Source of the DNA: a virus
Length of the DNA: 39,867 bases
Reading direction: 5' to 3' (one strand)
IMG/VR virus record: IMGVR_UViG_3300044684_000054
Location: 1-39,867 of that record
Position 1 is the stretch's first letter. Every line of letters starts with the position of its first letter. This document shows, one piece after another, positions 1-39,867 of the stretch. The position numbers and the translations under genes were made by a program. Under the pieces are notes generated by a model, which saw nothing but the letters and a program-made list of their open reading frames with translations, was not told the DNA's origin and ran no database searches.

Positions 1-127
1 TGACCCGCGCGGGATTGCCCCGATCAAGGTCAGCATACGATAGAGTGTTTTGAACATTTTTCGTACAAATATCGTACGATCAGCCATGGGCTTTGGTTTG
101 CGGGAATCAGAACGTGTAGCGCAGGTA
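1..127. repeat. Terminal direct repeat, left copy
   Basis: These 127 bases are identical to the last 127 bases of the window (39741-39867). They include the last 43 bases of the integrase gene and the start of the non-coding strip after it. The simplest reading is a circular 39,740 bp molecule whose ends were written out twice. 127 is a common largest k-mer in short-read assemblers, so the overlap is probably an assembly product and not a physical terminal repeat. Confidence 0.95.
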
Positions 128-317
128 TGACTTCTATTCTCTCGTAAGCCTTTGATTCAGTTAGGAAAAATGCATTTCTAATTAGCCGATTTGTGCCACG
201 AAACCGCGTTCCGCGACGTAATAAAATCAAGCACTTACGATGCCGTTCTGAACGACTCATGCCCATGGGAGTAGCATGCGCTAGAATCCATGCCGCGTCA
301 AATAAGGGGAAAAATAA
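44..317. other. Non-coding strip after integrase; probable attP region
   Basis: This 274 bp strip lies between the integrase stop and the first moron gene and holds no convincing gene. It is AT-richer than its surroundings. It contains the 10 bp palindrome ATCGTACGAT at about 72-81 and a second copy of TCGTAC about 11 bases upstream, the kind of short repeats expected around integrase or excisionase sites. In lambdoid and many podovirus prophages attP sits directly beside int, so this is the best place for it. No tRNA 3' end is recognisable, so the core site cannot be fixed. The promoter for the following gene must also be here; TAGAAT at 282-287 is a possible -10 without a good -35. Confidence 0.55.
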
Positions 318-1802
318 ATGGGGTACGTCGCGCCAGTCATGCTGTTGCTTGCTACGTTCGTTGCTGGGCAAAGCCTGATCGATGGCAGCATGAACGAGTT
401 CTATGCTATATGCGCCATCCTCGGACTGGGCATCTCATTTCTATTTTTCCTGTTCGGCGGATTCCGGATGCGTCGTGATGGGCTGTTCCTGTTCTTTGCC
501 CTACAGGCACTCATCTACGTCTATGCATCGCCACTGGCATCTCTGATCGTCGAGAACGATTGGAACACGCCAGAGTACCTTCAGTTGTGGGCTGGCGCAG
601 CATGGCTTCATCTGCTGCCGATGGTGATCGTCTATCGCGTGATGACACGCGGCCTGCCCGACATCAATGGCTTTCATATCAGCTACGCCAGCGAGAGAGC
701 GGTACGCCGATTCTCATATGCCCTTCTGGGGATGCTATCCATGTATTACGTGCGCGCGCTCACGGAGGGTTATTTCTTTCGGCGCATCGGCACTGAATAC
801 GCGGCAGAGCTCTTCGCCAATTTGAGCTATTTCGACCTAGTGCTGATCAAATTTCACGATTTGGTCGGGCCTGCCGTCATGCTGGTATCGCTGATCCTGT
901 GGCGGTCGAAGGGAGCGTCCAAGCAAATCAAGATCGTAGCCGTCGCCTTTGCAGCAGACATGCTGATGTTCGCGCTGCTGAACTCGCGCATCACGCTGGT
1001 ATCGCTATTTGTGCTATCCGCCATCGCCATGTTGTGGACAGGTGTGAAAATGCGCCGACTCGCACGCTGGTCGCCTCTATTGGCAATCTTGTTTGTGTAT
1101 TTTCTGTACACGCTTATCCGGTTCCGGGCAGCAGCTACCGCTGGGAATCCTGATTTCCTGCTGGCGATGAACCCGTTTGGTGACGCTATCGGGCCGTCGC
1201 AGGCCACGGCTGCCGAGTGGATCGACCGGACGAACTGCCTGGACCTGATCACGATTGCCCGCTTTGGCATCGAGAGAGCGGCACCTTTCGAGGTGTGGCA
1301 CAACCCATTCGTGACGCTGTTCGGGCCGCTGATCGGATCACCTGATGCTATGTATCTCAAGATGGAAGGTCTGACCACGGCGAAGGCCTATATGCTCTTG
1401 AACTTCACCCGCATCCCGCAGGTGGACTATCCAAGCTGCAGCCTGACGGATGCTTTCGCGGCGCTGTCGATGGGCGGGTTCCTGCTGGCCGGAATCGTGC
1501 AGGGCCTGATCTTCGGATTCATCACCCGCAGCCTGGTGCTCGGAGGATCAGGGTTCCGACTGCTCGCCACGGTGGTCGCGGCGTTCTACTTCATGTTGTT
1601 CGAGCAGGAATTCTTCGGCTTCGGCGTCGGTTGGGTGCGAGTTCTGCCGGTGCTGCTGATCCTTGGGCCGCTGATCCCAGTGCGCCGGTTCGTGTCGCTG
1701 GGTACGCTGGCGCGACGGAATCGTGCGCCAGTAATCCAAGCGACAAACGGAAACCCTATTTCTGGCAATCGGCCATTGCCTTCGGATTCCATCCGCACTT
1801 GA
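318..1802 (+). CDS. Polytopic membrane protein, O-antigen polymerase-like (lysogenic conversion candidate)
   Basis: A 494-residue protein made mostly of hydrophobic segments, about ten or more membrane helices, with a larger hydrophilic loop around residues 285-370 and a polar C-terminal tail. The layout recalls Wzy/oligosaccharide repeat-unit polymerases, but no invariant motif is visible, so the family call is an inference. AAGGGGA precedes the ATG at a usable distance. The gene sits alone on the plus strand between attP and the lysis genes, the classic place for a moron that remodels host surface polysaccharide and blocks superinfection. Its 3' end overlaps the convergent o-spanin gene by 47 bases. 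It could also be an unrelated membrane protein or glycosyltransferase-type enzyme. Confidence 0.6.
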   Translation: MGYVAPVMLLLATFVAGQSLIDGSMNEFYAICAILGLGISFLFFLFGGFRMRRDGLFLFFALQALIYVYASPLASLIVENDWNTPEYLQLWAGAAWLHLLPMVIVYRVMTRGLPDINGFHISYASERAVRRFSYALLGMLSMYYVRALTEGYFFRRIGTEYAAELFANLSYFDLVLIKFHDLVGPAVMLVSLILWRSKGASKQIKIVAVAFAADMLMFALLNSRITLVSLFVLSAIAMLWTGVKMRRLARWSPLLAILFVYFLYTLIRFRAAATAGNPDFLLAMNPFGDAIGPSQATAAEWIDRTNCLDLITIARFGIERAAPFEVWHNPFVTLFGPLIGSPDAMYLKMEGLTTAKAYMLLNFTRIPQVDYPSCSLTDAFAALSMGGFLLAGIVQGLIFGFITRSLVLGGSGFRLLATVVAAFYFMLFEQEFFGFGVGWVRVLPVLLILGPLIPVRRFVSLGTLARRNRAPVIQATNGNPISGNRPLPSDSIRT

Positions 1803-2022
1803 GCACTCCCGTACAGTTGTGCTCTTTGAGCTGTTTCGCCGTGCCATCGACAAACACATCTGCCTTGTCGACGTAGATCGGTTTGAAGGCCATGCATCCT
1901 GTATCAATGGTCTTCGTTCGTACGATAACCTCTGGCTGGCGCGCATCAGTTGCGGGTCCAGTAGTCGCGCAGGCTCCGAGCAGCATCGCCAGGAGCGGCG
2001 TCAGCAACACGATTTTCGACAT
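1756..2022 (-). CDS. Rz1: o-spanin, Rz1-like outer-membrane lipoprotein
   Basis: An 88-residue protein starting with a lipoprotein signal, ending in the lipobox LLGAC with the acylated cysteine at residue 18. The mature part is about 70 residues and has four further cysteines. The start at 2022 has a good Shine-Dalgarno (AAGGAG); the longer open frame upstream is the i-spanin gene read in another frame. Out-of-frame overlap with the preceding Rz-like gene is the hallmark of spanin pairs. The protein should sit in the inner leaflet of the outer membrane, bind the i-spanin across the periplasm and fuse the two membranes at the end of lysis. It is longer than lambda Rz1 (60 residues) and not especially proline-rich. 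Confidence 0.85.
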   Translation of the reverse strand: MSKIVLLTPLLAMLLGACATTGPATDARQPEVIVRTKTIDTGCMAFKPIYVDKADVFVDGTAKQLKEHNCTGVLKCGWNPKAMADCQK

Positions 2023-2248
2023 CGGTTCTCTCCTTTGCAGACGCAGCCGTTTGTGTCGCTGCATCCTCATTTGCCTTGGAAAGCGCTGCGTCGTTCTGCG
2101 CGGCGCGTGCTTCAGCTTCGGCGATGCGCTGATCAGCCTTGGCAGTCGCCACCTTGGCCTGCTGGTGGCGGAACACGCCGAACAAGACACCGGCCGCCGC
2201 CAGAACGAACGGCCACACCTTGACTACGATGTCGAGTAGCGCAGTCAT
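1946..2248 (-). CDS. Rz: i-spanin, Rz-like
   Basis: A 100-residue protein with one N-terminal membrane helix (about residues 6-26) followed by a charged, alanine-rich coiled-coil stretch (about residues 30-80). This is the topology of an inner-membrane spanin subunit. It overlaps the endolysin gene by ATGA and the o-spanin gene by 77 bases in a different frame. Together with the o-spanin it would bridge the periplasm in the last step of lysis. The call rests on topology and position, because spanins share little sequence. Confidence 0.85.
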   Translation of the reverse strand: MTALLDIVVKVWPFVLAAAGVLFGVFRHQQAKVATAKADQRIAEAEARAAQNDAALSKANEDAATQTAASAKERTDVENRVADAAPGDAARSLRDYWTRN

Positions 2249-2736
2249 TTCATCACCTCGATACGGGCCTGCTCATGTAGTGCATTCCAACTGTCGTGGC
2301 GCGGCTTGCCCGGGCGCCAGGTTCGCAGGTAGAGCGCCCATGCCCCATCGGTATCCGTGACGCTCGGCAACCGTTTCGGGTCGGTGAAGAGCATCAGGCG
2401 CGCCACGCCAGCTGCCAGCACATCGTCAGTGTCGAGTGAGCGGTAGATGACGTCCGGCTGGAAGAGAACGCCACGGGCCGCGCACAGGCGATCCAGCCAG
2501 TAACGGGATGCGTCGTGCAGGTAGACGCCATAGACGCCCCCGCGCGATGCTTTGGTGCCTTCCTCGAATTGCCAGAATCCCCGTGCTGGGCCGCCGATTT
2601 GGCGGCGATATTGAAAGCGGGATTCCTGTAATCCTGTCGACAGAAGCATGACGCGTGCTTCCTTCGTATCCATCGGTGCTGGAAGAATGGTAAGCGCCGG
2701 ATCAATGGCGGTCTTAACTACGTCACTCAGGTTCAC
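2245..2736 (-). CDS. Endolysin, lysozyme/transglycosylase-like
   Basis: A 163-residue protein. The segment around residues 35-58 (TGLQESRF, then GGPARGFWQFE) has a Glu followed by a Gly/Phe-rich patch, as in lysozyme-like and lytic-transglycosylase folds, so the Glu in QESRF is the likely catalytic acid. It resembles a small phage protein in Burkholderiales phages often annotated as endolysin. No signal peptide is present, so it should need the upstream holin to reach peptidoglycan. It overlaps the holin and i-spanin genes by four bases each, so translation is probably coupled. Enzyme class is inferred from the motif and the cassette, not certain. Confidence 0.75.
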   Translation of the reverse strand: MNLSDVVKTAIDPALTILPAPMDTKEARVMLLSTGLQESRFQYRRQIGGPARGFWQFEEGTKASRGGVYGVYLHDASRYWLDRLCAARGVLFQPDVIYRSLDTDDVLAAGVARLMLFTDPKRLPSVTDTDGAWALYLRTWRPGKPRHDSWNALHEQARIEVMK

Positions 2737-2990
2737 GGCTGCTCCTTCTCGTCATCCTTCGGCGTGCGGCGCAGCGCTGTGTAGCGCACGACGATGAGCA
2801 GGATGTACGAGCCGAGCGAAACCCAACGCGTAAGACCCTGCGGGAGTAGCGCCTTCAAATCAGGCGGCATCCCATTCCATGCATCCACCAGCGCAGGGCC
2901 GAACGCCATGAGCGCGGCGAACAATCCGGCCGCAATGACGGTGCCACGCTTATGAAGCTGGCGCCAGTTGTCTGCCATGGTGATCTTCAT
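2733..2990 (-). CDS. Holin, two-helix, with possible dual start
   Basis: An 85-residue protein with two membrane helices (about residues 17-36 and 56-75), a short linker and a charged C-terminus, as expected of a class II-type holin. It should form the inner-membrane lesion that releases the endolysin. The start at 2990 has GGAGGT seven bases upstream; the GTG at 2999 is too close to that site to use it. A second ATG lies four codons downstream (residue 5), so a longer and a shorter product differing by MKIT are possible, as for lambda S105/S107. It begins inside the stop of the previous gene (ATGA) and ends inside the start of the endolysin gene. Confidence 0.8.
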   Translation of the reverse strand: MKITMADNWRQLHKRGTVIAAGLFAALMAFGPALVDAWNGMPPDLKALLPQGLTRWVSLGSYILLIVVRYTALRRTPKDDEKEQP

Positions 2991-3304
2991 TTTGCCCACC
3001 TCCGAATATCAGGACGAGAGCCCGCAGCGTTCTCCATGAGATAACGGCGGATCTCCTTCACGTCCCCGCTAATGTCGTTGAGTTTCTGCGTCGTGTCGTC
3101 GCGTTGTTGCTTCATGTTGGATTCAAGACCGACGAAATGGCGCTCATGCTCGCGGTCGGTTTGCTCTAGGGCTTGTACCCGCCCGACCATCGCTGACCAA
3201 CCTGCAATCGCCATGACGGCCGCTCCGATGAGAGCTCCCGCTAGAGATTGCAGGTTGATCTTCTTTTCAAGCCACCATCGTTGACGGTTATCTTTCTCGT
3301 CCAT
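2987..3304 (-). CDS. Single-pass membrane protein with coiled coil, first gene of lysis cassette
   Basis: A 105-residue protein: charged N-terminus, one membrane helix at about residues 22-42, then a hydrophilic heptad-like region with many Glu, Gln and Asp. GGGAGGG precedes the ATG at 3304; a longer frame upstream has no support. It is coupled to the holin by ATGA overlap. It may be an antiholin or second holin, or a structural membrane protein. The fold does not decide between these, and no named family is recognised. Confidence 0.7.
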   Translation of the reverse strand: MDEKDNRQRWWLEKKINLQSLAGALIGAAVMAIAGWSAMVGRVQALEQTDREHERHFVGLESNMKQQRDDTTQKLNDISGDVKEIRRYLMENAAGSRPDIRRWAK

Positions 3305-3317
3305 CTTCCCTCCCTTA

Positions 3318-4211
3318 TCAGCGCGGACGCTGACACTCAATACGCCCGTAGACAGCGGACGTCGATGTCGAGAAAACATTGTTCGCCACTAGATAGATCG
3401 TCGTGGTTCCAGAAAGCAGAAGACGTCTCGAAGGCACGACAAAAGCCGCATTCAAGCCGCCTGTATTGGGCGGGCTGTAATTAGCAAAAAACGTGTCCAT
3501 GGTGGCGCTCGTAGTACTGATCGAGCCCGTGGACTGAGTAGTCACCGTCGTGGCGCCGTTGTTAAATACGACACTAGCTGTGCATTTCCATTCGCCAGCT
3601 CCAAGACTCACGCTTGTCACGTTGGCCGGAGTGTTGCTAGTGAGTGAAACGGGCGTATTGCTGTTAGTCGCGCAACCAGTTGGGGAACCGCCATTCGTTA
3701 CCTGAGCGCAGATGAATTCCCCAACCGTCCCAGCACTTGCGCTGTTATTCGTATTGGTGGCTGTAATACCCGCTGTCTGTGATGGAGTGATTGCGCCCGT
3801 AGCGGAAAGCGTGGTGAAAGCTCCCGACCCGGGCGTCGTGCCACCAATTGCACCAGGAGCGGAAAAAGTCGCACCTCCTAGAGTCGAGGCGTTGATTGCT
3901 GAGTTGCAAGAGAACCCTGAATTGCTTGTCCATAAGAGCGCATTCGTCGCAGCACTGCAACTCGGCACAGAAATGGCAGTAGGAGCCGCAGTAGCTGCGG
4001 TTGCATTTGCAATAACAGTGTTGGCGCCGACAGGAGTGAGACTGCTTGCTGTGACGTTTGCCCATGCTGGCGCTGTACCCGACCCAGTGGAAACGATAGC
4101 TTGCCCTGAGGTAGAGCCTGCCGGGTTGAGCAATTGGATCGGCGTCAGCGTAGCGGCGCCTGCTGACAGTGCGCACAGGATAGCGAGAAGACCGGTAAGG
4201 AGTCGTTTCAT
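3318..4211 (-). CDS. Exported phage-tail-like protein with signal peptide
   Basis: A 297-residue protein. Residues 1-20 form a textbook Sec signal (basic MKR, hydrophobic core, ALSAGA cleavage region). The mature part is rich in Ser, Thr, Ala and Asn and carries fibre-type repeats such as PGSGAFTTLSATG near the middle. The last 110 residues look like a beta-sandwich of the kind ending many tail fibres. At least six cysteines are spread through the mature part, fitting an oxidising compartment. AGAAGG precedes the ATG at 4211, and the longer frame upstream lacks a site. A Sec signal is unusual for a virion part because virions assemble in the cytoplasm. It lies between tailspike and lysis genes. 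It may be a secreted receptor-masking factor, an adhesin or a late-binding tail component; function unknown. Confidence 0.75.
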   Translation of the reverse strand: MKRLLTGLLAILCALSAGAATLTPIQLLNPAGSTSGQAIVSTGSGTAPAWANVTASSLTPVGANTVIANATAATAAPTAISVPSCSAATNALLWTSNSGFSCNSAINASTLGGATFSAPGAIGGTTPGSGAFTTLSATGAITPSQTAGITATNTNNSASAGTVGEFICAQVTNGGSPTGCATNSNTPVSLTSNTPANVTSVSLGAGEWKCTASVVFNNGATTVTTQSTGSISTTSATMDTFFANYSPPNTGGLNAAFVVPSRRLLLSGTTTIYLVANNVFSTSTSAVYGRIECQRPR

Positions 4212-4224
4212 GGCAGACCTTCTG

Positions 4225-6366
4225 TTAGGTGATGTAAGACGCGGACGTGATATTTCCTGTCGTGATGGTTGCGGCATTAGGGGCAGCAATCGAGAGGGGT
4301 GCGTTCGTTACATTCCCTGTGATGATGCAATCATTGGTCGCGCCAGATGTGGCTACAGAATTCAGCACAGCCGAATTCATGTTGATGAGATTGTCCGAGA
4401 CTCGGCTATTGAACGGATTCGGAAGTGCGACGCCTGCCCCAGTCGGAGCGGAGCTTTGCAATATATTGCCGACGATATTGAAGAGCTGAGCATTGGCCTG
4501 GGAATACACGCCAAACGCAGTGAACTTGATATAGCAGCTTGCTACTGTCACGCGTTTCGCGACTTGGGAATTGCCGTTTACGTTCACGCCCGTAGTGGCA
4601 TCCATCGTGACACCGCTGATCGTGACGCCATTGATAAATCCGGCCGCTTCTAGAACGATAGCTGAGCTAGACGCGACGATTTCACCGCCAGAAATCCCAG
4701 CATTTGCACGCGAGATGTCGAATCCATTCAGTACATTGGTAATGACGTTGTTGGCAAAAATGTGCGCAGCCGAGCCATTGGTGATGTAGTCGTAGATGCC
4801 GACAGCGTTGACAGAACCGACTGCCGCTTGCAACACGTTAGAGCTCACGGTGATAGAACCGGTATAGCTGACCCCGGCTGCCTGATTCAGCGTGATTCCG
4901 TATTGCGAGAAACCAGTGAGAACGTTATTGGCGATGACGATATTGTCAGCGGCGGAATTGATCAGAATTCCGTAAGTATTGATCGCACGCGCAACGTTCC
5001 CCGTAATACTTATCTCATGAGCTTCCCATTGCGGAGGATTAACAGATGCCGTATCTGAAGATTCCGCCTTGCAAAAATACAGTACGTTGTCGGCAGTATT
5101 ATCAGCGATAACGACGTTACGGCTACCCTGCGATGAATCAATACAAAAACCGTTGGTGACGTTGCGGAATGTGTTAGCTACCGCCTTTGCGTCATAACAA
5201 TTAGTGAACAGGATGGAATGATATGCAGGCCCATCAGTTGTGCATGCAATAACAGAAATATTCTTGTGATATTTAGATGCCGCATTTATGGGAAATTGCA
5301 CACCTCCAAGAACATCAATCAGAAGATTGGAGAAATAGCAATTGCGTACCATCGTGCCGTCTACAGAGCCATCTGCCGTGGGGTCAACGACTATGGAGCT
5401 ATAGCCCCCATCGAAGCACAGCGAATCGAGTTCAATATTCGTGCATGTCGCTGCCTTGAAAAAGCATTGGCGCGTCGTTGCATTGCCCCACAACAACCGG
5501 CTATTGCGCCCCACGCCAAACATCCGTTGACCGGAAGAGAGAAGCCATGCGGAAGTACGGTTCGGCTCGCTTCCAGGAAGGGCGGCCGCGATAGGAGCGA
5601 CCTTATACACGCCCTCTGGCCAGAAGACAGACTTGCCCGTGGCAATTGCCGCAGTACAGGCAGCGGTGTCATCCGTGACGCCATCTCCAACGGCTCCGAA
5701 ATCCTTGACGCTCACGAAATCGCGCAGCTTATCTTGGACGGTACGTGTAACCGCGCCAGCGCCAGCTTGGATGAAGGATAGCTTCGTGCTCTGGATGGCA
5801 GCATTCGACGCAACCGTCGAATCTGTTACCGTGCCGCTGGCAGGGACGCCAATCGGCAGGGTAGAGCCAATCTTGACCGTGACTTTCTGAACCCCAACCG
5901 GAATAGGCGAAGTAAGAGTCAGAAGAGGACCGTTTATGCTGCTGATCTGATCATCAGTCTGATATGCAGTGTCAAAGAAGAGCCACGTGTTGGCGATTGA
6001 GCCAGGCCCAACCGTCAGAGTGAGTTGATTCGTTACCCCAGGCGTGAAGTCAGTGCCCGCGACGAACACGTTGTCCGTCATGTTGCCGGTCAACCCCGCA
6101 TTGGGGTCTTCGGTGATACGATCCCAGATCAGATTGCCGCCCGAGTCCTTGACGACTTGGCGATACGTTCCACTGCCCCAGATGACAGCTTCTCCGCGTG
6201 AATCCAGGATCACCGGATTCGTGTTCAGGATGGTCTGATCCTTGTCCTGGTATGTGTTTTTCGGCGTGGACGTGTTGGGGATGTAGAAAAACACCTGTCC
6301 CCCGGCAAGCGGAGTGCCGTTGTTGTCATCGAAATGCGTGACTGCATTCGGGAGGATGGATGCCAT
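4225..6366 (-). CDS. Tailspike / receptor-binding protein, right-handed beta-helix
   Basis: A 713-residue protein. Residues 1-90 match the N-terminal virion-binding domain common in podovirus tail proteins (MASILPNAVTHF, GGQVFFYIP, NTYQD, NPVILDSRGEA). Residues 98-167 form a domain also found in the gene at 12869-13402. From about residue 215 (VKDFGAVGDGVTDDT, the signature of pectate-lyase-like spikes) to the end it is a long parallel beta-helix with repeated short N/G-rich turns. It should form trimers that bind and perhaps cut host surface polysaccharide. An upstream ATG at 6399 would add 11 residues, but its ribosome site is poorly spaced and the family normally begins at MAS. Catalytic residues cannot be assigned by eye. 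Confidence 0.9.
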   Translation of the reverse strand: MASILPNAVTHFDDNNGTPLAGGQVFFYIPNTSTPKNTYQDKDQTILNTNPVILDSRGEAVIWGSGTYRQVVKDSGGNLIWDRITEDPNAGLTGNMTDNVFVAGTDFTPGVTNQLTLTVGPGSIANTWLFFDTAYQTDDQISSINGPLLTLTSPIPVGVQKVTVKIGSTLPIGVPASGTVTDSTVASNAAIQSTKLSFIQAGAGAVTRTVQDKLRDFVSVKDFGAVGDGVTDDTAACTAAIATGKSVFWPEGVYKVAPIAAALPGSEPNRTSAWLLSSGQRMFGVGRNSRLLWGNATTRQCFFKAATCTNIELDSLCFDGGYSSIVVDPTADGSVDGTMVRNCYFSNLLIDVLGGVQFPINAASKYHKNISVIACTTDGPAYHSILFTNCYDAKAVANTFRNVTNGFCIDSSQGSRNVVIADNTADNVLYFCKAESSDTASVNPPQWEAHEISITGNVARAINTYGILINSAADNIVIANNVLTGFSQYGITLNQAAGVSYTGSITVSSNVLQAAVGSVNAVGIYDYITNGSAAHIFANNVITNVLNGFDISRANAGISGGEIVASSSAIVLEAAGFINGVTISGVTMDATTGVNVNGNSQVAKRVTVASCYIKFTAFGVYSQANAQLFNIVGNILQSSAPTGAGVALPNPFNSRVSDNLINMNSAVLNSVATSGATNDCIITGNVTNAPLSIAAPNAATITTGNITSASYIT

Positions 6367-6519
6367 CGCTTGACCTAGAGTAAAGACACGAGCGCTCATG
6401 CGCTTTTCGTTGTCTCTGCCCTAGGGAGACTGCTTAACGGGCCATCCGACGATTTAAGGCTCGCCTACACCTTTACTGCTATGCATGACGACACATTGCG
6501 TATCATCGGTACTGCCATA

Positions 6520-6544
6520 GGATCAGCCGTTATTTACGGCATCC
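6520..6544. repeat. Small inverted repeat after the ejection-protein gene
   Basis: GGAT-ca-GCCGT-tattt-ACGGC-ATCC forms a nine-pair stem with a two-base bulge, starting six bases beyond the stop of the transglycosylase gene (minus strand). No U-run follows on either strand, so it is not a standard terminator. It could slow transcription or protect an mRNA 3' end. It lies in a 183-base spacer before the tailspike gene. Confidence 0.35.
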
Positions 6545-6549
6545 GTTGC

Positions 6550-8811
6550 TCATTGGCTTCCCGAAAGCAAGCCGGGAACGAGCCCCGGAGCCAACAGCGT
6601 CCCGTAATCACGTACCGCATTGCCTACTGGCTTGGCAAATGCTGGGCGCTGTGTAAGCAACGATGCCGCCAAGCGCTGGCCCAGTTGGGTGTACGGCAAT
6701 GACCCAGCCCCAATCCCTCCCAGAGTAGCCAACGTCGGCCCTGGTGCAGATACCAAGCCTGCGCCAATGGACCCCGGCGCAAGGAGCGCCATCAGACCGC
6801 GCCCGACCGTCCCAGAATCGGGGTATTTCGATCCAAGAACGCGCTGCCCGGCACCTGACAGGTCTTGCATGAGCGCATTACCTGTCGCCGTTGCCCCCTT
6901 ACCAGCACTCTTATCGGCTGAGCGCACAGCACTTTGCAGTTGTGCCGCAGTGAATACGCCTTCGTTGTTCATCGCGCCAGGCGATGCAGCTGCAGTCCGA
7001 AGGCGCACGAAATTGGCCCATGCTTGATTCGCGTCGCTCAATTTCTTGGCAAGATCAGGAGGGTTCACACGTGTGAGGTTATTGTCCACTGCATCCCGCA
7101 GTGCGCTCACCGCTGCCCCTAATTGCCGATTGTCAAACGACGCGTCTCCTAGATACCCCTTGGCCGTCCGCGCCAGTTCACTTTGCACACCTTTCAGGTC
7201 AATACCATCCATGGTGTTCTGAGGCCCTAGCTTCCCGAAAATCTGGGTTTTCAGGATGTTCATGAATGTCTTTTGCTGGGCCTCTGGCAAACCCTGAGCC
7301 ATTTGACCAAGTTTGGTCACATCAGCTTGGAATTGCGGGTCTACTTTGAGCTGCATCTTTGGCAACACATCGTCATAAACGGCTCCGATCTTGTTGCCGA
7401 CCTGCTCAATGCCTTCTTGCCCGACTTTGCCGGTGAACTTCTGACCAATCGGCGCAAGTGCCTCGTTATATGCGGCTCGGTTGAAGTCGCTCACTGCACG
7501 TTGCTGAGCATTCTTAATCATGTCCCCCAGCACTGGAACACTGCTGAGCTTTGCTTCTGTACGCGCCGCGCCCCCTCCCAGAATCTGGCCAGGAGTCGGC
7601 GTAACACCCCTTGCCATCAGGGTGCGCACATCATCCGAAACATTCGGAGAGATCACATTACCTACGGCACGAGCAACAGGCGCCAGTGCGCCACCAATAG
7701 CAGCGCCCGTCCCAATCTGCTTCAGTTTTTCAAGTCCGAAGTTCTGTGCGTCGGGAGAAACAGGAGTCAACGCAGCATTGGCGGCACCTAGACCCGCTCC
7801 GACTCCAGCGGCCCCAGCCGCAGTCCGGGCTACAGGAGCAAAAGCAGCCAAGGGAGCGGTAGCTACGATAGATCCTCCAATGTCACCCGCGGTAGCCGTT
7901 ACTGGATTTGCTTGCTGATAGGGATTGAATTCACCGCCGATCTTTCGCAGGCCAGCATTCGCATCATTCACTAGCCAATTGCCAGCGCGTTGCACCATGT
8001 TCTGCGGCGCTTGTCCAGTAATCAGGCTGCTCAGGTTACGCTCTTGGCCCAACCCTCCCAGTGCTTGAAGACCTTTGCCAAGGAGTTGCTGGCCGCCGAG
8101 AACAATACTGCCGAAGCCGTGACCTAAGCCTGCGCCAAGAGATGCCAACTTCCCCGGTTGCTCTGCATCTGTATTCTTTTTCTGTACTTCAGGAGAACTG
8201 GCAGCCGCCGTTGGCGTTGACGTTGCGGGAGTTCCTTTGGTAAAAGCGGACAGAATTGCGTCGTCACTCTGCGCACCGTCTTGCGCCGGAGCAGCAGAAG
8301 CATTCCCATCTTTCGTGAATGACGCGAGAATTGCATCATCATCCGCTACAGGCTTTGCGCTTGTGGGGATGCCGGGCAGCATCTGCGTTTTCGGGGTTGG
8401 CGCAACAGCCGCATTCAGACGGCCGAGAACTTGGCCAGCATAGGGATGCGTGCCCTTCGTGACTTCTGGCGAGGCAGAGCCTTCCTTGTAGGCAATCAGA
8501 GCCTTAACAGGATCGTTGAACTTATCCAGTTGCTGGCCGAGATACCAAGTGCCCACATCTACACCAATCTGCGGCTTTAGCAGATCCTGCATGGTGTATT
8601 TGGTGCCATTGGCCTTGTTATAGTCGGCCAATGCGGCTTGGCGAACTTGCATTGCTCCCCATGCCCCACGACCGCCCCCATCCATGTTTGTGGCAGATGG
8701 ATTGCCGCTGGATTCCTGCTGGACGACAGACCCCACCAACGCAGGGTCAACGTTGTATCGCTGTGCAGCTGCGTAGATGTATTGCGAAAGGTCCGGGGCG
8801 TTCTTCGCCAT
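6550..8811 (-). CDS. Virion-associated lytic transglycosylase / DNA ejection protein
   Basis: A 753-residue protein. Residues 5-130 form an SLT (lysozyme-like) domain: catalytic Glu33 in QQESSGNP, then GAWGAMQV near residues 49-56 and a downstream AYKEG segment. The rest is a long Ala/Gly-rich region with hydrophobic glycine-zipper-like stretches (about residues 225-380), expected of internal virion proteins that line a channel through the host envelope. It plays the role of T7 gp16 or P22 gp16-type ejection proteins, opening peptidoglycan at entry. GGGAG precedes the start. It is the last and largest of three consecutive ejection-type genes. Confidence 0.88.
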   Translation of the reverse strand: MAKNAPDLSQYIYAAAQRYNVDPALVGSVVQQESSGNPSATNMDGGGRGAWGAMQVRQAALADYNKANGTKYTMQDLLKPQIGVDVGTWYLGQQLDKFNDPVKALIAYKEGSASPEVTKGTHPYAGQVLGRLNAAVAPTPKTQMLPGIPTSAKPVADDDAILASFTKDGNASAAPAQDGAQSDDAILSAFTKGTPATSTPTAAASSPEVQKKNTDAEQPGKLASLGAGLGHGFGSIVLGGQQLLGKGLQALGGLGQERNLSSLITGQAPQNMVQRAGNWLVNDANAGLRKIGGEFNPYQQANPVTATAGDIGGSIVATAPLAAFAPVARTAAGAAGVGAGLGAANAALTPVSPDAQNFGLEKLKQIGTGAAIGGALAPVARAVGNVISPNVSDDVRTLMARGVTPTPGQILGGGAARTEAKLSSVPVLGDMIKNAQQRAVSDFNRAAYNEALAPIGQKFTGKVGQEGIEQVGNKIGAVYDDVLPKMQLKVDPQFQADVTKLGQMAQGLPEAQQKTFMNILKTQIFGKLGPQNTMDGIDLKGVQSELARTAKGYLGDASFDNRQLGAAVSALRDAVDNNLTRVNPPDLAKKLSDANQAWANFVRLRTAAASPGAMNNEGVFTAAQLQSAVRSADKSAGKGATATGNALMQDLSGAGQRVLGSKYPDSGTVGRGLMALLAPGSIGAGLVSAPGPTLATLGGIGAGSLPYTQLGQRLAASLLTQRPAFAKPVGNAVRDYGTLLAPGLVPGLLSGSQ

Positions 8812-8815
8812 GCTA

Positions 8816-10357
8816 CTAGCTCCCTGGCATAGAAATAATGCCGCTACGCACGAGATTACCCAAATTCGCCTTAAATTGGGGAAGCGTTCCAGCTTTCTTT
8901 TGGCGCTCCAAGAATGCTTTCTGTTGTTCGGGATTCATCTCGACAAACACGAAAGCGTCTGGGCTTACTTGCTTGTTCCATTGCGATTGCCATTGGTTGA
9001 ACTTGTCCGGCGTATTGCCGGAGTTCTGCCATGCATAATCCTGAGCCGCGCGCATCTTTTCGGCAGCAATCGTCTTCACCAAGATGTCATCGTTCGCCAT
9101 CTTGGAGATGTTCGGGTTCGCATTGCCAGTCACTGCGGCGTTCAGGCGCGCATCCGTGCCGGTCCCCACAGAGCCAGAAACTGACGTGGCATAGTTCGTG
9201 AGAATCTTCTTGAACTCGTCGTAATCCTTCACATCGCCAGTCCAGCCGATAGCCTTTGCGGTGTCAGGAGCCAATGCATTGAAGAACGACTTCGCTTGAT
9301 TGCGCCAATCCGTGCCAGGACCCGTATTGATGCCGCTAAGGACATCCCGGGCCTGCGCAAGTAGGTTGATACGCATGGGTGCATCTGCGGCTGCATTGTG
9401 CAGGTTCTGTGCCGCCGTGGCCGACTGCCCAGCTTGGGCCGTTGCTCCAGCCGACTGTGTAGCCTGTTGCGCGGGAGAAAGCCCGGTCTGCAATGCACCG
9501 GCAGGCACGCCACCTTCATTAGGGGCACTCGCATTGGCTCCGGGGAATCGGCCTGTATAGCCTCCAGGAGCTGCACCAGGTTGCGCGCCTCCGCCTTGAA
9601 GTTGCGAAAGCCGCTGAGCACGTGTGATGGTGTAGGGCGTTCCCTCGGGAGTAACGCCTTGCACTTCGCCTGCAAGGAACTCAGGGCCTGGAGTATTCAG
9701 TAGGGTGCCCGCTACCGTAGGCTTGCCGGACAGAGGATCGACATTCAGAACCTGCGTTTGACCGCCCGTGTTCACGATCTGAGTGCGTGGCAGCATCGCT
9801 TGAATCTTCGCCTCACCAGACAGTGAGTTCAGATAGTGCTGCTTGATCCATTCGGCCTGAGCGGCTGGATCAGATGGGATACTGGCGACTTCACGTTGTG
9901 CCTGCTCCACGGGCAGAGTGCCAGAGGCGATAGCTTGGCCCATCGCATTGATGATCTGACCCGACATATCAGCTTTCCCGTACTGCGGAGACGCCATCAA
10001 GGAACCAATGCGGTTCCGGATGTCGGTTTGCTGCTTGAGCGCAAGTTCCAATTTTCCCGTGTCATAGGAAAGTTGCTGATTGCGCTGTTGAGAAATCTTC
10101 GCCATGAACTCGGGTAGGAAAGCCCCCGCGCCCCCTTGCGTAGTAAGCGCCTGTAGTTTCCCGAAGTCCACTTGACCCGTTTGCGGGTCGGTGGCCTGCT
10201 GATATGCCTGCGAGATGATCTGATTCGCGCCCAGCTGTTGCGACGCCGACTGAAGTCCAATCAACCCGCGAGCAGTATCAACAGTCTGCCCAAGTTGGGC
10301 CAAACCGGTCTGCGCAGGCTTGATTCCAAGAGGAATGGACGGATCGATTTCAGGCAT
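8816..10357 (-). CDS. Internal virion / DNA ejection protein
   Basis: A 513-residue protein with no membrane segment, Gln- and Ala-rich. A low-complexity Pro/Gly/Ala stretch at about residues 250-310 separates a helical N-terminal part from a helical C-terminal part containing DWRNQAKSFFNALAP. Its place between the transglycosylase and a small Gly/Ala-rich protein corresponds to the second ejection protein of P22-like and BPP-1-like phages (P22 gp20 position). No motif fixes its role, so the assignment is from order and composition. It is separated from its neighbours by only a few bases. Confidence 0.7.
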   Translation of the reverse strand: MPEIDPSIPLGIKPAQTGLAQLGQTVDTARGLIGLQSASQQLGANQIISQAYQQATDPQTGQVDFGKLQALTTQGGAGAFLPEFMAKISQQRNQQLSYDTGKLELALKQQTDIRNRIGSLMASPQYGKADMSGQIINAMGQAIASGTLPVEQAQREVASIPSDPAAQAEWIKQHYLNSLSGEAKIQAMLPRTQIVNTGGQTQVLNVDPLSGKPTVAGTLLNTPGPEFLAGEVQGVTPEGTPYTITRAQRLSQLQGGGAQPGAAPGGYTGRFPGANASAPNEGGVPAGALQTGLSPAQQATQSAGATAQAGQSATAAQNLHNAAADAPMRINLLAQARDVLSGINTGPGTDWRNQAKSFFNALAPDTAKAIGWTGDVKDYDEFKKILTNYATSVSGSVGTGTDARLNAAVTGNANPNISKMANDDILVKTIAAEKMRAAQDYAWQNSGNTPDKFNQWQSQWNKQVSPDAFVFVEMNPEQQKAFLERQKKAGTLPQFKANLGNLVRSGIISMPGS

Positions 10358-10362
10358 GATGA

Positions 10363-11136
10363 TCAGCCGTAGGAAGCCGGGTCATTAAAGTACGTGGTGG
10401 GGTCGTTTGCGTTGAACCCAGTCGCCCACGACCCCGAGTTAAAAGAATTACCGTTGTTCCTCAACAAGGAATACAGACCAATCCCCGATCCTAGAGAACC
10501 TAGGCCACTATTGATTGCGTTGGCCGAGCCAATCTGCCCCGCCGCTTGGGCATTCGCGCCTCCCATGAGGGCGCCCCCAGCATTGGATGCCGTCTGGATG
10601 CCTGCGTTACCCACGCCAGCTGCGGCGTTCTGTCCAAGCCCAACAAGACCAGCCAGCCGGTTGTACTGATCGGCATTGATGCCGTAGTTCGTCATGAACT
10701 GCTGCAATGCCCGGTTGTATTGCTGCCCGTAGGTCTGATCCGCCAATCCAGTCGTGTAGTCCGCAATGCCCTTCATCTGGGCGCCAGAAAGGCCAAGACC
10801 TTTTGCAGAGGCAGCGTTATTCACCCCCTTCAAGCCTTGCTGAAGGGTGAACTGGTAGCCGGGCGTCGATTCCAGATTAGATGGATCGAAATTGAATTGA
10901 CGCCCCAGAACCCCGCTATCCAGCATCTGCTGCAAGCGGCCAATGCCGGACTGGCCCAAATCCATGTAAGGGCGCAGGTTCTGCTGCATTTGCTGGAACT
11001 GCTGCCATTGCATAGCAGCGGCATCTCGCGCTGCATCAGCCTGGGAATTGCCAGCACTGCGAGCGGCGTCAGAACTCATCGCGCTGCCAGCGACGCCTGC
11101 AACTGCGGTGCCGATGCCTACTGCGGCTGCGACCAT
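10363..11136 (-). CDS. Small ejection / DNA-transfer protein
   Basis: A 257-residue protein opening with a Gly/Ala-rich hydrophobic segment (VAAAVGIGTAVAGVAGSAM), then a Gln-rich helical region (about 35-60), and a Gly/Ala/Asn-rich C-terminal half. This pattern (glycine-zipper N-terminus, tyrosine/glutamine-rich centre) is typical of the first ejection protein in podophages, at the position of P22 gp7. It should be packaged in the capsid and leave with the DNA to build the trans-envelope conduit. No enzyme motif is seen. Confidence 0.72.
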   Translation of the reverse strand: MVAAAVGIGTAVAGVAGSAMSSDAARSAGNSQADAARDAAAMQWQQFQQMQQNLRPYMDLGQSGIGRLQQMLDSGVLGRQFNFDPSNLESTPGYQFTLQQGLKGVNNAASAKGLGLSGAQMKGIADYTTGLADQTYGQQYNRALQQFMTNYGINADQYNRLAGLVGLGQNAAAGVGNAGIQTASNAGGALMGGANAQAAGQIGSANAINSGLGSLGSGIGLYSLLRNNGNSFNSGSWATGFNANDPTTYFNDPASYG

Positions 11137-11147
11137 GGTCTACTCCT

Positions 11148-11603
11148 TCAAAGCCACTTCTCGTGAATCGTCTCGACCGGCTTGAAATCGAGATAGCGGA
11201 ACAACGCAGATGCGTCGTGCTCAGTCTTGCTACCCATCGCCCAACGTTTCACCCCACGGCGGCGTAGTTCCTTCTCCGTAAAGCGCAACATGCGGACGCC
11301 AGCCATGCCAGTGCGCTTGTCTTCTCGCACGAAGAAAATGTCTGGCGAACATGTCAGGCATGACCGGTAATGCAGCCCCGGTGCGATAAAGGCCACTAGA
11401 TACGCAACGATTGCGCCTTCCTCGCGACCAATCACCATCAACAACGAACCGTCAGCCTCGCGCGCACGGTATTGCTCCACGATGGGCTCCAAGGGCACGC
11501 CGTGATCCTTGTGCGTCGAAATCTCACCGTAGTGCTCATGAAGCAATGGCTTGAGTTCTCCGTACACATCGCTGAACTGCTCGATCATGAAGGTGATAGA
11601 CAT
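11148..11603 (-). CDS. GNAT-family acetyltransferase
   Basis: A 151-residue protein with the GNAT order: N-terminal strand-helix part, a central strand pair (GSLLMVIGREEGAIVAYLVAFI), then an Arg/Gly-rich segment (REDKRTGMAGVRML) in the place of the acetyl-CoA pyrophosphate loop, and a final Phe/Tyr segment (ASALFRYLDFKPV) typical of the family. It would transfer an acyl group from CoA to an amine; the substrate is unknown. It is sandwiched between ejection-protein and hydroxylase genes in the structural operon, one base from the hydroxylase stop. Position suggests modification of a virion or host protein during assembly, but that is inference. Confidence 0.8.
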   Translation of the reverse strand: MSITFMIEQFSDVYGELKPLLHEHYGEISTHKDHGVPLEPIVEQYRAREADGSLLMVIGREEGAIVAYLVAFIAPGLHYRSCLTCSPDIFFVREDKRTGMAGVRMLRFTEKELRRRGVKRWAMGSKTEHDASALFRYLDFKPVETIHEKWL

Positions 11604-11604
11604 G

Positions 11605-12180
11605 TCAGAACCTCAGATCAGCAACCAGATGAATTCGATCAGAAGCGCTGTTATTGGTCACCTCATGCTCAATGGCATTTTGGAACCACCAAACTTCGCT
11701 TTCTTTCATCCAAACTTGTTCTTCGCCACAACGAAATACGTTGCCGGGCTCCGACTGGATCACGATGTGATAGCGATCCCAGTACGAGGCATGCCAGGGC
11801 GAATCAGCATGCGGGAAGATGCGGCCACCCGGCACAATCCGATTGAGCATGCAACGCCCCAGACGAGTAGCCCCGGTCGCGGTCATGAGCGCCATGATCA
11901 GCGCACGAGCTTCCGGCAATTCGTTAATCTCCGGACGCCATGGGCATTCATGCAGGTCATACCCAGCTAGCTTGTTCTGTTTGTACAGTTCGAGCTGCTC
12001 GTCGTTCTCAACAGGCACATGATCCTGAAATCGCAGGTAAATCGTGTCCGTCTCGCCAAAAGGCCCCTGCGGAAACTTGCGCAGGAAGTCATCCGCCTTC
12101 CACAGCTCGGGCTTTCTGTAGATTGCATTCAGAAGGGGCTTGACGTTCATCCCCTCAGCGAGACGTAGGAAATTCCGCAT
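11605..12180 (-). CDS. Aspartyl/asparaginyl beta-hydroxylase-like 2-oxoglutarate/Fe(II) oxygenase
   Basis: A 191-residue protein with the facial-triad pattern of cupin-fold 2-oxoglutarate dioxygenases: His124-x-Asp126 in FPHADSPWH, distal His172 in NAIEHEVTN, and Arg182 in DRIHLVADL in the position that binds 2-oxoglutarate. YHIVIQS and WWFQN strands also match the Asp/Asn hydroxylase family (PF05118-like). The family hydroxylates Asp, Asn, Pro or other residues or small molecules. The start codon overlaps the stop of the upstream structural gene by one base (TAATG), so the enzyme is made as part of the virion operon. Substrate unknown; a capsid or ejection protein is the natural guess. Confidence 0.85.
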   Translation of the reverse strand: MRNFLRLAEGMNVKPLLNAIYRKPELWKADDFLRKFPQGPFGETDTIYLRFQDHVPVENDEQLELYKQNKLAGYDLHECPWRPEINELPEARALIMALMTATGATRLGRCMLNRIVPGGRIFPHADSPWHASYWDRYHIVIQSEPGNVFRCGEEQVWMKESEVWWFQNAIEHEVTNNSASDRIHLVADLRF

Positions 12181-12521
12181 TAGCGGATACCTCCGACCTG
12201 ATAGGTTTCGCTCGCAGTCGGCGTGATCGATGCCCCCGTGTTATTAGAGAACGTGATGCCGATCTGATCGGTCCCGCTGGCGCGCACGTTGACGATGCCC
12301 AGGCCTGCTTGAGCGGTCGGTTTAGTCACGTACACAACATCGCCAACACGCACACCTTTCACCGTGAAGGTCTGTTCAGCCGTCGTGTTCGCGGCCACAG
12401 CGACAGGAGAAAGCGTCACCGCCACCCGGTAGATGGAAGTCACCTTGTCAGCCGGTGCTTCTTTGAACGAGAGGGAGGCGACGGTCGGTTCGTCGGTGGC
12501 TACGCCAAGAAATGCGGTCAT
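12180..12521 (-). CDS. Small virion-region protein, beta-rich
   Basis: A 113-residue protein with regular beta-strand-like alternation (AEQTFTVKGVRVGDVVYVTKP, then GIGIVNVRAS-like and GITFSNNTG segments). Such beta-sandwich modules occur in capsid decoration and fibre proteins. No enzyme motif is visible. It is followed directly, with a one-base overlap, by the hydroxylase gene, so it could be that enzyme's substrate or simply a neighbour. Specific role unknown. Confidence 0.65.
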   Translation of the reverse strand: MTAFLGVATDEPTVASLSFKEAPADKVTSIYRVAVTLSPVAVAANTTAEQTFTVKGVRVGDVVYVTKPTAQAGLGIVNVRASGTDQIGITFSNNTGASITPTASETYQVGGIR

Positions 12522-12523
12522 GA

Positions 12524-12865
12524 TTAGCTTCCTGAAGTTTCGTAAACGCCGCCCATGAGAGTGATGGCCGCGGCGGTATCGGCCAATGCTTGTAGCGTCA
12601 TCCCAGTTTCGAGTTGCAGCCCAATGGCGGCAGGAGGAACGTAAGACTGCCCCGGAGACAGGGAATAAGCCGACAGGAATGCATTAGAAGATCCGACAGA
12701 ACCTCCCGATGGCACTCGGTACAAAGTCACCTTCACAACCCCAGCACTCGTGTTATTCAAGGAAAGGTTGTTGATAGTGGATGTGGTCCCGGTGGGCGCC
12801 GTGTAGTACACCACTGCCGATGTGGTTAGCTGCGCCGCAGGGATTGCCTTGGGTACTCGTTGCAT
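12524..12865 (-). CDS. Small virion-region protein, beta-rich
   Basis: A 113-residue protein, Ser/Thr/Ala-rich, with predicted beta strands throughout (STINNLSLNNTSAG, VKVTLYRVP, GMTLQALADT). It resembles short phage structural proteins that give an immunoglobulin- or jelly-roll-like fold. It is one of a pair of equal-length genes (with 12180-12521) between the neck genes and the modification enzymes. Function unknown; decoration or tail accessory is plausible. Confidence 0.62.
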   Translation of the reverse strand: MQRVPKAIPAAQLTTSAVVYYTAPTGTTSTINNLSLNNTSAGVVKVTLYRVPSGGSVGSSNAFLSAYSLSPGQSYVPPAAIGLQLETGMTLQALADTAAAITLMGGVYETSGS

Positions 12866-12868
12866 TTG

Positions 12869-13402
12869 TTATCCCGTCACCAGTCCTTTCACGTAAACCT
12901 TGTTCACTCCCACTGGAATAGGCGAAGTGAAGGTCAAGTTCGCGCCAACAAGAGATGCCACTTGGTCATCCCCTTGAAACGCAGCATCGAAGAAGATCCA
13001 CAAACGCGAGATCGACCCGAAAGAGCGCGACAACGTGAGCGATGAAGTCGTGCCTGGTGTGAAATCCACACCCGCTGTGAAGGTGTTGTCCACGATGTCC
13101 ACAATCGGAGCAATCGGGGCGAAGATCATCTCAAGCAGCGCTTCTTGTCTGCTAGGAACCGCTGTAGTTACATCCGAAGCAATCGCATCCTGTTGTGGCT
13201 GCGTAGCAATCGAAGGAAACGTCTGCTCTACGCTGAACACATCATCCAGCGTGATTGCGCCAGGAATTTCTCCGTTTGCGCCGCCAGTACGCCGCCATAG
13301 CTGGATCAAGAACAGGAACCAGGCTTCCGTGACAGTCCCAGTCTTGGGATCAACGAAAGGCACGTTGACGAGTGGGACATCGCTTTGAACGGTAGTGGTC
13401 AT
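12869..13402 (-). CDS. Neck/tail accessory protein sharing a domain with the tailspike
   Basis: A 177-residue protein. Residues 10-40 (VNVPFVDPKTGTVTEAWFLF) form a short motif common in phage tail-attachment proteins. Residues 106-173 are clearly related to tailspike residues 98-167: both read AG-DFTPG, then a WxFFD strand, DDQ, and TSPIPVGV-KV-VK. Its gene overlaps gp10-like by ATGA. The shared module suggests a common binding or assembly function, for example docking at the tail hub. The rest is not recognised. Confidence 0.68.
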   Translation of the reverse strand: MTTTVQSDVPLVNVPFVDPKTGTVTEAWFLFLIQLWRRTGGANGEIPGAITLDDVFSVEQTFPSIATQPQQDAIASDVTTAVPSRQEALLEMIFAPIAPIVDIVDNTFTAGVDFTPGTTSSLTLSRSFGSISRLWIFFDAAFQGDDQVASLVGANLTFTSPIPVGVNKVYVKGLVTG

Positions 13403-14826
13403 TGGTTATTCGACTCCGCTTGAACGAATGCCCCCAGGAGGGACGTTTTAACGGGAGCCGACCACGACAGTTCAAATACGCGGTCGCGTGCCATGCCAAG
13501 CCGCTGGAACTGAAGAGAAGTCAGGTATTCGCCTTCCAGACCCAGACTTGTTTCAATCTGATTGCCCCATGACTTGCCGCGCGTATCGCTCCAGCGCAGA
13601 TATACCGGGACTGCATCTCCAGGACCTGTGCCATTGCCGACTTCCATGTTGGCAATGAATTCACGATAGCGGATACGGTCAGAGTTATCGTCTACGCTAT
13701 GCATGAACGAACGAATACGCGGAATAGGGTTGCCGGCATCCGTGTATGCGTTGATGTCCCACATATACAGATTGCCGTTCTCCCAGTCCCCAACGATGGG
13801 TTGGCCATAGGCCGATGCGTAACAATTGGCGCGATGGCGATGCAGAACGCCGTTGTTATCGACCCATGAGAGTTCGTTCCACTGGTCCGTACTCAGGTCG
13901 TACTGCCAGGTCTTATCTGCACTCGGGAAGATCAGGACATAGAAGAAATGTCCTTCGATCTCATAAGTGAAGCCAATTGCGTCAGAGATGTCCGGGTAGG
14001 TCGCAATCTCGTTGTCGAGCGCGAACGTCGAAATCTTCACCGAATTAAACTGTTCGCTGCGGCTGACAAATGCCACGCCCTCCTTGGATCGGGCCAGCCA
14101 ATAGATTTGGCCGTCCATCTGGGCAATGGAACCAACCGCAGAGCAACCGTATTGCATGAACACGCCTGGCAGCCGTTCGTACGGGAATGCAGCAGCGCCG
14201 GAGTTGAACCACACCTCGGAGGTCTGCTCGCCTAGCAGGTAGACATACCGCTTCGAGACAATGGCTCCCACGAGCTTGTCCGAGAAACCCGACTTGGACG
14301 CAAAGTCGGTCGCGTCGAAGGAAATCTCATTCGCCAGCGACACATACCATTGCTGCGTATCCGGCCGATTCAGGACAAGGAAGCCGTCACCGTAATCAAC
14401 CCGGTTGGCTCCGAGAAACGCTGCATCTGTCAGCAGGGCGAACTTGTTGTCGGCCAACTTGACGGTCCATGCATTGGGAGACCCATCCACGATCATCAGA
14501 TACGTGGAGTTATCGGTCATGGAGACGAAGCCCGTTTCCGAGCCAATGTCCCCTAGCTTTGTCAGCTGCCAAGATGACGAAATGGCATACACCGACGAAC
14601 CGCAAATGCCGTACGTAGTGCCATTGGATGCTGTCCACAGACCGCGCCATCCCGTTCCGAAGGTAGGCGTCGCAGTGGCTAGAAGCGTCAGCCCCGGAGT
14701 GGGGTAGTACGTAAAGGGGAAGATGGAACCTTGGGGGTTCTTCTCTCCATAGAGGTTGACGGACCGCTGTGCGCTCGCAACAACGCTGCGAGACGTGTAG
14801 GCGCCGGTGATAAGCGGCACCTTCAT
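13399..14826 (-). CDS. Packaged-DNA stabilization protein, P22 gp10-like tail hub
   Basis: A 475-residue protein, close to P22 gp10 in length (472). It opens MKVPLITGAYTSRS with AQRSVNLYGE shortly after, which is characteristic of the family, and continues as a beta-propeller-like series of strands with conserved W/Y-G turns. gp10 proteins form the hexameric hub that plugs the portal/gp4 channel and carries the tailspikes and needle. The gene lies between gp4-like and a domain-sharing accessory gene, the same order as in P22-type neck modules, with ATGA overlaps on both sides. Confidence 0.88.
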   Translation of the reverse strand: MKVPLITGAYTSRSVVASAQRSVNLYGEKNPQGSIFPFTYYPTPGLTLLATATPTFGTGWRGLWTASNGTTYGICGSSVYAISSSWQLTKLGDIGSETGFVSMTDNSTYLMIVDGSPNAWTVKLADNKFALLTDAAFLGANRVDYGDGFLVLNRPDTQQWYVSLANEISFDATDFASKSGFSDKLVGAIVSKRYVYLLGEQTSEVWFNSGAAAFPYERLPGVFMQYGCSAVGSIAQMDGQIYWLARSKEGVAFVSRSEQFNSVKISTFALDNEIATYPDISDAIGFTYEIEGHFFYVLIFPSADKTWQYDLSTDQWNELSWVDNNGVLHRHRANCYASAYGQPIVGDWENGNLYMWDINAYTDAGNPIPRIRSFMHSVDDNSDRIRYREFIANMEVGNGTGPGDAVPVYLRWSDTRGKSWGNQIETSLGLEGEYLTSLQFQRLGMARDRVFELSWSAPVKTSLLGAFVQAESNNQ

Positions 14827-15569
14827 GGCCCATTACTCCCGATGTAGAAGTCCCCGTAAATGTTGTACGTACCACTGCGGCCACGAAGTGCCGGAGGCAT
14901 TTGCAACCGGGGAATCTGAGCGTTTGCCTCTTCGATGATGCGCATCGAGGCTTCTGCCTTCCCTCGCACGACATCACTGACCGGCAACCCGTAGAACGGA
15001 TACAGCTCCAGCGTGAGGTTCCACATCAGGGCGGCTTTGTACTCAGGCGGCAGCACAATCTGGTCGCTCAGATTCGTGAACTGCTGAATCTGCTGCATGA
15101 CTACGATGTGGATTTCGTACTGATTATTCGGGATCGGCCAGATGTAAAGGTTGCCCAGCGGGTTCGCGGCGTCGTAGAACGCAAACTGCGGGAAAGCGTT
15201 CAGCGACTTGATACTGATGCGGCTGTAATCCTCACGTGCGCGCAGAATTTCCAGCGGATAGTCCACCGGCAGCGGAGTCGCAACGTTCTGGCGGAAGTAA
15301 GCAAACTCGAGCTTCGGAGGGCGCGGCGTATCGAAATCGCCGCCAGGTCCCACCGTATAGGACTGTTGCACCGTTGCCTGCTTGGCGAGGTCGATCAACT
15401 GATAGACCATGTAACGACGACGCTGCCACTGCGCCATCATCATGTTGAGCAGGTTGAAGCAGTCGTTCGTGTCTTCTGCCGACGCGGTTTGCCCTACGCC
15501 GATGACGTTGGCCGTCTTCAACGCAAGGTTGATGATGTCGCGCGGGGTTGTCGGCAGCGGGCTAGCCAT
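14823..15569 (-). CDS. Tail accessory factor, P22 gp4-like head-completion protein
   Basis: A 248-residue protein. TPRDIINLALKTANVIGVGQTASAED-type N-terminal helices followed by NLLNMMMAQWQRRR and a later NLTLELYPFYGLPVS segment match the gp4/head-completion family that binds under the portal ring. P22 gp4 is shorter (166 residues), while the BPP-1-like branch has proteins of this length. It would extend the portal channel and receive the gp10 hub. The gene runs straight into gp10 with a four-base overlap. Confidence 0.85.
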   Translation of the reverse strand: MASPLPTTPRDIINLALKTANVIGVGQTASAEDTNDCFNLLNMMMAQWQRRRYMVYQLIDLAKQATVQQSYTVGPGGDFDTPRPPKLEFAYFRQNVATPLPVDYPLEILRAREDYSRISIKSLNAFPQFAFYDAANPLGNLYIWPIPNNQYEIHIVVMQQIQQFTNLSDQIVLPPEYKAALMWNLTLELYPFYGLPVSDVVRGKAEASMRIIEEANAQIPRLQMPPALRGRSGTYNIYGDFYIGSNGP

Positions 15570-15571
15570 GC

Positions 15572-16297
15572 TTAACCGATCCGCTCGATGCGGATGCGCA
15601 AGTTGTAATTCATGGCACCAGCCGTACCAGAAGCGTAATTGCTCGTCTGATAGGTGATGTTTGTACCCCCCTTGGCGGCAAAGACTTGTTGGCCTTGGCC
15701 AAACGCACCTACTGCATTTGCCGTGTTGGTCGATGACACAGTGCCAGCGACCAATGCAGTGCTCGTGTCGAATTCAGTCCACCCGATGCCAATGTTTGGC
15801 AGCGTGGAAGAGGCGGCGTCCGCAGTCGTCTCTACTGCATAGCAGGTAGCGCGGTAGATTCCGCCTTCTGTGCTGGGGACTGGATAAAGAACCGTGTTCG
15901 GAACGTTCGAGTTCAGCCCGATCAGATTGATCTGCGCGACGATGGCAGGGACGCCATTAGCGACAAGAGAATCGCCGTTGTAGGAAGACAATTTCCCAGC
16001 AACTTTTGCGACTGTTGGGTTAGGGTATGTACCCCCGAGATCACCGCCTGCATTACCGGATGGAGCCGCGCCAACCTGGAGCGTGCTATTCGGCCCAATC
16101 GTGACGCCATCAATGGAGCCGCCCTGAATGGCGACACCATCAGAACGCTCGCTGCTAAGCGATTGGTAGTCGTTCGGCGTACTCGTCCCGAGGTCGACAA
16201 AGGTCTGCGGCACGAAGTAATGCCCACCCTGAACGTAATACGTGCCTTTCTGGGTGTTCAGAATCGAATACGAGGCGCTGGGGTTGAAGGTAGCCAT
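15572..16297 (-). CDS. Head or tail fibre-like structural protein
   Basis: A 241-residue protein. The centre contains GNAGGDLGGTYPNPTVAKV, a motif repeated in many phage fibres as a flexible beta-prism linker, followed by a Thr/Ser/Ala-rich beta C-terminal domain ending MNYNLRIRIERIG. The N-terminal 40 residues (YYVQGGHYFVPQ) probably anchor it to the virion. The position between coat-associated gene 16301-16561 and gp4 suggests a capsid or neck fibre. No enzyme motif. Confidence 0.7.
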   Translation of the reverse strand: MATFNPSASYSILNTQKGTYYVQGGHYFVPQTFVDLGTSTPNDYQSLSSERSDGVAIQGGSIDGVTIGPNSTLQVGAAPSGNAGGDLGGTYPNPTVAKVAGKLSSYNGDSLVANGVPAIVAQINLIGLNSNVPNTVLYPVPSTEGGIYRATCYAVETTADAASSTLPNIGIGWTEFDTSTALVAGTVSSTNTANAVGAFGQGQQVFAAKGGTNITYQTSNYASGTAGAMNYNLRIRIERIG

Positions 16298-16300
16298 GGT

Positions 16301-16561
16301 TTAGCCCTTCGCCGCAGCGATCATTTCTTGCAGCTTGGCGACGCCAGTATTGGCATGCGGATTCAGGCCCAGCGCGCGAGCCTGCTCCATGAGGGCCACC
16401 TTATCCACCCGTTGCTGAGTGCTATCGGCGTCCTCTTGCGGGCCAACCAACACAGCTTCCTCGTCGGCGTCGTTGGCGATGATTTGCGAACCGTCTGCCA
16501 GGGTTACCCACTTCGGATATTCCCGAAAGACATACGGCGCTGTGAATTCGCGGCTGTTCAT
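16301..16561 (-). CDS. Small coat-associated protein with SAP/HeH-like tail
   Basis: An 86-residue protein. The N-terminal half (APYVFREYPKWVTLADG) is beta-like; the C-terminal third (ALMEQARALGLNPHANTGVAKLQEMI) matches the helix-extended-helix pattern that binds nucleic acid or caps phage head proteins. Genes like this commonly follow coat genes in podophages. It lies just beyond a hairpin after the coat gene, so it may be expressed at a lower level than coat. Exact role unknown. Confidence 0.65.
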   Translation of the reverse strand: MNSREFTAPYVFREYPKWVTLADGSQIIANDADEEAVLVGPQEDADSTQQRVDKVALMEQARALGLNPHANTGVAKLQEMIAAAKG

Positions 16562-16573
16562 GCGATTTGTCCT

Positions 16574-16608
16574 TCAAAACAGGGGCGCTCCTGTCTAGAA
16601 GCGCCCCA
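16574..16608 (-). terminator. Hairpin, partial terminator after the coat gene
   Basis: GGGGCGCT (16582-16589) and AGCGCCCC (16600-16607) form a perfect eight-pair stem with a ten-base loop. Read on the minus strand it is followed by TGTTTTG, a weak U-tract. It lies 38 bases past the coat stop and would trim read-through from the strong coat transcript into the downstream neck genes. Confidence 0.6.
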
Positions 16609-16645
16609 AGCCCAACACACCGAGGAGACTGGGAGGATCGGTCTG

Positions 16646-17848
16646 TTACAGGACGTCGGCCACAGCCACCGCCCACTCCGGTCGCACTGCCGCGAAGCCG
16701 TACAGAATGTCGAGACGCGTGATCAGGCTGTCCGACATCACGTCGTACGCCTCGATCATCCGCATCGACACACCGTCGAACATCGCGCGAGCCGACGACA
16801 CCACACCAGAGGTCGGCATTTCGAGGTCGGCGGTTGCCAGCGTGAAAGCTTCCGGATAGAAGGCCAGGTTCTGGCGGTACGACGTGCTAGCAGGCAGCAC
16901 CAGAGAGATAGCTGCGCCGTTTGCAGGCGAAGCTGTCACGGTGTTGAACGCTGCGGGAGCCGGGACGATGGCCGGATAGATCGGGATCGAAGTCGCGCCC
17001 GAAGCCACGTTTGCTGTCACGACGAACTGACGCAGCGTGCCTTGGGTCTGGCCGGTCAGACGGTTGATGGCTTGAACGCCAGCGATCGTGATGATGTCGC
17101 CTTGGTTCAGCGTGCCAGTGATGGCATTGACCGTCAGCGTGTTGCCGGTTTGACCTGCGCCGTTGACCGTACCTGCCGAGAACGTGCCGTTCGTGTGGAT
17201 CTGCACGGTCTGGTCGTCGTACCAGTCGAAGCCCAGCGTGTCGGTCGTGATCATGCCGGTTTCGTACTGATCGCTGATCTTCTTCTGCGGGTTCAGAAGG
17301 CCAGCCATTTGCGGCACCGTACGAGCCTCGGTCAGCATGTCCAGAATGACAGTGCGGTCCATGCGCGGAGCCAGGTTGTTCGACAGCTTGGCGCCAGCAT
17401 CGAGCCACGTGCTCATGTCCGGAGTCACCAGATTGCCGCTGCCATCCGTCTTGAACGACAGGTTCGAGGCTGCATTGCCAACCGAGATCAGGTCAGCAGC
17501 CATCGAGGCGGCGAGGCGGTTCACAGCAGGCGCAAGAATGCGCTCGCTGTAGTCGTCCAACGACATGGTCTTTTCGGCGGTACCGAACGAGACCGGGACG
17601 TTTTTCTGGGTGGCGACCGTGAGGGTCGTGTTCTGTTCGTTGGTGCCCTGCGGCGTGATTGCCGGGCCGGTATTCACGACGTAGTCGTTCGGCAGGCGGA
17701 TACGCAGGGTGTTACCAATCTTGGCGCCAGTGCGCGCAAATTGGTCGTCATATTGGCGGTCAACACGACGCAAGAAGGCGTTCGTCTGCGTGAACAGACG
17801 CACAGCCTCATTGGTGATCATGTTGATTGTCAGCAGGCTATTGGCCAC
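16646..17848 (-). CDS. Major capsid (coat) protein, P22 gp5 family
   Basis: A 400-residue protein beginning MANSLLTINMITNEAV, followed by NAFLRRVDRQYDDQF and TLRIRLPNDY, the signature of P22-type coat proteins. P22 gp5 is 430 residues. It builds the icosahedral shell with the scaffold protein. The start is GTG at 17848, eight bases after GGAG; the longer frame upstream to 17932 has no ribosome site and does not fit the family. It has its own promoter (18033-18061) and a leader of about 180 bases with a strong hairpin, unlike all other structural genes here. Confidence 0.95.
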   Translation of the reverse strand: MANSLLTINMITNEAVRLFTQTNAFLRRVDRQYDDQFARTGAKIGNTLRIRLPNDYVVNTGPAITPQGTNEQNTTLTVATQKNVPVSFGTAEKTMSLDDYSERILAPAVNRLAASMAADLISVGNAASNLSFKTDGSGNLVTPDMSTWLDAGAKLSNNLAPRMDRTVILDMLTEARTVPQMAGLLNPQKKISDQYETGMITTDTLGFDWYDDQTVQIHTNGTFSAGTVNGAGQTGNTLTVNAITGTLNQGDIITIAGVQAINRLTGQTQGTLRQFVVTANVASGATSIPIYPAIVPAPAAFNTVTASPANGAAISLVLPASTSYRQNLAFYPEAFTLATADLEMPTSGVVSSARAMFDGVSMRMIEAYDVMSDSLITRLDILYGFAAVRPEWAVAVADVL

Positions 17849-17980
17849 GTTGATTTCTCCACATTGGATGAACAAGGAATGCAGCGCTTGCTGCGACGTC
17901 CCTGCCCTGCGGAGACCAACTTGACGGGCCAATCCAGCGATTGACGGCTCGCTTCTGCCTAGAAATGCATGGAATCTGGA

Positions 17981-18006
17981 GTTTTAGTGCTTAGAAAGCA
18001 CAAAAC
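17981..18006 (-). promoter_or_regulatory. Strong hairpin in the coat mRNA leader
   Basis: GTTTTAGTGCTT-aga-AAGCACAAAAC on the plus strand gives an 11-pair stem with a single bulged base and a three-base loop; the core GTGCTT-aga-AAGCAC (17987-18001) is perfect. It sits about 20 bases after the predicted start of the coat transcript and 130 bases before the coat start codon. It may stabilise the abundant coat mRNA 5' end or be an operator. The same GTGCTT element occurs twice, in direct orientation and also three bases apart, at the 29345 promoter. Confidence 0.6.
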
Positions 18007-18032
18007 AATGCGCAGATGTGCCAAGTAACTGC

Positions 18033-18061
18033 AACATAGTGCTATTTTTGGCCGCTGTCAA
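18033..18061 (-). promoter_or_regulatory. Sigma70-type promoter for the coat gene
   Basis: On the minus strand: TTGACA (18061-18056), exactly 17 bases, TATGTT (18038-18033). The -35 is a perfect consensus hexamer. It starts three bases after the U-tract of the scaffold-gene terminator and would start transcription near 18026, giving coat its own message. Confidence 0.75.
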
Positions 18062-18063
18062 AT

Positions 18064-18088
18064 GAAAAAGCCCGCTTTGAGCGGGCCT
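18064..18088 (-). terminator. Rho-independent terminator after the scaffold gene
   Basis: GCCCGC (18070-18075), five-base loop, GCGGGC (18081-18086). On the minus strand, the direction of the gene, it is followed by TTTTT. It lies 16 bases past the scaffold stop and separates the terminase-portal-scaffold message from the coat message. Confidence 0.85.
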
Positions 18089-18103
18089 TCTTACTACTTG
18101 TGC

Positions 18104-18868
18104 TTAGCGACGGCTGCGACGCGCATTTTTATTGCGCCATTCGAACCATTCGGCAGTACCGACCTTCGGCTCTCCGCCACCTCCACCACTGCTCCCGCCA
18201 GCATCCACGCCATCTACAGGCGGGGGAGCCTTGGAAACCTGCTTGGCTAGCTCCTTCGCTGCCCGACTAGCCAGCTTCGTCATCTCAATGCCCATTTGCA
18301 GCGGCGGCAGACCCGCGACACGCATGGCCTCATCAAGATTCTCGGGCTTGCCAAGCCACGTCACGAGTTTTTCCGGGTTAGGCACGCTTGTCACAGCATC
18401 GAGGAATGCCTGACCGCCTACACCAGCCATCGTCAGGTTGTTGATCGACGCCTGATATTCAGCACCGAATTCCTTCTGCCCGGCCTCATTGACGGCTTGA
18501 ATGCGCGATGCAGTTTGTTGCTCAGCCAACTGCTGTTGAACTAGCTGCTCGGCATACGTGCGCGCCAATTGCTCCACATTCACGTTCGGAGGAACAGTCG
18601 GAGCTGCGGCAGGATTGCCCCCGTCTGGCTGACTGGCAGCGCGGATCTGTGCCAATTCTTGCTCAAGACGTTGCGCACGCTCCGCCTCCTGTTGTGCCCG
18701 TTGTTCAGCGGCGCGACGAGCTGCGGCAAGTTCACCCATGCGCTTCGGCACCCATTCAGGCGGCTGGTTATTCTGCGCTGGCTGCTGCGTATCCTCGGGC
18801 GCAGGGGCGCCATCTTGCGGCGCAGAGGTGGCAGTCGTGTCAACGACGGTATCGGTGGCTTGGTCCAT
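18104..18868 (-). CDS. Scaffolding protein, P22 gp8-like
   Basis: A 254-residue, highly charged helical protein. The N-terminus is acidic and Thr/Pro/Gln-rich; residues 45-75 form a strong coiled coil (AARRAAEQRAQQEAERAQ); the C-terminus is Gly-rich then basic (RNKNARRSRR), matching the coat-binding basic tail of P22 gp8. It guides coat assembly and leaves before DNA packaging. It lies between portal and coat, as in P22. No protease motif is seen. Confidence 0.88.
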   Translation of the reverse strand: MDQATDTVVDTTATSAPQDGAPAPEDTQQPAQNNQPPEWVPKRMGELAAARRAAEQRAQQEAERAQRLEQELAQIRAASQPDGGNPAAAPTVPPNVNVEQLARTYAEQLVQQQLAEQQTASRIQAVNEAGQKEFGAEYQASINNLTMAGVGGQAFLDAVTSVPNPEKLVTWLGKPENLDEAMRVAGLPPLQMGIEMTKLASRAAKELAKQVSKAPPPVDGVDAGGSSGGGGGEPKVGTAEWFEWRNKNARRSRR

Positions 18869-18889
18869 GGTTTCCTCGGCAATGGATTG

Positions 18890-21100
18890 TTATTGGGGTT
18901 GCTGAACTTCTGGCGATGCGGCGGCTGCTGGTTGCTGATTCGGATGCAGGATTTCTGGAAGAGCCTGCGCATAGGCCACAGACGGGTCCATGACAGCCGG
19001 GTTCACGTCTTCCATGGGGTTGGGCGCAGTGATGACCTCCGCGCCGAGCTTTTCGGCGATCAGCGCGAGCACAGTGGGATCCAGTGCGCCCAGGATCGAC
19101 TTCAAGCGGTCGGTCTCGGCCTTGAACGCAGCTGTCAGAGCATCGCGCTCATTCTCCATGCGCAGCGCCAGGTGATTCAGCGCCTCCATATCCAGGCGGC
19201 GGTTCTCGATGTCCAGCGCGCGGTCCTTCTCAGCCAATGCCTCAGAGAGCTGCTTGATCATGTCGGCGCTTGCCTGGAGCTGCTGCATCAGGTTCTGCTC
19301 TTGCGGCGTCGGGCCATCGCCAACCACACCCGGATTCGTCGCATTGATCCAGTTGCGCATGCGCTCACGCAGCTTGTCAGCGATCGGGAAGTCAGCGACT
19401 GCCATGTACAGGTCGCCAATGACCTGCGCCATCGCCGGATTGCCCACGATTAGGTTGGTCAGCGCCTCGAATGCCTCTTCACGCTTGGTGTCGTAGCTCG
19501 GGCCTGCCTCAACAACGACCTCGTAGCGCCCAACATTCGGGTTGAAAATGGCCTTCACACGCTTCGCTTGAGCATCCCGCTGCATCTGCAATGCTGCTTG
19601 CTGCTTCGGATCAATGACGACGGTCTGCTCTTCGCCGTCTTCACCCATGATTCGGATGATCCGACGCGTGTCGTAAACCTTCGGGATTAGATCGATTAGC
19701 TGGACGCCGGTGAAGCGCAGAGCATCGTTCAGGGCGTCGGGGAAGTGATACGTAACGCGCTCCCCTTGCTTCTGGCGCTTGGTGATGGAGACACCGCTGA
19801 CTTCGTTCCCTTGCTCGCTGAACGTGGCCTCGTACTGGCCGCTGGACATCATCAGTTCGCGCTCTGCGATCTGCATGCCATCGATGTAGGCAGGAGAACT
19901 GCTTGGTGGCTGCTGACGCCTCGGCTCCGGGATGGGATTGCCGTTCTCGTCTGCGTGGTTGTATGGCAGGAACGCGTGGTTCTGCGTATTGGCCGTCGCC
20001 CAGTAGTTCTCTAGCCCTTCAATGGCCTCTACAGGCGCAGTCCACGGCGACTTGCTTTGCAGCGCGCCATATTCCAGCGCAGCAGATGCGTTGTAGTTGT
20101 AGGCGCGCTGTGCATCCTTCTGGTAGCGCGTCAGGCCCTTGCGATCGAGCTTGCCCTCGATGACAACCTCTTCGCCCGGCAGCCGGATGATGGGAATGTA
20201 CGAGCCCGCCCACGTACCCTTTTCTGCGATGGAATCGCCCACGAGCACATAGAGACGCACCTTGCGCTTATCCACACGGCGACGCAGGACCACATCGGAG
20301 TCTTCCTTGGCCGCGGCCGCCATGAGAGCCCTCTCATTGGGCTCCATATCAGACTCACGTGCGAACCGCGTTCCGCCGTCATCAGTCGGGATGGCATACA
20401 GCCATTCCTTGCGCGTCTCGACCTCGTAGTAGTTGGCCGTGCGTACCGTGTCCTTCATGATCCACGACTGCACGCCATCGAGATTGCTGCTGCCACCAGC
20501 GGGCAACTTCACGCGCGGATACTTCGCCTCGCACTTCTCGCGCGGGATGTCCTCGAAGATGAAGCCCCAATCAGCGTCACTGCCATCCTGGTTCTTGATG
20601 TTGTTGTCCAGCACTACCGAGAGCGGGTCTGGCACCTGCTTGATGCGGATGACCTGATCGAAACTGTTGTCGTCCGCGTATTCAGTCATAAGACGCCAGT
20701 AGCCCATGCCCGCGCCTACCTGGAAGCCTGCGGCCATCTTGTAGGCCGTGGACGCCTGAGACGTGACTTGGATATTCCGAATCACCGCGCCATAGATCTG
20801 CGCAGACTCGTACGTCGCTTCATCCCCCGTGGGCTTGACTGTGATCGCCGGAAGGTTCTCCTTCATCTGGTTGACCACGTGCAGCCAGTGCGTGTGCACC
20901 TTGTTGATGGTCACCATTGGCTGCCCGGCGATCTGCCGACGAGCGCGTACGTTCGCGTCCCATTGCTCCTGGTTGTCCGGATCGGCGTACAGAAAGCTTA
21001 TGTCATCGCGGAAGCGCTGACGCCACGTGCTTTCCCAATCGATGCCAGCCTTAAAGCGGCGACGCGCCCGGGCGAGGATGTCTTCATCACGTTCAGCCAT
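18890..21100 (-). CDS. Portal protein, P22 gp1-like
   Basis: A 736-residue protein (P22 gp1 is 725). The N-terminal part (WRQRFRDDISFLYADPDNQEQWD) and the central SAALEYGALQSKSPW and EVSGVSITKRQKQGE segments match P22-family portals. A long C-terminal helical segment (about residues 600-680, rich in Glu, Lys and Leu) corresponds to the barrel, and a Pro/Gln/Ala tail closes it. It forms the dodecameric ring through which TerL pumps DNA. It overlaps the small gene 21093-21350 by eight bases. Confidence 0.93.
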   Translation of the reverse strand: MAERDEDILARARRRFKAGIDWESTWRQRFRDDISFLYADPDNQEQWDANVRARRQIAGQPMVTINKVHTHWLHVVNQMKENLPAITVKPTGDEATYESAQIYGAVIRNIQVTSQASTAYKMAAGFQVGAGMGYWRLMTEYADDNSFDQVIRIKQVPDPLSVVLDNNIKNQDGSDADWGFIFEDIPREKCEAKYPRVKLPAGGSSNLDGVQSWIMKDTVRTANYYEVETRKEWLYAIPTDDGGTRFARESDMEPNERALMAAAAKEDSDVVLRRRVDKRKVRLYVLVGDSIAEKGTWAGSYIPIIRLPGEEVVIEGKLDRKGLTRYQKDAQRAYNYNASAALEYGALQSKSPWTAPVEAIEGLENYWATANTQNHAFLPYNHADENGNPIPEPRRQQPPSSSPAYIDGMQIAERELMMSSGQYEATFSEQGNEVSGVSITKRQKQGERVTYHFPDALNDALRFTGVQLIDLIPKVYDTRRIIRIMGEDGEEQTVVIDPKQQAALQMQRDAQAKRVKAIFNPNVGRYEVVVEAGPSYDTKREEAFEALTNLIVGNPAMAQVIGDLYMAVADFPIADKLRERMRNWINATNPGVVGDGPTPQEQNLMQQLQASADMIKQLSEALAEKDRALDIENRRLDMEALNHLALRMENERDALTAAFKAETDRLKSILGALDPTVLALIAEKLGAEVITAPNPMEDVNPAVMDPSVAYAQALPEILHPNQQPAAAASPEVQQPQ

Positions 21101-21350
21101 TTTCTTTCTCCGACTCCAGGCTGCGGAAGAAGGCTAGAACAAGAGGGCGGCAACGTTCCAGGAATGGCTCTTTCTTCTCGCACGCAAAGGAGCACAGTTG
21201 TACTGTTTGCTTCTTATTTCGGATGAACGTGTCCCACCTAGCGTGAAAGCCGTCGCAGGAAACGTCATAAGCCACAATTTCCCGCATTCCATCGATGTAA
21301 TGGGCATCGACTACGCCAGCCGTCGGCAACGGTAGAGATTTCGTTTCCAT
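21093..21350 (-). CDS. Small protein between terminase and portal
   Basis: An 85-residue protein with mixed composition, containing GVVDAHYIDGMREIVAYDVSC and a Cys/Lys-rich centre. Not recognised. It starts three bases past the TerL stop and overlaps the portal start, so it is translated in the packaging operon. No membrane helix or enzyme motif is seen. Confidence 0.65.
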   Translation of the reverse strand: METKSLPLPTAGVVDAHYIDGMREIVAYDVSCDGFHARWDTFIRNKKQTVQLCSFACEKKEPFLERCRPLVLAFFRSLESEKENG

Positions 21351-21353
21351 GTC

Positions 21354-22745
21354 TTATCCCATCCAAGAGGCAGTGAATTTTCCGCCATGGAGTACAGGCG
21401 GGGCGTTCTTTTTCGGTTGTTGCAGCTGTCGTTTCTTCTCGCGCACGAGCCCCGGGAAAAGCTCTGTGAGAACCCAGATCAATGCGTCTGCGCGGTTTGG
21501 TGAGCCTTCGCCCAGGTAGCCAACAGTAGAAAATGCGGTCAACTCAGACTCGAGTTCGCGAAACTGGCCAACGTGCCGCACTTTCCCTTTCTCGTAGAGA
21601 GCCGAGAACGGCTCAGCTCGCACATGTTTGCCGCGCGTTGCGGTGACCATCTTGAAGGGCGTACGAGGGCGCGCAGTCTGGACCACGTGTTGCACCATGG
21701 CGCCCCCGTAGTTCGTTTCCCCAACGATTACATCGGCTGCATGCCGGTCGAAGGCGCTCGTTGCGATGTCGCCCCATGTGGCTGGCCCGGCTTTCACAGT
21801 GCAGTCTTGCAGCACATATGCATTGCCATCGATGCCGATGCCGCCGACGATGATTCCAATTTCATCGTTATCAGCGTTGTCTACATCTCCTGATCCAGAT
21901 GGGTCGATACCCACCACAACACGCACAAAATCTGGCACAGGCTGATCTTCCCGATGGCGCCACTTATCGATCGTTTCCTCTGCGAACAATTGATTCGGCG
22001 TGGCATCTGAGAACTCACCCTTGAGGAAGCGCTTTTGCAGGCGTGCGCTCATGCCCTGCAACGTCTCCAGATAGGACGAACTCAGGTTCTGCGCATTGTC
22101 CTGAGGGTTGATCTGGAAGCAGTCATAGTCCTCCGGGCGACGCAATGGTTCGCCTGTCTCGGGGTCTACCTTCTGTACAAAGCGCTTGTAGGTCCAGTGC
22201 GCCTTGGAGGGCGGATTGCAGTCGTAATACGCACGCATCTTGAGCGGCGTCGGCTCCTTACCCTCAATCTGAGTCATCACGAGCTGGGCTAGACGAGTCG
22301 TAGCGGTGTCCACTGAGCCCATTGGGATCTGGCTGCACTCATTGAAGTACAGCGTGGCGAACTCCTTGCCCAACACCTTCTCAACACGTTCTTTATCATC
22401 TAGCCCTGAGAACCAAATCTCGCTGTCCAGATCGTGGCCGGTCTCGTCCTTGTGCCCCGTGTGGATCGTTGCGTAGCCATCGCCTTTGTGCAGCGTGTAT
22501 CGCACAGCAGGGAAGGCGAGCTTCATCACCTTGGGGAACGTGTCCAGAACGATGGACTCATGCACATGCAGCGCGCGAAAGCGGAAGATGCCGTGACGGC
22601 TGCCTGGCGCCTTGATCGCACGGAATACGATGTTGCGCACATGCAGGAACGTCTTGCCGCTCCGGCTCCCCCCAAACAGCATCACGTGCGTGGCTGGGCC
22701 ACTTAGCACGGCCTGGGCTTGGAGTTGGCGCTCAGTGAGCTGCAT
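21354..22745 (-). CDS. terL: Terminase large subunit
   Basis: A 463-residue packaging motor. Walker A GGSRSGKT is at residues 25-32; Walker B-like LYFNECSQIP is near residue 139; the nuclease half starts with VVGIDPSGSGD (first catalytic Asp), then DVIVGETNYGG and a late SPNRADALIW (last catalytic Asp). ATPase followed by RNase-H-like nuclease is standard; P22 gp2 has 499 residues. The start is ATG at 22745 overlapping the upstream stop (TGATG); a GTG one codon earlier is also possible. Resemblance to the P22/BPP-1-like podovirus group suggests headful packaging, but this must be tested. Confidence 0.95.
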   Translation of the reverse strand: MQLTERQLQAQAVLSGPATHVMLFGGSRSGKTFLHVRNIVFRAIKAPGSRHGIFRFRALHVHESIVLDTFPKVMKLAFPAVRYTLHKGDGYATIHTGHKDETGHDLDSEIWFSGLDDKERVEKVLGKEFATLYFNECSQIPMGSVDTATTRLAQLVMTQIEGKEPTPLKMRAYYDCNPPSKAHWTYKRFVQKVDPETGEPLRRPEDYDCFQINPQDNAQNLSSSYLETLQGMSARLQKRFLKGEFSDATPNQLFAEETIDKWRHREDQPVPDFVRVVVGIDPSGSGDVDNADNDEIGIIVGGIGIDGNAYVLQDCTVKAGPATWGDIATSAFDRHAADVIVGETNYGGAMVQHVVQTARPRTPFKMVTATRGKHVRAEPFSALYEKGKVRHVGQFRELESELTAFSTVGYLGEGSPNRADALIWVLTELFPGLVREKKRQLQQPKKNAPPVLHGGKFTASWMG

Positions 22746-22993
22746 CACAGCGCCTCATCATGGCTGCTAGCCACAACTTGGATCGGCCCACCATCTGGCC
22801 CTGTGTGCTCTGCTTGTACCTGGCTCAGATCGGGTATTGACTTGCGCAACAGAATCTCAATAGCTTTGAGACGACTTGCCGACAATTCTTCTGTCAGGCC
22901 AAGTGCATGATTCTGAAGAACATTTACCAGCTGGCTGGCCTGGATCTTGGCGCGCACCTCATCTTGATGCTTTGTGCGGATACGGGCTGCCAT
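22745..22993 (-). CDS. Putative small terminase subunit
   Basis: An 82-residue, helical protein (KHQDEVRAKIQASQLVNVLQNHALG, then LKAIEILLRKSIPDLSQV). Short proteins of this exact style lie directly before TerL in many podophages and are taken as DNA-recognition terminase subunits or terminase-associated factors. Its stop overlaps the TerL start by one base. It is smaller than the P22 gp3 small subunit (162 residues), so the assignment is by position and composition. Confidence 0.6.
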   Translation of the reverse strand: MAARIRTKHQDEVRAKIQASQLVNVLQNHALGLTEELSASRLKAIEILLRKSIPDLSQVQAEHTGPDGGPIQVVASSHDEAL

Positions 22994-23001
22994 GGGTTAC
23001 C

Positions 23002-23193
23002 TCACTTCACCCAAAGCTGGCCGCTAATATTCCCTGCCGACACGCGCAGAGAACGCACGCGGCGCAGGATGTCGCTACAAGCGGCTTGCAGATACATGTT
23101 CTTCGTAGCGCGCTCTTGGATGCTCGAAACAGCGTGGTCACCCAGCTTTCGGCGCAATTCCATGCGGCGCTTTGCATCGTCTGCGTAGCTCAC
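23002..23193 (-). CDS. Small basic protein before terminase
   Basis: A 63-residue basic protein (YADDAKRRMELRRKLGDHAVSS). It uses a GTG start overlapping the preceding stop by four bases (GTGA), which supports translation. Not recognised; could be DNA-binding given its charge and place before the packaging genes. Confidence 0.55.
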   Translation of the reverse strand: MSYADDAKRRMELRRKLGDHAVSSIQERATKNMYLQAACSDILRRVRSLRVSAGNISGQLWVK

Positions 23194-23366
23194 TTCTTCA
23201 TCCCCTTGAGCGTCTTTGCCAGCCGAGCGCGTTGCCCCTCTTTGCCAGGCTTCTTAGCCGCAGCATCCAGCTTCTTGGCCGGGATCTTTTCGCCTTTCTT
23301 GACGCCAAGCTCTTTACGCAGGCTGCCGGGCTTCTTTATCGCGTCTTGAATCCAGTTCTTAGCCAT
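23190..23366 (-). CDS. Small lysine-rich protein (58 residues)
   Basis: A short gene of 58 residues starting MAKNWIQDAIKKPGSLRKEL and very rich in Lys, Pro and Ala, with KKLDAAAKKPGK and a basic end. Near-identical small proteins starting MAKNWI are common in proteobacterial phages next to terminase genes, as I recall. It overlaps the next gene by GTGA. Function unknown. Confidence 0.7.
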   Translation of the reverse strand: MAKNWIQDAIKKPGSLRKELGVKKGEKIPAKKLDAAAKKPGKEGQRARLAKTLKGMKK

Positions 23367-23396
23367 ATCTGGCTCCTCGATGTGCCGGGGTGCGGA

Positions 23397-23576
23397 TCAG
23401 CGGCTGACGCCTTTTTCTCGAATCAGCGGCACGCCATTCAGCTTGTTCGGCTCCGGCTTCGGGCCAGACGGCGGTTTGCCACCCTTGTAGGTGCCAGCGG
23501 GCGCAGTACGCGCACCGTGGGCGCATTTGGTGGCCGAATCCATCGATCCGCCCTTGAGATCACGTTTTTCCGACAT
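23397..23576 (-). CDS. Small Gly/Pro/Lys-rich protein (59 residues)
   Basis: A 59-residue frame with GGAGAAAGGAA before the ATG at 23576. It is low-complexity and probably disordered (TYKGGKPPSGPKPEPNK), with a single CAHG motif. It is the first gene after a candidate promoter and precedes a similarly small basic gene. Unrecognised; real by ribosome site and position. Confidence 0.55.
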   Translation of the reverse strand: MSEKRDLKGGSMDSATKCAHGARTAPAGTYKGGKPPSGPKPEPNKLNGVPLIREKGVSR

Positions 23577-23630
23577 TTCCTTTCTCCATGGAGTGAATCC
23601 GTGGCAGAAATTGCCAAGGGTCCGCCTAGA

Positions 23631-23659
23631 ATCTTAGATTCATTGCGCAGAACTTGCAA
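23631..23659 (-). promoter_or_regulatory. Candidate late promoter upstream of the terminase genes
   Basis: On the minus strand TTGCAA (23659-23654), 17 bases, TAAGAT (23636-23631), each four of six consensus bases. It lies in the 117-base gap before 23576, the only sizeable spacer upstream of the packaging genes. It could be where late transcription begins, as an alternative to read-through from the early leftward promoter. Confidence 0.4.
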
Positions 23660-23693
23660 ATGTTGGTTTTGCGTGCTATGGGCGCGGCTGTTC

Positions 23694-23891
23694 TCACAAA
23701 CAGGTGCCATCGGGGAACTGGCCAAAAAATGGCAAATAGAATCTCTTCGTAGAAAGCCACGACGCATAGGCTCTCGCAGGCGAGCTTCCAGCCGTAGCAT
23801 CACTATAGAAGTCGTCGCAGTGGCACCACCAGCGTCCCCATCCGAAATAAATGTGTGGCTTCACTTTCCCCAAACGGTTGCGGTAGGTCAT
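23694..23891 (-). CDS. Small protein, W/Y/G-rich
   Basis: A 65-residue protein with MTYRNRLGKVKPHIYFGWG, WWCHC and SSPARAYASW; this style of small phage protein (G-W-W-C core, then SPAxAY) recurs in phages as a conserved hypothetical. The start at 23891 has GGGAGG nearby and overlaps the preceding stop by ATGA, which favours it over the longer frame to 23912. Function unknown. Confidence 0.65.
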   Translation of the reverse strand: MTYRNRLGKVKPHIYFGWGRWWCHCDDFYSDATAGSSPARAYASWLSTKRFYLPFFGQFPDGTCL

Positions 23892-24019
23892 AGCCCCTCC
23901 CAAATAGCCCATAACCCAAATACGACAAGCACACCGCCCAAGATAGATCCAACCTCATCGCTGACCCGAGGAGCGCAATAAATGGCTGACATGATTAGAA
24001 AAAATTGCCAGAACTTCAT
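23888..24019 (-). CDS. Small membrane protein (43 residues)
   Basis: A 43-residue frame starting MKFWQFFLIMSAIY with a second hydrophobic stretch (GSILGGVLVVFGLWAIW): two short membrane helices. It overlaps the following gene by ATGA. An ATG six codons upstream (24037) has no ribosome site. Small inner-membrane proteins of this kind often influence lysis, exclusion or host membrane physiology; no specific role can be assigned. Confidence 0.6.
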   Translation of the reverse strand: MKFWQFFLIMSAIYCAPRVSDEVGSILGGVLVVFGLWAIWEGL

Positions 24020-24043
24020 CACCCCGCCCGCCCACATAAATAA

Positions 24044-24283
24044 TCAATCTTTAGGGAAGAAATCTACTGCTTGATTAATTTGCGCCCAGCAATTGGGGCA
24101 TTTGCACGCGACTCGAAGCTGTATCGTTTGTCCTGGCTTCGGAATATCCCCTCCGTCGTACAGAATGCCGCCATCACATCTCGCTAGAGATTCAGCAGAG
24201 TCAGCCCATTGGCATCCACATATGGTGCAATCTAGTTGTACTTCGAACTCGGATAAATCCATTCCTTGTTTGATGATTCTCAT
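24044..24283 (-). CDS. Zinc-ribbon-like small protein
   Basis: A 79-residue protein with CTIC near residues 19-22 and CKCPNC near 60-65, spaced like a zinc ribbon, and acidic surroundings. GGAGG precedes the start, right after the stop of an HTH gene. It may be a transcription-associated factor or a structural zinc protein. Its neighbours suggest early-to-middle regulation. Confidence 0.65.
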   Translation of the reverse strand: MRIIKQGMDLSEFEVQLDCTICGCQWADSAESLARCDGGILYDGGDIPKPGQTIQLRVACKCPNCWAQINQAVDFFPKD

Positions 24284-24490
24284 TTATTCCTCCAACCCGC
24301 ACAGAAAATCAGTCGGATAGTCCAGAGCAGTAGCCAACCGGATCAGGCATTCCAGATTCGGCAACCGGTAGCCCTTTTCGTAGTTCTTGACTTGGGTCAG
24401 AGACATTTCTGCCTCATAACCCAGCTTTGCCTGGGTCCAGCCGCGCTCTTTACGGGCTTGCTTCAGACGTTCACAAAATATGTGGCGCAT
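24284..24490 (-). CDS. XRE-family helix-turn-helix regulator
   Basis: A 68-residue, single-domain HTH protein: RLKQARKERGWTQAKLGYEAE, then SLTQVKNYEKGYRLPNLECL and a final helix. The Gln-Ala-Lys-Leu and Ser-Leu-Thr-Gln-Val positions are those of the recognition pair of Cro/CI-type regulators. The gene sits just before the packaging genes, where a late regulator would act, but it may be another repressor-like factor. Its target is unknown; GTGCTT repeats at two promoters are candidates. Confidence 0.82.
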   Translation of the reverse strand: MRHIFCERLKQARKERGWTQAKLGYEAEMSLTQVKNYEKGYRLPNLECLIRLATALDYPTDFLCGLEE

Positions 24491-24492
24491 GG

Positions 24493-24681
24493 TTACCTCC
24501 CGCGTTCTAGCACTTCTACAACCAAAGAGTGCCCTTCGTGCTGAATCAAGAAATCAAAAAGTGCGTCGTCCTCACGCTCGACAAGGATGATCTGGTAACC
24601 ACATCGTCCACGCCCAAAGATGGGAAGATTTTTATCGCATGCCAGACACTTAAGCGCCCGTGCTTCGACATCTTCAGTCAC
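24493..24681 (-). CDS. Small hypothetical protein with CxxC and GTG start
   Basis: A 62-residue protein. A single CLAC motif near residue 12 and a later RGRCG give a possible zinc site; then a hydrophobic strand (GYQIILVE) and an acidic patch. GGAGG precedes a GTG start that overlaps the stop of the zinc-knuckle gene by four bases (GTGA), supporting translation. Function unknown. Confidence 0.6.
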   Translation of the reverse strand: MTEDVEARALKCLACDKNLPIFGRGRCGYQIILVEREDDALFDFLIQHEGHSLVVEVLERGR

Positions 24682-24776
24682 GATGGCCTCCGAGCCAGAA
24701 CAACCTTATTGCGATACAGCCACGGGCAATGCGCTGCCGTATGGCCTCTTGATCCGCACATGCAGCAGCGGTCCAT
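24678..24776 (-). CDS. Zinc-knuckle microprotein (32 residues)
   Basis: A 32-residue frame: MDRCCMCGSRGHTAAHCPWL followed by 12 basic residues. Cys-x2-Cys-x4-His-x4-Cys is a CCHC zinc knuckle, the retroviral nucleocapsid-type nucleic-acid-binding motif, and it fills almost the entire protein. GGGAGG lies before the ATG and both ends overlap or abut other genes. It should bind single-stranded RNA or DNA. Short proteins like this occur in some Burkholderiales phages but are rarely annotated. Confidence 0.7.
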   Translation of the reverse strand: MDRCCMCGSRGHTAAHCPWLYRNKVVLARRPS

Positions 24777-24777
24777 G

Positions 24778-25173
24778 TCAGCCTCCCTTGCGATGAAGAT
24801 CAACTACAGCTTGTACAGCTTCCACACAGTGCTTTGAGCCAAGACCCGAAGGATGTATATCCTGTTTGATGGTCGGGTATTCGTAAATCGCTAGTTCCTT
24901 CCGGATTTGCAAAACCGCCTGAATCGCAGAACTCATTGCGGCGGTAGCCTCAGCTTTCGCGCGCTCGCTGTTCGCTTGCAATTGCGCTGTCGTATCCCCA
25001 GAATCAGAACGAGCGCGGAAATAGCGGTACGTTGTGAAGATTGCTCCGCCAAAAACACAGCTCCAAGCAAGAGTAGGGATGAGGCGGTCAATGACCACAA
25101 ACCAAATGAACCCTTCCTTGGCCGATTCACCCATCGTGGCCAGCGTTTGCAAAATCAATTTCAGTTCTTCCAT
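24778..25173 (-). CDS. Membrane protein with helical cytoplasmic tail
   Basis: A 131-residue protein. One or two membrane helices (about residues 22-48) are followed by a charged helical stretch (ARSDSGDTTAQLQANSERAKAEATAA). It is one base from the zinc-knuckle start. It resembles no named family; the topology could fit a lysis or exclusion accessory. Confidence 0.6.
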   Translation of the reverse strand: MEELKLILQTLATMGESAKEGFIWFVVIDRLIPTLAWSCVFGGAIFTTYRYFRARSDSGDTTAQLQANSERAKAEATAAMSSAIQAVLQIRKELAIYEYPTIKQDIHPSGLGSKHCVEAVQAVVDLHRKGG

Positions 25174-25174
25174 C

Positions 25175-25456
25175 TCATCCTCCTAATGCCTCAATAGCCT
25201 GTTCCACGGTTTCAACTACTGCTGCATGTCCTTTCCAAGCTGCATGCCAATCTGCTTCGTCTGCCGTCAGCTTTCTCTTGCTGGGCGGCTTGCTTGGATC
25301 TTTGATCTCCAACAGGAATGTCATCGAGCGCCATCCAACGCAGAGGTCGGGAAACCCTTTCCCTATTGCCGCCGTTGACGTGACAGTCGCGCCAATCTTC
25401 CTAAGCGCTGCCACAATCTCGGCTTGGTTGTCATCGACTCGTGCTGCTCTACGCAT
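25175..25456 (-). CDS. VRR-NUC nuclease, Holliday-junction resolvase-like
   Basis: A 93-residue PD-(D/E)XK nuclease: Glu13, then GKGFPDLCVGW with Asp37, then LLEIKD with Glu50 and Lys52. This is the VRR-NUC arrangement, small stand-alone members of which process branched DNA in phage replication. The start is chosen at ATG 25456 overlapping the stop of a small membrane gene; the longer frame to 25489 includes the tail of that gene. It lies in the early leftward operon after the replication initiator, fitting a replication or recombination role. Confidence 0.82.
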   Translation of the reverse strand: MRRAARVDDNQAEIVAALRKIGATVTSTAAIGKGFPDLCVGWRSMTFLLEIKDPSKPPSKRKLTADEADWHAAWKGHAAVVETVEQAIEALGG

Positions 25457-25587
25457 CATTTCCCCAGCACGCGCATGCAGTAAAACCATGAATGGTCAGT
25501 TCGGCATTCGTTCCACATGCTTACCTCCATATAGATACCGAATGCGATCCATCCGACCACGAAAAGGGCAAGAGCGGCTGCTTTCAT
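25456..25587 (-). CDS. Small membrane protein (43 residues)
   Basis: A short frame beginning MKAAALALFVVGWIAFGIYM: one membrane helix and a Cys-containing tail. Both ends overlap neighbours with ATGA, a strong sign of a real gene. It starts inside the stop of 25584-25817 and ends inside the start of the VRR-NUC gene. No function can be read from it. Confidence 0.6.
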   Translation of the reverse strand: MKAAALALFVVGWIAFGIYMEVSMWNECRTDHSWFYCMRVLGK

Positions 25588-25817
25588 GGCTTGTTGCGCA
25601 GGCCGCGCCATTTGTCATGTTTCTGTCCAAACGCAGCCGGCAACCCGCCTTCACAGCACAGCCATTTCTCGCCGTTCCACCAGCGTACTGAATGAGCCGA
25701 CACCGGAATACGCGTATCGTCCGGATATCCGTAGTAGGCCTCATAGGCCCCCACATGCACCGGCTTAACATCAGCCGGAAACCAATCGGTCATCTCCGTA
25801 CCTGTTTCTGCGGTCAT
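25584..25817 (-). CDS. Conserved small phage protein (DUF551-type pattern)
   Basis: A 77-residue protein with WFPADVKPVHVGAYE and a later SVRWWNGEKWLCCEG. This W-x-P-x(n)-P-x(n)-Y/W pattern is shared by short proteins of phages and prophages, sometimes called DUF551-like. The start is the ATG overlapping the previous stop (ATGA). An internal ATG at 25793 is possible. Function unknown. Confidence 0.65.
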   Translation of the reverse strand: MTAETGTEMTDWFPADVKPVHVGAYEAYYGYPDDTRIPVSAHSVRWWNGEKWLCCEGGLPAAFGQKHDKWRGLRNKP

Positions 25818-26110
25818 GCTGTCACCTTGATCGGATTGTCGTAAGGACGAATAACTACCTCTGCACCGTGGCTACCATCCTTTTTGATTCGACGGACAAT
25901 GAAAGTCCACTTCCAAACTGAATGAGCTTGGATGTCTATAATTTCAGCCATCGCCCCTTTACCAAACTTGTCAGTTTTGATGCGGTCACCAACCTCAAAC
26001 GGGCAAATGAGACAGGCCAGTTGCTTTTCCAGTTGGTTCTTCATGTAGGTCAGCCCACGGATACGCGCATCCAACTGCCCGATCTGCGATTTCAACTGTT
26101 GCTCTGTCAT
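25814..26110 (-). CDS. Coiled-coil hypothetical protein
   Basis: A 98-residue protein with an N-terminal heptad helix (LKSQIGQLDARIRGLTYMKNQ), CLIC, and a beta-rich C-terminal half (KWTFIVRRIKKDG) resembling a small SH3-like barrel (GDRIKTDKFGKG). It overlaps the initiator gene by ATGA. Not recognised; may bind DNA or a replication partner. Confidence 0.6.
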   Translation of the reverse strand: MTEQQLKSQIGQLDARIRGLTYMKNQLEKQLACLICPFEVGDRIKTDKFGKGAMAEIIDIQAHSVWKWTFIVRRIKKDGSHGAEVVIRPYDNPIKVTA

Positions 26111-27087
26111 GCTTCCTCCGGCGCCCTAAGCGCGCTTGTTGGTGAGCGGCCATGGAAGAACTGAAACGCCCGCTCGTGTTCTGCAATTCCGTCTCGCTCT
26201 GCGGCGCTGAGCAGCTTGTCGATGACGCCTTGATCGCCAGCCTTCTTCGCCACTCGCCACTTGAACCACTGGAACGGCTCACCAGCTTTGCGTTGCAATC
26301 CAAGCTCTTCGGCCTTGGACTGGTAGCCGTCGTCGGTTTCGTGCCAAGCTGGCCCGTGGTGCGTGGGGGCTGGGCGTCCAAGCTGGCCTAGGTACTGCTC
26401 GAAATTCGAAGCGCGGAAGAGCGTCGTAGGCCGCAGGAATTCCTGCATCTTCGGGTCGGCGCCCCACTGCGCGACCTTCGCGTCGATGACGCCGCGTACC
26501 TGCTCCACGGTCGCACCGGACTTCAGGCGATCACGGATCAGCTTCAGGTTCGATTCCACGGGGCGATACGCGCTTTCCGTTTTTTCGTTCAGGTAGGTCA
26601 GGATGTCTTGGGCATCGTCGGGCTTGCCCGACAAAGTGTTTTCCTCACTATCCGGAATCAGAGAATCAGAGAATCCGGAATCAGTAAGAGGGATAGGGGA
26701 ATCAGGAATCAGCCCGGCTTGTTCCGGAATTTCCGCTTCTTGCACCGTACTTGCACTGTGCTCGTCTGGTGCTGGTATCTGGCTGGCAGCTTCTTTGACG
26801 TGAGGATTCTGGTGCTTCGCAAAGTTAACGACTTGGATGAATCGATTCCCGTTGATTGAGTAGCGCAGAATGAAGCCGAGCCTATTCAGGTCCGCCAGCA
26901 GCACATCCACATCGCAGTTGTCATACGGAAGCAATTCCGCCTTGATGCGCTTGGGGCGATCTTCCAGGCGTCCTTCGCGATCAGCGATGCACCACAACCC
27001 TTGAAATAGAAGTCGCCCCAAGGGATCAACCTCTGCCAGCGTGTCGTTGGTGAAAAAGCTCGGCTTGATGTTCCTAGCGCGGGCCAT
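26107..27087 (-). CDS. Phage replication initiator with conserved C-terminal domain
   Basis: A 326-residue protein. Residues 1-95 form a winged-helix-like domain (RNIKPSFFTNDTLAEV, LLADLNRLGFI, IQVVNFAKHQNPH). A Ser/Pro/Glu-rich linker follows, then ILTYLNEKTESAYRP and LRPTTLFRASNFEQYL, the signature of the conserved phage C-terminal domain (Phg_2220_C/TIGR02220 type). Proteins of this architecture act like lambda O, binding origin DNA and loading host helicase. No phage helicase or primase is seen, so the host replisome must be recruited. The origin may lie within the gene, as for lambda O. Confidence 0.8.
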   Translation of the reverse strand: MARARNIKPSFFTNDTLAEVDPLGRLLFQGLWCIADREGRLEDRPKRIKAELLPYDNCDVDVLLADLNRLGFILRYSINGNRFIQVVNFAKHQNPHVKEAASQIPAPDEHSASTVQEAEIPEQAGLIPDSPIPLTDSGFSDSLIPDSEENTLSGKPDDAQDILTYLNEKTESAYRPVESNLKLIRDRLKSGATVEQVRGVIDAKVAQWGADPKMQEFLRPTTLFRASNFEQYLGQLGRPAPTHHGPAWHETDDGYQSKAEELGLQRKAGEPFQWFKWRVAKKAGDQGVIDKLLSAAERDGIAEHERAFQFFHGRSPTSALRAPEEA

Positions 27088-27622
27088 AGGTGCCTCGAAT
27101 CATGTTCCAGCAGACGCCGCAGAAATATTTGGTGGCCTCTGACGCGCTGTCCTCGCGCCGAGTGCACGCCTTGGTAATCGCCAACAAGAGCCGATCTTCA
27201 GCGAGCTTTTCCACAAAGTTGACGCGGACAGAATCACGGAACGATGCAGTGAACTGGCGAGTCGGGAAGTGGCGCTTGAATACCTGCTCGACGCGGTCAA
27301 CGATGGCGTCCTTGTGCTTTTCAATCTCACGAAGGAGCTTGCTGTATGCCTTGGCCTGGTCCTGCTTTTCACGCAAAACGGCGGCGCGTTGCTCCAGGGA
27401 TTCGGGAACATCACTAAGAAGTCCGGCGCCCTTACCGCGATTGCAATCAAAGCAGGCGGTCAGCAGGTTGTCTGCGTTGTTCTTGCCTCCGGCAGATACC
27501 GGATGGATATGGTCAACCTCAAGAACAACAGCAGGCGGCGTGCGACCACAATACTGACAACGGAAGCTGTCACGCTTGAATACACTGAAGCGCAACCGCT
27601 TACTGATAGGCTTCCTTTCCAC
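27074..27622 (-). CDS. HNH endonuclease
   Basis: A 182-residue protein. FKRDSFRCQYCG, then LEVDHIHPVSAGGKN and NLLTACFDCNRGKG make a canonical HNH zinc-finger nuclease: a CxxC, the H-H pair and a second CxxC. The C-terminal half is helical. GTG at 27622 has GAGGT four bases upstream and is preferred to the longer frame. It overlaps the initiator gene by 14 bases. Such genes may aid replication or be selfish; its insertion into the replication cluster hints at the former. Confidence 0.82.
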   Translation of the reverse strand: MERKPISKRLRFSVFKRDSFRCQYCGRTPPAVVLEVDHIHPVSAGGKNNADNLLTACFDCNRGKGAGLLSDVPESLEQRAAVLREKQDQAKAYSKLLREIEKHKDAIVDRVEQVFKRHFPTRQFTASFRDSVRVNFVEKLAEDRLLLAITKACTRREDSASEATKYFCGVCWNMIRGTYGPR

Positions 27623-27629
27623 TGTTACC

Positions 27630-27848
27630 TCACACCCGCACAATCTTCCAAGTCTTGAGCGTCTTGCCATTGACGCGCTTCGTGCCTTCTACGAGCTTTT
27701 CGTTGGCTCGGAGGTAGCCTTTGGTCACTGCTTCCTTGCGGCGCTTCCACACGCATGTAGAACCCACAGCAAGAGCAAGTTCGAACGTGGTCATGGCCTT
27801 GATGCGCAAAGCCGTCACGATGCGTTGGTACTGGTTCTTTTGTTTCAT
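27630..27848 (-). CDS. Small winged-helix-like protein
   Basis: A 72-residue basic protein with a helix-turn-helix-like stretch (ALRIKAMTTFELALAVGSTCV) followed by a beta pair (VNGKTLKTWKIVRV). Start overlaps the stop of 27845-28240 by ATGA. It could be a small DNA-binding regulator; family not recognised. Confidence 0.58.
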   Translation of the reverse strand: MKQKNQYQRIVTALRIKAMTTFELALAVGSTCVWKRRKEAVTKGYLRANEKLVEGTKRVNGKTLKTWKIVRV

Positions 27849-28240
27849 GCCGCGCTCCTCATGGCCTCAAGCTGGGCCTCTAGTTCACGAATGCGGCGCT
27901 GCTCGGGCGTCTCAGCCACCGAACGAAAGCCGCAGATCGCGTCTTCGTATTGGCGGATGGCCCAGTTCCCACACAGCGCCTGAAACTTGATGCGGAAGTC
28001 GAACGGCAGATACTTCTTGCCGCTCAAGATGTTCGACAGATGCGACTTGGGCATGCCGAGCTTCGCCGCGGCATCGCTGATGGAGTAGCGCACGCGCCGT
28101 TTGGCCCAGCACAGAACAGTTGCATCGCACTCATTGCGGAGACGCGCGATCAGCTGCGCGGAAACCATCTCGGGCTCACCGACAGCAGAGAAGAAGGGCA
28201 TCTCGCGTTGGGGGCCGTGCAGTTGTCCCAGGTGTTCCAT
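27845..28240 (-). CDS. HTH protein in the CII position
   Basis: A 131-residue protein. An HTH centred on ISDAAAKLGMPKSHLSNILSG is followed by a helical C-terminus (TPEQRRIRELEAQLEAMRSAA). It is the second gene after cro, directly past a terminator, as lambda cII is past tR1. A GTG at 28291 lies inside the terminator stem and has no ribosome site, so ATG 28240 is used; the site there is weak. CII function (activation of repressor synthesis) is an inference from position. Confidence 0.6.
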   Translation of the reverse strand: MEHLGQLHGPQREMPFFSAVGEPEMVSAQLIARLRNECDATVLCWAKRRVRYSISDAAAKLGMPKSHLSNILSGKKYLPFDFRIKFQALCGNWAIRQYEDAICGFRSVAETPEQRRIRELEAQLEAMRSAA

Positions 28241-28266
28241 GTGGCGTTCCACGTACTCGATTGCGT

Positions 28267-28294
28267 AAAAAAGAAGGCGTGCGACTGGCACGCC
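28267..28294 (-). terminator. Rho-independent terminator between cro and the next gene (tR1-like)
   Basis: GGCGTGC (28276-28282) and GCACGCC (28288-28294) give a perfect seven-pair stem with a five-base loop. On the minus strand it is followed by TTCTTTTTT. It starts 17 bases past the cro stop. Everything beyond it on the leftward block needs antitermination, read-through or a new promoter. Confidence 0.85.
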
Positions 28295-28310
28295 AAAAGG
28301 GGGGAGATCG

Positions 28311-28511
28311 TTATGCGGGTTGTTCTGGCCTCAGAAATTCGGGGGGAACATCCTTCCCCAGCCGGATCGCTGCGCCGACAACCAGGTCGGTCTGTCTTTG
28401 ATCCAGCGTCTCGGGCCACTGGGAGATCCGTCCGCGAGTCAGACCTAGAGCCCGGCCTAACTTCGCGCCGTTGCCAAATAGATCAATCGCCTGTTGTTTC
28501 GTCAGAACCAT
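28311..28511 (-). CDS. cro: Cro-like repressor
   Basis: A 66-residue HTH protein: KQQAIDLFGNGAKLGRALGLTRGRISQWPETLD, the pattern of Cro/YdaS-type regulators. It is the first gene of the leftward transcript, divergent from the CI-like gene across an operator region. AGGTAG precedes its ATG. It should shut off repressor synthesis and favour lytic growth. Confidence 0.9.
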   Translation of the reverse strand: MVLTKQQAIDLFGNGAKLGRALGLTRGRISQWPETLDQRQTDLVVGAAIRLGKDVPPEFLRPEQPA

Positions 28512-28529
28512 GGGGCTACCTGCTTAGTG

Positions 28530-28586
28530 TGTTGAACAATCATATGTCAAACACAGTAAGCATTCAAGCGTTTACTGTTGTAAACA
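28530..28586. promoter_or_regulatory. Operator region between cro and CI
   Basis: Three related short palindrome-like sites: TGTTGAACA (28530-28538), TGTCAAACA (28545-28553) and TGTTGTAAACA (28576-28586), all of the form TGTn(A)AACA. CAGTAA and TTACTG at about 28554-28575 form a further inverted pair. Three sites over the divergent promoters match the operator logic of lambdoid switches. The middle site is inside the -35/-10 spacer of the cro promoter. Confidence 0.65.
28539..28567 (-). promoter_or_regulatory. Leftward early promoter for cro
   Basis: On the minus strand: TTGAAT (28567-28562), 17 bases, TATGAT (28544-28539). It overlaps two operator-like sites, so repressor binding would block it directly. 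The start would fall near 28532, 21 bases before the cro ATG. Confidence 0.8.
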
Positions 28587-29083
28587 TGAATTTCGCTCAA
28601 AGACTCAAGATGGCTATGGACTGCGCGGACGACCATAAGGGTGTCAAGCAGGCCGAATTGGCCAGACGCGCGGGCGTGACCCGGGCTGCCATCAACCACT
28701 GGTTGAAAGTGGAAGCTAAGGTTTTCCCCATGAAGGGAGAAGTATTGCTTGGTGTGTGCTCGGCGCTAGGTGTTTCCCCTTGGTGGCTCATGTATGAAAA
28801 GGGGGAAATGAATGCATCTTTTGTCAACGACAGCGGCGCGCTTGAGCTTCTGAGGTACTACTTTGCTCTGCCAGGTGCGGCCAGAGACACAGCAATTGAA
28901 CAAGTTAAGCAATTGTTCAACCTGCTATCAACAACTTCAAATTCAGTAACCGCTTCAAATCGTGGCACGATGGAGAGAAGCCGCTATCAAGAGAAGCTGA
29001 AAGAAGCCCAGACCGACCTACAGGCGGCTGCAGAAGGAGTCGAGCATGCAGACGAGGGGGGTAGTCCTACCGCTGGTCGTTGA
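28586..29083 (+). CDS. CI-like repressor, short form without peptidase domain
   Basis: A 165-residue protein. Residues 1-70 form an XRE-type HTH (QAELARRAGVTRAAINHWLKVE) with a trailing WWLMYEKGEM segment. The rest is a Ser/Thr-rich linker and a charged helix (RYQEKLKEAQTDLQAAAEGV) without the S24 (LexA-type) autoprotease motif. It is divergent from cro with three operators between. No Shine-Dalgarno lies before its ATG, suggesting a leaderless or nearly leaderless transcript like lambda PRM. Induction by RecA-driven autocleavage is therefore unlikely. Confidence 0.85.
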   Translation: MNFAQRLKMAMDCADDHKGVKQAELARRAGVTRAAINHWLKVEAKVFPMKGEVLLGVCSALGVSPWWLMYEKGEMNASFVNDSGALELLRYYFALPGAARDTAIEQVKQLFNLLSTTSNSVTASNRGTMERSRYQEKLKEAQTDLQAAAEGVEHADEGGSPTAGR

Positions 29084-29294
29084 CAAGGACGCCATCCAGA
29101 TAACGGATGAGCTCGCGGCAATGGCGCGCGCGGGCGAAGTTTCTGGTTTGGCTCTCGTGGTCAGGACGACCGAAAGGCAGTATCACGTACTGATGACTGG
29201 AGTCTTCGAGGAAGACCCTGTAGTGGCAAGCGGGGCTAGCGGATTGCTTAGGAAACTAGCCGAGATGAGGGCCATAAAAAAGATGGGCAACTGA
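29046..29294 (+). CDS. Small hypothetical protein paired with the repressor
   Basis: An 82-residue protein with a strong AGGAG site before ATG 29046, inside the end of the repressor gene (38-base overlap). Strands VVLPLVVD, LALVVRTTERQYHVLMTGV and helices at both ends suggest a small alpha/beta fold. Not recognised. Being co-transcribed with the repressor, it is probably expressed in lysogens and might modulate repressor action or exclusion. Confidence 0.68.
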   Translation: MQTRGVVLPLVVDKDAIQITDELAAMARAGEVSGLALVVRTTERQYHVLMTGVFEEDPVVASGASGLLRKLAEMRAIKKMGN

Positions 29295-29300
29295 AGCGAA

Positions 29301-29323
29301 CCCCGCGCGAGCGGGATTTTTTT
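29301..29323 (+). terminator. Rho-independent terminator after the repressor operon
   Basis: CCCGC-GCGA-GCGGG stem followed by ATTTTTTT. It ends the repressor transcript seven bases past the stop and separates it from the next plus-strand promoter. Confidence 0.88.
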
Positions 29324-29344
29324 CGCCTGTAGTGCTTATTGTGC

Positions 29345-29373
29345 TTGACATCCAAACTTCCATGGAGTTTAAT
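29345..29373 (+). promoter_or_regulatory. Strong promoter for the rightward accessory/recombination operon
   Basis: TTGACA (29345-29350), exactly 17 bases, TTTAAT (29368-29373): 11 of 12 consensus bases. Two direct copies of GTGCTT three bases apart (29332-29337, 29341-29346) overlap the -35 and are a likely operator. Confidence 0.85.
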
Positions 29374-29408
29374 GCACTTAACGAAACGCACCGCAGACGG
29401 AGACGGCG

Positions 29409-29678
29409 ATGAGCCAGATCGACCAAGTCCTATCGCACCAACCGCAACTGACCAAGGGCATGGAATACCTTGGCCAAGGTTTCTGCGGTGACGTGCTGGT
29501 GGAGTTCTGGGGAAAGGCGCATTTCGTTGGCTCGCGTCTTGAGGATGTTGATCTCGAAGACCTCGTGCTGGCGGGAACGAAAGTCAGCCTGCTCACGATG
29601 ATCTCTAAGAAGCAATGGGACTCGCTGGAAATCGATGCGCTGCACGCCTACGAGGACAGCCTAGGAGTCGCAGCATGA
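29409..29678 (+). CDS. Hypothetical protein, first gene of rightward operon
   Basis: An 89-residue protein, acidic, with GYLGQGF-like strands and VEFWGKAHFVGSRLEDVDLEDL. It is the first gene downstream of the strong promoter. It resembles no named family; early host-takeover proteins often sit here. Its stop overlaps the next gene's start (ATGA). Confidence 0.62.
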   Translation: MSQIDQVLSHQPQLTKGMEYLGQGFCGDVLVEFWGKAHFVGSRLEDVDLEDLVLAGTKVSLLTMISKKQWDSLEIDALHAYEDSLGVAA

Positions 29679-29776
29679 CCATTCGGATGCTTGCTTTGCT
29701 GATCGTCGCCTACGCCGCGTTCTGTGTGTGCATGACGTGCAAGGCTGATCGGATCACTGATGGAGAAGAGCAATGA
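29675..29776 (+). CDS. Small membrane protein (33 residues)
   Basis: A 33-residue frame: MTIRMLALLIVAYAAFCVCM and a charged tail. One membrane helix with two cysteines. Overlaps the gene before and the gene after by ATGA each, which supports translation. Role unknown. Confidence 0.55.
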   Translation: MTIRMLALLIVAYAAFCVCMTCKADRITDGEEQ

Positions 29777-29904
29777 GCGGCTTGGAAATTCTCACAGCGT
29801 TCGTCCTTTCGGGGTGTGTCGTCGTGCTGCTAGTTGTGATGGCGATTACGACGCTTCCGATGGAAGACGAACAAGAAGACCAGCGCTCGCAGCGCCGGTA
29901 CTGA
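29773..29904 (+). CDS. Small membrane protein (43 residues)
   Basis: A 43-residue frame with a hydrophobic helix (LTAFVLSGCVVVLLVVMAI) and an acidic-to-basic tail (EDEQEDQRSQRRY). Coupled to the preceding gene by ATGA. It follows a similar small membrane gene. Role unknown. Confidence 0.55.
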   Translation: MSGLEILTAFVLSGCVVVLLVVMAITTLPMEDEQEDQRSQRRY

Positions 29905-29911
29905 CAAGGGG

Positions 29912-30232
29912 ATGACGATGGAAGCGGATTGCGTATTGCAGCCAGATCTGGATTTTTGGGGTCTTACTGAACAAGACCATATCGACGCAAAAGTCGAAGA
30001 CTGCTTGCAAGAAACTCATAGAAATTTCAGACCAGAGCCACAGCACTTGGTTGATCGGTACTACGGCAGCAGGGAGGAATACATCTGTGCTTTGGAGCGT
30101 CAGGCGGCTTTTGACAAAGAAGCAGTGTCTCTTGCGAAAGACGCACCAGCCTCCTGGCGTCTCAGCCGTCTGGTTAATGCTGCTAGTTGCGCTCTCAAGG
30201 CCGAACTGGAGCGCGCCGCGCTCGCCGCCTAA
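29912..30232 (+). CDS. Hypothetical acidic/aromatic protein
   Basis: A 106-residue helical protein with a central DRYYGSREEYICALERQAAFD segment. It has a lower GC content than its neighbours at the front end. ATG at 29918 is an alternative start. No family recognised. Confidence 0.58.
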   Translation: MTMEADCVLQPDLDFWGLTEQDHIDAKVEDCLQETHRNFRPEPQHLVDRYYGSREEYICALERQAAFDKEAVSLAKDAPASWRLSRLVNAASCALKAELERAALAA

Positions 30233-30259
30233 CCCACCACTGACAACGAGGAGAAAGAC

Positions 30260-30493
30260 ATGGCAATCAACGATGGTGGCCCCGCCTTCCCGGATCAAAA
30301 GCGCCGCTATGTGGCCGGATATGCCACCAGCGAATACGACCCTGTACCGGGGATGACGATGCGTGATTACTTCGCTGCGAAGGCGCTTGGCGGAATGCTG
30401 GCATCGGAAGAAGAAGGCGCCGTGTACAGCGCAAAGAACGTAGCAGAGCGGGCCTATGAAATGGCTGACGCAATGCTCGCGGCTCGCGCCTGA
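30260..30493 (+). CDS. Conserved phage hypothetical protein
   Basis: A 77-residue protein beginning INDGGPAFP with GMTMRDYFAAKAL later. This pair of motifs (GGPAFP, then GMxxRDYFAA) is common to a widespread small phage/prophage family of unknown function. A purine-rich AGGAG site lies before the ATG. Confidence 0.72.
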   Translation: MAINDGGPAFPDQKRRYVAGYATSEYDPVPGMTMRDYFAAKALGGMLASEEEGAVYSAKNVAERAYEMADAMLAARA

Positions 30494-30495
30494 CC

Positions 30496-30510
30496 ACCAA
30501 GGAGCCTGAC
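30496..30510 (+). repeat. 15-base direct repeat carrying a ribosome site (copy 1)
   Basis: ACCAAGGAGCCTGAC occurs here and again at 30820-30834, each time directly before a start codon (GTG 30512 and ATG 30836). It holds the Shine-Dalgarno of both genes. Shared descent of the two leaders or local duplication is likely. Confidence 0.8.
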
Positions 30511-30511
30511 A

Positions 30512-30643
30512 GTGCTTCTTCTGATCCTCCTGCCATTGCTGAGCCCGGTTCGCGTGCTGAGGCATCAATGGCTAAACCGCAGCGGACCGAGCGAATCGAT
30601 CTGCGTTGCGCCGCCCAAATGTGGGCCGGAAGAGTACGGCTAG
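30512..30643 (+). CDS. Small membrane-leader protein (43 residues), GTG start
   Basis: A 43-residue frame from GTG 30512, eight bases after AAGGAG. It begins with a very hydrophobic helix (LLLILLPLLSPVRVL) and ends with a Cys-containing tail. It was found outside usual ATG rules and could be a signal-like or membrane peptide. Role unknown. Confidence 0.5.
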   Translation: MLLLILLPLLSPVRVLRHQWLNRSGPSESICVAPPKCGPEEYG

Positions 30644-30742
30644 CTACTGCCTCGTCGCTGTACGCGAGCGGTGGCGAGGCCGAAACCAAAAGATTGAGGA
30701 ATGCGCCAATACGCGCCCCGCCCTGGGTGACGGGACTTCAAT

Positions 30743-30776
30743 AAATCGGGCCGGCTAATTCGGCTTGGCCCGATTT
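30743..30776 (+). terminator. Long hairpin, probable attenuator
   Basis: AAATCGGGCC (30743-30752) and GGCCCGATTT (30767-30776) form a perfect ten-pair stem; the loop contains a further GCCG/CGGC pairing. It is followed by CTCTGA, so it lacks a long U-tract on the plus strand. It lies in a 192-base spacer before the gene at 30836 and could be a partial terminator or processing site. The rest of this spacer shows nothing else. Confidence 0.55.
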
Positions 30777-30819
30777 CTCTGACAAGCGGATTGTTCCAGT
30801 CCACTGCTCAGAGAAAACA

Positions 30820-30834
30820 ACCAAGGAGCCTGAC
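30820..30834 (+). repeat. 15-base direct repeat carrying a ribosome site (copy 2)
   Basis: Second exact copy of ACCAAGGAGCCTGAC (see 30496-30510), placed one base before ATG 30836. Confidence 0.8.
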
Positions 30835-30835
30835 C

Positions 30836-31057
30836 ATGAATACGAAGCAAGAGGCCGCAATTGCTCGCTGCTGCGACCACGAGAACCTTGTGGGGGAGTT
30901 GGTGGAGGCGTTGGAGAACTTCATGGAAGCGGTGGTCTTATTCGACCAAGCAATGGTCGATGGCGTGAACGTACAGGGCGCCGTCTCACGCTTCGTGGGC
31001 GCTAAAGACAACGCAAACCACATTCTCGCCAAGGCCAAAGAAGGAGCCCAGCCATGA
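30836..31057 (+). CDS. Small helical hypothetical protein
   Basis: A 73-residue, mostly helical acidic protein (LVGELVEALENFMEAVVLFDQA). AAGGAG lies nine bases before the ATG. Its composition resembles small phage proteins of the early operon that are annotated as hypothetical. It is the last gene before a 271-base structured spacer. Confidence 0.6.
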   Translation: MNTKQEAAIARCCDHENLVGELVEALENFMEAVVLFDQAMVDGVNVQGAVSRFVGAKDNANHILAKAKEGAQP

Positions 31058-31065
31058 ACTCAAGG

Positions 31066-31320
31066 CAGCGGTAACGCTACGCCTGGCGTAATGGGCGATC
31101 TGGTGGTGGCTCTACTCTAAATCACGTCGGCGCGGCGACGCTAAATAGCCCGTAGCCATTTGGCATATCTCCTAGTTGCGATTGGAGATAGAGCCACCAC
31201 CAGAGGGTGAAGTAACAGGGGAAGAGTTACGGCGCGCCAATCGGACGCGGGTTGGTCGGTCTGCATCGCGAGCTATAAGCGACACCTAGGTTACCCCCGC
31301 TAGGCACCCTCTCTAACAGG
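31066..31320 (+). ncRNA. Structured non-coding region with 16-bp inverted repeat
   Basis: No credible gene lies in this 271-base spacer. TCTGGTGGTGGCTCTA (31099-31114) and TAGAGCCACCACCAGA (31189-31204) are perfect 16-base complements separated by 74 bases; three more pairs extend the stem past a bulge. Inside, TATCTCC (31166-31172) can pair with GGAGATA (31184-31190), which competes with the outer stem, so two folds are possible. Further stems follow: CCAATC/GGTTGG around 31232-31255 and CTAG/CTAG near 31286-31302. This could be a regulatory RNA, a leader switch for the next genes, or an origin-type DNA structure. No known family is recognised. Confidence 0.6.
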
Positions 31321-31328
31321 AGACTGCA

Positions 31329-31526
31329 ATGCAATTCTCAAGAGATGTGAAGCACTACGCCAGCACGCCGCGCTCGCTGAGCTCCTCCAAGTTCGGGCCG
31401 TATGCACGGCTGTCGGTTGAACGGCGCAAGGGCTTGCTGGAAGGCGCAAAGAACTGGGCTTTCGCAATCGGCTTGGGGGTGTTCATTGGAACGGTTTTGT
31501 ATCTAGTTGTCCTTGTAAAGGCCTAA
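31329..31526 (+). CDS. Small membrane protein
   Basis: A 65-residue protein: basic N-terminal half, then a membrane helix near the C-terminus (NWAFAIGLGVFIGTVLYLVVLV). AGGAG lies eight bases before ATG 31329. Tail-anchored topology. It follows the structured spacer; its expression could be what the spacer controls. Function unknown. Confidence 0.6.
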   Translation: MQFSRDVKHYASTPRSLSSSKFGPYARLSVERRKGLLEGAKNWAFAIGLGVFIGTVLYLVVLVKA

Positions 31527-31529
31527 GAA

Positions 31530-32216
31530 ATGTCAAAGAAACTAAATTTGGCAGGTCTTAGATTTGAAAGGCTGCTGGCAATTTCAGAGGCAGGAAAGGC
31601 TAGCTGTGGAGCTACTCGCTGGATGTGCAAATGTGATTGTGGGAATACCGTGCTTGTCAGGACTAGTAGTTTGAAAAGCGGAAAAACGAAGTCATGCGGT
31701 TGCCTACACAATGAATTGGCATCCATCGCACTTCGAAAAGGAAGCGACCATCCCCTTCGAGATGCAAATCTTGTTTCATCAAGAACTCATGGCGAGAGTA
31801 GGACAAAAGAGTATCGGATTTGGACTCACATGATTGGAAGATGCCACAACAAAAACGACGCAGCATATAACAATTATGGTGGTCGAGGAATATATGTCTG
31901 CGACAGGTGGCGGAATTCCTTTGAGAATTTTATTGAAGATATGGGACGCCCAATGCCAGGTCAAAGCATTGATCGGATAGACAACAACGGCCCATATAGC
32001 AAAGAAAACTGCAGATGGGCAACTCGCAAGCAACAGTCCAGGAATACTAGAAGGAATGTAGTGCTTGAGTACAAGGGGCGGTCACTGACGGTGGTCGAGT
32101 GGAGCGAAGTTACTGGGATTAATGCGGCGTGCATATCCAAGAGGATTAAGAGCGGATGGACAGCAAAGCGCGCTCTTGAAACGCCAAAGAAGTCCTCTGT
32201 CGGCATTACTTCCTGA
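31530..32216 (+). CDS. Free-standing HNH homing endonuclease
   Basis: A 228-residue protein in the style of phage homing nucleases. An N-terminal zinc ribbon (MCKCDCGNTVLV, then KSCGCLH) leads to YGGRGIYVCDRWRNSFENF and then SIDRIDNNGPYSKENCRW, the HNH core of this family. The C-terminal part (LTVVEWSEVTGINAACISKR) is a NUMOD-like DNA-binding helix-turn-helix. Its base composition is clearly lower in GC than adjacent genes. It starts three bases after the upstream stop without disrupting a recognised gene. Confidence 0.85.
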   Translation: MSKKLNLAGLRFERLLAISEAGKASCGATRWMCKCDCGNTVLVRTSSLKSGKTKSCGCLHNELASIALRKGSDHPLRDANLVSSRTHGESRTKEYRIWTHMIGRCHNKNDAAYNNYGGRGIYVCDRWRNSFENFIEDMGRPMPGQSIDRIDNNGPYSKENCRWATRKQQSRNTRRNVVLEYKGRSLTVVEWSEVTGINAACISKRIKSGWTAKRALETPKKSSVGITS

Positions 32217-32272
32217 CATGGAAGACGACCTAGACGACGCTGCCGAATGGTTGAAATGGTACGAGGAAAGAA

Positions 32273-32383
32273 ATGGAAGCTGTCCTTCACGATCTGCGCG
32301 CCGCACTGACAGCGGCAATGCGCGAATGGCAGCGGTGCCGATGGCTACGCAAGTACGGAAACACGGACCGCTGCCCCTTTTAA
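32273..32383 (+). CDS. Small basic protein (36 residues)
   Basis: A 36-residue frame (MEAVLHDLRAALTAAMREWQ, then a basic stretch and TDRCPF) with AGGAAAG before the ATG. Amphipathic helix followed by Arg-rich segment. It lies between the homing nuclease and the recombinase ATPase. Possibly a small DNA-binding or remnant gene. Confidence 0.45.
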   Translation: MEAVLHDLRAALTAAMREWQRCRWLRKYGNTDRCPF

Positions 32384-32407
32384 AGCAATCAGCAAAGGAA
32401 TCAAGAA

Positions 32408-33070
32408 ATGAGCATAGCCTGCATGATCATCGGAGAGAGCGGGACCGGAAAGAGCACGAGCCTCCGCAACCTTGACCCAGACAACACGCTGCTGATTCAA
32501 GCAGTCAAGAAGCCTCTTCCGTTCCGCTCGACCAACTGGAAGCCGGTTGTAAAGGGCCAAGGCGGATCGGTTTTCGTGACAGACAACAGCGCCCATATCG
32601 TTGGCGCCATGCAGCGCACCGATAAGGAAATCATCGTCATTGACGACTTCCAGTACGTGCTTGCAAACGAGTTCATGCGCCGCGTCACCGACAACGAGAC
32701 GGGCAATGGCGCATTCGCCAAGTACAACGAGATTGCCCGTCACGCATGGGATGTGCTGATGGCTTCGACCTCACTGCCGGATCACAAGCGCGTCTACATC
32801 CTGAGCCACACCAGCACGGACGACTTCGGCAAGACCAAGATCAAGACCATCGGCAAGCTGCTCGACGAAAAAATCGTCATGGAGGGGCTTGTGACCATCG
32901 TCCTGCGCACTGTGGTTGCCAATGGTGACTACATGTTCAGTACCAAGAATAACGGCCAAGACACGGTGAAGTCACCCATCGGCCTCTTTGAGTCTGACCT
33001 GATCGAGAACGATCTCGCCCAGGTGGATAAGGCGATCACTGCCTACTACGACCTGAAGCAAGCAGCCTAA
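32408..33070 (+). CDS. Sak4-type RecA-like ATPase, single-strand annealing/recombination protein
   Basis: A 220-residue P-loop ATPase: Walker A GESGTGKST at residues 9-17, Walker B IIVIDD at 75-80, followed by the FMRRVTDNETGNGAFAKYNEIARHAW region and KTKIKTIGKLLDEK. This is the compact core of phage Sak4-type ATPases (AAA_24/RecA-like), which anneal DNA with a partner SSB. An SSB gene follows 11 bases later, the standard pairing. It would drive phage recombination and rescue of replication forks. Confidence 0.85.
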   Translation: MSIACMIIGESGTGKSTSLRNLDPDNTLLIQAVKKPLPFRSTNWKPVVKGQGGSVFVTDNSAHIVGAMQRTDKEIIVIDDFQYVLANEFMRRVTDNETGNGAFAKYNEIARHAWDVLMASTSLPDHKRVYILSHTSTDDFGKTKIKTIGKLLDEKIVMEGLVTIVLRTVVANGDYMFSTKNNGQDTVKSPIGLFESDLIENDLAQVDKAITAYYDLKQAA

Positions 33071-33081
33071 AGGAACCAAGC

Positions 33082-33762
33082 ATGTACACACTCGACAAGC
33101 AAGCAGCCATGAACGCCGATAGCACGGGCAAGTGGCTCACCGAAACCGGCAAGTATGTTGGACGCATCCTGTGCGCCGAAGACATCAAGTCGGACCGCAC
33201 TGGCACGAAGGGCATTGCGTTGACGTTGCAAGCCAACGATGGACGCGAAACTCGTCAGTTCATTTACACCCAGAAAGAAGACGGCACTCGCCTCTCTGGT
33301 TTCGATCTGGTGATGGCGATCATGACGTGCCTGAAGATTCGCGACATGCAGCCGGTTGACGGTCAGGTGAAGCGCTGGGACAAAGATGCAAAGCAGGAAT
33401 ACACCGAACAGGGCAAGGTGTATCCGGCGCTGGCAAACAAACAGATCGGCTTCCTGCTACAGAAGACAGAAGAGGAAAGCCGCAAGAATCCGGGTGAAAC
33501 CGCATGGAGCGCAAAGCTGGTCGGTGTGTTTGAGGCGCTAACTGAGCTGACCGCTTCGGAAATTCTGAGCGGGGAAAAGACGCCTAAGGCCCTTGCACAG
33601 CGCGTTGCAATGCTTGCTGATCGCCCGATGAAGAAGCGCCCGGCTGCAAGCCATAGCTCAGCAAACGCATACGCCAACGCATCGAATGGCGGCGGGTCAA
33701 GCATCGATGACGATATTCCCTTCCTTCAGCACATGCGGGGTTTTGCGGGTCACGCAATCTGA
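33082..33762 (+). CDS. ssb: Single-stranded DNA-binding protein, Sak4 partner
   Basis: A 226-residue protein. The N-terminal 130 residues form a beta-rich OB-type domain (KWLTETGKYVGRIL, TKGIALTLQANDG, TRQFIYTQKEDG). A Ser/Asn/Gly-rich linker leads to SSIDDDIPF. DDDIPF is the acidic SSB tip that recruits recombination and repair proteins. Normally the tip is at the very end; here 12 further residues (LQHMRGFAGHAI) follow it. The gene sits between the ATPase and NinB in a recombination cluster. Confidence 0.85.
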   Translation: MYTLDKQAAMNADSTGKWLTETGKYVGRILCAEDIKSDRTGTKGIALTLQANDGRETRQFIYTQKEDGTRLSGFDLVMAIMTCLKIRDMQPVDGQVKRWDKDAKQEYTEQGKVYPALANKQIGFLLQKTEEESRKNPGETAWSAKLVGVFEALTELTASEILSGEKTPKALAQRVAMLADRPMKKRPAASHSSANAYANASNGGGSSIDDDIPFLQHMRGFAGHAI

Positions 33763-33767
33763 CAGCC

Positions 33768-34049
33768 ATGATTGACTTCAAAGACATTCCTGAAGAGCTG
33801 ATCCGAGCACGCGGGCAGTACGCAACTGTGCGATCCGCGTTGGATGACGAGATGCGCAACATGCAGACGCTTTGCGCTGTCATCACGTCTCGGTCAGCAT
33901 CGGTTCTGCGCGATCTGCAAGAAGGCCACGATGTGAAGCACGTCCTAGACGAAATGCGCGGCAAGATCAACGAGATGGAATTGTCCGCGCAGTCGATCAA
34001 GGCGCTTCAAGCACAACGCGCTGAACTGAAGTCAGCCGCCTGGAGTTGA
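33768..34049 (+). CDS. Coiled-coil hypothetical protein
   Basis: A 93-residue, almost entirely helical protein (MIDFKDIPEELIRARGQYATV, then heptad-like EMRGKINEMELSAQSIKALQA). It sits between SSB and NinB and probably belongs to the recombination cluster, but no function can be read. Confidence 0.62.
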   Translation: MIDFKDIPEELIRARGQYATVRSALDDEMRNMQTLCAVITSRSASVLRDLQEGHDVKHVLDEMRGKINEMELSAQSIKALQAQRAELKSAAWS

Positions 34050-34050
34050 T

Positions 34051-34446
34051 ATGTCCTTTGCAAAAACCTTCGTCCTGCGCGGCGAGCCCAACGCACAAGC
34101 CCTGTGGAACTTCCTCAAGCACAACTGGAGGGCGCTGGCTGATGCTGGAAAGCCGCTTGCTGTGTCGGTGGCAGAGCATAGGGCAAAGCGATCCACGGAT
34201 CAGAACAAACGTCTCTGGGCGCTCCTGACCGAGATTGCCGAGCAGGCGATGCTGGACGGCAAGCACTACAGCGCCGAAGCGTGGCATGAGCACTTTAAGA
34301 GGCAATTCGTGGGGGTGGAGGAATTGCCTGGCGGCGGCACGGTTGGCATCTCCACAACAACACTGAACGTCGAAGAGTTTGCGGCCTATATGACCCGCAT
34401 TGAGGCATGGGCAGCGCAGACGTTCGGCATCGAGTTCACGCAATAG
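34051..34446 (+). CDS. ninB: NinB-family recombination protein
   Basis: A 131-residue protein with AVSVAEHRAKRSTDQNKRLW, then AEAWHEHFKRQFVG and GTVGISTTTLNVEEFAAYM, a good match to the NinB/Orf family of lambda. NinB (Orf) binds SSB and single-stranded DNA and works in RecBCD-independent recombination. The preceding SSB gene provides its partner. Lambda NinB is about 146 residues, so length agrees. Confidence 0.88.
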   Translation: MSFAKTFVLRGEPNAQALWNFLKHNWRALADAGKPLAVSVAEHRAKRSTDQNKRLWALLTEIAEQAMLDGKHYSAEAWHEHFKRQFVGVEELPGGGTVGISTTTLNVEEFAAYMTRIEAWAAQTFGIEFTQ

Positions 34447-34457
34447 ACGAGGAAGAC

Positions 34458-34763
34458 ATGGACAAGAACTACACACCAGGGCCATGGCACGTAGAGATGA
34501 ATCGTCAGTATCAGTACAAGGTGTACGGGCCAAGCAGGAACATAAATAAATGGCCTGCCGCAATTGCGACGCTCGGGTCTCCTAGAAATGTAGACCCGAC
34601 AGAGACTGACATTGGAAAGCAAGACCGAGCTAACGCTAACTTGATTTCTGCTGCTCCCGATCTTTTGGAAGCGCTGCAGGCAGTGATCGCAGTCGCCGAT
34701 CGCGCCACTGACGAGTTTGACCGCTCACGCGCTGCAATCGCTAAGGCACTGGGGGACTCCTAA
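34458..34763 (+). CDS. Conserved phage hypothetical protein
   Basis: A 101-residue protein with NYTPGPWHVEMNR at the start and ANANLISAAPDLLEAL at the end. This TPGPWH...ANAxLIxAAPxLLE pattern is a widespread phage family of unknown function. Start ATG 34458 is chosen because the family begins just before TPGPW. Confidence 0.7.
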   Translation: MDKNYTPGPWHVEMNRQYQYKVYGPSRNINKWPAAIATLGSPRNVDPTETDIGKQDRANANLISAAPDLLEALQAVIAVADRATDEFDRSRAAIAKALGDS

Positions 34764-34764
34764 C

Positions 34765-35067
34765 ATGCCATCCGATCTGAGAGAGGCTTTTGAAGACTGG
34801 GCGATCCGAAATTGGTACCCAGTCAAACGAACGCCCACGAACGAATACGACGATGAGGAAACCCGCGACGCCTATGAAGGCTGGCTCGCCTGCGTCAAGC
34901 ACCTTGAAGAGACATTGAAGGATGCGGCCCGCTACCGACAGCTGCGCCGTGGCCAGAAATTCAGCATCGTCAACGGAATCGGCGACGTGTTACGCGCCGA
35001 AGAACTCGATGCAGCCGTTGACGCCGCCATCGTCGCAACCCAGGGAGATGGAAATGAAAAGGCCTGA
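34765..35067 (+). CDS. Conserved phage hypothetical protein
   Basis: A 100-residue acidic helical protein (REAFEDWAIRNWYPVKRTPT, YEGWLACVKHLEETL). Start ATG 34765 comes directly after the previous stop and is preferred to the longer frame. Similar short proteins occur beside TPGPW-type genes in other phages. Function unknown. Confidence 0.62.
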   Translation: MPSDLREAFEDWAIRNWYPVKRTPTNEYDDEETRDAYEGWLACVKHLEETLKDAARYRQLRRGQKFSIVNGIGDVLRAEELDAAVDAAIVATQGDGNEKA

Positions 35068-35365
35068 TCTGCTCAAAGCCGCCATCAATTGCCCGCACCA
35101 GATCACGGAGAAATCGGTGATCCTGCATTTCGATGAGAAGGCACACGGCCACAACGCATTGCAGCAACTTGGCAATCGTCTCGAACGCGAATTGCATACT
35201 GCCGCCGCGTCGAATGGTGACCTGGTGATAATTCGGGCTGCAATCACCGATGACAAGAATGATGTCACAGGATTGCGTGATGCGATCCGCGTGCTCTCTC
35301 CGACATTCCAGCAATGGATCGGCGACTGCCTCGATGAACTTGAAATGCTCCGTTCGCGGGCGTAA
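35054..35365 (+). CDS. Small alpha/beta hypothetical protein
   Basis: A 103-residue protein: KRPDLLKAAINCP start, then strand ITEKSVILHFD, helices, strand GDLVIIRAAITDD, and a closing helix. AGGGAG lies before ATG 35054, which overlaps the previous gene by 14 bases. Not recognised. Confidence 0.6.
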   Translation: MKRPDLLKAAINCPHQITEKSVILHFDEKAHGHNALQQLGNRLERELHTAAASNGDLVIIRAAITDDKNDVTGLRDAIRVLSPTFQQWIGDCLDELEMLRSRA

Positions 35366-35379
35366 CCAGGGCGAAGAAC

Positions 35380-36606
35380 ATGACGCTGAGTGAAGAACAA
35401 CGCAAAGCTTTGGAAGCCGCCATTCGAGTCATGAGCGACGGCAATCACAACGCAAAAATGGCGGGTGAACTGCAAACGCTTCTGGAACGCGCGCAGGCTG
35501 ATGCTCGGCCCGTGGGCGAGGCAGTTCCAATGCCCGGCGGAAATGGCGGGTTCACATGCGCCGTTTTCAACCATATCGATGTACCTGTCGGCACCAAGCT
35601 CTACACCGCCCCGCCTGCCGAATCTGCGGGCGTGGCGTTGAGCGATGACGACTTGCGTTTTGTGCAACGAGTGCTGGAAAGCGACGCTCCGCAAAAAGAC
35701 CGCGAACGCGCGCGTGAGTTGATCGTCTCAGCTCGCCTCGCCCGCACCCATGCTGCGGATGGGGAGGCGGGCGGCACGGCGAACACGCTGGCAGGCTTTA
35801 AAGGTGCGTGCGCAGTGAGTGGCCGGCTGCCGACTGAGCAGGAAATTTGGGACGCTGGAGTTCGCTCTGGGATGCGTCGCGCAGAAGCCGCCCAGCAGCA
35901 GGCCGAGCGGAGCGACGGCGAGGCGGCTTATTGGAAACGCGAAGCGGAAACATGGCGACGTGCGTGTGAGGCGACTGAAAGGGAATTGCGCGAGGCACGA
36001 CAAGCATTACCGCAGACCGAGCCGGGGACGGTCGTGGATGCTATTTTCCAGAAGCACGCACCCGCGTGGCACGACCGAGACCCGGAAGTGTGTCGCCAGA
36101 TTGCAGCGGAGATCATTGAGGCCCAGCAGGCCGAGCCCCAGACCTTCGTGCAGAAATGGACCGCTGCCATCAAATCGTTGCCGATGGGAGAGCAGCAGGC
36201 CGAGCCGGGAGCGGATGAGCGCACGACGAGTGCCTACGCGGTATTCCTTCGCGCATACCGCGCCGGACTTCCACTAGATGAAGCATTTGCGCAAGGATTG
36301 CGCGCCGCCCAGTCCGGCCAGCGGGCGGGTGTGGCGGAGCGCATCTATCCTGACGCACTTTCCGACGCCCTCCGCCACGTGCTCGGCTTCCCGAACTTCA
36401 AGTGCTCTCCCTTTGCGCACCTGATGCGTGACGCAGGGGCAACCATCAAGAGAAAGGCTGAAGACGAGCAAGCGGTTGTGCTGCATTGGCTCATCAAGCT
36501 GGTGCTTGACCACGGCGAAAAGTGGGCGGACGCGGCGCAAGAAGAGATGAAGGCTATGCGCGAGAAGATCGTCGCCGCCCCCACGCAGCAGGAGGGCGGG
36601 AAGTGA
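35380..36606 (+). CDS. Large hypothetical protein, modular
   Basis: A 408-residue protein that reads as several small phage modules joined: a front end (EEQRKALEAAIRVMSD), a segment with PVGTKLYTAPP typical of DUF551-adjacent proteins, an AARRAEA-type coiled-coil centre (about 155-210) and a C-terminal helical region. Repeated QQAEPQ/QQAERS-like stretches separate them. No enzyme motif. Possibly a tandem fusion of early accessory proteins. Its stop overlaps the next gene's GTG start (GTGA). Confidence 0.6.
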   Translation: MTLSEEQRKALEAAIRVMSDGNHNAKMAGELQTLLERAQADARPVGEAVPMPGGNGGFTCAVFNHIDVPVGTKLYTAPPAESAGVALSDDDLRFVQRVLESDAPQKDRERARELIVSARLARTHAADGEAGGTANTLAGFKGACAVSGRLPTEQEIWDAGVRSGMRRAEAAQQQAERSDGEAAYWKREAETWRRACEATERELREARQALPQTEPGTVVDAIFQKHAPAWHDRDPEVCRQIAAEIIEAQQAEPQTFVQKWTAAIKSLPMGEQQAEPGADERTTSAYAVFLRAYRAGLPLDEAFAQGLRAAQSGQRAGVAERIYPDALSDALRHVLGFPNFKCSPFAHLMRDAGATIKRKAEDEQAVVLHWLIKLVLDHGEKWADAAQEEMKAMREKIVAAPTQQEGGK

Positions 36607-37262
36607 TCGCAGCCCTGTTTGTCGAGACTGACGGCGCCTACTTCGGACTGCCTGGAGTGGAGCCCTGGGACGAGGAAAAGGATGCGCGGCGATACACCGG
36701 ACCGCTTCCGGTTGTCGCGCATCCTCCCTGCCAGCGCTGGGGCCGTTACTGGCATGGAGCGCCCAATAAGCCGAACCAATATCGCCTGGGTGAGGATGAA
36801 GGCTGCTTCGCTGCCGCCCTGACAGCGGTGCGCAACTATGGCGGCGTGATCGAGCATCCGGCTCACTCGCATGCCTGGCGTTACTTCGGGCTGAAGACAC
36901 CCCCGAAGTCTGGCGGATGGGTCAAGGCTGACGAATTCGGCGGATGGACATGCTATGTCGAGCAAGGTCACTACGGCCACATGAGCCGCAAAGCAACTTG
37001 GCTCTACGCAGTCGGCACCGAGTTGCCAGAACTGAAATGGGGGCCGAGCGAGCAGCGCATCCACCCGGTTGCGCTCGAGCGCTACGGCTACGAGAAGGCG
37101 CGACGCATTGGCATGATGGCCATGGTCGGCGGCAAGGACAAGACCAAAATCCGCAACGCCACACCGCCTGAATTTCGTGACGTTCTGCTGGCGATCGCAT
37201 CAACCGTCAACCGCGCAGACGCGCTGGCACAGAAGGAGGGAAGATATGCCGATCAAGTCTGA
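36603..37262 (+). CDS. PCQ-motif protein, DNA methyltransferase-like
   Basis: A 219-residue protein starting with GTG 36603. VVAHPPCQRWGRYW carries the PPCQ of motif IV of cytosine-5 methyltransferases, and EHPAHSHAWRYFGL and GHMSRKATWLYAVG are later conserved blocks. The S-adenosylmethionine loop (motif I, F-x-G-x-G) is not visible, so catalysis is uncertain. Very similar small proteins are present in many phages and are usually left unnamed. It might be a reduced methyltransferase, an anti-restriction factor or a nucleotide-metabolism enzyme. It overlaps the following HNH gene by 17 bases. Confidence 0.6.
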   Translation: MIAALFVETDGAYFGLPGVEPWDEEKDARRYTGPLPVVAHPPCQRWGRYWHGAPNKPNQYRLGEDEGCFAAALTAVRNYGGVIEHPAHSHAWRYFGLKTPPKSGGWVKADEFGGWTCYVEQGHYGHMSRKATWLYAVGTELPELKWGPSEQRIHPVALERYGYEKARRIGMMAMVGGKDKTKIRNATPPEFRDVLLAIASTVNRADALAQKEGRYADQV

Positions 37263-37689
37263 GAACCGCGGCCGCTATCCGGCCAACTGGCAAGAGATTC
37301 GCGCGTCGATCCTGGCGCGCGCCGGAAATCGCTGCGAGCAATGCTGTGCGGTCAATGGCGACATCATTGCGCGCGGCATCGGCAAGGACGTTGACACCTA
37401 CATGACGCACGAGGCGCATGTGTTCGATGCCAACAATGGGAGGTATCTCGGCCAGTGGCGCATGTCTGACTACGAGTGCAATCAGGATGGCGTCAAGATC
37501 GTGCTAACCATCGCGCATCTCGACCACACGCCAGAGAACTGCGACCCGGACAACCTGCGCGCCTGGTGCCAGCGGTGCCACTTACGATACGACGCGAAGC
37601 ACCACGCTGAGAACGCACGCCGCACGCGGCACGAACGCAAGGCAGTCGGCGATCTGTTCGCAGCCGCAGCCACTGGAGAGAGCAAGTGA
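37246..37689 (+). CDS. HNH nuclease
   Basis: A 147-residue protein: ILARAGNRCEQC at residues 18-29, a middle insertion with EAHVFDANNGRYLG, then LTIAHLDHTPENCDPDNLRAWCQRCHLRYD. Paired CxxC motifs around an AHLDH-N-H core define an HNH zinc nuclease. The ribosome site AGGAGGG precedes ATG 37246. In phage genomes such small HNH proteins may help packaging or recombination, or act selfishly; here it pairs with the PCQ-motif gene upstream. Confidence 0.82.
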   Translation: MPIKSENRGRYPANWQEIRASILARAGNRCEQCCAVNGDIIARGIGKDVDTYMTHEAHVFDANNGRYLGQWRMSDYECNQDGVKIVLTIAHLDHTPENCDPDNLRAWCQRCHLRYDAKHHAENARRTRHERKAVGDLFAAAATGESK

Positions 37690-37865
37690 AAGAACGCGAG
37701 TACAACTTCTTCATCAACCTAGGCGACATGCTGGGAATCCTGGGCACAGGAATCGCGCTTTGGAAAGGTGAATGGTTATGGGCTGCCATCATGGCGGTTT
37801 TGACGGCGCGATGCTGGACCTCATATTTGCGGCGCGCACAGCCTAGCGTGCAGGGAGGGGAGTGA
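37686..37865 (+). CDS. Small membrane protein (59 residues), GTG start
   Basis: A 59-residue frame coupled by GTGA to the HNH gene. It has two hydrophobic stretches (GDMLGILGTGIALW, WLWAAIMAVLTA) and a polar tail. Overlap with the next gene (TGATG) supports translation. Role unknown. Confidence 0.55.
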   Translation: MKEREYNFFINLGDMLGILGTGIALWKGEWLWAAIMAVLTARCWTSYLRRAQPSVQGGE

Positions 37866-38110
37866 TGAGCAATTATTTGTGGTTCTGGCTAAGCAAAGCG
37901 ATTGTGGAATTCGGTATCGCGCTTGGGATTCTCACATTAGGCAGTCTGTTTCTTCTGGCGCTGTGGATCCCGACTTGGCGCAAGCAGTCGAAGTGTCAAC
38001 ATCCACGCGTACACGAAACCCAGAGTTGCGACGCGATCTGTTTGGAATGCGGGAAGAACCTGGGATTCATTGGGGCATGGCGTGAAAAACACCAATGCGA
38101 GCTGCACTGA
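37865..38110 (+). CDS. Membrane protein with zinc-binding tail
   Basis: An 81-residue protein with a membrane helix (IVEFGIALGILTLGSLFLLAL) and a Cys/His-rich tail (KCQHPRVH, CDAICLECGK, HQCELH) that probably binds zinc. A start at ATG 37865 or one codon earlier at GTG 37862 is possible. The mix of membrane anchor and zinc tail is unusual; family not recognised. Confidence 0.6.
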   Translation: MSNYLWFWLSKAIVEFGIALGILTLGSLFLLALWIPTWRKQSKCQHPRVHETQSCDAICLECGKNLGFIGAWREKHQCELH

Positions 38111-38131
38111 CGAGGATGTTGGAGAGGGTCG

Positions 38132-38479
38132 ATGAATGATCTAAGCGAATTTCAGCAACGCGCAGCAGCGGTTGCGGTAACGAAGTTGCTTACGGGGCGC
38201 TACTTCAGCGTCAGCGACCTAGATGCCATTGCTCAGACAATTGGCCGAAAGTCGGAGATGGTTGGCCCGGATTACGCGGCCCTTAGGGCTCTGCACTGTG
38301 TAGATTGGGCAGACATGGGGCCAGAACTGGCGCGATTGACCCGAGAGAAATGCCTAGAGCTACTTGGGCTTTCGCCGCAAATCATTAATGTGAAGGCGGC
38401 CGAACCAGCTCCGCAACCTGCGCAGCAAGAAGCCGCGCCAGAAAAGAAAGTGAGGCTGGCGTTTTGGAAACAATCTTAG
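38132..38479 (+). CDS. Conserved phage hypothetical protein
   Basis: A 115-residue protein with FSVSDLDAIAQTIGRK and YAALRALHCVDWADMGPEL, a pattern repeated in phage and prophage proteins of unknown function. The C-terminal third is a Pro/Ala/Gln-rich linker and a short basic end. Confidence 0.68.
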   Translation: MNDLSEFQQRAAAVAVTKLLTGRYFSVSDLDAIAQTIGRKSEMVGPDYAALRALHCVDWADMGPELARLTREKCLELLGLSPQIINVKAAEPAPQPAQQEAAPEKKVRLAFWKQS

Positions 38480-38512
38480 AAAAGATCCTAGCTAAGACGC
38501 GGGAGGCGTGGT

Positions 38513-38704
38513 TTGAAGATCAGTCTAGAAAAGTGGGCCGAAAAGAACTTCGATCCGGCGCCGCACATCAGCACGCTGCGCGCGTGGGCTCGCCAATCGA
38601 AGATTTACCCACAGCCGCAGAAGCTGGGGCGCGCGTATTACGTGGATGAGAACGCAGTGTTTGCCCTGGATGCAAAGCCGCGCCTCGTTGACAGGATTGC
38701 ATGA
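38513..38704 (+). CDS. xis: Excisionase, lambda Xis-like
   Basis: A 63-residue winged-helix protein: MKISLEKWAEKNFDPAPHIS, STLRAWARQSKIYP and AYYVDENAVF. It matches the lambda Xis family in length and pattern (arginine-rich recognition helix, wing). It would bend attachment DNA and turn the integrase to excision. The start is TTG at 38513 with GGGAGG six bases upstream; no ATG fits. Its stop overlaps the integrase start by ATGA. Confidence 0.88.
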   Translation: MKISLEKWAEKNFDPAPHISTLRAWARQSKIYPQPQKLGRAYYVDENAVFALDAKPRLVDRIA

Positions 38705-39783
38705 TGGCCGCGAGACCACGCATCAAGAAACGCGCGAACTGGCCTGCGAATCTGCATGAGCCACGGCCCGGCTATTACGTATTCCGTGATCCCCGGGATG
38801 GGAGCACCCATGTGATCGGCCGCGTGCCGCTGGCAGAAGCGATTTTCGAGGTGCACCAGGCAAATGCCAAGGTCGCCGCATCGACGCAGAGGGTGGCGCT
38901 GGCTGATCGGATCAATGCGAGTCCGGAGACAGTGGACGAGCTTCTAGCCAAAATGCCAGTTGAAGGATTTAAGCGGTCAAGCCTGTACTCGCACCGCACG
39001 ATTGACAAAAAGATCTCCGCCGCGCTGGGCGAGATGCGCTGCTGTGAGTTGACAACCAAGCCCATTGCTGACCTGATCGAGAGCATCCATCGGGAAGGCA
39101 AGCACCGCATGTCGCAGATGGTGCGCAGCCGACTTATCAAGGTTTGCAAACGCGGCATTGCGTTGGGCTGGATGACCTCTAATCCAGCGGAGGTTACGGA
39201 GAACCCCAAGGCCAAGGTGCGACGGTCGCGTCTGACGCTGGAGGTATTCAATGCGATCCTGGAGAAGGCGCCCGAGGTTCAACCATGGCTAGCGAATGCG
39301 ATGTTGCTGGCCCTCGTCAGCGGACAGGACAGATCAACCGTGGCGCGCTGGACTCGGGCGAGCATTGACGGGGATGTTGCTGTGGTGCGGCGCACAAAGA
39401 CAGAGGTCAGCATTGCCATTCCCTTGGCTTTGCGGATGGATGCGGTAGGAATGTCGCTGCGGGAGGTAATCGCCAAGTGCAAGGCGACTGGCGTTGTCAG
39501 CCAATACCTGATCCACCACGTCCGGAATGGGGCTAAGGTGAAGCGAGGCGACCCGGTATCAATCGGGGCTGTGAGCGTGGCGTTTGCGAATGCAAGGCGG
39601 TTGGCAGGCATCCCAGATGCAGGAGCGCCCACCTTCCACGAGATCCGCAGCCTGTCGAAACGAACGTATCAGGAGCAGGGCAACGTTGATACGAAAGCGC
39701 TGCTTGGCCACCTGTCCGAAACTGCGGCAAACCTGTACGCTGACCCGCGCGGGATTGCCCCGATCAAGGTCAGCATACGATAG
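38701..39783 (+). CDS. int: Tyrosine integrase, lambda Int family
   Basis: A 360-residue tyrosine recombinase with the catalytic set Arg211 (GQDRSTV), Lys233 (RTKTEV), His313 and Arg316 (FHEIRSL), His337 (LLGHLSE) and nucleophile Tyr346 (NLYADPRG). The spacing closely follows lambda Int, including the C-terminal tail after the tyrosine. The N-terminal 60 residues (YYVFRDPRDGSTHV) form the arm-binding domain and residues 65-170 the core-binding domain. It should integrate the phage at an attP just downstream. Start overlaps the excisionase stop; a second ATG follows directly. Confidence 0.95.
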   Translation: MMAARPRIKKRANWPANLHEPRPGYYVFRDPRDGSTHVIGRVPLAEAIFEVHQANAKVAASTQRVALADRINASPETVDELLAKMPVEGFKRSSLYSHRTIDKKISAALGEMRCCELTTKPIADLIESIHREGKHRMSQMVRSRLIKVCKRGIALGWMTSNPAEVTENPKAKVRRSRLTLEVFNAILEKAPEVQPWLANAMLLALVSGQDRSTVARWTRASIDGDVAVVRRTKTEVSIAIPLALRMDAVGMSLREVIAKCKATGVVSQYLIHHVRNGAKVKRGDPVSIGAVSVAFANARRLAGIPDAGAPTFHEIRSLSKRTYQEQGNVDTKALLGHLSETAANLYADPRGIAPIKVSIR

Positions 39784-39867
39784 AGTGTTTTGAACATTTT
39801 TCGTACAAATATCGTACGATCAGCCATGGGCTTTGGTTTGCGGGAATCAGAACGTGTAGCGCAGGTA
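39741..39867. repeat. Terminal direct repeat, right copy
   Basis: Exact second copy of bases 1-127, including the last 43 bases of the integrase gene and the beginning of the attP strip. Closes the circle. Confidence 0.95.

Follow-up and report, generated by a model that had tools for sequence, protein, structure and literature searches.

A linked 2OG hydroxylase and GNAT acyltransferase gene pair in the slot upstream of a podophage ejection gene, and an ejection-protein N-terminus that tracks the slot enzyme

The position immediately before the first ejection gene is held by gene 14 in phage P22 and by gene 13 in T7, and these slot genes have so far lacked a clear biochemical role. A marine-phage GNAT has been suggested to correspond to T7 gp13 (PMC6775973). 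Another phage GNAT is Rac (LUZ19 gp28) of the phiKMV-like phages; its gene immediately precedes the first structural gene, and Rac brings about the cleavage of host RNA polymerase alpha, apparently via acetylation of host factors (PMC7552054). As for the ejection proteins, P22 gp7 loses a 20-aa leader to host OpdA, the burst is still ~60% when gp7 lacks those 20 residues, and an N-terminal portion of gp7 and gp20 carries both proteins into procapsids (PMC8402733). In Vibrio Zobellviridae and a Manatee Spring phage, the slot upstream of the first ejection gene is held by GNATs of phrog_1249 that have no hydroxylase beside them; the GNAT subfamily described here differs from these relatives by its hydroxylase partner. 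The Pseudomonas phage PfAn1 has the same hydroxylase-GNAT-ejection order as our locus (53% and 46% identity), with an EJ7-type ejection protein (XRX11818.1) starting MVAAAVG, but its neck genes are inverted and its hydroxylase is annotated as hypothetical protein. In the literature that we searched, no description of the hydroxylase-GNAT pair in phages was found.

The window, which means the whole stretch of DNA analysed, is an IMG/VR virus record of 39,867 bases. It encodes a lambda-type tyrosine integrase (38701-39783), so the phage is probably temperate. The whole pair region lies on the minus strand and contains the following features.

6550..8811, minus strand: EJ16, ejection protein with an N-terminal SLT transglycosylase (PF01464, 1.6e-18)
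8816..10357, minus strand: EJ15, second ejection protein, assigned by its position (that of P22 gp20/T7 gp15)
10363..11136, minus strand: EJ7, 257 aa, small DNA-ejection protein, P22 gp7-like (phrog_598, 6.7e-36), starting MVAAAVGIG
11122..11133, minus strand: codons 2-5 of EJ7 (VAAA), proposed to form the mature N-terminus and the region targeted
11148..11603, minus strand: GNAT-A, 151 aa, predicted GNAT-fold acyltransferase (phrog_1249, 8.2e-12)
11605..12180, minus strand: ASPH, 191 aa, predicted 2OG/Fe(II)-dependent hydroxylase of the Asp_Arg_Hydrox family (PF05118, 6.2e-15)
12180..12521, minus strand: S1, small gene whose stop overlaps the ASPH start (TAATG)
12524..12865, minus strand: S2, small gene upstream of the slot (phrog_20100, 2.2e-6)
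12869..13402, minus strand: S3, in the position of the P22 tail needle, assigned by position only
13399..14826, minus strand: Hc3, P22 gp10-like head-closure protein (phrog_578, 1.3e-100)
14823..15569, minus strand: Ad, head-tail adaptor (phrog_12985, 2e-32; phrog_637, 3.9e-10)

An earlier note on this DNA had described two enzyme genes side by side between neck and ejection genes, and the coordinates bear this out: GNAT-A begins one base past the ASPH stop, the ASPH ATG sits in a TAATG in which base 12180 is common to ASPH and S1, and the pair is flanked by neck genes upstream (phrog_578) and by the P22 gp7-like ejection gene downstream (phrog_598). Pfam and PHROG searches gave no family match for EJ15 or S1, and S2 is the upstream neighbour in 40 loci. 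In L007, L009 and L012, at ~2.0-2.4 kb, the S1 homologue lies between portal and scaffold genes, away from the hydroxylase.

By profile, active site and fold, ASPH is a PF05118 2OG/Fe(II) hydroxylase with predicted activity; it scores 55.8 bits against a Pfam cut-off of 22.6. In an alignment of 92 homologues, H124, D126, R136, H172, N176 and R182 are invariant, and alignment to AspH and proline hydroxylases gives H124, D126 and H172 as iron ligands and R136/H138/R182 as 2OG residues. The HxD, distal His and 2OG Arg (H124, D126, H172 and R182) that the earlier note had read from the window are thus kept, and the homologues, checked for loss of catalytic residues, retain them. The structural model (pLDDT 91.5) has a double-stranded beta-helix fold and matches structures of the family with Z 14-15 and rmsd 2.3-3.3 over 144-163 aligned residues; it resembles proline 3-hydroxylase, proline cis-4-hydroxylase, a nucleoside-antibiotic hydroxylase and AspH, with Z 14.8-15.3 to the proline hydroxylases, and the top sequence match among solved structures is L-proline cis-4-hydroxylase (1e-12). 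The double-stranded beta-helix, the 2OG-binding R-x-H and the distal H...R at matching positions are common to ASPH and to 4p7w (L-proline cis-4-hydroxylase), 1e5r (proline 3-hydroxylase) and 5apa (human AspH), while ASPH differs from them in being phage-encoded, 191 aa long and free of a TPR or transmembrane part, at ~16-20% identity. In AspH proper, the EGF-domain Asp/Asn hydroxylase, the iron-binding Asp is replaced by Gly (HTG), a mark that the phage protein lacks, as it keeps the Asp (HAD).

ASPH is under strong purifying selection, with dN of 0.07-0.13 in close pairs and dS above 2 or saturated. Over 76 loci, virion genes correlated with one another at r 0.83-0.91 and GNAT moderately (0.54-0.73), while ASPH correlated poorly, with virion genes at 0.23-0.36 and with GNAT at 0.44. 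ASPH alleles move between virion backbones: for example, the capsid protein of L097 is 78% identical to that of the window but its ASPH only 54%, and in L048 the capsid protein is 41% identical but ASPH 82%. Besides, L336 and L097 are window-like backbones carrying a distant hydroxylase allele (43-54%), that is, an allele exchange in place.

GNAT-A is a member of the GNAT fold, and its catalysis is predicted. Its match to Acetyltransf_1 (14.7 bits) is below the Pfam gathering threshold of 20.7, while L171, a member of the same family, passes the cut-off with 32.4 bits, and phrog_1249, which GNAT-A matches, is labelled "acetyltransferase". The AlphaFold model (pLDDT 95.5) has the GNAT fold with Z 16.4 over 144 residues and rmsd 2.8; it reaches Z 16 with several acetyltransferases, including the ribosomal-protein-alanine N-acetyltransferase 7n1l (Z 16.2), and because many GNATs tie at Z ~16, the structural likeness does not single out a substrate. 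H24, Y68, H78, D88, R97 and K126 are invariant in an alignment of 92. The acyl-CoA loop, which the earlier note took as kept, is so in part: R97 of the R/Q-x-x-G-x-G/A motif is invariant, but the glycines are shifted, giving a non-canonical loop.

A search for the gene pair in relatives had been set as a test beforehand, and it turned out that the co-location is conserved far beyond close relatives. Searches of viral contigs gave 308 ASPH and 366 GNAT relatives, and we retained the best 80 on either side; searching more deeply with ASPH gave 406. More than 230 viral loci encode both ASPH and GNAT, nearly always adjacent and mostly with overlapping stop and start codons, although these locus counts are non-independent events since the loci are best matches with shared ancestry. 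Both genes are present in 163 of 167 loci, and 3 of the 4 others are contigs truncated at the hydroxylase; in a more distant search the two are adjacent in 69 of 75 loci. At 224 junctions between the ASPH stop and the nearest GNAT start, the overlap is ATGA in 154 and TAATG in 33. As the genes are co-located in hundreds of relatives, their adjacency exceeds chance, and ASPH and GNAT-A form a linked functional unit with intact active sites. In one locus (L233) the gene order is reversed, and in a single metagenomic contig (L192:2462-3580) one ORF between the terminase and portal genes fuses the hydroxylase and GNAT domains. Four prophages (L258, L259, L260 and L262) keep both genes on opposite strands, ~4 kb apart; their hosts are Robbsia, Caballeronia glathei, Paraburkholderia and Burkholderia turbans (Burkholderiales). 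Generally, the prophages with the pair are assigned to Burkholderiales (including Achromobacter and Janthinobacterium) and Acinetobacter, all hosts being inferred. The lone or non-adjacent hydroxylases of L019, L189 and L338 do not contradict the pairing in the lineage of the window.

The slot upstream of EJ7 was surveyed with the head-closure protein Hc3 as anchor, so that the relatives were not picked by the pair itself, in 44 loci of one broad backbone with at least 3.5 kb downstream of Hc3. ASPH and GNAT-A fill 17 of the 44 slots. Another 14 hold GNAT-B, which never occurs with ASPH and has 25-30% identity to the GNAT of the window (profile-profile 99%), and one very distant locus has ASPH alone. 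Neither ASPH nor GNAT-A/B was found by profile in the remaining 12, where the gene before EJ7 is a GNAT-like protein of type C (4 loci), type D (1, L304), a short GNAT-like protein of type E (4) or a cupin-like protein (2), and one locus has no obvious slot gene. The short type E proteins gave no Pfam match to GNATs better than E 0.01. L304 passes the Pfam cut-offs for both Acetyltransf_3 (1.4e-6) and DUF2824, the family of P22 gp14 (6.8e-6), and also matches phrog_651 (4e-18) and phrog_1249 (2e-9); type C aligns to L304 (profile-profile 94.5%). This slot thus has at least five alternative occupants, the pair among them, and most are GNAT-like.

The survey and the L304 matches place the GNAT of the window in the P22 gene 14/T7 gene 13 slot, with GNAT-like proteins interchanging there. 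We rejected a homology of the window GNAT to gp13 or gp14, as P22 gp14 (DUF2824) and T7 gp13 (Phage_T7_Gp13) are like it in position but hhalign detected no direct homology (probability 0.1-0.3%); the tie of P22 gp14 to GNATs is indirect, via L304, and that of T7 gp13 is weak (L324, phrog_308, 0.009). As written, the reading of the pair in the earlier note, a virion maturation step of an uncommon kind, is not supported: GNATs are common occupants of this slot, which also holds T7 gp13 and P22 gp14.

Modification of a virion protein had also been predicted, with capsid, neck and ejection proteins as candidates. We looked in seven virion proteins for alignment columns that distinguish ASPH-plus from ASPH-minus relatives, and complete separation by column was found only in EJ7 (best columns at residues 1, 2, 7, 12 and 20), with two weaker segregating columns in EJ15. 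No comparable columns were found in the head-closure protein, adaptor, S2, S3 and capsid protein, and a hydroxylase-specific Asp, Asn or Pro site sought in these same five was not found either. The prediction thus narrows to an ejection protein and is better supported there: a capsid or neck target gains no support, while the EJ7 N-terminus changes together with the slot enzyme, and MV[AV]A is kept even where the genes are unlinked.

Among the distinct proteins downstream of GNAT-A, 99 start with MVAA or MVGA, and in 24 VAAA comes after a leader; another 20 lack the motif and are mostly DC33-type proteins and not EJ7. VAAA at the start or after a leader is thus present in ~123 of 129 EJ7-type proteins downstream of GNAT-A, a tally that was not preselected on the motif and whose denominator (~129) is our own count. 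By comparison, the first residues of the EJ7 conservation profile are circular, as its EJ7s were preselected for MV[AG]A. The VAAA codons vary synonymously (33 codings), and EJ7s average ~43% identity. Other slot genes go with other starts: MC[VI]AAA with GNAT-B (14 of 14), MSF with type C (4 of 4) and DP[AV]TA after a leader with type E (4 of 4), and T7 gp14 itself starts MCWAAA. When L305 is compared with L301, L309 and L304 (L319 was left out), the EJ7 bodies are up to 88-90% identical and the N-termini are unrelated, fitting the slot gene. In most loci only a few bases separate the GNAT stop from the EJ7 start, but in the four unlinked prophages EJ7 lies ~5 kb from GNAT and still starts with MVAAA (3) or MVVAA (1). 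The EJ7 N-terminus, in short, tracks the slot enzyme and not the rest of EJ7.

We propose that the pair are dedicated enzymes of the podophage DNA-injection module, in which GNAT acylates the EJ7 N-terminus and the hydroxylase also modifies EJ7, a tentative reading to which we give a probability of roughly 0.4. Residue 2 of EJ7 is usually V, C, G, A, S or P, whose small side chains allow removal of Met under the methionine-aminopeptidase rule, so Met-Val-Ala-Ala-Ala would become Val-Ala-Ala-Ala. During late gene expression, GNAT would then acylate, most simply N-alpha-acetylate, the exposed N-terminus; this would remove the terminal charge of an Ala-rich hydrophobic segment, which might then be suited to packing in the head or to insertion into the cell envelope on ejection. 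The support for this step is indirect, and we infer from sequence which protein is the substrate, that the modification is at the N-alpha position and that ejection benefits. ASPH, which occurs almost exclusively with GNAT-A, may act as a second modifier of EJ7, which is proposed more weakly than the GNAT step.

Some observations count against EJ7 as the target. About 24 EJ7s bear an N-terminal extension before VAAA, so an N-alpha modification at VAAA would need cleavage of the leader. DC33-type phages have the pair between the terminase and portal genes, followed by an ejection-like protein that begins with MG or MA and has an Ala-rich hydrophobic start and a coil; in four prophages GNAT abuts the portal gene. 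Besides, an enzyme adapted to a single virion protein would be expected to track the virion genes better than the ASPH alleles do.

The main rival is a host-protein target like that of Rac, because Rac disables host RNA polymerase and ASPH does not track the virion genes; we regard it as unlikely. Among phage GNATs at the border of a structural operon, Rac is the nearest one studied by experiment (PMC7552054), the A-type GNATs of VPv81 and DC33 have a similar place upstream of the portal, and the L048 comparison, like the movement of ASPH alleles between backbones, would suit a target outside the virion. However, Rac occupies a different slot without a hydroxylase partner, and its similarity to GNAT-A is marginal (E 0.0013 in a six-sequence search, hhalign probability 9%). 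Genes of the window type lie deep within the late virion operon, and a host target leaves the tracking of enzyme type by the EJ7 N-terminus unexplained. That tracking could also arise with no enzyme-substrate relation at all, in a recombination-prone slot with crossovers in the conserved EJ7, the N-terminus mattering in some other way such as procapsid targeting. GNAT and the 5' end of EJ7 could travel together by local recombination, given the few bases between them in most loci and the crossover homology that conserved EJ7 bodies would offer, and scaffold or coat could do the selecting, as the N-terminal portion of P22 gp7/gp20 directs procapsid entry (PMC8402733). This account is improbable in our judgement, since the four unlinked cases retain MVAA or MVVA and pure hitch-hiking should decay, while VAAA is kept in ~123 of 129 proteins among EJ7s that are ~43% identical and vary in their codons.

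Two further readings take the enzymes out of protein modification or out of catalysis. GNAT might be a non-catalytic assembly factor like T7 gp13 or P22 gp14, with the hydroxylase as an accessory chaperone or an inactive relic. The genomic slot is the same, gp13 is described in one database record as a scaffold on which the incorporation of gp6.7 depends, the marine-phage GNAT has been likened in print to T7 gp13 (PMC6775973), and the slot protein of L304 is above the Pfam cut-offs for both the GNAT and the P22 gp14 families. Set against the invariant catalytic residues of both families and a purifying selection on the hydroxylase unlike that of a relic, this appears quite improbable. Slighter still are the chances of a small molecule or lipid as the substrate, either an amino acid or a component of the cell surface, for instance against superinfection. 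PF05118 does include free-proline hydroxylases, as well as the lipid A hydroxylase LpxO, the best sequence match among solved structures is the cis-4-hydroxylase of L-proline, and GNAT-like enzymes often act on small amines; but both proteins are compact and single-domain, are encoded in a late virion operon and have no membrane anchor that we could see, and the linkage to the type of EJ7 N-terminus would be unexpected.

If the pair does modify EJ7 as proposed, the slot gains a mechanism, namely the chemical finishing of the N-terminus of the first ejected protein. This would explain why GNAT-like proteins recur in the slot, and specific mass shifts would be expected on a single small protein. 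It would also add a rare example of a phage virion protein as the substrate of a 2OG hydroxylase. A more elaborate form, which we consider doubtful, is a two-enzyme step of hydroxylation and N-terminal acylation (acetyl or longer) matched to the N-terminus of the ejected protein, with enzyme and N-terminus exchanged as cassettes among podophages, including the T7 gp14-like MC[VW]AAA. PfAn1, an isolated Pseudomonas fluorescens phage with the whole arrangement, makes a test by mass spectrometry practical.

Several minor observations were made in the loci. The extension of EJ7 before VAAA in L198, L228, L086, L075, L066 and L227 is basic or amphipathic and recalls the OpdA-cleaved leader of P22 gp7. 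The cupin-like protein that replaces GNAT before EJ7 (L295:8177-8626 and L337:6437-6871) matches phrog_12032, labelled as short tail fibre, and in L295 the small genes upstream of the slot have a gene for an HNH homing endonuclease-like protein (7362-7877) inserted among them. T7 gp7 (L339:331-732, upstream of gp7.3 and the portal) looked GNAT-like by eye and was set aside, as it had no Pfam match. Limnohabitans phage DC33 (L018, PQ492659) is filed as Inoviridae, but its genes for a large terminase subunit and a portal of the T7 type make this label look wrong.
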